Of a stretch of DNA of 43,707 bases, positions 1 to 43,707 are shown one piece after another. Position numbers and translations under genes: made by a program. Every line of letters starts with the position of its first letter. Positions within the stretch are counted from its first letter, which is position 1. The notes below the pieces were generated by a model, which was given only the letters and a program-made list of their open reading frames with translations, searched no databases and had not been told where the DNA came from. The DNA comes from Gemmatimonadota bacterium (GTDB lineage: Bacteria > Gemmatimonadota > Gemmatimonadetes > Longimicrobiales > Gaopeijiaceae). The stretch is from NCBI GenBank assembly GCA_009841475.1, contig VXLT01000104.1, forward strand, positions 1 through 43,707. The letters run 5' to 3'.

Positions 1-150
1 CTTCCCGTCCCTCCCGAAAAAACCAGTCCCTTCCGGCCATTCCTCCGCCCCCGGCCCCCCGCCAACGTTACCCCGTGACCACCAAAGGTCCGGCGGCGCC
101 GGCCGCAAGCGCCGTCTCCCGCCGTCCTTCCCACCGGGGGAACACCCGCC

Positions 151-955
151 ATGCCGGGAAAGCGAAAACGGCCCGAGGGTCCGCAGCACGACGCCTCGTA
201 CAAGAACTTCTTCACCCACGCCCGCACCGTGGAGGACACCCTGCACGCGGCCGCGATTGACCTCGCCCGGCACCTGGACTTCTCCACGCTGGAACGCATG
301 CCCGACAGCTTCGTCACCGAGCGCCTCGGCCAGCGGCACGCCGACATGCCCTGGCGCATCGGGACCACCGGACAGCCTGCTTGGACACCTGCCCCGCCTC
401 TGGTATCTTCTCATCGAGATCCGGGAGCGGGACCCGGACTCGCTGCCGCTGGACAACGTGCTTGCGACGATGGCGAGGTTCGAGCAAGCTCCCACAGCAG
501 AGGCGCTGGAAGAGCTGGCCGGCTCGCTGGATGACCGGCTGGAGGCCATCGGGGAGCCCGGTCTCGACGCGCCCTTCCGGACGTGGATTGAACTGGTATT
601 GACGCTGCGGCACGGTTCGAAGGGCGAGCAGCTCCGGCGGACCCTGCGAAAGGCGAGAGAGGAGAAGGGAACGATGACGTTGATCGAGCGCGCGCGGAAG
701 TGGGGTGAGGAGCGGGACCAGCTGTGGCTGCAGAGGGGCAGGCAGGAGGGCGTCGAGAGGCATCGTGAAATGGTGCACCGGCAGGTCAGCCGCAGGTTCG
801 GTGCCGCCGCCGCCGAGAAGGTCCTGCCCCTGCTCGGGCGGCTCACCGACCAGGAGGACATCGTGGCCGTCGCTGATGCCGTGATCGAATGCGCCACCGC
901 CGAGGAGTTCCTGAGGAGGGTCGACGCGCTAGGGAAACGGGCGGCGGCTGGTTGA
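151..955 (+). pseudogene. Rpn-family nuclease relic, copy 1 (frameshifted, internally deleted)
   Basis: The N-terminal part (151 to about 375) reads in one frame and has the opening of the Rpn/PF04754 family of PD-(D/E)XK recombination-promoting nucleases, including HDASYKNFF and a later RHADMPWRI. Homology then moves to the next frame at about 372-385 and continues as LGHLPRLWYLLIE, SLPLDNVLATMARFEQ and the charged C-terminal tail, ending at 955. The middle of the domain, which in this family carries the E-x-Q/K catalytic strand and about 90 residues, is missing, so both a deletion and a frameshift have occurred. I infer an inactive remnant. Its 5' leader (about 85-165) and C-terminal half are repeated at 2603-2912. 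Fairly sure of the family, very sure it is broken. Confidence 0.7.
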
Positions 956-1222
956 GGGAGGTGAGCGACTCGGGCGATCTAGTGGTTCCAGGTCTCGACG
1001 TGGAACTCTCGGCGAGCTTGCTCTACCAGCATCTCTTGGAGGGTGAGCGAAGCCCGGGCTGGATGTGGGGACCCGCGATGCGATTTCGAAGATGACCCGT
1101 CGGCCGGCGCGGGTTGCCGGGGAACTGTGGCGGGTCCAGGCTGAACATGTGCAGGTAGTATGTGTGCAGCTATTCGCGGTGGCCTCCCACCCCTTGACGC
1201 GGAGTCGGGTGGGACGCATTTG

Positions 1223-2131
1223 ATGGCCGAAGTGGAGAGACGGGAGGGCACGGAGAATCTCGCCCGCGTCCGGGGCAGCCGTACCGCCGAGATGGTGGCG
1301 GCGACGCGGGCGGGACACTACGCCCGGGCGGAACGGCCCCTGATCGTCGAAGATCCTTACGCGATCCATCTCGTCGGCGAGCGCTGGCAGCGGGTGATCG
1401 GCTCGAGCTGGCGCCACTGGCTGATCACCCGGGTGCTGCTGCGGAAAGTCATCCCGACCACCACCTTCGTGCTCATCCGGGCGCGCTTCACCGACGACCG
1501 GATCCTGGCCGCGGCGGATCGGGGAATTCGGCAACTCGTTATTCTGGGAGCCGGTTTCGACACCTTCGCGCTCCGTTACCCGGATCTCGGAATCCAAGTG
1601 TTCGAGGTGGATCTTGCCGCCAGCGCCGCTCTGAAACAGGAACGGTTGGCGGCCGCCGACATCCCGGTGCCGGAGCATCTGCACTTCGTGAACGTGGACT
1701 TTGAACGCGACAGCCTCGGGGAGCGGCTGACGGTCGCGGGGTTCGATCCCGGCGAACCTGCCTTCTTCAGCTGGATGGGAGTGACCTTCTACTTGGCGCG
1801 CGAGGCCGTGACCGGCACTCTGCTCGGGGTCGGCGGCATCGCCGCCCGGGGATCGGAACTGGCGTTCGACTACATGAACTCCCGGGAATGCGTTCCCGAG
1901 AGCGAACTGGCGCTCTTCGACAGCCTGCTCGGCCTCGTCAAGAGCCACGGGGAGCCGATGATTACCCACTTCGATCCGACGGCGGTGGTCGAACAGCTGG
2001 GACTCGCGGCCGACTGGGAAGTGCTCGAGCACGACTTCCCCGCCGACAACCCCAAGCGTTACCTGGGAGCGCGCACCGACGTGCCCCAGGTGGCTCCCCT
2101 CTTCCGCCTGCTCCACCTGCGCCGCCGGTAA
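1223..2131 (+). CDS. SAM-dependent methyltransferase, TIGR00027/LCMT-like
   Basis: The product is about 302 residues from the ATG at 1223. It begins with the family hallmark RGSRTAEMVAATRA and has a glycine-rich SAM site, VILGAGFDTFALRYP, followed by an acidic strand, FEVDLAA. These are typical of the TIGR00027 class I methyltransferases related to leucine carboxyl methyltransferases (Ppm1 group). The substrate is unknown for most members; polyketide tailoring and small-molecule O-methylation have been proposed in the family. An upstream in-frame ATG at 1160 exists, but its added residues look non-coding. The gene lies between the two Rpn relics with no operon partner. The 956-1222 stretch before it contains no gene I can support. 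Confidence 0.85.
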   Translation: MAEVERREGTENLARVRGSRTAEMVAATRAGHYARAERPLIVEDPYAIHLVGERWQRVIGSSWRHWLITRVLLRKVIPTTTFVLIRARFTDDRILAAADRGIRQLVILGAGFDTFALRYPDLGIQVFEVDLAASAALKQERLAAADIPVPEHLHFVNVDFERDSLGERLTVAGFDPGEPAFFSWMGVTFYLAREAVTGTLLGVGGIAARGSELAFDYMNSRECVPESELALFDSLLGLVKSHGEPMITHFDPTAVVEQLGLAADWEVLEHDFPADNPKRYLGARTDVPQVAPLFRLLHLRRR

Positions 2132-2196
2132 GCGCACCAGGCCTGCCGTGCGCCAACCGCGCGCGCCAACCGCGAGCGAGCCTGCTGGGCAGGATT

Positions 2197-2496
2197 TCAA
2201 GCACCGCGTGTCATGCGGGCGGGAGCTGACAGGCGCGGGCTGGTTCCGGAGCGGGGACTCAGAGAGGCTCCGGCTATACTGCCCCCGATTTCTCTGGACA
2301 GTAGTTTAGCAACCCTTCCGGGGTCCAGGTCCGTGATTTCCCGGAGTGGGTCTCCGGCGGCGATGGACGCCAACACCTCGATCCCCTCAAGCGCGTTGCT
2401 CTTCCCCGAGCCGTTGGGACCGACCAGGATGGTGAGCGGACGAATAAGTCGAATCCGTGCGCGCCGGAAGCTCTTGAAGTCGATGAAATGATGCAT
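2197..2496 (-). pseudogene. Truncated AAA-family ATPase (N-terminal fragment)
   Basis: The first 60 or so residues match the start of AAA_21/RecF-SMC-like ATPases. There is an N-terminal strand (FIDFKSFRRARIRL), then the Walker A motif LVGPNGSGKSN, then a helix leading into DPLREITDLDPG. The reading frame closes at 99 residues, whereas relatives usually exceed 350 residues and carry the ABC-type signature, Walker B and often a Toprim nuclease domain. None of those are present downstream. I infer a decayed fragment of an OLD-like or RloC-like accessory ATPase, consistent with the nearby defence-type genes. The last 25 or so residues probably do not belong to the family. Confidence 0.6.
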
Positions 2497-2602
2497 TTGG
2501 CGAGGACTCCGAGGAGGCGATCAGAGGCCGGGGTCGACCGCCTCTTCCAGACAATCTAATGATGGCGGTTCGTCTGGACCCATCACGGTGACAATTCCGG
2601 GC

Positions 2603-2912
2603 GTCGCCCCCTCCGGCGGGCCCGGCCTCCGAAGCAGTCTCCGCCGTCCTCCCACCGGGATGGCGCCCGCCATGCCCGGAAACAACTGCTTGGACACCTG
2701 CCCCGCCTCTCGTATCTTCCCACCGAGACCCGGGTGCAGGACCCGGCCTCACTGCCGCCGGACCACGTGCTGGACACTGCGAAATAGCAAGATGGGAGAA
2801 GGGAACGATGACGTTGATCGAGCGCGCGCGGGTCGGTGCCGCCGCCGCCGAGAAGCTCCTGCCCCTGCTCGGGCGGCTCACCGACCAGGCGCAGCCCCTG
2901 CAATACGGCCGG
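2603..2912 (+). pseudogene. Rpn-family relic, copy 2 (severely deleted)
   Basis: This stretch aligns by eye at the nucleotide level with copy 1 in three blocks. The 5' leader and start codon region lie at about 2603-2685, the LGHLPRL... block at about 2686-2780, and the TLIERAR plus AAAEKLLPLLGRLTD blocks at about 2795-2890. Everything between the blocks is deleted, and the frames are broken by stops, for example after CWTLRNSK. The copy ends just before the DNA methyltransferase start at 2920. It carries no intact protein. It is direct in orientation to copy 1, so the pair brackets 956-2600. Confidence 0.65.
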
Positions 2913-2919
2913 TGACCGG

Positions 2920-3804
2920 ATGAGTGTCCCGTCTTCCGGCGGGCGTATCATTCTTTCGGACAACCTCCCGGTTCTTCGGGAAATGAATGCCGGGAGCATC
3001 GGGCTGATCTACGTCGATCCCCCGTTCAACACCGGCAGGATCCAGAGTCGTACCCGCATCCGGGTCGAGCGCGACGAGGACGGGGACCGCACGGGCTTCC
3101 AGGGAAGTCGCTACCGCACTGAAGTCGTCGGGCGGAGCGGCTACGATGACCGCCATGACGACTACATCGGCTTCCTGGAGCCCCGCCTCAGGGAGGCCTA
3201 CCGGATTTTGAAGCCGACCGGTTCCTTTTTCCTCCACATCGACTACCGTGAAGCCCACTACTGCAAGGTCCTTCTGGACGAGATCTTCGGCCGCGCGTCG
3301 TTCATGAACGAGATCATCTGGGCCTACGACTACGGTGCCCGCTCGAAGCGGAAGTGGCCCGCCAAGCACGACACGATCTTCTGGTACGCGAAGGACCCCG
3401 CCGCGTACACCTTCAACTTCGACGAGATGGACCGGATTCCCTACATGGCTCCCGGGCTGGTCGGCAAGGAGAAGGCCGCCCGGGGCAAGACTCCCACCGA
3501 TGTGTGGTGGCACACCATCGTGAGCCCGACCGGGCGAGAGAAGACCGGATACCCCACCCAGAAGCCCCTGGGAATCCTGGAGCGCATCGTCAAGGTCCAC
3601 TCCAGGCCCGGCGACACCGTATTGGACTTCTTCGCCGGGAGCGGAACGGCGGGCGAGGCGGCGGCACGCCACGGCAGGGGCTACATACTGGTGGACTCGA
3701 ATCCCGAGGCGGTGCGCGTCATGGCCGAACGCCTGGCCGACTGCAATGCGGAGACCATCGGGTTTGACCGGCCACGCCCCGCACCCGCTCGGCAGAATCC
3801 ATGA
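2920..3804 (+). CDS. Orphan DNA adenine/cytosine-N methyltransferase (beta class)
   Basis: The product is 294 residues from the ATG at 2920. Motif IV DPPF (residues 33-36) comes before motif I FAGSGT (about 239-243), the order of beta-class N6-adenine or N4-cytosine methyltransferases (PF01555). Between them lie LKPTGSFFLHID, a small target-recognition segment and the YPTQKP element typical of motif X. The protein transfers a methyl group from SAM to an exocyclic amino group in DNA; the recognition sequence cannot be read from the protein. No restriction endonuclease gene adjoins it, so it looks like an orphan or the survivor of a lost restriction-modification system. It starts 30 bases after Rpn relic 2 and is convergent with the cas operon. 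Confidence 0.88.
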   Translation: MSVPSSGGRIILSDNLPVLREMNAGSIGLIYVDPPFNTGRIQSRTRIRVERDEDGDRTGFQGSRYRTEVVGRSGYDDRHDDYIGFLEPRLREAYRILKPTGSFFLHIDYREAHYCKVLLDEIFGRASFMNEIIWAYDYGARSKRKWPAKHDTIFWYAKDPAAYTFNFDEMDRIPYMAPGLVGKEKAARGKTPTDVWWHTIVSPTGREKTGYPTQKPLGILERIVKVHSRPGDTVLDFFAGSGTAGEAAARHGRGYILVDSNPEAVRVMAERLADCNAETIGFDRPRPAPARQNP

Positions 3805-3835
3805 TCGCGAGGTTCGAGGCGGGAGAGCCCCGGCC

Positions 3836-3943
3836 GCCGAACGAAGGCCGGAGCGTTCCCACCCCGGCGACAAGTGAGACGGCAGCCTGCGCGAGGCTGT
3901 TGATGTCCGCTCAACGAAGGCCGGGCCAGGAGCCCGGCGACAC
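3836..3943 (-). CRISPR. Candidate two-repeat CRISPR remnant
   Basis: Two related units lie head to tail, 3909-3943 and 3836-3873, separated by a unique 35-base segment (3874-3908). Read on the minus strand, both begin TGTCGCCGGG and carry CCGGCCTTCGTT near the 3' end. The unit nearer the cas genes forms a perfect 7-bp stem (GCCGGGC/GCCCGGC). The period is about 73 bases, right for repeats and spacers of 35-37 each, and the 3' ending TTCGTTGAGC resembles the ATTGAA(G/C)-type ends of many CRISPR repeats. It begins 12 bases past the last cas gene and in the same orientation. Against it: the two units differ in the loop and in length by 3 bases, and there are only two. A duplicated hairpin or terminator is the alternative. 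Confidence 0.35.
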
Positions 3944-3954
3944 CAGCCACTGAG

Positions 3955-4872
3955 TCAGAGCCGCTCCGAGCCGAACCCCCTTGTCGGATCCGCCGTCGCT
4001 CTCGGCCGGTACCGGAGGGTGCGCCAGGCGGAGTGAATGCCAAGGAGCGCCCAGTTGCTTCGGTTGGGGCTCCACAGGTCGAGGAGGGCATCGATCGCGG
4101 CCGCGTCGAGGGATGCGCGCCATGCCGGCCAGCTGAAGCACAGCTCCCTGCGGTCGTTCTCTCGACTCCAGCCGCGCTGGAGCGCGGAAGATTGTACGGC
4201 CCCGCGCAACCGCGCATCCGTGCCCGTCCCGCGCAACGGGAACAGCGCCAGTCCGAAGAACGCCAGAACCTCGACCACCGGCTCGACCCGCTTGACCGTC
4301 TCGTCGGCCTGCGACGCCAGCCTCGTGATGTCGAAGCCGAGTCCGCTTCCCTGCACTCTGCGCGCGGTGCCCTGCAGCGACCGGTCCAGTCGTCGCGGCG
4401 ACGGGCCGGGCCAGCCGGCGGATCTACGGACCTGCCGATGGACTCTGAGCAGCCGGTCATGCAGCCACCGGATCGACCCCGGGCCCGCCGGGTCGAACGG
4501 GGCGTGCGCGACCTGTCCGTCCGCGGCGACGTGGAGGTCGGTCATGGTCGAGGACAGAGTCCACGACGCGGGGTGGGCGCGGGCCACCCGCACCCGCGCG
4601 GAGAAGGATTCGACGCTCACCTTGCGCTCCATGCGCGGCGTCTGCGCCCACTCTTCCGCTACCGGCAACTCGCCGAGCGCGGCGCGCGTGGGCCAGGCGG
4701 CCGCCAGCAGCTCCACCGGGTCGCCGTCCGTCGACGACAGAGCAGCCCGCGGAGTGCGGTCCTCCGTCCAGCCGAGGCGAATACCCGGGCACAACACCGT
4801 CGCGCCGATGCCGGCCAGCCACCCGTTCACCCAGGAACCCGGCAGGCCCCGGCAGATCACCTGCCCTCTCAT
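3955..4872 (-). CDS. Type I-G CRISPR protein, Cas8-position/Cas3-extension-like
   Basis: This 305-residue protein is the last gene of the cas operon; its ATG overlaps the cas3 stop by 4 bases (ATGA). Its N-terminus (VNGWLAGIGATVLCPGIRL) resembles, from memory, the small proteins encoded right after cas3 in type I-G (former I-U) loci, described as Csb3 or Cas3-extension proteins. It ends with a Trp/Arg-rich segment (LLGIHSAWRTLRYRP). It is far shorter than Csx17, the roughly 700-residue proposed large subunit of these systems. I infer a role in the effector complex or with Cas3; no catalytic motif is visible. Position and coupling make the cas assignment strong, the exact family less so. Confidence 0.65.
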   Translation of the reverse strand: MRGQVICRGLPGSWVNGWLAGIGATVLCPGIRLGWTEDRTPRAALSSTDGDPVELLAAAWPTRAALGELPVAEEWAQTPRMERKVSVESFSARVRVARAHPASWTLSSTMTDLHVAADGQVAHAPFDPAGPGSIRWLHDRLLRVHRQVRRSAGWPGPSPRRLDRSLQGTARRVQGSGLGFDITRLASQADETVKRVEPVVEVLAFFGLALFPLRGTGTDARLRGAVQSSALQRGWSRENDRRELCFSWPAWRASLDAAAIDALLDLWSPNRSNWALLGIHSAWRTLRYRPRATADPTRGFGSERL

Positions 4873-7259
4873 CGATTGCCCGTCCCGGACACGCGCGTTT
4901 CATCGGACACGCCGCGGTTCGCCTGTCTTACGATCGTTTCCAGCAACGCCAGGCCCCATGGACCGAACGTGTCGTTGAGGCGCCGAAACCGAGCGGGCTG
5001 CCCCCAATCGGTTTCCGAAAGGTTGGCGGGGCATCGAACGGTCGTCCCCCGCACCGTTGCCGACACTTCCTCGGTCGTGTCGTCCGGCACCGGCGTCACC
5101 AACGGCCGCCCGCTTCCGTGATGACTGGCGACGAGGTGGACGAGAAGGTCGGCCAGGTCCGAGTCCGGGCGGTCCGGACCCATCGACAGCCACTTCTGCA
5201 ACAGGCGGGCCGACAGCTGTTCGTGCCTCCCTCCCCGGGGCCATCCCGCCGGCCGACGGCGGAAACGCCGGTCGGCCTTGCCAAGATCGTGCCACTGCCC
5301 GGCGAGATCGACGGCCCGGATCAGGGCAGGCGCCAACCCGAGACGCTCGGCGATCAGGCGGGCCCGGGCCCCGACGGCACGGCCGTGGAGTTCGAGGTCG
5401 GCGGCCGGGACGGGCGCGGTGCCGGGGGTCGGGACGGACATGTCGGCCACGGGGGCGGTTGAGTCCGGGTTCCAGCCGAAGTCGTCCAGCAATCCGCGGT
5501 CCGATGGGAGCACCAGCGTATCGTCCGGACGAATTTCGCGTGCCGTGATGACCTCGACCGTGAGCCCGTCCGGGCCGAGGCGCCGCAGATCGTCGTGCGC
5601 GATCAGGGCCCGCCGCACGTGGCGAATCGGACAGCGAACGGCTTCACCATCGCGGGGTCGCGGCCGGATCCTGCGCCCGTGGTCCGGGACGTTCGCACGC
5701 CAGAACAGGCAGACCGAAAGTTCCGCATCGGGGATGCCCGCGAAGTACGGAGTGACCGGCGCAGCGTCCCGGGGCGGCGTTGTCGTCTTCGTCCACTCCC
5801 ACAGGAGGCCGTTCATGACTTCCGGGACCCGGCCGGGCTCGTCGTCCGGCTCGCCGAGCGCCTCCGCCAGGTGTCGCGGGGACACCGACAACGGACCCCC
5901 GGCCCGTTTTACGGCCTTCTGGAGCCGCCTCAGCACCGCTTCCGGTTCTCCACCGCCCGGAGGGCGCCCACCGGCTCGCCCGGACGCGTGTACATACACC
6001 GCACGGGAGCTGGAAGAGCGTCCGAGCCGGTTCAGGCGGCCGAGGCGTTGCGTCAACGCACGGACTCCGCACGCCTCCGACACCAGGAATTGGGCATCGA
6101 GGTCGGCGTCGGCCTCCAGGGCCGGCGTGGCCACCACGACCAGATGGCGGTCGCGGCGCAACGGCGGGCCGGGAGACGCCGGCATCCCGTGGACCGGATC
6201 GAGAATGCGCGCCCGGATCCGTTCCGCCTCCCGTTCGCGTGTCCGTCCGGCGGCGAGAAGGATGTCCGCGTCGTCCGCGAGCGGCGACGACGAGAGCCGG
6301 CCGAACACGGCCCTCGCAACGGTCAGCGTGTTGGCGACTACGAGGCAGCAGGCCGGATCATGCGCCCCGGCCAGGAGCGACTTCACCCACTTCGCGATCG
6401 CCTTGTCGGCGTCACCGCGCTCGACCCTGGCGTCGATCCACTTTGGCGCGTCGAGACGCTCCCGCACGATCGGGTTTGCACGATCTTCGGCGTCGAGCCC
6501 GAACCGGTCGAATGCCGAGGCGCTCCCCGTTGCGGTCAGCGAAACCACCTGCGGCAGCGAGCGGGCGCCGCCGAGAATCCGCCGGGCCTTCCGGGTACAG
6601 TCTGCAAGATCCCGCACCAGCCGAAGCAGGTTCCTGGCGAATGGACTCTCGTCAATCAGCACCAGGCTGTCGGTGCCCGCGTGCGCCGCATCGACCGGGT
6701 ACATGAAACGATTGCTTCCCTGGCCCCGGAACAGCAGGCGCGAGCCGAACAGCCGCACCGTGGAGAGCATGATGGCGGGCCTGGACGGGTCGGTGGGCAC
6801 GCGCGCCCCGACTCCCCCGCGATGCCGGACCACCTCCAGCGGATCTGCCTCGGCATTCGATCCCAATGAGCGCAGCCGGTCCGCAACGGCCCGGACGATC
6901 GCCGCGGCATCACCGGTGATCCCGGCGGCCGCGGGATTGCGAAGCGCCCCGCTGACCGCCCGGGCACGTTCCCCGGTCGAGTCGGCCAGCACGGGACGAT
7001 GCGCAAGCCACCAGATTCGGGTCGGCGCCGACCGGGCCGATGGCGGGCGGTCCGCCTGCGACGCCAGCCACCAGACCGCGATGTCGAGGCATGCGGTCTT
7101 GCCGAGCCCGGTCGGGATCTCGACCTCGATCGGCCACGCCCCGGTTTCCGCGACCTGTTTCGCCAGGCGCGTCTGCCAGGGCAGTGGCAGCCGGTCGTGG
7201 ATGGCTTCGTAGAACGCCGCGAATCCCGGCATTCGGCCGAGCCGCCCTTCAGACGGCAT
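4869..7259 (-). CDS. cas3: Type I-G Cas3 helicase-nuclease with C-terminal HD domain
   Basis: The product is 796 residues. The superfamily 2 helicase part has Walker A PTGLGKT (49-55), a Walker B position reading DESP (203-206) where DEAH-type sequences are usual, motif III TATGS (242-246) and motif VI QRLGRLNRLG (404-413). The HD nuclease domain is at the C-terminus: H625, HD 657-658 in WHDLGK, H679 and HH 713-714, the layout known for type I-G rather than the N-terminal HD of most Cas3 proteins. It would unwind and degrade target DNA recruited by Cascade. The ATG at 7259 has GGAAG upstream and overlaps csb2 by 11 bases. It is not obviously damaged. Confidence 0.9.
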   Translation of the reverse strand: MPSEGRLGRMPGFAAFYEAIHDRLPLPWQTRLAKQVAETGAWPIEVEIPTGLGKTACLDIAVWWLASQADRPPSARSAPTRIWWLAHRPVLADSTGERARAVSGALRNPAAAGITGDAAAIVRAVADRLRSLGSNAEADPLEVVRHRGGVGARVPTDPSRPAIMLSTVRLFGSRLLFRGQGSNRFMYPVDAAHAGTDSLVLIDESPFARNLLRLVRDLADCTRKARRILGGARSLPQVVSLTATGSASAFDRFGLDAEDRANPIVRERLDAPKWIDARVERGDADKAIAKWVKSLLAGAHDPACCLVVANTLTVARAVFGRLSSSPLADDADILLAAGRTREREAERIRARILDPVHGMPASPGPPLRRDRHLVVVATPALEADADLDAQFLVSEACGVRALTQRLGRLNRLGRSSSSRAVYVHASGRAGGRPPGGGEPEAVLRRLQKAVKRAGGPLSVSPRHLAEALGEPDDEPGRVPEVMNGLLWEWTKTTTPPRDAAPVTPYFAGIPDAELSVCLFWRANVPDHGRRIRPRPRDGEAVRCPIRHVRRALIAHDDLRRLGPDGLTVEVITAREIRPDDTLVLPSDRGLLDDFGWNPDSTAPVADMSVPTPGTAPVPAADLELHGRAVGARARLIAERLGLAPALIRAVDLAGQWHDLGKADRRFRRRPAGWPRGGRHEQLSARLLQKWLSMGPDRPDSDLADLLVHLVASHHGSGRPLVTPVPDDTTEEVSATVRGTTVRCPANLSETDWGQPARFRRLNDTFGPWGLALLETIVRQANRGVSDETRVSGTGNR

Positions 7260-8670
7260 TCACTTCCGCATCGCCGGCAACGTCCACGCAGAGTCCGAGG
7301 CCGCGTTGCCGGGCGGAGCCCAGAACCACGGGTCCGGTCACGGGAACATCGAACCAGACCATGAGGTGGGAATACGGCCGCCCGCCCCGCCCGGGCCGGT
7401 TCACTTCGACCGGCGCCAGGTCCACACCCCCGGGAACGAAGGGAGCTCGCGCGGACCGGAACGCGCCGGGGGCGGGGAGTCCGGCGTGACGGCACCACCG
7501 GGCAACCTCCTGCAGGTCGACCGGAACCCTCCGCTCGTGGACTACCGGGAACGCGGAGGTCCAGCAGCGTGCGGTTCGGGTCCATCGCTGCGGCGTCGCG
7601 GCACCGGTGCCGGTCTCATCGGCGGGGAGCACGGAAACGTCGATTCCGTGTCCGTGAAGCCGTCTTACGGAAAACGCAGCCTCTCGAATGCGGGCCCTTT
7701 CAGGCGCATCGCTCCCCGGTGGCAGCCAGAGCGCCAGTCCGTGGATGTGCCCGTGCGACCGGGAATCCCCGACATCGGGCAGTGCCAGATAGCGCGCGAG
7801 ATCGAAGCCCTTGCGCCGGAACCCGTGTCCGTGCAGGACGGGCGGCGGCTCGCCGTGAATCGCCTGGAATCGGCTGAGTACGGCGTCCTTGAACACGGCC
7901 GTAACTCTGGACACGCGGCGCCCGGCCACGGCCCGGCCAAGACGCAGCCAGGCCACGACACCCCCGCGATCAACGGCCGGCCGGCCCGCCGGCGAACGGT
8001 AGCCGACCCGGTGGCGCAGGGCCGGGAACTGGGATCGGCCGACACCGGGCCCGTGCGTGCTCCAGGCATCGAACATCTGGTCCAGCAGCTCCAGGTCACC
8101 TTCCCGGGGAACACTGATGGCCAGATCACCGGCGGGATCGGGCTGGTAGACGCCCGCGGGGGAGGTTTCCACATCCGGCATGCTGTCGCTGATTCTGACC
8201 CGCACCGGCGTGTCCGCCGCACCCAGGTACCCGACCCGGGCCGCACGCCGCCGGAGGGCGTCGAATACTGCGGGCGGCACCTCGGTATCCCAGCGATAGA
8301 CGACGTGTGGATGTCGCGGCGTGACCCTGTAGCCCGGACGGATTCTCGTTCCCGTGCGGCCGACGTACTCCATGTGGGCGGACTTGCGGGGGCTCCTGGG
8401 GGAGACGACCACATAGCGCGGCTCCAGGGGCTGGTGGCGGGGATCGGCGTCCGCATGAATGACCGGGGGCGGCAGGCGCACGAACCAGTGGAGTTCGGAC
8501 CCGTCGGTCACCCGGCAGCGCCGGCCCGTGCCGTCCGCGGCCACCAGGGCCGCGAACAGCCTTGATGGAGATGGCGGCCACTCGCCCCTGCTCAGTCCGC
8601 CGGTGTTCGCCGTGCCGTCCGGATCTCCGCGAAAGGTCCCGTGCAGGAGTTCGACGGAGACCACCAGCAT
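7249..8670 (-). CDS. csb2: Type I-G CRISPR protein Csb2 (Cas5-Cas6 fusion)
   Basis: The product is 473 residues. It opens MLVVSVELLHGTF with GEWPPSPSRLFAALVAA, the typical start of Csb2 (GSU0054 family), regarded as a fusion of a Cas5-like and a Cas6-like RAMP. Near the C-terminus it has a glycine-rich loop, GPVVLGSARQRGLGL, as in Cas6 RNA-binding folds, preceded by PYSHLMVWF. It probably binds and cleaves the CRISPR transcript and caps the crRNA. The open frame extends upstream to 8868, but that part overlaps csb1. The ATG at 8670 shares one base with the csb1 stop (TGATG), so I chose it. The histidines at HGHIHGL and PYSHL are candidate catalytic residues. Confidence 0.88.
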   Translation of the reverse strand: MLVVSVELLHGTFRGDPDGTANTGGLSRGEWPPSPSRLFAALVAADGTGRRCRVTDGSELHWFVRLPPPVIHADADPRHQPLEPRYVVVSPRSPRKSAHMEYVGRTGTRIRPGYRVTPRHPHVVYRWDTEVPPAVFDALRRRAARVGYLGAADTPVRVRISDSMPDVETSPAGVYQPDPAGDLAISVPREGDLELLDQMFDAWSTHGPGVGRSQFPALRHRVGYRSPAGRPAVDRGGVVAWLRLGRAVAGRRVSRVTAVFKDAVLSRFQAIHGEPPPVLHGHGFRRKGFDLARYLALPDVGDSRSHGHIHGLALWLPPGSDAPERARIREAAFSVRRLHGHGIDVSVLPADETGTGAATPQRWTRTARCWTSAFPVVHERRVPVDLQEVARWCRHAGLPAPGAFRSARAPFVPGGVDLAPVEVNRPGRGGRPYSHLMVWFDVPVTGPVVLGSARQRGLGLCVDVAGDAEVNAV

Positions 8671-9866
8671 CAGTCGGCTGGCTGCGGCCAGGTGGAGATT
8701 ATCGCGTTGCGCAGATTGTCCCTCGGCGTGAGGCGGAGCGCGGGCTGATCCCAGCCGTCGAGCGGCACCCCCTCCGACCTGGCTCGCGCGAGGGCCGCAC
8801 CCACCAGTTCGCCGGTCGCCCGCGGCCCTCCAAGCGTCAGGGCCCTGTCTCCGCCGGCTCCGAGCCACACCGTGCTGGTTTCCATCGGTCTGAGCGCGGC
8901 ACCGGAACGCAGGGCGAATCCCCGCCCGAATGCAAGCACATGCGCGTGCAGGCCGAGCGCCACCAGCAGCGCCCGGGCCGCCGCGTCACGATCCGGGCCA
9001 TGCGCCTCGCCGAGACTGACGCGCCTCAACTGCGCGAACGACACCGTCGCACGCTGTGTCACCCGCGAGAACGATACGGCCGCGGCCGCCGCCTCGTCGC
9101 CCATGAAGGGCACCTGGCCGTGCCCGATTTCCGACAGCTTGTCCCTCCTTCCACCCTCGACGGGGGCGCGGCCCATTTCCCACTCGGAGCGGTCGTCGGG
9201 GTTCGAGGTCAGCGTCTCTCCGGTGTTCAGGTTCATCGGGTCGCCCTTCAGGCCGAGAACCCTGGTTTCCACGGACGCGGGGCGCCATCCGACGATCTCC
9301 GATACCCACGCGCGCGCGTGCTTCGTGTTGTGCCGCTTCTTGCCCAGGTGCGACTGCCAGAAGCCGTACAGCAGTGCCTGCGGGAACCAGGCCATCAATG
9401 GTCCACAGCGGCTCGGCGTGGCTCCGAAGATCGACTTGCCCAGCTCGGTCTTGATGAAATCGCGTCCGCTCAACCGCGCGTCACGCAGGTACGCGTCCGC
9501 ATTCCGGTGGGGGAATTCCAGGCTGGAAATCTGGCGGGGCAAGTGCGCCGGCAGATTCGTCAGGTCGGAAAGATCCAGTACCATTTCGGGCACCCGGGTA
9601 GTGTCCCTGTTCCGGCGCAGGGCCTCCTCGAGCCGGTTCGCCTGCGAAGGAACGCTGTCGATGACGATGACTTTCGTGGGCTCCGAATCGGCAGGCGACG
9701 CCCACCGCTGGTCCATCTGATAGACTCCGCCTTCATAGACCGCCGGCTTGACCAGCCCGTCCGCTCCGGTCAGCGACTCGAGGGTGGAGTCGATCCGGAT
9801 CCCGTCCTCGAAAGAATCGTCCGCGCAACCCTCGACAAGAGATTCCAGGTCGATCTTCTGTGCCAC
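8670..9866 (-). CDS. csb1: Type I-G CRISPR protein Csb1 (Cas7 backbone)
   Basis: The product is 398 residues and begins at a GTG with GAGGGAAG about 6 bases upstream. The beginning (DSFEDGIRIDSTLESL), YEGGVYQMDQRW, and the SVPSQANRLEEALRR segment are hallmarks of the GSU0053/Csb1 family, which acts as Cas7, the repeated backbone subunit along the crRNA. A central ATPSRCGPLMAWF and a late FALRSGAALRP match the family's RNA-contacting regions as I remember them. It is the first gene of the operon csb1-csb2-cas3-small gene; the upstream region 9867-10225 should hold its promoter. Confidence 0.9.
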   Translation of the reverse strand: MAQKIDLESLVEGCADDSFEDGIRIDSTLESLTGADGLVKPAVYEGGVYQMDQRWASPADSEPTKVIVIDSVPSQANRLEEALRRNRDTTRVPEMVLDLSDLTNLPAHLPRQISSLEFPHRNADAYLRDARLSGRDFIKTELGKSIFGATPSRCGPLMAWFPQALLYGFWQSHLGKKRHNTKHARAWVSEIVGWRPASVETRVLGLKGDPMNLNTGETLTSNPDDRSEWEMGRAPVEGGRRDKLSEIGHGQVPFMGDEAAAAAVSFSRVTQRATVSFAQLRRVSLGEAHGPDRDAAARALLVALGLHAHVLAFGRGFALRSGAALRPMETSTVWLGAGGDRALTLGGPRATGELVGAALARARSEGVPLDGWDQPALRLTPRDNLRNAIISTWPQPAD

Positions 9867-10225
9867 CAGGCGCTTCCCTCACGGCCGGACTGTCTACATT
9901 ATGGACGGAACCGGGGACCGCGAGTACAATCGCCGGACGGCCTCCCGAAATCCCGGGCGCGATCATCGAATCGCGATGATTTTTCACATGAGATTATTGA
10001 GCGACCGATGATCGATTGGTCATACTAGTTTCGTGATATTGGACGTGTCAAGAGATGGCAGGCACGTCGAGTTCCCGGAAGGTTGCGGCGATCGATCCTC
10101 TGGCGCTTGTCGCGTGATATTTTGGATATATCTTCGTGACAGACGAGCGATAGAGCGCGGGCCTGCCGCGTGGGAGCATGCTCCGCGTGGGGGTGCGCCG
10201 GGTTCACAAACAGGGAGAGCACACC
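9867..10225. promoter_or_regulatory. Divergent intergenic region between the cas operon and the hybrid kinase
   Basis: This 359-base stretch has no supported gene and is locally AT-rich (about 9965-10045 and 10110-10135) within a GC-rich window. It holds a direct repeat CGTGATATT at 10032-10040 and 10113-10121, and an inverted repeat GATAT/ATATC at 10116-10120 and 10128-10132. A perfect 12-base palindrome, GGAGCATGCTCC, lies at 10173-10184. It should contain divergent promoters for csb1 and the kinase. The AT-rich GATATATC stretch is a candidate -10 region for the plus strand, but I cannot fix promoter elements with confidence. Confidence 0.45.
9962..9984 (+). terminator. Possible intrinsic terminator-like hairpin
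   Basis: A perfect 7-bp stem (ATCATCG/CGATGAT) with a 5-base loop is followed by a run of T on the plus strand. The form is that of a weak Rho-independent terminator. No plus-strand gene ends just before it, so it might instead be an operator within the cas promoter region. Confidence 0.25.
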
Positions 10226-12592
10226 GTGACGAACGATTCTGCCGAACAGCGGCGAGAGATGGAGGCACTTCAGGAGCGCGTATCCAGACTGAGCGCTGCC
10301 GTGCTGCGGGTCAGCGCCAGCCTCGACCTCGACGTCGTGCTGCAGGAGGTGGTCGACAGCGCGCGCGTCCTTACCGGTGCCCGTTTCGGCATACTGGTGG
10401 GCGTGGATGCCGCCGGGCGCACAGAGGAGTTCGTCACCTCCGGCTTTACGACCGCCGAGAAGGAGGAAATGGCTGCCTGGACGGACGGTCCGCGGTTCTT
10501 CGAGCATCTCCGGAGCCTCGCCACGCCGGTTCAGCTGTCCGACCTGCCCACCTATGCCCGGGCGCTGGGCTTCTCGTCCGATCTCATGCGGTCGAAGACG
10601 TTTCAGGCGGTGCCGCTGCGACACCGCGACATCAACGTCGGCAACTTCTTTCTGGCCGAGAAGGAGGGCGGTCGCGACTTCACGAGCGACGACGAGGAGG
10701 TGCTCACGCTGTTCGCGGCCCAGGCGGCGACCGCGATCGCGAACGCGCGCGCACACCGCGAGGAACGGAGGGCCAGGGCCGACCTGGAGACCCTGATTGA
10801 AACCTCGCCTGTTGGCGTCGTCGTCTTTGACGGGCAATCCGGCGAGCCCGTGTCGTTCAACAAGGAGGCGCGCCGGATCGTCGACGGTCTGAGAATACCG
10901 GGACGCACCACGGCGCAACTGCTGGAATTGGTCACCTGCGGCCGGGCCGACGGGCGGGATGTTGCCCTGGCGGAGTTTCCGCTGGCGGCGCTGCTGAGCG
11001 AGGGCGAGACGGTGCGTGCGGAGGAGATGACGCTCTCGGTTCCCGACGGCCGGAGCGTGACCACCCTGGTCAACTCAACGCCGATTCTGGCGGACGACGG
11101 CTCGGTTATGTCGGTCGTGGCCACGCTTCAGGACCTGAGGCCGCTCGAGGAACTTGAGCGGATGCGGGCCGAGTTCCTCGGAATCGTGAGCCACGAACTG
11201 CGAACGCCGCTGATCTCGATCAAGGGCTCCACGGCAACCGTTCTGGGCGCTTCGCCGGCACCGGACCCGGCCGAAATGCTGCAATTCTTTCGGGTCATCG
11301 ACGATCAGGCCGACCGCATGCGCGGCCTGATCGGCGAACTGCTCGACCACGGACGGATCGTGACGGGCACGCTGTCGGTATCGCCCGAGCCCGTGACCGT
11401 CGCCTCCCTGGTGGACCAGGCTCGTGGCACGTTTGTGAGCGGCACGGGCGCACACATCGTCAACATCGACCTGCCCGAGGACCTTCCGCGGGTGCTGGCC
11501 GACCGCGCTCGCATTGTCCAGGTCCTGGGCAACCTTCTGTCCAACGCGGCAAAGTATTCTCCGGAGACGTCTCCCATCCAGATCGACGCGGTGTTGGACC
11601 GGACGCACGTGATGGTCTCGGTGACCGACAAGGGCCGCGGCGTGCCGCCGGATCGACTTCCCGGTCTATTCCGCAAGTACGCCCCATCGGCCGGTGGCGA
11701 CCGGGAACGTGGGGCCGGGGGGGCCGGCCTGGGCTTGACGATCTGCAAGGGCCTGGTCGAGGCTCACGGAGGGCGAATCTGGGCCGAGAGCGGCGGTGTG
11801 GGACAGGGCACGCGATTCAGCTTTACGGTTCCGGTGGCCGAGGAGCCGGGAACGGCCGCTGCGGGCCAGGCAGGGGCCGACCGGGGCACCGCTCCCGAGA
11901 GGCGCGAGCAGACGCGTATCCTGGTGGTGGACGACGACCCGCAGGCGCTCCGCTACGTACGCGACGCGATCACCGAGGCGGGCTACGCTCCGATCGTGAC
12001 CGGGGATCCGGAGGAGGTGGCAAACCTCGTCAGGCAGCACAAGCCCGAACTGGTCCTGCTGGACCTGGTCCTCCCCGGGACCGATGGCATCGCGCTGATG
12101 GAGCGGGTTCCCGAGCTGACCGATCTGCCGGTCATCTTCATCTCCGCCTACGGCAGGGACGAAACGATCGTCCGGGCGCTGGACGCGGGCGCGGCGGACT
12201 ACATCGTCAAGCCGTTCTCGCCTTCGGAGCTTTCAGCGAGAGTGCGGGCCGCGCTCCGCCGTGTTGCCGGTCCGCAGCCGTTCGTGCTTGGGGACCTGAC
12301 CATCCGCTACGACCAGCGGCGCGTCGCAATCAAGGACCGGGTCGTGCAGCTCACCCCGACCGAGTATGAGATGCTCCGCGTGCTCTCGGTCAACGCCGGA
12401 CGGGTGCTGACGCACGAGTCGCTGCTGCGCCAGGCGTGGCGCGGTCGGGATCGGGGCGAACCGGACCCCAAGCTCGTTCGCGCCGTCGCGAAGCGGCTGC
12501 GCCACAAGCTGGGAGACGACGCGGCCAACCCGGCCTACGTTCTAACCGAGCGCGGGGTCGGCTACTACATGCCCGCACCGCCAGCCCGGTGA
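10226..12592 (+). CDS. Soluble hybrid sensor kinase fused to OmpR-type response regulator
   Basis: The product is about 788 residues. Domains in order are GAF (about 20-180), PAS-like (about 185-300), HisKA with SHELRTP (His near 323), HATPase_c with GNLLSNAAKYSP (near 434) and the G2 box AGLGLTICKGL (near 499), receiver with phosphoacceptor Asp near 612 in LVLLDLVLPG, and an OmpR/PhoB winged helix (about 685-785, LTPTEYEMLR to ERGVGYYMP). It has no membrane segment, so it should sense a cytosolic cue, phosphorylate itself internally and bind DNA as one polypeptide. I chose GTG 10226 because AGGGAGAG lies about 7 bases upstream; an ATG at 10178 is in frame but poorly placed. It ends 8 bases from the convergent transporter gene. 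Confidence 0.9.
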   Translation: MTNDSAEQRREMEALQERVSRLSAAVLRVSASLDLDVVLQEVVDSARVLTGARFGILVGVDAAGRTEEFVTSGFTTAEKEEMAAWTDGPRFFEHLRSLATPVQLSDLPTYARALGFSSDLMRSKTFQAVPLRHRDINVGNFFLAEKEGGRDFTSDDEEVLTLFAAQAATAIANARAHREERRARADLETLIETSPVGVVVFDGQSGEPVSFNKEARRIVDGLRIPGRTTAQLLELVTCGRADGRDVALAEFPLAALLSEGETVRAEEMTLSVPDGRSVTTLVNSTPILADDGSVMSVVATLQDLRPLEELERMRAEFLGIVSHELRTPLISIKGSTATVLGASPAPDPAEMLQFFRVIDDQADRMRGLIGELLDHGRIVTGTLSVSPEPVTVASLVDQARGTFVSGTGAHIVNIDLPEDLPRVLADRARIVQVLGNLLSNAAKYSPETSPIQIDAVLDRTHVMVSVTDKGRGVPPDRLPGLFRKYAPSAGGDRERGAGGAGLGLTICKGLVEAHGGRIWAESGGVGQGTRFSFTVPVAEEPGTAAAGQAGADRGTAPERREQTRILVVDDDPQALRYVRDAITEAGYAPIVTGDPEEVANLVRQHKPELVLLDLVLPGTDGIALMERVPELTDLPVIFISAYGRDETIVRALDAGAADYIVKPFSPSELSARVRAALRRVAGPQPFVLGDLTIRYDQRRVAIKDRVVQLTPTEYEMLRVLSVNAGRVLTHESLLRQAWRGRDRGEPDPKLVRAVAKRLRHKLGDDAANPAYVLTERGVGYYMPAPPAR

Positions 12593-12600
12593 GCCCGCCG

Positions 12601-13986
12601 TCAGCCCCGGATCCGGCGCGTCTGCGCCCTCCCCATCCCGATCGACAGCACGATCCACATGGCCGCGAGCGGCGCCGTCGACCCCGCCACCCACGCCAGG
12701 GTCAGCCCCAGCACGGCGAAGAGACTGTCGATCCCGGCCCCGGCCGCGTCCCCGAAGCGGTAGAGGAAGACATCGACGACCGGTTTGGCCTTGTACTTCT
12801 CGGACGGGGTCACGACGCTGAAGAGCGTCTCGCGGGAGGGCCGTGAAATGGCGTAGCGGGTCGCCCGGTGCAGCGCGCTGAAGATGAGCATGACTCCGTA
12901 GATGGGCCATGCCGCCAGCACCGCGAAGCCGGCCAGCGTCACGATCGGGAGGATCGCCAGGGTCCAGCCGACCCCGATCTTCCTGATCAGGTGGGTGGTG
13001 ACGAAGATCTGCGTGATGAGCGTGAAGCCCTGGGCAACCCAGTCGAACAGGGCGAAGTTCGCCACCAGCTGGCTGAAGGTGTCCGAGTCGCTCAGGATGA
13101 TGTTGGCCTGTGTGAAGTAGACCATCGTGTTGGCCACCGCCATGAACACGACCCAGAGGCCGACCCCGAGCAGATAGGGGGATTTCACCACCGCGGCCGC
13201 CCCGTCCCAGAAGGTGCCCCCGATCCGGCCGCCGCCCGTCGAGGCCCCGTCCTCCGTGCCCGCCGCGCCCGAGGAACCCGTCTCGCCCCCGGCCGGCGAG
13301 CCAGGACCCGCCGCACCCAGCGACGATACCTCCGAACGCACCGCCATCCTGTCCAGCGTCAGCATGACCGCGATCGCCAGCGCGAAGCAGCCGGCACCCA
13401 TCAGCATCAGGCCGGCGGGGAGGTAGGGGGTATCGGTCAACTCACTGATCACGTTGGCCGCCACGCCGCCCACAATCGCTCCCAGCGTGCCCCCGATCCC
13501 GATGAACGCAAACAGTCTCTTGCCCTGGTGCACGTCGAAGATGTCCACCATGAACGCCCAGAAGACGCTGGTTGCGAACAGGTTGATCACGGTCAGCCAG
13601 ACGAAGAAGGTGCGGCCGACACCCAGAGACAGCCCCGTCTGGGCGTCGGTGCCGATCAGACCGCCCCCGGTGCGCACATCCGCGATCAGCAGGGCTGCGA
13701 ACCCGATCAGGCACGCGATCACGAAGAGGTAGGCGATGGGGATGAAGCGGCGCCGGTTCATGCGAGCCACCACCCCGCCGAAGATGAGCACCGCGGCCAG
13801 CGACGCGACCGACGTCACAACGAAGAGCCAGCGCAACTCGTCCATTCCCCGCGCCACACCCATGGCTTCGCGCACCGGCCGCAGGAAGAAGTAGCCGCAC
13901 AGCACCAGGAAGAAGAAGAGCGCGGACATGCAGGCGAGGGGGAATTCGCCGCGCTTCATGTTGAGCAGGCGAGCACCGAAGTTCAT
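12601..13986 (-). CDS. NTT/TLC-like MFS transporter, paralogue A
   Basis: The 461-residue polytopic membrane protein has about 12 hydrophobic segments. It opens KRGEFPLACMSALFFFLVLCG then FFLRPVREAMGV, and includes GRTFFVWLTVINLFATSVFW and KRLFAFIGIGGTLGAI. These match the free-living bacterial relatives of the ATP/ADP translocase (TLC/NTT) family within the MFS fold. Substrates of these relatives are mostly unknown; nucleotide exchange is characterised only in some members. A central Gly/Ala/Pro-rich loop (about 230-270) separates the two halves. GGAGGG sits 7 bases before the ATG. It is transcribed divergently from its paralogue at 14121. Confidence 0.8.
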   Translation of the reverse strand: MNFGARLLNMKRGEFPLACMSALFFFLVLCGYFFLRPVREAMGVARGMDELRWLFVVTSVASLAAVLIFGGVVARMNRRRFIPIAYLFVIACLIGFAALLIADVRTGGGLIGTDAQTGLSLGVGRTFFVWLTVINLFATSVFWAFMVDIFDVHQGKRLFAFIGIGGTLGAIVGGVAANVISELTDTPYLPAGLMLMGAGCFALAIAVMLTLDRMAVRSEVSSLGAAGPGSPAGGETGSSGAAGTEDGASTGGGRIGGTFWDGAAAVVKSPYLLGVGLWVVFMAVANTMVYFTQANIILSDSDTFSQLVANFALFDWVAQGFTLITQIFVTTHLIRKIGVGWTLAILPIVTLAGFAVLAAWPIYGVMLIFSALHRATRYAISRPSRETLFSVVTPSEKYKAKPVVDVFLYRFGDAAGAGIDSLFAVLGLTLAWVAGSTAPLAAMWIVLSIGMGRAQTRRIRG

Positions 13987-14120
13987 CGTCCAGCCCTCCG
14001 CAACTTGAGGTATCGCGGCAGCCCGGTCCGCAAGGCATTGACGTTCTCGAAAAGAAGCCGTTCCTTGAACGCTCGCAAGCACCAGCCGCTTTTACCCCTC
14101 CATCCCCTGAAGCCGGCCGG
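13987..14120. promoter_or_regulatory. Shared promoter region of the divergent transporter pair
   Basis: This 134-base gap separates two divergent paralogous transporter genes, so both promoters must lie here. A TTGACG at about 14038 is a possible plus-strand -35 element, but no convincing -10 follows at the right distance. Confidence 0.3.
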
Positions 14121-15497
14121 ATGAACCGAGAGTCCCAAAACCCCCTGCTCGGCGCCGTGGTTCGGATCACCGGGGTCCGCCCCGAAGAAGCGGCTACCGT
14201 GCTCCTGTCGGCCGCGTATTTCTTTCTGGTTCTCTCGGCATACTATGTGCTCCGGCCGATCCGCGACTCGATGGGCGTGGCCGGAGGCCCGGAGAACCTG
14301 CATTGGCTCTTCACGGCCACGGCGGCGGTGATGCTCCTCCTGCATCCCGTATTCGCCGCGATCGTCGCCCGCTGGACCCGGAGGCGGTTCGTCGCCGTTA
14401 CCTACCGTTTCTTCATGCTCTGCCTGATCGTGTTCTTCCTTGTCCTGAACGCGTTGCCGGAAGGAGGCCAGGCGGAGATCTGGGTGGGACGGTCGTTCTT
14501 CGTCTGGACCAGTGTCTTCAATCTCTTCGTGGTATCGGTCTTCTGGTCGTTCATGACCGACCTCTACCGGGAGCGCCAGAGCCGCCGTCTCTTCGCCCTG
14601 ATCGGGGTCGGCGGCACCATGGGCGCGATCCTCGGGTCATCGATCACCGCATTCTTCACGGGGATCTTCAGTGAGCACGCCCTGCTCTGGTTCTCCATCC
14701 TGCTGCTCGAGGGCGCAGTCTTCTGTGTGAAGGGGCTGGACAGGCGGGCAAAGGCGCTGGCGAGCGGTGGGCCGGGTGGAGGCCCGGGCGCGGTCGAGCC
14801 CGATAGCGACGCCGCGGCAGCGTCGCAGCCGGGTCGCGACGAGGCCCGGAATCCCGGCGAAAAGGTCATCGGCGGTTCCCCGCTGGAGGGGATCGCGCGG
14901 GTGCTGCGCTCGCCCTACCTGCTGGGCATCTGCGTCTTCCTGATCCTCTTCACCACCGGATCCGCCTACCTCTACGGCATGGTGTTGAGCGCGGTCGATC
15001 TCACCTTCCCCGACGATACCCTGCACCCGGCGATCTTCGCCCGCATGGACCTTGCGGTCAACATACTGACGCTGCTCACGCAGCTCTTCCTGACCGGACG
15101 CATCGTCAAGCGGCTCGGAGTCGCGGTGACCCTCGCGCTGCTGCCGCTCCTGAGCGTGGTCGGCTTCCTCGCACTGGCCGTGGCTCCGGTCTTCGCCGTC
15201 GTGGTGGTGTTCAATGTCCTCCGCCGTGCAGGCAACTTCGCGGTCGCGGTGCCGATGCGCGAAGTGCTCTACACCGTGCTCCCGCGCAACGACAAGTACA
15301 AGGCCAAGAACTTCAACGACACCTTCATGTACCGCACCGGCGATCTGGTGGGGATCTGGTCGTTCGGGGAGCTTGGCAAGGCCGGGCTGGGCACGTCCGC
15401 CCTGGCCTGGGTGATGGTGCCGGTGGCTGGGCTCTGGGTGATGGTGTCGGTCTGGCTGGGGAGGCGGCAGAAGGTGCTGGCGGGGGGGTCGGGTTAG
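14121..15497 (+). CDS. NTT/TLC-like MFS transporter, paralogue B
   Basis: The 458-residue membrane protein is clearly homologous to its divergent neighbour. Shared features are YFFLVLSAYYVLRPIRDSMGV, GRSFFVWTSVFNLFVVSVFW, SRRLFALIGVGGTMGAI and a charged, disordered central loop. The late YKAKNFNDTFMYRTGD aligns with YKAKPVVDVFLYRFGD of paralogue A. It belongs to the same ATP/ADP translocase-like branch, with unknown substrate. The divergent arrangement suggests duplication with inversion, and possibly co-regulation or a heteromeric pair; the last point is inference. Confidence 0.8.
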   Translation: MNRESQNPLLGAVVRITGVRPEEAATVLLSAAYFFLVLSAYYVLRPIRDSMGVAGGPENLHWLFTATAAVMLLLHPVFAAIVARWTRRRFVAVTYRFFMLCLIVFFLVLNALPEGGQAEIWVGRSFFVWTSVFNLFVVSVFWSFMTDLYRERQSRRLFALIGVGGTMGAILGSSITAFFTGIFSEHALLWFSILLLEGAVFCVKGLDRRAKALASGGPGGGPGAVEPDSDAAAASQPGRDEARNPGEKVIGGSPLEGIARVLRSPYLLGICVFLILFTTGSAYLYGMVLSAVDLTFPDDTLHPAIFARMDLAVNILTLLTQLFLTGRIVKRLGVAVTLALLPLLSVVGFLALAVAPVFAVVVVFNVLRRAGNFAVAVPMREVLYTVLPRNDKYKAKNFNDTFMYRTGDLVGIWSFGELGKAGLGTSALAWVMVPVAGLWVMVSVWLGRRQKVLAGGSG

Positions 15498-15547
15498 CGG
15501 AAGGACACTTTCTCCAGTCAGGAGTCCAAGGGTAGATTTGACACCCC

Positions 15548-16501
15548 ATGCTCAGGAACATTTTCCACCTGCCGCCGTCCACTCCCTCACTCTCCCTCCT
15601 GGTCGCCCTCGCGACCGCCACGGGATGTGGACTGGGCGAAGCCGGGCAAACAGGACGGCAACGGGCCGACTGCGCCGACGGAGTGTCGAGCGCATGCCTC
15701 GAGGTCGGTCTCAAGCTTCTCCATGGTCGGCAGGTGTTCCGCGACGCAGGCGCCGCGGGTCCCTTCCTCCAGCAGGCGTGTGACGGAGAAGAGTGGGAGG
15801 GGTGCTACGAGCTCGGCGGGATGTACCGGGATGGCCGCGGCGTGGGCGAAGAACCGCGGCGGGCAGCGGACCTCTTCGAAGCGGCGTGCGGGGCCGGCCA
15901 CGGTGCGGCATGCGCCGAGCTGGGCCTCCTCCATCAGGAGGGGCTGGGTGTGCGGCGCGACCTGGCGCGGGCGGCGGACCTCTTCGAGGCTGCGTGCGAT
16001 GACGGGCTCGGAGTGAACTGCTGGAGACTGGCCGTCGCCTTTGAAGGTGGCCAGGGAAGGGAGCAGAGCATCGTCAGGGCGGCGGAGTTGTATGCGCGCG
16101 CGTGCGGCGACTACGACTACGGCGATGCCTGTCTGCGATTGGGCCGCGTCTACCGCAACGGGAGCGGCCTCGCCCGGGACCCGAGGCGCGCAGCCATTCT
16201 GTTCGAGCGGGGTTGCGACACCGGGGACGTGCAGAGCTGCGCCGAACTCGCCGGGATGTACGCAGGCGGCGAGGGTATGACCCAGGACATGGAGCAGGCT
16301 GCGGAGTTTTACCGGCGCGCTTGCGGCAGGGTGCGCCGGGGAGACGGTGAGAGCTGTTTCCACCTTGCCGAGATGTACCAGTCGGGAACGGGGGTGGAGC
16401 AGAGCAACCGGGAGGCGGAGCGCTACTATAACCTGGCCTGTTGGAACGGCTACCGGGCGGGGTGCATCCCACCCCCACTTTCCTCCTCGGATTCCACGTG
16501 A
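15548..16501 (+). CDS. Cysteine-rich Sel1-repeat lipoprotein
   Basis: The product is 317 residues. A signal segment (SLSLLVALATATGC) ends in a plausible lipobox with Cys27. Then come about seven Sel1-type alpha/alpha repeats of about 36 residues with the pattern LG..Y..G.GV..D..RAA.LF..AC. Most repeats carry a pair of cysteines, as in Helicobacter Hcp proteins, where each pair forms a disulfide. This implies an exported, oxidised scaffold anchored in a membrane. Its TGA lies 5 bases before the ATPase start chosen here (an in-frame GTG would overlap it), so it probably belongs to the ABC operon that follows. Confidence 0.82.
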   Translation: MLRNIFHLPPSTPSLSLLVALATATGCGLGEAGQTGRQRADCADGVSSACLEVGLKLLHGRQVFRDAGAAGPFLQQACDGEEWEGCYELGGMYRDGRGVGEEPRRAADLFEAACGAGHGAACAELGLLHQEGLGVRRDLARAADLFEAACDDGLGVNCWRLAVAFEGGQGREQSIVRAAELYARACGDYDYGDACLRLGRVYRNGSGLARDPRRAAILFERGCDTGDVQSCAELAGMYAGGEGMTQDMEQAAEFYRRACGRVRRGDGESCFHLAEMYQSGTGVEQSNREAERYYNLACWNGYRAGCIPPPLSSSDST

Positions 16502-16506
16502 CCACG

Positions 16507-17442
16507 ATGCACGAGGCCGGCGCGCTCATGACACTGAGCAAGGTCACGAAGCGGTACGCCACCGTGGTCGCCCTCGATGAGGTGGATCTCTCGTTCAACG
16601 AGGGGATCACGGGCCTCCTCGGCGAGAACGGCGCGGGAAAGAGCACGATGATCAAGATCCTCCTCGGCCTGTTTCCGCCCACCTCCGGTTCGGCGCGCGT
16701 GCTCGGCGAGGACGTGACCCGCAATCCACTCATTCGGTCCAGGCTCGGATACATGCCGGAGCACGACTGTCTTCCGGTCGAGGCGCCCGCCGCCGAGTTT
16801 CTTTGCCACATGGCCGAGGTCAACGGTCTGCCCACCACCCGCGCCCGAATGCGCGCGGCGGACACCCTGAGGCACGTCGGTCTCTTCGAAGCGCGGCACC
16901 GCCCCATGGGCACCTATTCGACCGGGATGAAGCAGCGCGTGAAGCTCGCACAGGCGCTCGTGCACGACCCGGACATCGTGCTTCTGGACGAGCCGGCCGC
17001 CGGTCTCGATCCGGCCGGTCGCGACGAAATGCTCGACCTGGTCAGCAGGACCTACCGGGAATTCGGGATCACGGTGGTCTTTTCGTCCCACCTCATGTCC
17101 GATGTGGAGCGCACCTGCGACCGGATCACCATCCTCGAGGGCGGCCGGGTCGCCAGGTCGGGAAAGGTCGCCGAATACACCGCCGAAACCCGAACCTTTT
17201 TCATCGAGGTGGACGGAAACCGCGAGCGGTTCCTTTCCGCCCTGAAGGCGCGGGGGGTTTCGGTGGCGGTCGGGCAGGGTGGCGTGGCGGTCCGGGGTGT
17301 GGACGAGGATCTCTGCGACCTGGTCCGGGACGCGCTCGTCGAGGCGGAGGCGCCGTTGCGCCGGATGGCGCCCCGGAGGCGCGACCTGACGGAGCTCTTC
17401 ACGGGCGCCGCCGGGGACCGCGCGGACGAGGGCGGAGCCTGA
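16507..17442 (+). CDS. ABC-2 type exporter ATPase, first module
   Basis: The product is about 311 residues from ATG 16507; GTG 16498 (overlapping the previous stop) and ATG 16528 are alternatives. It has Walker A GENGAGKST, a signature YSTGMKQRV in place of LSGGQ (normal for ABC-2 exporters), Walker B IVLLDEPAAGLDP and switch histidine VVFSSHLMSD. A C-terminal extension of about 90 residues is typical of this group. It energises the permease encoded 3 bases downstream. Confidence 0.88.
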   Translation: MHEAGALMTLSKVTKRYATVVALDEVDLSFNEGITGLLGENGAGKSTMIKILLGLFPPTSGSARVLGEDVTRNPLIRSRLGYMPEHDCLPVEAPAAEFLCHMAEVNGLPTTRARMRAADTLRHVGLFEARHRPMGTYSTGMKQRVKLAQALVHDPDIVLLDEPAAGLDPAGRDEMLDLVSRTYREFGITVVFSSHLMSDVERTCDRITILEGGRVARSGKVAEYTAETRTFFIEVDGNRERFLSALKARGVSVAVGQGGVAVRGVDEDLCDLVRDALVEAEAPLRRMAPRRRDLTELFTGAAGDRADEGGA

Positions 17443-17445
17443 CCG

Positions 17446-18420
17446 ATGAGTGAAGCGACCGCTCCCGGGACCGCGAGTGATCCGAACGCTGCGGGCGTCG
17501 TCTTCGACATCGGTTATCAGCGCTACTCCGGCCCTCGAGAAGGCCGGCGCCGCGCTCGCCTTGCCGTCTACAAGGACGGGATCCGAAAGGCGCTGGGCTT
17601 CGGAAGGAGCGCCCGGACGAAGCTGCTTCCCTGGGCCTTCGTCGGGCTGCTGGTCATCATCGGCGTCATCATGGCGGTCATGTCCGGGGCCGGGCAGAGG
17701 ACGCTGGGAGACGCAGGTGCCGAACTGCTCGGTGGTCCGTCCCACCGCCTCTACTACGTGATCGCCATCACCATCCTCTTCGTGTTCGCCGCGCTCGTGG
17801 CTCCGAGGCTCCTCTGCCCCGACCGCCGCAACGGCACACTCCACCTGTACCTGGTCCGGCCGCTCACCAGCACGGACTATGTTCTGGCGCGCTGGGCCGC
17901 CTTCCTGACCGTGATGCTGCTCGTCGCGTGGCTGCCGCAGTGCGTACTGCTGGTCGGCCGCGTGCTGGGCCATCCGGAGCCGATGACATACCTGGACGGG
18001 AATTGGACGGACATCCCGAAGTTCCTCCTGTCCGGTGCCGCCATCGCCGTTGTCGTGACCACGGTCGCCATGTTCGCCTCGGGCCTCGCCACGCGCCGCG
18101 GCTACGCCTCGGTGCTTCTGATCGCGCTCTACCTGATCCCCAGTGCCGTAACCACCCCCCTGAGCCTGATCCCACAGCTCCAGTGGGTGTCGGTATTCGA
18201 CCTGGGCCAGGTACTGGGGGATACGAACACACTCATCTTCGAAGGGGCCCCGCAGGGCGCCGACGCGGGCGCACAGCCTGATTTCGAGTCCGAGTTGCCC
18301 CTCGAGGGGGGTCTCTTGCCGGGCCGGCTCGCTCCCACTCTGCTTCTGACGGCTTACTTCACGTGGCTCGTGGCTCCGGGAGCCATCCTGTGGAGGCACT
18401 ACCAGAGGCTGACCCGTTGA
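17446..18420 (+). CDS. ABC-2 type exporter permease, first module
   Basis: The product is 324 residues. A 60-residue cytosolic N-terminus (FDIGYQRYSGPREGRR) is followed by about six membrane segments, starting LLPWAFVGLLVIIGVIMAVM. CPDRRNGTLHLYLVRPL resembles the coupling helix region of ABC-2 permeases. The N-terminal GYQRY element recurs in NosY-like permeases, as I remember it. It probably exports a peptide, lipid or drug with the preceding ATPase; the substrate cannot be read. Confidence 0.82.
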   Translation: MSEATAPGTASDPNAAGVVFDIGYQRYSGPREGRRRARLAVYKDGIRKALGFGRSARTKLLPWAFVGLLVIIGVIMAVMSGAGQRTLGDAGAELLGGPSHRLYYVIAITILFVFAALVAPRLLCPDRRNGTLHLYLVRPLTSTDYVLARWAAFLTVMLLVAWLPQCVLLVGRVLGHPEPMTYLDGNWTDIPKFLLSGAAIAVVVTTVAMFASGLATRRGYASVLLIALYLIPSAVTTPLSLIPQLQWVSVFDLGQVLGDTNTLIFEGAPQGADAGAQPDFESELPLEGGLLPGRLAPTLLLTAYFTWLVAPGAILWRHYQRLTR

Positions 18421-19358
18421 GTTCCGGCACGTCGACTCCGGTGATCCACGCCGAAGGGCTTTCGCGCTGGTTCGGAAGCATCGTTGCCGTCAACGACATC
18501 ACCCTGGACATTCGCCCCGGCATCACGGGGCTCCTCGGTCCGAACGGGGCGGGAAAGAGCACCCTGATCCGGATGATCGCGGGGCTCGCCCGGGTATCGA
18601 GCGGCGAGGTCACCGTTTTCGGCGAACCCGTTCGCAACAACCCCCCTCTCTCGAAGCGGATGGGGGTGATGCTCGAGCACGAGACCGTGTACGGATTCAT
18701 GACCGGGCGTCAGTTCGTGAAGCTGATGGGCGAACTGCGACAGGTGAGCCCGCTGGATCAGGCCGTGGAGCGCGCCATCGGGAATGTGGAGCTCCGGGAG
18801 GCAGCCGACCGGAAGATCCGAACGTACTCCCGCGGCATGCGCCAGCGAATCCGCCTCGCCGGGACCCTGGTCCACGATCCCGAGGTCCTGCTGCTGGACG
18901 AACCGCTCAACGGCGCGGATCCGAAGCAGCGCATCCGCTTTCAACGTCTGCTGAAACGGTTCGCCGCCGAGGGTCGCACCATCGTGGTCTCTTCCCACAT
19001 CCTCGAGGAGGTCGAACGGATCGCCGATACCGTCCTCTTGCTTGTGAACGGGAAGCTCGCGGCCTCGGGAGACTTCCGGGCGATCCGGGCGGCACTCAAC
19101 GAGCGTCCCTACCATGTGCTTGTGGCGTGCGATTCGCCCCGAACGCTCGCGGCCGCGGTGGTCCAGCTCGACTCGGTGGAAGCCGTCAAGATGGATCCCG
19201 CAGGCAGGATCGTCATCCTTAGCCGCAACGTACGCGACCTTCAGATCGAGCTTCCAAAGCTGGCCCAACGGCACTCGATCACCCTTAGCCGGGTGGTGCC
19301 GCTGGACGACTCGCTGGAGAGCGTATTCGGATACCTGGTCGATGGGGGCGAGCGATGA
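18417..19358 (+). CDS. ABC-2 type exporter ATPase, second module
   Basis: The product is about 313 residues if started at TTG 18417, which overlaps the permease stop by 4 bases (TTGA) and has AGAGG 8 bases upstream. It has Walker A GPNGAGKST, signature YSRGMRQRIRL, Walker B VLLLDEPLNGADP (a GAD rather than GLD D-loop) and switch VVSSHILEEVER. It is homologous to the first ATPase but not a near-identical copy, so the operon holds two distinct exporters or one with two different ATPases. Confidence 0.86.
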   Translation: MSSGTSTPVIHAEGLSRWFGSIVAVNDITLDIRPGITGLLGPNGAGKSTLIRMIAGLARVSSGEVTVFGEPVRNNPPLSKRMGVMLEHETVYGFMTGRQFVKLMGELRQVSPLDQAVERAIGNVELREAADRKIRTYSRGMRQRIRLAGTLVHDPEVLLLDEPLNGADPKQRIRFQRLLKRFAAEGRTIVVSSHILEEVERIADTVLLLVNGKLAASGDFRAIRAALNERPYHVLVACDSPRTLAAAVVQLDSVEAVKMDPAGRIVILSRNVRDLQIELPKLAQRHSITLSRVVPLDDSLESVFGYLVDGGER

Positions 19359-20068
19359 AATCTCTCTTCCTGCTGACGCTCAGGCGGGCTCTTTCCCCCG
19401 TGCGCCTCCTGATGCTGGGAGGGCTGGCGCTGGCACCGTTCGCGGTAACGGCGATGATGCTCGCCGTGGAGGACGGGACCGCCATGTCGGACTTCGAGGC
19501 GTTTATCCTCAACGCCATGCTCGCCGGCGCGATCATTCCCCTTGCGACACTGGCAACGGCGCGGGCCGGATTCGGCGACGAGATCAGCGACCGCACACTG
19601 GCCAACGTCACCCTGACCCCCTATCCCCGCTGGAAGATCGTACTGCCGAAGCTGCTGGCGGTCACATCGGTTCCCGGGCTGGCCATGGCGGCCACGGCCG
19701 GTCTCACCAGCTACGTCGCCTACGGTGCCGACCTCGCCGCGACCTGGGCGGTCACCGTCGGCGCCGTCGCCGCGGTGGTGCTCTACAGTTCACTCTTCGT
19801 CTGGCTCGATCTGGTCACTCCCCACGCCGTCGGCATCGGGCTTGCCTACATCGTCGTCTGGGAGGGGCTCTTTTCGCGCTTCATCTACGGCGTGCGCTTC
19901 CTCAGCCTCCGCAGCCACTCGCTGGCGATTGCACACGGCGTGGACGAGCGGCGGTTTGCCGATGAGGAGCATACCGCGTTGGGCCTCTCCGCCGTGTTGG
20001 CGGTGGTGCTGATTGTCGCGCTTTTCTTCCACGCGACGCGGCGGCTGCGGACGATGGATGTGCCGTAG
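19355..20068 (+). CDS. ABC-2 type exporter permease, second module
   Basis: The product is 237 residues with about six membrane segments. The ATG overlaps the previous stop by 4 bases (ATGA). DRTLANVTLTPYPRWKIVLPK is the cytosolic element after the second helix, where ABC-2 permeases contact their ATPase. It lacks the long N-terminus of the first permease. Its stop lies 4 bases from the convergent acyl-CoA dehydrogenase stop. Confidence 0.78.
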   Translation: MKSLFLLTLRRALSPVRLLMLGGLALAPFAVTAMMLAVEDGTAMSDFEAFILNAMLAGAIIPLATLATARAGFGDEISDRTLANVTLTPYPRWKIVLPKLLAVTSVPGLAMAATAGLTSYVAYGADLAATWAVTVGAVAAVVLYSSLFVWLDLVTPHAVGIGLAYIVVWEGLFSRFIYGVRFLSLRSHSLAIAHGVDERRFADEEHTALGLSAVLAVVLIVALFFHATRRLRTMDVP

Positions 20069-20072
20069 GGGG

Positions 20073-21257
20073 CTAAAACGCCGAAACCCCCGTAATCGTC
20101 TGCCCCAGGATCAGCGAGTGGACATCGTGGGTCCCCTCGTAGGTGTAGACCGACTCAAGGTTGGCCATGTGGCGCATCGACGCGTACTCGGCGAGGATGC
20201 CGTTGGCGCCCAGGAGCCGCCGCGCCTCACGGGCGATATTGCACGCCATGTCGACGTTGGCGCGCTTGGCCAGACTCACCTGCTGGGGGGTCATCGTACC
20301 CTCGTCCTTGAGGCGGCCCAGGCGGTAACAGAGCAGCTGCCCCTGCGTGATCCAGGTCAGCATGTCGGCGAGGCGCACCTGCTGGATCTGCTTGCCGCCG
20401 ATGGTGCCGTCGAACATGACGCGGGTGCCCGCGTAGTCGGCCGACTCGTGGAAACAGGCCATGGCCGCCCCGACCGCGCCCCACGCGATTCCGTAGCGGG
20501 CCTGGGTCAGGCACATCAGTGGACTCTTGAGACCGGTCGAGCCCGGCATGAGCGCGTCTTCGGGAACGTGAACGTCGTCCAGGACGAGCTCGCTGGTGTC
20601 CGACGCCAGCAGCGACAGCTTGCCCTTCTGGTCGCGGGCGCCGAAGCCGGGCGTGTCGGTGGGCACGACGAAGCCGCGGATGCCCTTCGTGTCGCCGGGC
20701 TCGCGCGTCTGGGCCCAGATGACCGCGACATCGGCCATCGAGCCGTTGGTGATCCACATCTTGGTGCCGTTGAGCACCCACCCGTCGGCGGTGCGGCGGG
20801 CCCGGGTGATCATGCCGGCCGGGTTGGAGCCGTAGTCGGGCTCGGTGAGGCCGAAGCAGCCGATCTTCTCCGCTGACGCAAGCGCGGGCAGCCAGGTGCG
20901 GCGGTGCTCCTCGCTCCCGAAGGCGTGGATGGGGTACATGACGAGCGCGCCCTGCACCGACGCGAAGGAGCGGATCCCGGAGTCGCCGCGCTCCAGCTCC
21001 TGCATGATGAGCCCGTAGGCGACGTTGTTCAGCCCCGCGCACCCGTACTCCTCGGGAAGGTTGGCCCCCAGCACCCCAAGCTCCCCGAGCTCGGGGATCA
21101 GTTCGGTGGGGAAGCGCCGGTCGACGTAGGCATCGCCGATCAGCGGAATGAGCCGCTCCTCGACCCAGTCGCGGATCGTGTCGCGCACCATGCGCTCCTC
21201 TTCCGAGAGGAGGGCGTCGATATCGTAGAAGTCCAGGCCTTCGAACCTTGCGGCCAT
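20073..21257 (-). CDS. Acyl-CoA dehydrogenase, glutaryl-CoA dehydrogenase-like
   Basis: The product is 394 residues with AGGAG upstream of the ATG. It has the FAD-binding acyl-CoA dehydrogenase fold: GCFGLTEPDYGSNPAGM, NGTKMWITNG, and near the C-terminus YTYEGTHDVHSLILGQTITG, where the Glu of YEGT is the catalytic base of glutaryl-CoA dehydrogenases and relatives. In the known family the enzyme oxidises glutaryl-CoA with decarboxylation to crotonyl-CoA. No other lysine-degradation gene adjoins it, so a different short-chain acyl-CoA is possible. Confidence 0.86.
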   Translation of the reverse strand: MAARFEGLDFYDIDALLSEEERMVRDTIRDWVEERLIPLIGDAYVDRRFPTELIPELGELGVLGANLPEEYGCAGLNNVAYGLIMQELERGDSGIRSFASVQGALVMYPIHAFGSEEHRRTWLPALASAEKIGCFGLTEPDYGSNPAGMITRARRTADGWVLNGTKMWITNGSMADVAVIWAQTREPGDTKGIRGFVVPTDTPGFGARDQKGKLSLLASDTSELVLDDVHVPEDALMPGSTGLKSPLMCLTQARYGIAWGAVGAAMACFHESADYAGTRVMFDGTIGGKQIQQVRLADMLTWITQGQLLCYRLGRLKDEGTMTPQQVSLAKRANVDMACNIAREARRLLGANGILAEYASMRHMANLESVYTYEGTHDVHSLILGQTITGVSAF

Positions 21258-21280
21258 TGCAGTAATCTCCTGTGGGGGAT

Positions 21281-23035
21281 TCAGAACGTAATGAGGACCT
21301 CGATGGCGGCCTCGCGCATCGTAACCGCGAGCGTGCGTCCGTCGGGGCTCACGCTCGGCTGGAGTGCGCCGAGCAAGCCGGTCGTGACCTGTTCGGTCGC
21401 GCCGGTGAGGATGTCCACCCGCCACACCTGGAAGGGCCCGAAGCCGTCGTTGCGCGAGTAGAAGAGCGACACGCCGTCTGCGCTCCACTCGGGCGCGCTG
21501 TAGGGTTCGCCATTGGCAAAGGAGATGACGGCCGCGGGGGTTCCACCCGCTGCCGGCACGGTGTAGACGGTGACTCGTCCGTCCTCGCGCGAGCGTCCGT
21601 AGAAAGCCAGCCGCTCGCCGTCCGGCGAGAAGCGGGCGCCCATGGCAGAGCCCCGGAACCCGTCGAGCGGGACCCGGACAGGGTCTCCCGCCGCGCGCCC
21701 CGTGGCGGGATCGACGGCAACGGTGTATACGGACCCCGGGTTCTCCTCAACCGGCGGGCCATGGCTGCTGAAGGCGAGCGTCCGCCCGTCCGGGGCCCAG
21801 TCCGGCTCGCCGGTGTCCGCGCCCCGTCCGAACCGCGTGAGTCGTGTGGGCCGCTCGCTCCCGCCGGCCCGGACGAGCCATATGTCGTCGCTCTGCTCCA
21901 GGTGCCCGTGGAAGGCGAGCCACCGGCCATCGGGCGACCACGCGGCTCCGTAGTCTTCGTGCTCTTCCGCGAGGAGCGCGCGTACCGGGCCGGCCGGGGC
22001 GCCCTCCGCATCGAGGTCGAGAACGCCCAGGTCGAAGTCGACGGGCATGCGGACGCGTCGCCACGAGAAGGTGATGAAGCCCAGCGCCCCCCCGTCGGGG
22101 TGCCAGGAAGGCAGGAAGGCGCTGGTGGAACCAGCCGTTGTCACGTCGGTGGGTTCCCCTCCGGTCGCGGGGACCAGGCCCACCGCGGTGCGCGTGTGGT
22201 AGACGCTGAGAGCGATGCGGCCGTCGGCGAGCGGCGTGACCGCGAGCACGTCACGGCCATCGTACTCCAGCCGCTCGGCCGGGGATCCGTCGATCGGCAC
22301 GCGCCAGCCGGCAAAGAGCGAGTCGCCGGCCGCCACTGCCGCGAGATAGAGCGCAGCGCCTGCGGGAGACCACTCCAGGCGGCGGTCCCATCCGAGCCGG
22401 AGGCCGGCGGCAAGCGTGCGCGTCTCGCCCGTCGCGATCTCCGTCACGGCCAGCGCCGCGAGTCCGTCCGCGAAGCGAAGGTACGCGGCTTCGCGCCCGT
22501 CGGGAGATCGCACGGGCGCGACCCATCCCCCGGCGCCGTCGACGAGCACGGTCGCGCGGCCGAGTCCCGGCGCATACGCGACCCACGCCGTATCGGCACC
22601 CGAGTAGCGAAGCGCGGTCACGGTCCCGTCCGCCAGCAATCGGGGATAGTCGACGCGTGCATCCCCGGGATCCACGATGCGCGCCTCCTCGCCGGTGTTC
22701 GGATCCAGCGTCCAGACCCCGTGACTCCCGGACCAGCGGTCGACGTATACGACCCTCGAACCGTCGGGCGACCAGGTCACCCGCGACCGCCCGGCCGGCG
22801 TCCCCGTCAACATGCGGCCGGCCCCGGTCGCCACCTCGTAGACCGTCAGTGATCGGCTGTCCGCGGCGTAGTCGGCGAATACGACCCTGTCGGCGGCAGG
22901 CGACGGAATGCCCGGGTAGGCGTCGTAGAGGTCCGTGTGGACGTGTCGTGCGAGCACGACGTCGGAAATCTCTTCGATGTTGCTTCCGCACGCGGCCGCC
23001 AGGAGGAGCGGCATCGCCACGAGGCCCCGGGACAT
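21281..23035 (-). CDS. PD40/TolB-like beta-propeller lipoprotein
   Basis: The product is 584 residues. The start [18 protein letters not shown] contains a lipobox with Cys16. The rest consists of repeated blades with WSPDG, SPDGR or APDGR cores (for example [14 protein letters not shown] and [14 protein letters not shown]), typical of PD40 repeats as in TolB and the propellers of S9 peptidases, but no peptidase domain follows. It is predicted to be a membrane-anchored extracytoplasmic propeller for protein binding. It starts 6 bases after the zinc-ribbon gene and ends 23 bases before the dehydrogenase, so the three genes may share a transcript. Confidence 0.8.
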
Positions 23036-23041
23036 CTGCCC

Positions 23042-23371
23042 TCAGCGAGGCCGTTTGCGGAAGCGCAGGTGGCCGTACCAGAACTCCGTGCCGATGCGGG
23101 AGCACAGCCAGAAGGCGGCCAGCACGGCGCCGATCCACCCGCCGATCAGGATCGTCGGCTGCACCACGAGGAAGATCCAGGCCGCGAGTGCGGCGGCCAC
23201 CCCCCCGCCAACCTTCCAGCCCACCCGCTTCGCGCCTGCCCGCGCCGCCGCGATGCACTCCTCGCACCAGAGGTGACGGTCCAGTTCGGTGGAGCGGCAG
23301 CTGCGCTCGCAGCTTGCGCAGGAGAAGTCGCCCGCGATGTCCGGGAGCCGCCCGGCCCGCAGCCCGATCAC
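23042..23371 (-). CDS. Small zinc-ribbon membrane protein
   Basis: The product is 109 residues from a GTG that overlaps the isocitrate dehydrogenase stop by 4 bases (GTGA). The N-terminal half has cysteines 18, 21, 25, 36 and 39 in CASC and CEEC pairs, likely a structural zinc ribbon. Two hydrophobic helices follow (about 50-68 and 70-88), then a basic tail [10 protein letters not shown] do not recognise a named family. The open frame continues upstream to 23527, but that part lies inside the previous gene. Confidence 0.65.
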
Positions 23372-24384
23372 GCCAGCGCCCCCTTCACCGCCTGGGTGAA
23401 CGCCGCCGTCCCGTCGCGGCCTCCCATGTCGCGCGTCCGCGCCACCCCGTCCCGGATCACCGCCGTGAGCGCCCCCCTCACACGGGACGCGACCTCCGCC
23501 TGGCCCACATGGTCGAGCAGCATGCATGCAGAGAGGAGCAGCCCCGTCGGGTTCGCCACGCCCTGCCCCGCGATGTCGGGCGCCGACCCGTGCACGGCCT
23601 CGAAGACCGCGTGCGACTCCCCGATGTTGCCCGCCGGCGCGAACCCCAGCCCCCCCACCAGCCCCGCCATCAGGTCGCTCAGGATGTCCCCGAACATGTT
23701 CTCCATCACGAGCACGTCGTAGCGGTACGGATCGAGCACGAGGAACATGGCGGTCGCGTCGATGATCCCGTCCTCGAAGGCGACGCGCCCGTCGTAGTCG
23801 GCGGCCATGCGCTGCCCGACCTCGAGGAAGAGACCCTGCGTGTATTTCAGGATGTTCGCCTTGTGCGCCAGCGTGAGCTTCCCGCGCCCGTGCGCCACCG
23901 CGTAGTCGAAGGCGAAGCGCACGATGCGCTCGCAGCCGTACCGGGTCGTGATCATGACCGATTCGGCCGCCGCTCGGGGGTCGCGGTCCATCCCGATGAA
24001 GTGCTCCACGCCGACGTAGAGACCCTCCGTGTTCTCCCGGATCAGGACCAGATCGATGTCCTCGTAGCGTCCTCCCGGGAGGATCGTGCGCGCCGGGCGC
24101 ACGTTCGCGAAGAGATCGAACCGCTTCCGGATCTCGACATTCACGCTGCGGAATCCGGATCCGGAGGGGGTCGCCAGCGGACCCTTCAGCGCCACCCGGT
24201 TCCGCTCGATCGAGTCGCTCGTCTCCTGGGGGAGCGGGCTTCCGTGGGTCGCGATGGCCCCCACGCCCGCCGCCTGGAAGTCGTACTCAAGCTCCGCCCC
24301 GGCCGCGGACAGCACCTCGAGGACAGCCTCGGTCACTTCGGGCCCGATCCCGTCTCCGGGGATCACAGTGATATTCTTAAGCAT
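23368..24384 (-). CDS. NAD-type isocitrate dehydrogenase (IDH/IPMDH family)
   Basis: The product is 338 residues. [11 protein letters not shown] is the family opening, [12 protein letters not shown] and [14 protein letters not shown] mark the isocitrate-type branch, [12 protein letters not shown] includes the catalytic lysine, and the GD.LSD motif appears as [10 protein letters not shown]. It oxidatively decarboxylates isocitrate to 2-oxoglutarate in the citric acid cycle, most likely with NAD. Isopropylmalate or homoisocitrate dehydrogenase is the alternative, given a LeuA-like gene further up. The ATG at 24384 lies in the AT-rich region described next; the coding part upstream of it is not real. 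Confidence 0.82.
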
Positions 24385-24450
24385 ATATTCGCTTTGCGAT
24401 TTTATAGAATCATATATATTCGACTTCCGAATATATCGATTGATATATGA
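24385..24450 (-). promoter_or_regulatory. AT-rich palindromic promoter/operator of isocitrate dehydrogenase
   Basis: This 66-base stretch is extremely AT-rich in a GC-rich window. It holds a perfect 9-bp inverted repeat ATATATTCG/CGAATATAT (24414-24422 and 24428-24436) and an adjoining 7-bp inverted repeat ATATATC/GATATAT (24431-24437 and 24442-24448) that shares bases with it. A further half-site CATATATTCG lies at the start codon (24382-24391). On the minus strand TATGAT or TCTATAAAAT could be the -10 element. The overlapping palindromes and promoter suggest a repressor or dual operator; the factor is unknown. Confidence 0.5.
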
Positions 24451-24461
24451 CGCTTCTCCCG

Positions 24462-24869
24462 TCACCCGCCATCCCCACCCTCCTTCTTCAAATCCAGCGC
24501 CGCCGAATTGATGCAGTACCGCAGTCCGGTGGTCTCGGGTCCGTCCGGAAAGACATGGCCCAGGTGGGCGTCGCAGCGGCTGCACACCACTTCCGTCCGG
24601 CGCATGAAGAGGCTGCGGTCGTCGCGCTCTTCCACGCTCCCGTCGCCGGCCGGCCGGTCGAAGCTGGGCCAGCCCGTCCCCGAGTCGTACTTCGCCGAGG
24701 ACTCGAAGAGCGGCTGCCCGCAGCAGACGCACAGGTAGGTCCCGTCCTTCTTCTCCGCCCAGTACTCCCCGGTGAAGGCGCGCTCCGTCCCTCCCTTGCG
24801 CGTGACCCGGTACTGCTCCGGCGTCAGCGTCTCCCGCCATTCGCGGTGGCTCTTGCGAATCTTCGTCAT
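24462..24869 (-). CDS. msrB: Peptide-methionine (R)-S-oxide reductase MsrB
   Basis: The product is 135 residues, full length for a single-domain MsrB. Zinc cysteines lie at 47 and 50 (CVCCG) and at 96 and 99 ([12 protein letters not shown]), and catalytic Cys119 is in [18 protein letters not shown] is the substrate loop. It reduces methionine-R-sulfoxide in proteins. Its ATG overlaps the stop of the short-chain dehydrogenase by 4 bases, so it is the last gene of the long phosphate operon. Confidence 0.94.
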
Positions 24870-25792
24870 ATCAGGTATCCCCCGTCCACGGGTACTACGG
24901 CTCCGGTAATATGGCGGGCCAGCTCGGAACAGAGAAACAGGATCACGGAGACCACGTCCTGGGGATCGCCCAGGCGGCCGAGCGCGCTCCGCTCCCGCGC
25001 GCGGTCCATGTTCTCGGCGGGCACCCGGTCGGTGAGCCGGGTGGTGCGGATGTAACCGGGGGCGACCGCGTTCACGTTCACGTTCGAGGGACCCAGCTCC
25101 AGCGCGGCGGAGCGCGTCAGCCCGATCAGCCCGGCCTTCGAGGAACAGTAGTTGGCCAGCCCGAATTCGCTGGAAAGGCCGTGGACGGAGGAAACGTTGA
25201 CGATCTTGCCGAACTCCTGCGCGCGGAAGTACGGCGCGATCGCACGGATGCAGTAGAACGCGCCCGACAGGTTGGTGTCGATCACCGATTCCCACTCCTC
25301 GTCCGACATGCGCCAGAGCGCGTGGTCCGCGCCCACGCCGGCGTTGTTGACGAGGATGTGCAGCCCGCCCAGGCGCTCATGGGCCTCGGCGAAGAACTCC
25401 GCGGTCTGCACGGGGTCGCGCACGTCGGCCGGCCGGATCAGCACCTCCACCCCGTGCTGCTCCAGCGCCTCTCCCAGCTCACCGGCCGCCGCCCGGCTCT
25501 CCTCGTCCGTATCGAGATAGTTCACGGCGACGTTGACGCCGCCCCTGGCGAGCCCGATCGCGGTGGCGCGCCCGATCCCGCTCGATCCGCCGGTGACGAC
25601 CGCACAGCGGCCCCGCAGCGACGCGAAGATGGGAGCCGGCTCCGGGCTGGCTTCGATTGCAACCTCGCTCAGCAGCTCCTCGACCACATCGCCCAGGCTT
25701 GCCGCCCCCCCGGCCTCGCTCTTCACCGGGTCGCCCGGCCTGTCCCCGGGCCCACCGGCCTGGCCCGCCCGGCCCCCAGCGCCGCTCGTCAC
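24866..25792 (-). CDS. Short-chain dehydrogenase/reductase (FabG-like) with N-terminal extension
   Basis: The product is 308 residues from a GTG overlapping the phoU stop (GTGA). The Rossmann motif TGGSSGIG is at 67-74, NNAG follows, the catalytic Ser-Tyr-Lys is in VSSVHG and YCSSKAG, and the C-terminus is GGYLI. It probably reduces a 3-oxo group with NADPH. The first 60 or so residues are Gly/Pro-rich then acidic-helical ([13 protein letters not shown]) and are not part of the usual fold. A later start is possible, but the overlap supports the long form. Confidence 0.85.
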
Positions 25793-26475
25793 GGCGCGGC
25801 CGACTTGCCGGCGTGCCTGATCGACCGTCCCTCGGCAAGGAACACCGCATCCTCGGCAAGGTTGGTCGCAAGGTCCCCGATCCGCTCCAGGTTCTGCACC
25901 ACCAGGATCATGCTCACCCCCGGATTGATGTAGCGCGGCTGCTCGGACATGAAGGACAAGATGACGCCGAACGCCGACCGCCGCATGTCGTCGACCAGCT
26001 GGTCCTCGGCGATAACGGCCCTGGCCGCCTCCGTGTCGCGGTTGATCAGCGCGCCGAGTGCGCGGCCCAGCATGCTCCGCACCTGCGTTCCCATCTCGCG
26101 GATTTCGAGGATGTCGGGCAGCGGCGGGTGCTGCGCCGCCCGCCGGGTCGCGTTCGCGATGTTCACCGCGTGGTCCCCGATCCGTTCGATATCGCTGGCC
26201 GCCGTGAGCACGGTGAGCACGAAGCGAAGGTCGCCGGCCATGGGGTTCTGCAGCGCCAGAAGCGCCAGCGCGCGCTCATCGATCTCGATGTCCAGATCGT
26301 TGATCCGGTCGTCGGCCCGGCGGACCAGCTCCGCGGTGTCCAGATCCCGCTGCTCCAGCCCTTCCATGGCCAGCCGCACCAACTCCTCCGCGCGTCCGGC
26401 GATTGCCAGGAACAGGTTGTGGAGCTGGTCGAGCTCCAGCTCGAAGGGTTGCTTCGCGGGCGGGTGCTCCGTCAT
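25789..26475 (-). CDS. phoU: Phosphate signalling protein PhoU
   Basis: The product is 228 residues with two PhoU helical bundles. Each carries the metal-binding type motif: DIERIGDHAVNIA near residue 113 and NLERIGDLATNLAED near 205. PhoU links the Pst transporter to PhoR and represses the Pho regulon when phosphate is sufficient. Its ATG overlaps the pstB stop by 4 bases. Confidence 0.95.
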   Translation of the reverse strand: MTEHPPAKQPFELELDQLHNLFLAIAGRAEELVRLAMEGLEQRDLDTAELVRRADDRINDLDIEIDERALALLALQNPMAGDLRFVLTVLTAASDIERIGDHAVNIANATRRAAQHPPLPDILEIREMGTQVRSMLGRALGALINRDTEAARAVIAEDQLVDDMRRSAFGVILSFMSEQPRYINPGVSMILVVQNLERIGDLATNLAEDAVFLAEGRSIRHAGKSAAP

Positions 26476-27293
26476 GGGATCCGGCCGGTCAGGTAGGACT
26501 CGGTGCGCGGGTCCGCGGGATTGGTGCAGAGCGTCTCCGTGGGACCGTACTCCACGAGTTCGCCGCGGTCCAGGTAGGCGGTCAAGTTCGATGTCCGGGC
26601 GGCAAGGCGGACATCGTTCGTGGCGATCACGATCGTGAGGTGGGGCATCAGCGAGTGGATCAGCGACCCGATGCGGGCAGTCGCCGTGGGATCCAGGGCC
26701 GCCGTGGGCTCATCCAGGAGGAGAATCTGAGGCCGCACCGCCAGGGCGCGGGCGATGCAGAGCCGCTGCCGCTGGCCGGCAGAGAGGGAGGCGGCGGGCA
26801 CGTCCGGGTCCCCACCCAGATCGGACCAGAGTCCGGACGCCGCGAGGACCTCCTCCGCGAGGGCGTGCAGGTCGCCGCCGAAGCCGGCGGCCTGCGGCCC
26901 GAAGGCGACGTTGTCAAAGACCGACCCGGGGAAGAGCGTGGCCTCCCGGAACACCATGCCTATGCGCCGCCGGACCTCCACCGGGTCGATTTCGGGGCGG
27001 TAGAGCTCGACCCCGTCGAAGCGGACGCTCCCGGTGGTACGCGCGCCGGGAATCAGCTCGTTCATCCGGTTGAGCGCCTGCAGCAGGGTTGTCTTGCCGC
27101 ACCCCGAGGGTCCGATCACAGCGACGATCCGCCCCCTGGTGACGTCGAGCGAGATGTCGCGCAGCGCGGGGCGGCCGCTGAAGCGGACGCAAAGGTCGCG
27201 GAGCGCCAGCACGGGCGCCCCGGCGGGCGAGCCGTCGCGGGGGCTTCGCGGCGGCCGGGTCTCCGGGGATGAGCCGAGGCCGGGCGCGCTCAC
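26472..27293 (-). CDS. pstB: Phosphate ABC transporter ATPase PstB with altered catalytic motifs
   Basis: The product is 273 residues from a GTG overlapping the pstA stop. Walker A GPSGCGKTT (61-69) and Walker B LLLDEPTAALDP (Asp194, Glu195) are intact, and LLQALNRMNELIPG is diagnostic of PstB. The Q-loop glutamine is Arg116 (MVFREATLFP instead of MVFQKPN.FP), the signature is LSAGQ (170-174) instead of LSGGQ, and the switch histidine is Asn226 (IATNDV instead of VTHNM). The family assignment is firm. Whether it hydrolyses ATP normally is open. Confidence 0.92.
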   Translation of the reverse strand: MSAPGLGSSPETRPPRSPRDGSPAGAPVLALRDLCVRFSGRPALRDISLDVTRGRIVAVIGPSGCGKTTLLQALNRMNELIPGARTTGSVRFDGVELYRPEIDPVEVRRRIGMVFREATLFPGSVFDNVAFGPQAAGFGGDLHALAEEVLAASGLWSDLGGDPDVPAASLSAGQRQRLCIARALAVRPQILLLDEPTAALDPTATARIGSLIHSLMPHLTIVIATNDVRLAARTSNLTAYLDRGELVEYGPTETLCTNPADPRTESYLTGRIP

Positions 27294-28132
27294 CGGGCGG
27301 CTCCCGCCAGGCGGCGGCGCAGCGCCAGGCTCGCCAGATGAAGGACCAGGAGGAGCGCGAGGAGTACCACCCCTGCCGCAGCCGCCAGCGCGGCAAAGCC
27401 CGGCTGCGACCGGGCGCTCCATGCGAACACCTGGGTCGGCAGGGCCACGAGGAGGTCGCCCGGAGTCGCAGGTGCGTAGGTGATGAACGACGCCGCGCCG
27501 ATCACGAGCAGGGGCGCGGCGGCCCCGGCCGTGCGGGCGAGCGCAAGCGTCACGCCGGTCAGGATCCCGGGAGCGGCGGCGGGCAGCACCTGGCGGCGGA
27601 GGACCTCCCACCGCGTCGCACCGAGCGCGTAGGCGGCGGCCCGAACACCTGCCGGGACCTGCCGGATGGCCTCCTTCGAGGTCACGACGACGGTCGGCAG
27701 GGCGAGCATCGCCAGGGTGAGGCCGCCCGCGAGGACCGTGGGGCCGAGCCCCAGGCCGCGTACGTACAGCGCCAGTCCGGTCACCCCGAAGACCAGGGGC
27801 GGGACGCCGGCCAGGTTCGACACCGCGGATTCGATCGCCTGCACTGCGCGGGTCCTGGGGGCATACTCTGCGAAGTACACCGCCGCGCCGACCCCCACCG
27901 GGCAGGCGAGCGCGGCCGTGAGCAGGGTCAGCCAGAGGGTGCCGGCCAGCGCGGGGCCGACGCCCGCCTGCGCCGCGAAACGTGACGGCGTGCCGACGAG
28001 GAAGCCGAAATCGAGGACGCCCCCCGCCTGCACGAGCAGGATCACGATCGGGGTCACCGCCGCGGCGAGGGTGACGGCAGCCGCGAAACTGCACACCGAG
28101 CCGATCAGGCCGTGGTTGCGGAACCCCTTCAT
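27290..28132 (-). CDS. pstA: Phosphate ABC transporter permease PstA
   Basis: The product is 280 residues with about six membrane helices. Its cytosolic EAIRQVPAGVRAAAYALGATRWEVL is the EAA-type coupling loop of binding-protein-dependent permeases, and the C-terminal LRRRLAG follows the last helix. It forms the phosphate channel with PstC. Its ATG overlaps the pstC stop by 4 bases. Confidence 0.94.
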   Translation of the reverse strand: MKGFRNHGLIGSVCSFAAAVTLAAAVTPIVILLVQAGGVLDFGFLVGTPSRFAAQAGVGPALAGTLWLTLLTAALACPVGVGAAVYFAEYAPRTRAVQAIESAVSNLAGVPPLVFGVTGLALYVRGLGLGPTVLAGGLTLAMLALPTVVVTSKEAIRQVPAGVRAAAYALGATRWEVLRRQVLPAAAPGILTGVTLALARTAGAAAPLLVIGAASFITYAPATPGDLLVALPTQVFAWSARSQPGFAALAAAAGVVLLALLLVLHLASLALRRRLAGAAR

Positions 28133-29145
28133 CGACGGGCTCCCGCGGTGGCGGGCCGGGCCCTCGCCGCCGCGTCTCTCCGCCGCGACCGCCCTCCGGC
28201 GAGCCACCTGCCGAGTGCGTGTACCGCGTACGTGATCACGAACAGCACCGAGGCAACCGCAAAGAAGGCCCGGTATTCCATGGTCCCGGACGGCGCGTCC
28301 CCCATGCTCGCCTGCGCGATGTAGGCGGTCAGGGTCCGGAGACCCTCCAGGGGACTCCAGGTCAGGCCCGGCTGGTTGCCCGCCGCCAGCGTCACGATCA
28401 TCGTCTCGCCCGCCGCCCTCGCCACCGCAAGCGCCAGCGCAGCCGCGATTCCGCCGGAGGCCGCCGGGAGGATTCCCCGCAAGAGGACCCGGGCCGAACT
28501 CGCTCCCAGCGCCAGCCCCGCGTCGGTCAGCGACGGCGGCACGGCCTGCAGCGCGCTGCGCGAGAGCAGAGTGACCGTGGGAAGAATCATCACGCCCACC
28601 ACCAGGCACGCGGAGATCCCGTTGTAGGCCTCGAGCGAGGGCCAGACGTTCCTCAGCGCGGGCGTGACGAAGTTGAGTGCGACATAGCCGTAGACGACCG
28701 TGGGAACGGCCGCCAGCACGATCACCGCCGCGGTCAGGATCCGGGCTGCGCGGGGATCCGAGTAGTACTCCAGGTATACCGCCGTGAGGAGCCCGAGGGG
28801 GAACGCAACCACGGCCGCGCCGGCGGTAATCTGTGCCGTGGCGGCGAGCAGCGGGAGGATGCCGAAGCGCGGCTCCTCCGCCAGCGGGGTCCACGCGAGT
28901 TCGGTGAGGAACCGGACCGGGGACACCTCCATGAAGAAGAGCGCGCTCTCGCTCGCCAGCGTTGCGATGACGGCGGCGGCGGCCAGGGCAGCCAGCATCG
29001 CACATACCTGAAAGAAGCGGCGGGCAATGCGCTCCGAGAGCGCCCGTGACGCGGTTCCGGTCCCTTCGAACGCGGACGCCGGCGGGCCCGCTGACACCGG
29101 CCGGGCGGCCTGCGGCGGCTTCAGGGAACTCCCGTCAGCCGTCAT
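28129..29145 (-). CDS. pstC: Phosphate ABC transporter permease PstC
   Basis: The product is 338 residues with about six helices after a 40-residue cytosolic N-terminus. LTDAGLALGASSARVLLRGILPAA is the EAA coupling loop, and AETMIVTLAAGNQPGLTW is typical of PstC (alanine for the more usual glycine). A basic C-terminal tail of about 25 residues is longer than usual. Its ATG overlaps the pstS stop by 4 bases. Confidence 0.94.
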   Translation of the reverse strand: MTADGSSLKPPQAARPVSAGPPASAFEGTGTASRALSERIARRFFQVCAMLAALAAAAVIATLASESALFFMEVSPVRFLTELAWTPLAEEPRFGILPLLAATAQITAGAAVVAFPLGLLTAVYLEYYSDPRAARILTAAVIVLAAVPTVVYGYVALNFVTPALRNVWPSLEAYNGISACLVVGVMILPTVTLLSRSALQAVPPSLTDAGLALGASSARVLLRGILPAASGGIAAALALAVARAAGETMIVTLAAGNQPGLTWSPLEGLRTLTAYIAQASMGDAPSGTMEYRAFFAVASVLFVITYAVHALGRWLAGGRSRRRDAAARARPATAGARR

Positions 29146-30164
29146 GAGGCTGCCAGCCCCGATGCAAGAACCGCCCGGCCCCGCACGTACTCCGCCGCGG
29201 GAAGGGACACGTATCCGGTTTCGACCGCCAGCATGGGGGCGGCAACCAGGTAGTGCTCGGCGAGCGCAAACACCTCTTCACGGGCAAGCGAAGCGACCCC
29301 CACATAGATGTAGAGGTCGCGCGTGAGCGGGCTGTAGCGTCCGTCGGCCACCGCTTCAGGGGTGGGGTCGACGCAGCCGAAGCCGGTATCCACGGGGACG
29401 GTTCGAAGGTGCTCCCGGCTTGTGGCCCAGGCGGCGGAGCCGAAGTACCCCAGCCCCCAGCGGTCGCCCGCGACCCCGCGCGCGATCAGGTCGTCATGCT
29501 CGCTCTGGTAGTGATCCGCGCGGCTGGCCCCGGGGCGCCCGACAACCACCGATGTGAAGAAGTCGAATGTGCCCGAATCGGGCCCCGGGCCGTAGAGGCG
29601 GATCGTCTCGGCGGGAAAAGCCGGCCTGAGGTCGCGCCACGTGCGCACCTCGCCCGGCGACCGCCACAGCCGGGTAAGTTCCTCCAGGGTCAGGCAGTCC
29701 ACCATCGTGTTGGCGGGATTGGCCACGATCACGATCCCGTCCCGGGCCACCGGAATCTCCAGGTAGGAAAAGCCCAGGGCCCTGCAGCGCTCAGCCTCGG
29801 CGGTGGAGATCCTCCGCGATGCGCCCGCGATGTCGATTTCACCATCGCACAGCTGCCTCAGCCCGCCCGCGGTACCCGAAAAGTCCACCGTGACCCGCGA
29901 GCCGGTCCTTACCCCGGCAAACGACTCCGCCACCGCCTCCGAGAGTGCGTAAAGGCTGCTGGATCCGCCCACCGTCACCGGCTCACTGGCCCCGCCCGGC
30001 GCGCCGCAGGCCCCCAGCACCGCCGCTGCGCACACCGCGACTGCCGCGGGCCCGGCACCACCTGCCGACTTCGCGCGCGCGGCGCCGCCTGCCCGCCTCG
30101 CGCGCGCAGACGCCGTCTCCCGTGGGCGGGAACAATGCATGGTGAAGCGAAGCCCGGCGCGCAT
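29142..30164 (-). CDS. pstS: Phosphate-binding lipoprotein PstS
   Basis: The product is 340 residues. A long basic N-region (1-36) precedes the hydrophobic stretch and lipobox VLGAC with Cys53; a start at Met9 is possible. The mature part has GGSSSLYALSEAVAESF and SGTAGGLRQLCDGEIDIAGAS, the two phosphate-contact loops of PstS-type proteins, and later DSGTFDFFTSVV. It captures phosphate outside the cytoplasmic membrane for PstCA. The gene begins 18 bases after phoR. Confidence 0.92.
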   Translation of the reverse strand: MRAGLRFTMHCSRPRETASARARRAGGAARAKSAGGAGPAAVAVCAAAVLGACGAPGGASEPVTVGGSSSLYALSEAVAESFAGVRTGSRVTVDFSGTAGGLRQLCDGEIDIAGASRRISTAEAERCRALGFSYLEIPVARDGIVIVANPANTMVDCLTLEELTRLWRSPGEVRTWRDLRPAFPAETIRLYGPGPDSGTFDFFTSVVVGRPGASRADHYQSEHDDLIARGVAGDRWGLGYFGSAAWATSREHLRTVPVDTGFGCVDPTPEAVADGRYSPLTRDLYIYVGVASLAREEVFALAEHYLVAAPMLAVETGYVSLPAAEYVRGRAVLASGLAAS

Positions 30165-30182
30165 GTGTGGCAGTCCTTCCCC

Positions 30183-31949
30183 TCAGGGGAGCGCGAATTC
30201 CCGCCGCGCCGCCCGTTTGAAGGATTCAGCCGCGGGAATCGTAAATGTTATGGTGGTGCCCGCACCCAGAGAACTGCGCGCTCGCGCTTCTCCCCCCATG
30301 CTCGACACGAGGTGGCGCACGATTGCCAGGCCGAGCCCCGTGCCTCCCTCCTCGCGCGAACGGGCGGTGTCGACCCGGTAGAACCGCTCGAAGATCCGGG
30401 GCAGCGACGAGGGCGGAATCCCGGAACCGTTGTCCTCGACCGCAACCTCGATCACGTCCTCCGCCTGGCTGATCCCCACCTTGATCCGCCCACCCTCGCC
30501 AGGAACGTACCGCATGGCGTTCTCGAAGAGATTGCGGAAGATCTGGTAGACCGCGGCTTCGTCCCCCATCACCTCCCCCTCTCCGGCAATCCGGAACTCG
30601 AGCTCCGGTCCCGCCCGGCGCTCCTCCAGCTCTTCCCAGACCGCCGCGGCCACCTCGTGCACGAGGAGCGGCTCCCGCTCCGGGCGCCACGCTCCGGACT
30701 CGTAGCGCGAAAGGTCGAGGAGGTCGTCCACCAGCCGCTGCAGCCGCACCGTATTGCCCTCGATCGAACGCAGGAACCGGCTTCGCAGATCGGCCGGCAG
30801 CTCCGCGTCAAGGACCGTTTCCGCCGCCGCGCGGATCACGGTCAGCGGGGTCTTGAGTTCGTGCGACGCATTGGCGACGAAATCGGTTCGTACGGCTTCC
30901 AGCCGCCGGATCTCCGTGATGTCCACGAGCAGCACCACCGCTCCCCCCGCCGTTCCCCGCTTGGTGCGAACCTCCAGCTCCCGGTCGCCGACGGTCACCT
31001 CCAGGCGGCCTTCGGCGCGAACCACCGACGCCTCGAGAAAATCCCGCAGCAGCGGGTCGCGCACGAGCGACCCCACCGGGGAGAACGGCAGCACCTCGAC
31101 CAGGCCCAGCAGGCCGCGCGCCGCGGGATTGATGCGCAGGATCCTCGCGTCGTTGGTAAGCGCCATCAGACCCTCTCCCACCTCGTCCATGAGCTGGGCG
31201 AGTTCGTCGCGCTCGCGCGTGACGCCCCCCAGTTGCTCGTCGAGTTCGCCGCGGACCCGGTTGGCCGCGGAGGCCACCCGCGCGACTTCGATGAATCGCG
31301 ACAGCTTCACGCGCGGCCCTGCGGTCTGTCCGGCCGCGATGCGCGTCAGCAGTTGCCGGACGCTGTCCAGCTTCCCCGACAGGGCGCCCGTCGCCCGGTA
31401 GAGGACGTACACGCCCGCGGCGCCAGCCAGCAGGACGGCGAGCCCGACCCCACGCGCGATGCGGCCGGCGGCGGCCTCGATCGGGGTCACGGGAGCCGCA
31501 AACCGGATCACCACCGGGCGGCCACTGCGGTACAGGCGGGCCGCACTGAAGACGTAGGGGCGGTCGTCCATCGCACTGACCCGCCGGGAGGACGCGGTGA
31601 CGCGCCGAAGTGCGCCCGCCACCTCGGACCGCTCGGCGGGCTCGGGCGGGGCATCGGTCCGCGGCGGCCCGAAGTCCGAATCGGCGATCAGCCGCTGGTC
31701 CTCGTCGAAGACGCTCACGCGGTAGCCGGACGAACGTGCCAGCGCCGCCGCGACGCTGTCCGCCGACTCCTCCTGGGCGGCGCGCAGGCGTTCGGCTCCC
31801 AGGGTGGTCGCCGCGGTCAGGTGCCGTTCCGCTTCGGCCTGCATCACCCGGGTTGCCACCGAGCGTGCGACCGCCCACGCGGCCAGGGCGAGCACCAGCA
31901 CGAATCCCGCGCCGGCCAGTCCGGTCGCCGCCCTGAGTGGAACCCTCAA
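30183..31949 (-). CDS. phoR: Phosphate regulon sensor kinase PhoR
   Basis: The product is 588 residues. Two membrane helices (about 11-30 and 166-186) enclose an extracytoplasmic domain of about 135 residues, as in Bacillus-type PhoR rather than the short E. coli form. A HAMP-like linker, a PAS domain (about 250-345), HisKA with His363 in NASHELKTP, and HATPase_c with NLFENAMRY and EEGGTGLGLAIV follow. It would phosphorylate PhoB when phosphate is low. Its ATG overlaps the phoB stop by 4 bases. Confidence 0.93.
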   Translation of the reverse strand: MRVPLRAATGLAGAGFVLVLALAAWAVARSVATRVMQAEAERHLTAATTLGAERLRAAQEESADSVAAALARSSGYRVSVFDEDQRLIADSDFGPPRTDAPPEPAERSEVAGALRRVTASSRRVSAMDDRPYVFSAARLYRSGRPVVIRFAAPVTPIEAAAGRIARGVGLAVLLAGAAGVYVLYRATGALSGKLDSVRQLLTRIAAGQTAGPRVKLSRFIEVARVASAANRVRGELDEQLGGVTRERDELAQLMDEVGEGLMALTNDARILRINPAARGLLGLVEVLPFSPVGSLVRDPLLRDFLEASVVRAEGRLEVTVGDRELEVRTKRGTAGGAVVLLVDITEIRRLEAVRTDFVANASHELKTPLTVIRAAAETVLDAELPADLRSRFLRSIEGNTVRLQRLVDDLLDLSRYESGAWRPEREPLLVHEVAAAVWEELEERRAGPELEFRIAGEGEVMGDEAAVYQIFRNLFENAMRYVPGEGGRIKVGISQAEDVIEVAVEDNGSGIPPSSLPRIFERFYRVDTARSREEGGTGLGLAIVRHLVSSMGGEARARSSLGAGTTITFTIPAAESFKRAARREFALP

Positions 31950-32776
31950 TGCGCCTGGCTTCCCGGTTCCCGAAGCACCGCAGGCTCAGGCCCCCGGAAC
32001 CGGTACCCGAACCCGCGGACGGTTTCGATCCAATCACCGGCATATCCCAGTTTGGTGCGCAGACGACGAATATGCATGTCCACCGTCCGCGTCCGCATCC
32101 CGGCCCTGGACCTTCCCTCGGCGTCCCAGGCCGCCTCCAGGAGGTCGTCCCGCTTCCGCATCCGTCCCCTGTTCTCCAGCAGAACCCGGAGAAGCCGGTA
32201 TTCCGTGGGGGTCACCGGAACCTCCTCGCCCCCCAGCGTCACCCTCATCGAGTCCTGGTCCAGCGCTAGATCCCCCGCCCGGAGCACCCCCCCCTGGTGG
32301 CCGGCCAGCCCTGCGAATCCCCGGATACGTCTCAGGATCGCTTCGACCCGCAGCACGAGCTCCCTGGGACTGAACGGCTTGGTCAGGTAGTCGTCCGCGC
32401 CCATCTCCAGCCCCTCGATGCGGTCGGCCTGCTCCCGCTTCGCCGTAAGAACCAGCACCGGGATGCAGCGCGTGGCAGGATCCTCGCGGATCGCCGCGAG
32501 CACCTGGTCGCCCGACAGGCCCGGCAGCATCCGGTCCAGCACCACCAGGTCCGGGATCTCCCGGTGAAGCGATTCGAGACCGCCGTCGCCGCCCCCGGCC
32601 GTCTCGACACGGTATCCGGCGCGGGTGAGCTGGTAGGCAACCAGCGCCGCGATTCCCGGGTCGTCCTCGATCACGAGGATGCGGGCCGGCAGTTCGGAGC
32701 CGCCCGTCACCGGGGTGGCCCGGGCCGGCAGCCCGTGGACAACGCCGCGCCGTCCCCGGTGCTCACGACGAGTCAT
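31946..32776 (-). CDS. phoB: Phosphate regulon response regulator PhoB
   Basis: The product is about 276 residues if started at ATG 32776, which overlaps the preceding gene by 14 bases; GTG 32710, just before ARILVIEDD, is a shorter alternative that fits the usual length better. The receiver has Asp81 in LVVLDRMLPG and Lys in LTKPFSPREL. The C-terminal winged helix contains VTPTEYRLLRVL and ETVRGFGYRF. It binds Pho boxes to activate phosphate-starvation genes. Confidence 0.92.
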   Translation of the reverse strand: MTRREHRGRRGVVHGLPARATPVTGGSELPARILVIEDDPGIAALVAYQLTRAGYRVETAGGGDGGLESLHREIPDLVVLDRMLPGLSGDQVLAAIREDPATRCIPVLVLTAKREQADRIEGLEMGADDYLTKPFSPRELVLRVEAILRRIRGFAGLAGHQGGVLRAGDLALDQDSMRVTLGGEEVPVTPTEYRLLRVLLENRGRMRKRDDLLEAAWDAEGRSRAGMRTRTVDMHIRRLRTKLGYAGDWIETVRGFGYRFRGPEPAVLREPGSQAH

Positions 32777-34016
32777 CCACGGACTGCTGGACCTGCTCGA
32801 CGATCCCGATGACTTCGTCCTCCGAGAGGGTATGGTCGACTTCCTTCGCCCGGTTGAAGATCCGCTCGCACAGTTCGGAGTCACCCGCATCGTAGCCCCG
32901 GTCGGCCAGCCAGTACCTGACGTTGGAGATCCCGGACATGGGTCCCACCTCGATCACCTGGTGCCGCCCGACGAGGGACGCGGGGACACCCGAATAGACC
33001 CGGTCGGCGAGCCAGTCCGCGCCCTTCGCGTGCGCCTTGATGATGGCAGCTGCATGGACTCCGGTGGCGGTGCGAAATGCGTCGGCGCCGATGACGGGGT
33101 AGTTCGGCGGAAGCGGGACCTCGCATTCGCGCGCGACCAGTTCGCAGTACTCCGAGAGCAGCGACAGGTCGGCGTCGTGAACCCCCGCCAGCGCCAGGTT
33201 CACGAGTAACAGGTCCATTTCCACGTTGCCCACGCGCTCCCCGATCCCCATGGCCGTGGCGTGGATCCGGTCCGCCCCCGCCTCGATGGCCGCCAACGCG
33301 TTGGCGAGTCCGAGCCCGCGGTCGCGGTGTCCGTGCCAGTCGATCTTCACGCGCACCCCGGAAGGATCCACGATCTCGCGCTTCACGAACCGCAGGAGCG
33401 CTCTGACCCCCGACGGCGTGGCGTGGCCCACGGTGTCCGAGAGGCAGATTCGCCGCGCGCCCCACCCTATGGCGTTGCCGTACAGCGCCTTCAGGGTCTC
33501 GGCGTCCGCCCGGGTGGTGTCCTCCGTGACAAACATGACGGGGAGGCCCTCCCTCACGCAGAACGAGACCGACTCCTCGGCGGTATGCAGCATGCGGTCG
33601 AGCGTCCAGCCTTCCGCGAACCGCCGGATCGGCGAACTGCCGATGAAGGCACAGACTTCGACCTCGACCCCGGTGCGCTGCGCGATCCCGACCACCGGCT
33701 CGACATCCGCAACCACGGTGCGGGCGGCGCAGTTGGGCTCGATGGACAGTTTCGAGTCGCGAATCTCTTCGCAGAGGCGGGTGACGTCGGCCACCGCCCT
33801 GGGCCCCGCCGCGGGAAGGCCAATGTCGGCGGCGTGGATGCCCAGCTCGTCCATGAGGTGAAGGAGGCGGATCTTGGCGGCGACGGGCGGGTCGGTAACC
33901 GAGGGCGATTGCAGTCCGTCACGGAGGGTCTCGTCGTTCAGCGCCACATGGCGGCCCCACGCAAGCGTCTCGAACTCCGCCACATTCCAGTCGTGAATCA
34001 GGCCCCTGCCGTTCAT
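32763..34016 (-). CDS. LeuA/homocitrate-synthase-like acyltransferase (HMGL family)
   Basis: The product is 417 residues. The TIM barrel begins LNDETLRDGLQSPS, the acetyl-CoA/2-oxoacid condensing signature. IDWHGHRDRGLGLANALAAIEAGA holds the metal-binding HxH, and the linker subdomain (TATGVHAAAIIKAHAKG) follows. It lacks the C-terminal leucine-binding regulatory domain of classical LeuA, as in homocitrate and LeuA2-type enzymes. The substrate (2-oxoisovalerate, 2-oxoglutarate or pyruvate) cannot be decided. The stop overlaps phoB, so it heads the phosphate operon. Confidence 0.82.
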   Translation of the reverse strand: MNGRGLIHDWNVAEFETLAWGRHVALNDETLRDGLQSPSVTDPPVAAKIRLLHLMDELGIHAADIGLPAAGPRAVADVTRLCEEIRDSKLSIEPNCAARTVVADVEPVVGIAQRTGVEVEVCAFIGSSPIRRFAEGWTLDRMLHTAEESVSFCVREGLPVMFVTEDTTRADAETLKALYGNAIGWGARRICLSDTVGHATPSGVRALLRFVKREIVDPSGVRVKIDWHGHRDRGLGLANALAAIEAGADRIHATAMGIGERVGNVEMDLLLVNLALAGVHDADLSLLSEYCELVARECEVPLPPNYPVIGADAFRTATGVHAAAIIKAHAKGADWLADRVYSGVPASLVGRHQVIEVGPMSGISNVRYWLADRGYDAGDSELCERIFNRAKEVDHTLSEDEVIGIVEQVQQSVDDSS

Positions 34017-34110
34017 CCTCGCTCCATTCGTCGCTCCCGGTCCCCTGGCCGCCGTTGAATCGGCCGCCGGACGGGGCCCGCGCACCATCGCGCACGCGCG
34101 TCCAGCCACT

Positions 34111-35130
34111 TCAAGATTGCAACCCGTCCGGCCCGGGGCAAAGCACCTCCGAATGATCCATGATACTCAGGGAGCCCTTGCAACCCATCACCACGGCACC
34201 GCTCCCGATGATCGAGCGCGTCAGGCGGCTCCCCTCCACCCGCGCCCCGCGCCCCACGATCGTGTCGCCCAGCTCGGAGTCGCGCACGCGTGCACCCGCC
34301 TCGACCGTCACGTTCTCGCCAATCCGGCACCCGGTCACGCGGGCCTCCGCCTCGATCCGAGCGAGCGGCGACACTACCGACCTCGACACCCGTGCCGCCA
34401 CGTCGACCCCTCCCCTGCCCTCTCCCAACAAGTACCGGTTGGCCTCGAGCAGGGCGTCCACCTTCCCGGCGTCCAGCCACGTCCTCACCGGCGCGGTGAC
34501 GATCCGGGCCCCCGCGTCGACCATGTACTGGAAGGCATCGGTCAGGTAGTACTCGCCTGCCGGCCCCGGTCCGCGCGACAACGTCGCATCGATCCCCTCG
34601 AAGAGGAGGTCGGGGTCGCGAATGTAGTACAGCCCGATGTTGGCGAGGCGCGACACCGGTTCGCCCGGCTTCTCCACGATCCGGGTCATGTCGCCGTTGT
34701 CGTCGGTGACGATCACGCCGAAGCGCTGGTAGTCCTCGACCTCCTTCGCCCAGATCACCCCCGCGCGATCGGCATCGAGCGTTTGCGTGATCGTCAGGTC
34801 CACGTCAAAGAGCGTGTCGGCGAAGAGGATGAGCAGCTCGTCGCCCGCCCATGGGCGCGCCAGCGCCACCGCCCCCGCGGTGCCGTCCTGCACCTCCTGC
34901 ACGACATAGTGGGCCTCGATTTCGGGATAGGCAGCGGCGATGTGCGCGCGAATCGCATCCTGCAGGTGCCCCACGATGAAGACGACCTCGGAAACTCCGG
35001 CCGCCCGCAGGTCGTCGAGGATGAAGTCGAGGACGGGTTTGCCGGCGACGCGAACCAGTGGCTTCGGGGTCAGATGCGTGTGTGGCCGCAGACGCGTGCC
35101 TTTGCCCGCGAGCGGGATGACGGCTTTCAT
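34111..35130 (-). CDS. Sugar-1-phosphate nucleotidyltransferase (long RmlA/GlmU-like)
   Basis: The product is 339 residues. The N-terminus LAGKGTRLRPHTHLTPKPL is the nucleotide-binding signature of glucose-1-phosphate thymidylyl/uridylyl transferases. ADTLF and EKPGEPVSR are further nucleotidyltransferase elements. From about 235 there are hexapeptide repeats of a left-handed beta-helix (ARVTGCRIGENVTVEAGARV), so this is the long form. It makes an activated sugar (dTDP- or UDP-) for cell-surface polymers. No sugar-pathway partner adjoins it. Confidence 0.85.
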   Translation of the reverse strand: MKAVIPLAGKGTRLRPHTHLTPKPLVRVAGKPVLDFILDDLRAAGVSEVVFIVGHLQDAIRAHIAAAYPEIEAHYVVQEVQDGTAGAVALARPWAGDELLILFADTLFDVDLTITQTLDADRAGVIWAKEVEDYQRFGVIVTDDNGDMTRIVEKPGEPVSRLANIGLYYIRDPDLLFEGIDATLSRGPGPAGEYYLTDAFQYMVDAGARIVTAPVRTWLDAGKVDALLEANRYLLGEGRGGVDVAARVSRSVVSPLARIEAEARVTGCRIGENVTVEAGARVRDSELGDTIVGRGARVEGSRLTRSIIGSGAVVMGCKGSLSIMDHSEVLCPGPDGLQS

Positions 35131-35328
35131 GTGGGCGAGCAGATCCTTTCACGTTGTCGCCGCGCGGAGGCCGGGTGGAGGCCGAAGAAGAGAGATGGCG
35201 GTGGGAGCGCGGGGGCCTGGGGTACACGATTGAAGATAGCGGAGCGAACGGGGCCGACCGCGGGCACGAGCACTGAGTGTTTACATTTCGAATGCGTGAG
35301 CGACGATCGTTCCATCGGGGGTACAGGC
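35131..35328. promoter_or_regulatory. Divergent promoter region, nucleotidyltransferase / DUF1499-like gene
   Basis: This 198-base gap lies between divergent genes and must hold both promoters. The plus-strand stretch GTGTTTACATTTCG at about 35277-35290 is the only AT-rich patch and might be part of a promoter. GGGGG about 7 bases before ATG 35329 serves as ribosome-binding site. Confidence 0.3.
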
Positions 35329-35745
35329 ATGTGGCACGGATTCACCACTCGTTTCGCACATTCCAGCGCGGACTCCGACGACCCGGGGCTGGTCGGCAGG
35401 ACCTACGCCATCCCCTTCGGGATTGTCTGGGACGCAGCCGTCCGGCTCACCGGGGGAGGGCTCCGGGGCTGGGCGACGGCGGGTTTGGACGAAATGGCCG
35501 GCATCGTCGAGGCCCGCGTCCGGGGCGTTGTCCTGCGTTTGCCCGCCCGTGTCGTGATCACGGTTTCCCTGGACGACAACGCACAAACGCGAGTGGATGT
35601 CGCGGCCGAGGGAAAGCACCGGGGCGGCGACCTCGGTGCGAACGCCCGCCGGATCCGGCGCTTTTGCTCCGCCCTCGACCGCGCGGTGGAAGCCGAGCCG
35701 AACCAGGTGCTCAACGTGCGGATCAGGGGGCAACGCGCCGCGTGA
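35329..35745 (+). CDS. DUF1499-like protein
   Basis: The product is 138 residues from ATG 35329. It has PFGIVWDAAVRL near the start and ends with GGDLGANARRIRRFCSALDRAV. The latter matches the conserved DLGANaRRIr end of DUF1499 proteins, whose function is unknown. The usual RSASR element just before is replaced by AAEGKHRGG. There is no signal peptide. It shares a GTGA overlap with the lipoprotein gene that follows. Confidence 0.65.
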   Translation: MWHGFTTRFAHSSADSDDPGLVGRTYAIPFGIVWDAAVRLTGGGLRGWATAGLDEMAGIVEARVRGVVLRLPARVVITVSLDDNAQTRVDVAAEGKHRGGDLGANARRIRRFCSALDRAVEAEPNQVLNVRIRGQRAA

Positions 35746-36698
35746 GGGACATCCCATGGCGGACGGCGGTGCTGCTCGCCGCCATCCTCGGTGGATCGTG
35801 CGGCGGCGGGACTCCCGGCGAGGGGGCACCGGGAACGGGAGCGGATCCGGACGCCTCGGGCGGCGGCTCGGCGACTGCGGCTATCGCTCCCGGCACCACT
35901 TATCAGCGTACCATCGTCTTCGTGGAAGCCTCCGGCGACTCCGCCCAGTTCTTCCCCTGGGACTTCGAGAACCGCGTCGAAACCGACGGAGTGCATCGCT
36001 CGGTTCGGGGCTGGCTGGGACGGGCCGGACAGTGGCGCCTCTTCATGCAGGACCAGTGGACCACTCCACGCACGCGCGCGCCCTGGCGCATCGTGCCGAG
36101 GGGTTCGGCGCGTCTGGTGGTGGGGGTTGAAGACGCTCTGGAGGAGATCTACTACCGCGAAGGTGTGCGCGACCTGTCGCTCCGGCCAGGCCGAACGGTC
36201 GTCGAATGGAGCGGCCAGCGCGGCACGACCTACCGGCTTCTCGAAGGCGCCGTCCGGCTGGCCGATGTGGAGACGGAGGGTCTGGTGCTGGACGCGTTCG
36301 CGGTGCGGACCACCGACAGCGGCGGGGGGGCGGAGCTGGGGCTGCTGATCGCGGGAGACCGGCTGCAGCTGGTCTTCGCCAACCTCGACGGCCCCGGGCG
36401 CTACCGGGCGTGGGCCCGCCAGGATACTCTCGAGCTGTTCTGGCCGGAGGTGGAGGTGACCTGGGAGGAAACCCGAAGCTTCGAACGGGCGCGGCGCAGT
36501 GTCCCGGTGCTTTGGCATATGGAGTCGGCGGACGGCACGCTCTCCGGGGTGTTCGAGTCCGTGAGTTCGCATGTGCAGGCCCTCGAGGGCGACGGCGCCA
36601 TTCTGCCGGTGCTGGCGGTCTACGAAGTCGCCGGCCGGATCACGGTGGACGAAGAGGAGGTGGCGGTGAAGGGCTTCCTGCGTCACTTCCAGCGATGA
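35742..36698 (+). CDS. Hypothetical lipoprotein
   Basis: The product is 318 residues from a GTG overlapping the previous stop (GTGA). WRTAVLLAAILGGSC is a signal peptide with Cys20 as likely lipidation site, followed by a Gly/Ser/Ala/Pro linker of about 30 residues. The rest is beta-rich with many Trp and Arg (for example TPRTRAPWRIVPRGSARL) and no motif I recognise. Probably surface or periplasmic, of unknown function, and co-transcribed with the DUF1499-like gene. Confidence 0.68.
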   Translation: MRDIPWRTAVLLAAILGGSCGGGTPGEGAPGTGADPDASGGGSATAAIAPGTTYQRTIVFVEASGDSAQFFPWDFENRVETDGVHRSVRGWLGRAGQWRLFMQDQWTTPRTRAPWRIVPRGSARLVVGVEDALEEIYYREGVRDLSLRPGRTVVEWSGQRGTTYRLLEGAVRLADVETEGLVLDAFAVRTTDSGGGAELGLLIAGDRLQLVFANLDGPGRYRAWARQDTLELFWPEVEVTWEETRSFERARRSVPVLWHMESADGTLSGVFESVSSHVQALEGDGAILPVLAVYEVAGRITVDEEEVAVKGFLRHFQR

Positions 36699-36720
36699 CG
36701 CGCGCGCGGCGGACGGCAGC

Positions 36721-38289
36721 ATGAGCGAGGCGCTTCTGCGTGCGATCGTGGCGATCGTGGGCGGCGCCCTCGCGGGGGGCCTCACGAACACGGTCGCGAT
36801 CTGGATGCTCTTTCACCCGTACCGTCCCCCGCGGATTCTGGGCATGCGCATCCGGTTCCTGCAGGGTGCGATCCCCAAGAACCAGGCCCGGCTGGCGGCC
36901 GCGATCGGCGGCGCCGTGGGGAACCGGCTCCTGACCGAAGAGGACCTGACCCGCGTACTGGCCGAGCCCGAGTTTCGCGATGCGTTCGATCGCGGGCTCG
37001 CGCGCTTCCTCGACGAGGTGCTCGAGGTGGAGAGGGGCTCGGTGCGGGATCTGCTGGGTCCCGACGTGATGGCCGAAACCGCCCCGGTCATCGAGGACGT
37101 GCTGGATCACACCATCGCCAGGATCGAGAAGCACCTTCACTCCGACGAGTTCGCCGAGGCGGTGGAGGCGCGGGCATCGGAACTGGCGGACTTCGTCGCG
37201 GACCAGCCGGTGAGCGACGTACTCGTCCCCGGGCGGGAGGTCGATGTCGCCGCCGCGGTGACGGGATGGGCCGAGACCGCCGTCGCGACCGACCGGTTCC
37301 AGCAGGCGGTTTCCGAGTACCTGCGCGATGCGGTGGACCGGTTGCTGAGGCCGGACGTCACACTCAGGGACCTGCTCCCCCCCGCCATGGTCCCCGCGGT
37401 CGAACGGGCGATCGCCGGCTACGTGCCGCTCGTGATACGGCGGCTCGGCGCGCTCCTCGAACAGCCGGCCACGCGACTTCGCTTCGAGCGGGTTACGCGC
37501 GATCTGCTGCGGCGCTTCCTCCAGGACCTCCGCTTCCACCAGCGCGTGGTTGCGCGCCTGGTCCTGAACGAGGAGACCATCGCCAAGGTCTTCCGCACCA
37601 TCCAGTCGGAGGGCGCCGAGAAGATCGCCGGCCTGTTCCACGAGCCCGACGCCGAAGAGGCCACCGCCAGGGGCATCAGCGACGCGATCGGCGATCTGCT
37701 GGACCGCCCGGTCACCGACGTGTTCGGCGAGCCGGGCGACGCCGGGGTCACCGAAACCATCGACACACTCGCATCGTGGCTGGTGTCGCTGGCGCGCGAC
37801 CCCTCGGCGGCCGAATTCCTGACGGACAAGCTGGAAGCCGGGCTGGCCCGCGTCTCCGAGCGCACCTGGGGAGAGCTGCTGCAGGAGGTGTCGCCGGAAC
37901 GCGTGTCCACCTGGGTGGTCGCGGCGGTCCGCACCGATGTCGCCGCGAGCTTCTACCGCGACGGGGTCCGCCGACTGGCCGCGGCCGCGCTGGACCGTCC
38001 GATCGGGCGTCCGGCCAGACTGCTTCCCGGCGGGGCCGCGGACAGCATCCGGGATGCCGCAAGCGAACCGCTGTGGCAGGGGATCCAGGCCCAGATCCCC
38101 TCCGTGGTGACCCGACTCGACGTCGCGCGCCGCGTCGAGGAGAAGGTAATGGAGTTCCCGGTCGAGCGGATGGAGGAGCTGGTGCGGCGCGTGACACACC
38201 GTGAATTGCGCATGATCGTCGTCCTGGGCTACGCGCTCGGGGCGTTCATCGGGACCCTGCTGGTCGTGCTGAACCGATTCTGGAGCTGA
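36721..38289 (+). CDS. DUF445 family membrane protein
   Basis: The product is 522 residues. The N-terminal helix IVAIVGGALAGGLTNTVAIWMLF and FHPYRPPRILGMRI are the DUF445 signature (YjiN/YheB group). A long alpha-helical middle and a C-terminal hydrophobic helix (VLGYALGAFIGTLLVVLNRF) follow, so both ends sit in the membrane with a large soluble part between. The biochemical role of this family is not established. Confidence 0.85.
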   Translation: MSEALLRAIVAIVGGALAGGLTNTVAIWMLFHPYRPPRILGMRIRFLQGAIPKNQARLAAAIGGAVGNRLLTEEDLTRVLAEPEFRDAFDRGLARFLDEVLEVERGSVRDLLGPDVMAETAPVIEDVLDHTIARIEKHLHSDEFAEAVEARASELADFVADQPVSDVLVPGREVDVAAAVTGWAETAVATDRFQQAVSEYLRDAVDRLLRPDVTLRDLLPPAMVPAVERAIAGYVPLVIRRLGALLEQPATRLRFERVTRDLLRRFLQDLRFHQRVVARLVLNEETIAKVFRTIQSEGAEKIAGLFHEPDAEEATARGISDAIGDLLDRPVTDVFGEPGDAGVTETIDTLASWLVSLARDPSAAEFLTDKLEAGLARVSERTWGELLQEVSPERVSTWVVAAVRTDVAASFYRDGVRRLAAAALDRPIGRPARLLPGGAADSIRDAASEPLWQGIQAQIPSVVTRLDVARRVEEKVMEFPVERMEELVRRVTHRELRMIVVLGYALGAFIGTLLVVLNRFWS

Positions 38290-38330
38290 CGCGTGCGGCT
38301 CCTGCGCAACGCCAATCGCGAGCAGTCCAG

Positions 38331-38663
38331 TCAGCGTCGCCTGATGCGCCCGCTCCGCGTCGGTGCCGCGGTGCGGAAGTACCTCCGCGAACGCCGCTGA
38401 TGGGATCCGCGCGGGTCCTTCCTCAGCCAGCCGAAGATGGTGAAATGGCGCTTCGCCTTCCGGCTCTGTCCCCATTCGTTCCCCAGCGCCCGCTCCAGCT
38501 CCTGCAGACGCCTCTCGCTGTGCTCTCCGATTCTGTCGCCATCCTTGCCCCCGAACCACCGCCCAAGAAGCGTTCCTCCCCCATCCGACCGGCCCGGCAT
38601 CCCCAGATAAACGCCCAGCGCCAGTGCAAGCACCCCGCCGAGTATCTGCCAGAACAGCGTCAT
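38331..38663 (-). CDS. Small membrane protein with basic C-terminus
   Basis: The product is 110 residues from an ATG overlapping the cutA stop by 4 bases (ATGA). The N-terminal helix LFWQILGGVLALALGVYLGM is followed by a charged region (ERRLQELERALGNEW) and a very basic tail with many Arg (SHQRRSRRYFRTAAP, then SGRIRRR). I do not recognise the family. The tail could bind nucleic acid or acidic lipids. The frame is well coupled, so I think it is expressed. Confidence 0.55.
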   Translation of the reverse strand: MTLFWQILGGVLALALGVYLGMPGRSDGGGTLLGRWFGGKDGDRIGEHSERRLQELERALGNEWGQSRKAKRHFTIFGWLRKDPRGSHQRRSRRYFRTAAPTRSGRIRRR

Positions 38664-39013
38664 CGCACGGCCTCCACCCCGGTGCCGCACTCCTTCCTCA
38701 CCCAGTCGAGGTAGTCCGCCGTCCCGTCCACCACTTCGTGCGCGATCAGCTCGGGCACATCGTAGGGGTGAAGCTCCACCGCGCGCTCGAGCAGGCGGGG
38801 AAGGACCGCGCGGGTCGTCTTGAGGATCGCCACCGCCTCGTCGTCATGGTGCAGCTCGCCCTTCCAGCGATAGACGCTCACGGCACCCGGGACGATGTTC
38901 CCGCACGCCGCCAGCCGTTCCTGGACCAGGGTACGCACGACGCCTTCGGCCACCCCCGACCCCGGCGCGGTCATCAACACCGCCACGACGCCGGTGTCCC
39001 CGCCGCGGCTCAT
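38660..39013 (-). CDS. cutA: Divalent-cation tolerance protein CutA
   Basis: The product is 117 residues from ATG 39013; the open frame continues upstream without family support. ERLAACGNIVPGAVSVYRWKG and VELHPYDVPELIAHEV are the CutA1 family signatures (trimeric ferredoxin-like fold). The role in copper tolerance is debated. Confidence 0.92.
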   Translation of the reverse strand: MSRGGDTGVVAVLMTAPGSGVAEGVVRTLVQERLAACGNIVPGAVSVYRWKGELHHDDEAVAILKTTRAVLPRLLERAVELHPYDVPELIAHEVVDGTADYLDWVRKECGTGVEAVR

Positions 39014-39071
39014 GCCGGCATCCCCGCGCCCACAGCCACGCCGCAACCCACCGGGATCCGCGACCCGGCGG

Positions 39072-40904
39072 TCATGCCACGAACATCGTCTGCTCGATCG
39101 AATCCGCGCTGTAGAAAGACTCGATCAGTTCGGCGTAGCGTTCCGTGACCACCGCCCGCTTCACCTTCTGCGTCGGGGTCAGCGCCCCGTTTTCGACGGT
39201 GAACGGGTCGGCTACGAGCCCCACCTTTTTCGGCTTCTCGAAGCGCGCCAGGTCCCGCATCTCGCCGAAGAACTCCTCTTCCAGCAGGGCCTGGCACTTC
39301 GGGTCGCCCAGCAGCGCTCGCGCGTCGGACGCGTCGAGCCCGGCCCCCTCGGCCCAACTCCCAAGCCGCTCGAAGGCCGGAACGACCACCACCGAACAGA
39401 ACTTGCGGCCCTCGCCCACCACGACCGCCTGGTCCACGAACGCGTTCTTCTTGAGCAGGTTCTCGATCAGCTGCGGGGCCACGTACTTGCCGCCCGACGT
39501 CTTGATGAGGTCCTTCTTGCGGTCCGTGATCTTCAGGTACCCGTCGCTGCTCAGCTCGCCGATGTCGCCGGTGCTGAACCAGCCGTCGTCCGAGATCACC
39601 TCGCGCGTCATTTCCTCGAGACCGTAATAGCCCTTCATCACCTGCGGGCCCCGAATGAGGATCTCACCGTCCTCCGCGATCCGGATCTCGGTGCCGGGCA
39701 CTGGCGGACCCACGGTCCCGATGCGGAAGTGCTCGGGGGTGTTCACGTTGGTCACGGGAGATGTCTCGCTGAGCCCGTAGCCTTCGAGGATCATGATCCC
39801 GGAGCCCAGGAAGAAGCGGTTGATTTCGGGCGCCAGCGCGGCCCCGCCGCTGACGAAGTAGCGCAGCCGCCCGCCCACCCCGGCGCGGATCTTGGAGAAC
39901 ACCAGCTTGTCCACGATCCGGTACTGCAGCCCTGTCAGGAACGGGACCTTCGAACCGCTCTCGCGGCACAGCGCCACGCGCCGGCCCACCTTCGCCGCCC
40001 ACCCGACGATCTTCGCCTTCAGGCCGCTGGCATCGAGCACCTTCTGGTAGACCTTCTCGTAGAGGCGCGGCACCGATACCAGCACGGTCGGCCGCAACAC
40101 CTTCATGTCGGCCGCGACCGTTTCGATGGCACCGTGGGTCACCATGCACCCGGAGGTGAAGAACAGATAGTCCACCATGCGCTGCAGGACGTGGGAGAGC
40201 GGCAGGAAGGACAGGCTCACGTCCTCGGGGCCGACCCCGAGAAGCTGCTCGGATGCCCAGATGTTCGACGCCACGTTGTTGTGCGTGAGCATCACCCCCT
40301 TCGGTGTGCCCGTGGTGCCGGAGGTGTAGATCATGGTGGCGACGTCCTCCGGCCGGGCCTGGCCTGCCTCGGCCTCGAAGTCGTCGCCCCCGGCGTCGTC
40401 ACCGCGCGCCAGAAAGGCCGGCCACGAGACCGCCCCCCCCTCCAGGGCGGCCGCCTCGTCGAAGACTACGATCTCGACCTCGCGGCCGAGCCCGGTCACC
40501 GCCTCGCGCGCCTTTGCCAGCTGCTCCGCGTCGGAGACGAAGACCAGCGATGCACCGGAATCCTTGAGGATGTAGGCAACCTGCGCCGCGGGAAGCGTGC
40601 TGTAGATCGGCACGTCCACGACTCCCGCGCAGAGGCAGGACCAGTCCGCCAGCGCCCACTCGACGCGGTTCTCCGACAGAATGGCCGCCCTTTCCCCGCG
40701 TCCGACGCCCGATCGCGCGAGCGCCGCGGCCCCCCGCCGAGCCACGTCACGCACCTGGGCGTAGGTGTAGGTCCGCGCCTTTGCGCCGGTAACGTTGTAC
40801 GCCGGGTTGTCCGCAAAGCGGTTTGCCGTTCGGAAAAACAGCTGTACCAGCGTTCCCTGCGGCACGTCGGCCTTGTTGGCGAAATAATCGATCGTGTCTG
40901 CCAT
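39072..40904 (-). CDS. Long-chain fatty acid-CoA ligase (AMP-forming)
   Basis: The product is 610 residues. The AMP-binding P-loop YTSGTTGTPKGVMLTH, GYGLSETSPVT, GWFSTGDIGEL and the C-terminal ITDRKKDLIKTSGGKYVAP place it in the FAA1/FadD15-like branch of acyl-CoA synthetases. It activates fatty acids to acyl-CoA for breakdown or lipid synthesis. The OsmC and TPR genes lie just upstream on the same strand, with a 4-base gap to OsmC. Confidence 0.92.
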   Translation of the reverse strand: MADTIDYFANKADVPQGTLVQLFFRTANRFADNPAYNVTGAKARTYTYAQVRDVARRGAAALARSGVGRGERAAILSENRVEWALADWSCLCAGVVDVPIYSTLPAAQVAYILKDSGASLVFVSDAEQLAKAREAVTGLGREVEIVVFDEAAALEGGAVSWPAFLARGDDAGGDDFEAEAGQARPEDVATMIYTSGTTGTPKGVMLTHNNVASNIWASEQLLGVGPEDVSLSFLPLSHVLQRMVDYLFFTSGCMVTHGAIETVAADMKVLRPTVLVSVPRLYEKVYQKVLDASGLKAKIVGWAAKVGRRVALCRESGSKVPFLTGLQYRIVDKLVFSKIRAGVGGRLRYFVSGGAALAPEINRFFLGSGIMILEGYGLSETSPVTNVNTPEHFRIGTVGPPVPGTEIRIAEDGEILIRGPQVMKGYYGLEEMTREVISDDGWFSTGDIGELSSDGYLKITDRKKDLIKTSGGKYVAPQLIENLLKKNAFVDQAVVVGEGRKFCSVVVVPAFERLGSWAEGAGLDASDARALLGDPKCQALLEEEFFGEMRDLARFEKPKKVGLVADPFTVENGALTPTQKVKRAVVTERYAELIESFYSADSIEQTMFVA

Positions 40905-40908
40905 GGAG

Positions 40909-41322
40909 CTACCCGCCTTCCAGGACGATCTCCACCGGAATGTCCTGCCTCAGCGAGAACAGGACGGAACAGTATTTCTCACGGGAAAGTTCCAGCGCCC
41001 GCTCGACCTTGGAACGACTCGCCGGCGGCACACCGGTGACGTTGAACACCAGGCGCAGCCCGCTATAGTGGCGCGGAGTCTCGCCCCGGCGCGCACCCTG
41101 TGCGGTCACGTCGATGCTGTCGAACGGCACCCGCCCCTTCTCCAGGATCACCTTGACGTCGATGGCCATGCACGCCGCCACCCCAGTCAGCACGAGGTCC
41201 ATCGGCGACGGCCCGGTGGCCGAATCGCCATCGACCATGATCTGCGGCCCACCGACCGGCCCGCCATCGAACATGAGCCCCGAACCCGTCCACGCGAGCC
41301 GGATCTCCTTGTCGGTCTTCAT
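40909..41322 (-). CDS. OsmC-family peroxide-reducing protein
   Basis: The product is 137 residues from ATG 41322, which touches the TPR gene stop (TGATG); a GTG one codon earlier is possible. Both thiol cysteines of OsmC/Ohr-type proteins are present, Cys51 in GVAACMAIDVK and Cys118 in REKYCSVLFSL. These act in reduction of organic hydroperoxides. GPSPMDLVLTGVAAC is the conserved active-site helix. Confidence 0.88.
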   Translation of the reverse strand: MKTDKEIRLAWTGSGLMFDGGPVGGPQIMVDGDSATGPSPMDLVLTGVAACMAIDVKVILEKGRVPFDSIDVTAQGARRGETPRHYSGLRLVFNVTGVPPASRSKVERALELSREKYCSVLFSLRQDIPVEIVLEGG

Positions 41323-41768
41323 CACGCGTCTTCCTGAGCGTCTTCCCGGTCCTCCCCGTCGCCCCGGAGCTCCTCGAGGGTGGCCCGCGCGTGCGCGATG
41401 TGCTCCCCGGCATCCTCCTCCGACGGCTCCCCGGCAAGAAACGCCTCCAGATGCTCGATCGCCTCATCCCGGTCGCCCTGCCGGAGCAGGATGAACGCGA
41501 GGCCGTAGTGTGCGCCGGGCGCCTGCGGGTACCGGTAGAGGACGTGCCGGTAGGTCTTGGTGGCATCCCCGTCCATACCCATCCGCGTATACGTGATGGC
41601 GATCTGCTGGAGCACGATGGGGTCGCCCGGGGACTCCTTGAGCGCCAGCCGGAAGGAAGTCAGCGCCTCGTGGAACTTCCCCTCCTGGGAGAGCGCGAGC
41701 CCCTCCTCGTAGTAGTCGACTCGCTCGGCTCCCGAGGTCCCCCCGAAGATCTTGTTCCAGATCGTCAT
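41322..41768 (-). CDS. TPR protein
   Basis: The product is 148 residues from ATG 41768. About three tetratricopeptide repeats are visible (YYEEGLALSQEGKFHEAL, IAITYTRMGMDGDATKTYR, YGLAFILLRQGDRDEAIEHL), then an acidic tail (LRGDGEDREDAQEDA). It is a likely cytosolic adaptor. It is translationally linked to the OsmC gene. Confidence 0.8.
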   Translation of the reverse strand: MTIWNKIFGGTSGAERVDYYEEGLALSQEGKFHEALTSFRLALKESPGDPIVLQQIAITYTRMGMDGDATKTYRHVLYRYPQAPGAHYGLAFILLRQGDRDEAIEHLEAFLAGEPSEEDAGEHIAHARATLEELRGDGEDREDAQEDA

Positions 41769-41854
41769 GGACGAAAGTCGCTGCCCCTGGCAGGCCGTGG
41801 AATTAGTCCCCGCTGCATTCGGCCGGCGATGCATCCGGGCTGGCCGGATCCTTC

Positions 41855-41866
41855 CCCGTGCACGGG
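41855..41866. promoter_or_regulatory. Perfect 12-base palindrome upstream of the TPR-osmC-ligase genes
   Basis: CCCGTGCACGGG lies in the 141-base gap between the POT transporter stop and the TPR gene start, 87 bases before the latter. It could be an operator or part of a terminator for the transporter; nothing decides between these. Confidence 0.2.
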
Positions 41867-41909
41867 TACGTCCCTTGAAGGTATGGGAATCCGGTACCGG
41901 GACAAGGCG

Positions 41910-43436
41910 CTATTCGACATCGCCCGTCAGACGCTTCATGAAGGGGCTGACGAGAAGGGCGACTAGCCCGCCCCCGCCGATGATGACGGCGACGCGCATG
42001 TAGAGCGGCGACGGTTCGAGACCCTCGAGCTGCCCGGCCACGCGCCCGGCGATGAGGTTCCCCAGCGCCGCCGCGACGAACCAAACGCCCATCATCTGGC
42101 TGATCCGGTTACTCGGGGCGAGCTTCGTCATGGCGGACAGGCCCACCGGCGACAGCGCCAGCTCGCCGACCGTGTGCAGGAAGTACATGACGATGAGCCA
42201 GGAGGCCGAAGCCGGCGAGTCCGGCGTTGCGTTGGCGGCACCCCAAGCGATCACGAAGAAGCCGGCCGCCAGCCCGATGAGCCCCAGGGCGAACTTCATG
42301 GGCACGGACGGGTGGGCGTTGCGGTTGGCCAGCCAGACCCAGAACCACGCGAAGACCGGCGCCAGCACGACGATGAACAGAGCGTTGACCGATTGCAGCC
42401 AGGAGGCGGCGTACTCCCAGGACCCTATGGTGCGATCCGTGTAATCGCGGGCGAAGATGTTCAGCGAGGAGCCCGCCTGCTCGAAGCCGGACCAGAAGAG
42501 AGCGGCCAGCAGGAACAGCCAGAAGATGACCACGACCTTTTTGACCTCGTCCCTTGTGTGCCCTCCGAAGAAGATCACGTACACGAAGTACAGGCCGATG
42601 ATACCCAGAATGGCATACGCCAGGTACTCGGCGATGTCCGGCAGCGCCAGGGGAATTGTGCCGTTGCGCACGAGGAGTCCAAAAGCGACCAGAGCGACGA
42701 CCACGGCGCCGAAGATCCCGTAGAAGCGGTTTGCGGTCCGCACCACCTGTTTTGGAGACTTGTCGGTTCGGAGAATGCCGGCACTCCCCAGCGAACGGTA
42801 CCCGAGCCGGAATTGAATCAGGCCGAGCACCATGCCGATACCGGCCAGCGAGAACCCCAGGTGCCAGTTGCCTGCGAACGAGAGCCACTGCCAGTCGAAC
42901 CCCTCCCCGAGCGCGCCGCAGAGCAGCGGCCCGGCGAACGCCCCCACGTTGATCCCCATGTAGAAGATCGAGAATCCCGCGTCACGCTTCGCGCCGCCCT
43001 CGGGGTAGAGGTCCGCCACCACCGAGCTCACATTGGGCTTGAGCAGCCCCGTGCCGATCACGATCAGGATCAAGCCGAGAAAGAAGGTGAACTGTGCCGG
43101 CACCGCCATGCTGAAGTGGCCCAACGCGATGATGCAGCCGCCCACGAAGACCGCCTTGCGCTGTCCCCACAGCTGGTCCGCAACCCACCCGCCCGGCAGA
43201 GCCAGCAGATAGACCATGCTCGCGTACAGGCCGTAGATCGCGCCCGCGGTCACCACATCGAACCCCAGCCCCGGATTCTCGCCGATCGTCGTTCCGGTCA
43301 TGAACAGGATCAGCAGGGCACGCATCCCGTAGTAGGAGAAGCGCTCCCACATTTCGGTGAAGAAGAGCGTCGGAAGTCCCCTTGGGTGGCCGGGGAAGAG
43401 GCCGGGTTCGAATTCGATCCCTTCTCTTGTGCTCAT
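41910..43436 (-). CDS. POT-family proton-coupled peptide transporter
   Basis: The product is 508 residues with about 12-14 helices and AGAGG before the ATG. EMWERFSYYGMRALL holds the ExxERF proton-coupling motif of POT/PTR2 transporters, and FSIFYMGINVGAFAGPLLCG is the family's second signature. It imports di- and tripeptides with protons across the inner membrane. Confidence 0.93.
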   Translation of the reverse strand: MSTREGIEFEPGLFPGHPRGLPTLFFTEMWERFSYYGMRALLILFMTGTTIGENPGLGFDVVTAGAIYGLYASMVYLLALPGGWVADQLWGQRKAVFVGGCIIALGHFSMAVPAQFTFFLGLILIVIGTGLLKPNVSSVVADLYPEGGAKRDAGFSIFYMGINVGAFAGPLLCGALGEGFDWQWLSFAGNWHLGFSLAGIGMVLGLIQFRLGYRSLGSAGILRTDKSPKQVVRTANRFYGIFGAVVVALVAFGLLVRNGTIPLALPDIAEYLAYAILGIIGLYFVYVIFFGGHTRDEVKKVVVIFWLFLLAALFWSGFEQAGSSLNIFARDYTDRTIGSWEYAASWLQSVNALFIVVLAPVFAWFWVWLANRNAHPSVPMKFALGLIGLAAGFFVIAWGAANATPDSPASASWLIVMYFLHTVGELALSPVGLSAMTKLAPSNRISQMMGVWFVAAALGNLIAGRVAGQLEGLEPSPLYMRVAVIIGGGGLVALLVSPFMKRLTGDVE

Positions 43437-43518
43437 GGGCGCCTCTGGATCGTGGGATGCTGACCGGTTGGTTTTCGCGAACCGTGCAAGCTATCGCCTG
43501 CCGGACGCGGCGGCGAGG

Positions 43519-43707
43519 TCAGGGGATCCGCCCCTCCATGATCGTGCGGAAGACCTGCGGGTCGATGTTGCCGCCCGAGACCACCGCCACGACGGGCCCC
43601 TCCCCAACCCCAGGAAGCCCCCCCAGCGCGGGCTGATTTTCACATCTGACGCTGGCGCCGAGGATTAGCGGGTAGATGTGGGTGGTGGCCGGTTGATTTA
43701 AAAAAAG
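43519..43707 (-). CDS. Partial: C-terminus of a PLP-dependent threonine/serine ammonia-lyase-like enzyme
   Basis: The minus-strand frame closing at 43519 reads VVAVVSGGNIDPQVFRTIMEGRIP at its end. VSGGNI is a well-known C-terminal element of threonine ammonia-lyases and serine racemases (fold type II PLP enzymes). The part beyond about 43635 does not look like this family and ends in an A/T run at the window edge, so the upstream part may be another sequence or a contig-end artefact. Confidence 0.5.
   Translation of the reverse strand, partial: LFLNQPATTHIYPLILGASVRCENQPALGGLPGVGEGPVVAVVSGGNIDPQVFRTIMEGRIP

Follow-up and report, generated by a model that had tools for sequence, protein, structure and literature searches.

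A former type I-G CRISPR-Cas system in Gemmatimonadota that may provide one fixed guide for a DNA-binding Cascade

The effector of type I-G CRISPR-Cas (formerly type I-U) has been studied in Thioalkalivibrio sulfidiphilus, in which Csb2 cuts 4 nt after the 7-bp stem of the repeat and leaves an 8-nt handle, and the PAM is TTN (PMC9638904). CreA, the guide of CreTA, is encoded by a two-repeat, one-spacer unit that sits beside cas genes and full arrays; it acts via Cascade without Cas3 and represses a toxin promoter by a partial match (PMC8501985, PMC9458426), for which positions 1-5 and 7-11 pair in addition to TTC (PMC8501985). CreR, a cas-autoregulating guide, is likewise single, crRNA-like and encoded with the cas operon; immune crRNAs accompany it, and its target is the cas promoter (PMC12737573).

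The locus described herein lies in a stretch of 43,707 nt (the window; contig VXLT01000104.1 of GCA_009841475.1) from a Gemmatimonadota bacterium of the Gaopeijiaceae with a genome of 4.18 Mb (G000). The same operon adjoins the same histidine kinase gene in a sister genome (G011; locus L029, JAJDVT010000044.1), which represents a different species (orthologues about 85-90% identical in DNA). Searches of 98 related genomes with Csb2 and of 121 family genomes with csb3 identified the operon type in five further relatives. The array region is assembled in four (G008, G044, G252 and G330), and a contig end cuts the locus before the array in the fifth (G017), the last of the seven genomes known with this csb3. 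The features of the window are listed in Table 1. We favour, with moderate confidence, the reading that a deletion in a former type I-G immune system left one guide behind csb3, and that the operon at present supplies a probably binding-only Cascade with one fixed crRNA. Our confidence is not higher because the mini-array is known in two species only and no target was found.

Table 1. Features of the cas operon and the mini-array (positions in the window)
Feature	Position	Strand	Remarks
csb1 (Cas7g backbone)	8670..9866	-	TIGR02570, 69.7 bits, over cut-off
csb2 (Cas5-Cas6 fusion, predicted crRNA processor)	7249..8670	-	TIGR02165, 177.6 bits, over cut-off; C-terminal His501 kept; start set at Met67 of the longest ORF
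cas3g	4869..7259	-	Full reading frame but degraded; family match 481.8 bits, over cut-off
csb3	3955..4872	-	PADLOC Cas8g, 27 bits; NCBIfam 'Cas3-extension' NF049934, 52 bits (cut-off 65)
Putative operon promoter	10022..10051	-	TTGACA-18-TAGTAT, from alignment; TTGACG-18-TAGTAT in L029
Repeat 1	3908..3942	-	35 nt: TGTC, 7-bp hairpin GCCGGGC/GCCCGGC, CTTC, 8-nt handle GTTGAGCG (3915-3908)
Spacer (single guide) GACATCAACAGCCTCGCGCAGGCTGCCGTCTCACT	3873..3907	-	35 nt; 31/35 common to L029
Repeat 2 (terminal)	3835..3872	-	38 nt; hairpin and cut site intact, handle decayed (GTTCGGCG)
Predicted mature crRNA	3843..3915	-	73 nt: GTTGAGCG handle, 35-nt guide, repeat 2 hairpin; from the Csb2 rule (PMC9638904)
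Weak candidate target within csb3	4298..4335	-	PAM TTC at 4335-4333, partial protospacer at 4332-4298

An earlier note on this DNA had pointed to two related units after the last cas gene and in its orientation. We found there, on the minus strand behind csb3, a two-repeat, one-spacer CRISPR (the mini-array, 3942-3835) with the orientation of the cas operon. The 35-nt middle that the note proposed as a spacer is real; however, its positions (3836-3943 for the site, 3874-3908 for the middle) were all one base too high. The perfect 7-bp stem claimed for the first unit was also recovered, and the stem of repeat 2 (GCCGGGG/CTCCGGC) pairs with one G-U. The proposed period of 73 nt holds between the 3' ends of the two repeats, whereas 70 nt separate their 5' ends, because the loop of repeat 2 is 3 nt longer. 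The gap between the csb3 stop codon and repeat 1 is only 12 nt. The two-end pattern TGTCGCCGGGN{6,14}CCGGCCTTCGTT has two matches in the whole of G000, both at the mini-array, where about 4e-5 would be expected given the base composition, and the reversed control has none; the two-unit match is not due to chance. On the other side of the mini-array, an orphan DNA adenine/cytosine methyltransferase gene (2836-3804, plus strand; PADLOC MTase_II, E=2e-137) converges on it, and no restriction nuclease was recognised alongside. The gene at 1-955, for which neither Pfam nor NCBIfam gave a match, has a shortened second copy (377-854 and 2686-2889, plus strand; pieces 88-97% identical) just before the methyltransferase gene.

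The CRISPR reading of the earlier note is borne out by the relatives, the arrays of which (23-55 units) have the same stem, 4-nt linker and GTTGAGCG handle. In the four relatives with an array, the repeat family is TGTYGCCGG(N2)loop(N2)CCGGCCTTYGTTGAGCG, with spacers near 36 nt. A strict repeat pattern occurred 35 times in G008, 55 times in G044, 23 times in G252, twice in G330 (at a contig end) and once each in G000 and G011; 20 further genomes of the genus and G131 had none, nor had the reversed control. All matches in these 27 genomes belong to six genomes out of the seven known with this csb3. Across eight repeats, the 7-bp stem pairs in 100% of cases, and pairs 6 and 7 vary on both sides. 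The repeat stem in the G252 array (L141, contig C222, 1-1800) is GCCGGAG/CTCCGGC, identical to the stem of unit 2 in L029, a natural two-sided change in the family. The site has no match in Rfam. Two family-typical repeats thus surround a 35-nt spacer, as in a type I-G array, and by its anatomy repeat 1 has the 7-bp hairpin, the predicted cut site 4 nt downstream and the 8-nt handle of a type I-G repeat; the succession of stem, CTTC and GTTGAGCG fits the cutting rule of Csb2 exactly (PMC9638904).

Two strong hairpins at the 3' end of an operon may also be produced by duplication of a terminator or 3'-end stabiliser unrelated to CRISPR. We regard this explanation as highly improbable. There is no U-tract, no terminator-like site was called at the mini-array, and the parts outside the stem (TGTC, CTTC and GTTGAGCG) are those of the CRISPR repeat of relatives. 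Moreover, the 20 further genomes of the genus lack the pattern, and in none of the 27 genomes do these hairpins follow unrelated genes, the arrangement that the earlier note named as the sign of a terminator duplication. The repeat homology already contradicts this explanation; a secondary role as a 3' structure may exist.

The locus shares Csb1, Csb2, the 7-bp repeat hairpin, the CTTC linker, the 8-nt handle and the spacer length with type I-G, together with a putative large subunit (Csb3, Cas8g) and a Cas3g of altered motifs, and its operon is the csb1-csb2-cas3-csb3 variant also present in G008 and G044. Unlike canonical systems, it has no cas4, cas1, cas2 or leader, it has one spacer and degraded Cas3 motifs, and its guide is joined to the cas operon at the 3' end. 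It is type I-G CRISPR-Cas by ancestry and, by content, is no longer a complete system. In the relatives, cas4-cas1-cas2, a leader (ending in GATTAGYA in three) and the array come after csb3, whereas in G000 and G011 repeat 1 follows csb3 directly, with no leader. The adaptation genes cas4-cas1-cas2 of a complete type I-G system are missing at this place, and no Cas1 was found anywhere in the whole genomes of G000 and G011. Since the window continues 3.8 kb beyond the mini-array, the lack of these parts behind csb3 is not an effect of an assembly end.

We infer that the mini-array is the leader-distal end of an ancestral type I-G array, i.e., its oldest repeat-spacer-repeat. The adaptation genes cas4-cas1-cas2, the leader and the bulk of the array would have been deleted before at least two species separated, so that the terminal repeat-spacer-repeat came to lie 12 nt after csb3 and to depend on the cas promoter. 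The simplest account of the mini-array is a single deletion that extended from the end of csb3 into the array. The terminal repeat of the G044 array likewise has no 3' end, and the decay of the repeat 2 handle is common to G000 and G011. A CRISPR-associated transposon was considered and rejected; the nine neighbouring proteins included no transposition genes (Pfam, NCBIfam). No mobile csb1 copies were found in viral contigs.

The sequence at 10051-10022 is a probable promoter of the cas operon, as judged from its alignment with L029. Upstream of it on the minus strand, the block TGTCAYGAAGATATAYCCAAAATRTCACGCGACAA (about 10050-10150) is conserved within an otherwise diverged region and is operator-like in shape, with TGTC...GACA ends. 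Divergent from the operon lies a gene (10178-12592, plus strand; 8656-6281, minus strand, in L029) for a protein with GAF, PAS, histidine kinase, receiver and OmpR/PhoB DNA-binding parts in one polypeptide. It is absent beside the canonical operons of G008 and G044. This protein could regulate the cas operon.

Between G000 and G011, dN/dS is 0.127 for csb1, 0.194 for csb2, 0.211 for csb3 and 0.368 for cas3, and none of the four genes contains a stop codon, against 9-16 per gene expected under neutrality. Losses of residues that are invariant in canonical relatives are no higher in csb1, csb2 and csb3 than in the relatives themselves. By these measures, Csb1, Csb2 and Csb3 remain under purifying selection. 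A structure model of csb3 was too poor (pLDDT 36) and was discarded. In Cas3, 24-25% of the otherwise invariant positions are lost, compared with 9-14% for the controls. Losses that the two species share are the DEAH box (DESP in G000, DDSP in L029), TQ of motif V, now TP, and two deleted segments, one of about 100 residues ahead of the HD domain and one of about 27 residues within it. HDLGK, motif V and motif VI fall at known catalytic positions in an alignment with solved Cas3 proteins. The L029 protein additionally has no HD histidine (LDLGK) and has lost one SHHG histidine, and no Cas3 HD domain was detected in the G011 genome. In G000, Cas3 retains HDLGK and SHHG and may still be an active nuclease, which counts against the favoured reading. 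The dN/dS of cas3, which is still below 1, also counts against it. Since Csb1, Csb2 and Csb3 are selected and Cas3 has decayed, we consider a binding complex to be selected and cutting apparently not.

The mini-array differs at 13 of its 108 positions between G000 and G011, whereas 24.4% of 4-fold sites in the four genes differ (binomial P=0.001; Fisher P=0.003), and the upstream non-coding region has diverged far more. Three changes lie in the loop of repeat 1, four in the spacer, none of which is within the first 14 nt, and six in unit 2, each of them either in its loop or at a stem position without loss of pairing. For the spacer by itself (4/35 changed), the signal is marginal (P=0.049); therefore, conservation of the guide between species is suggestive and not proven. 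As read from this alignment, the parts that were kept are those that one crRNA needs, namely, the handle of repeat 1, the guide seed and the hairpin of repeat 2, and the handle of repeat 2, which one crRNA does not need, is not canonical. The word vestigial, used in the earlier note, suits the reduced array and the decayed adaptation module and Cas3, but not the parts for one crRNA kept in two species or the Cascade genes under purifying selection.

The main rival to the preferred reading is a decaying remnant, i.e., a broken immune locus whose final repeat-spacer-repeat is preserved by inertia and whose guide no longer serves a purpose. The losses of adaptation genes, leader and array, the degraded Cas3, the decayed handle of repeat 2, the marginal conservation of the spacer and the lack of a target are all in keeping with this. 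However, csb1, csb2 and csb3 stayed under purifying selection and free of stop codons after losses common to both species, and every change in the repeats either lies in a loop or preserves pairing. We consider mere decay to be improbable, though a serious contender.

The spacer was searched against the host genome, plasmids and phages, as the earlier note had suggested, and no convincing target emerged. No protospacer was found in IMG/VR, phages or plasmids, collections that are thin on Gemmatimonadetes viruses, or at up to 3 mismatches in 394 genomes of the class, apart from the guides themselves. In IMG/VR, 48 contigs contain the first 14 nt plus GC and were rejected at 25/35 or fewer overall, and no contig matched a core pattern of 23 positions, 21 fixed and two free. 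The best phage matches (E=4) were dismissed, and a plasmid match to 25 nt of a Paracoccus TolC gene (E=6e-4) was taken as chance in GC-rich coding DNA. Self-targeting in G000 was not supported by 36 sites with up to 3 mismatches to the PAM and first 14 nt, against 26 for the reversed control, and the sites common to G000 and G011 lie in coding sequence of ordinary conservation. The best of those common to G011, TTC followed by GACATgAACAGCCgCcCGCA in the gene of a 390-aa protein (L154), fits a skip of position 6 and was set aside, since the chance that such a site arises by accident is estimated at about 5%. Folding of the spacer is uninformative, because 46% of 93 natural spacers form hairpins at least as strong.

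Within the operon, the best PAM and seed site is TTC followed by GACATCA, which occupies the same position of csb3 in the two species. In 2% and 0.6% of trials, respectively, a shuffled guide found a site that was equally good. Position 8 is mismatched in both species and position 9 in G000, and csb3 is conserved as a protein anyway. We treat this site as a lead of the kind that CreA would use. At the cas promoter, the best site with a PAM matched 6/10 seed positions (1-5 and 7-11) in the window and 5/10 in L029, and no match of the CreR kind was found.

Residual immunity, in which one fixed spacer acts against one old phage or plasmid through a weakened Cas3 or by binding alone, also needs to be weighed. 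By its anatomy the spacer would be an ordinary acquired spacer, and Cas3 of G000 keeps HDLGK and SHHG. However, escape by point mutation makes a single unchanging spacer a poor defence, the searches above returned no protospacer (with thin coverage of Gemmatimonadetes viruses), and some catalytic residues of Cas3 are lost in L029. We consider this explanation unlikely, and less probable than decay.

Under the preferred reading, the mRNA of the cas operon would carry one guide at its 3' end, and predicted Csb2 cuts, 4 nt beyond the hairpin in each repeat, would free a single crRNA that begins with GUUGAGCG-GACAUC. Csb1, Csb2 and Csb3 would form Cascade on this single crRNA and bind a target, blocking transcription or marking the site, without destroying DNA. 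The main argument for function is that G000 has no other copy of the repeat, and the Cascade under selection therefore has just one guide. The single fixed guide within the operon that the earlier note had envisaged corresponds to one spacer, the same in G011 at 31 of 35 positions; the guide RNA itself is predicted. Whether the type I-G complex now serves outside immunity, with no adaptation, a Cas3 not selected for cutting and one fixed guide kept through speciation for an RNA-guided DNA-binding regulator or silencer, is in our judgement evenly balanced.

By analogy, the mini-array appears to work most like the CreA and CreR guides, without their promoter match and accompanying immune array. 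As in those guides, two degenerate repeats surround one spacer-like sequence near cas genes, and, as in CreA, the 8-nt handle of the first repeat is more canonical than that of the second; a Cascade that would act without Cas3 is a further likeness. However, CreA and CreR co-exist with immune arrays, whereas G000 has a single copy of the repeat pattern (repeats of this family were searched), and the mini-array would be the only guide. It has neither a promoter match nor an identified toxin. Furthermore, the first repeat is the more diverged overall in CreA, and the second is in the mini-array. A partial literature search found no paper on a one-guide type I-G system without adaptation and with a decayed Cas3.

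If the preferred reading is true, a class 1 effector was kept for one fixed guide after the making of memory and, as judged by sequence, the destruction of targets were lost. It would be a natural counterpart of the engineered dCascade and would show how an immune system can become a regulator. The proposal is testable, since the guide is common to two related species and close relatives with the full system may serve as controls. The target of the guide would reveal the purpose for which these bacteria keep the complex.
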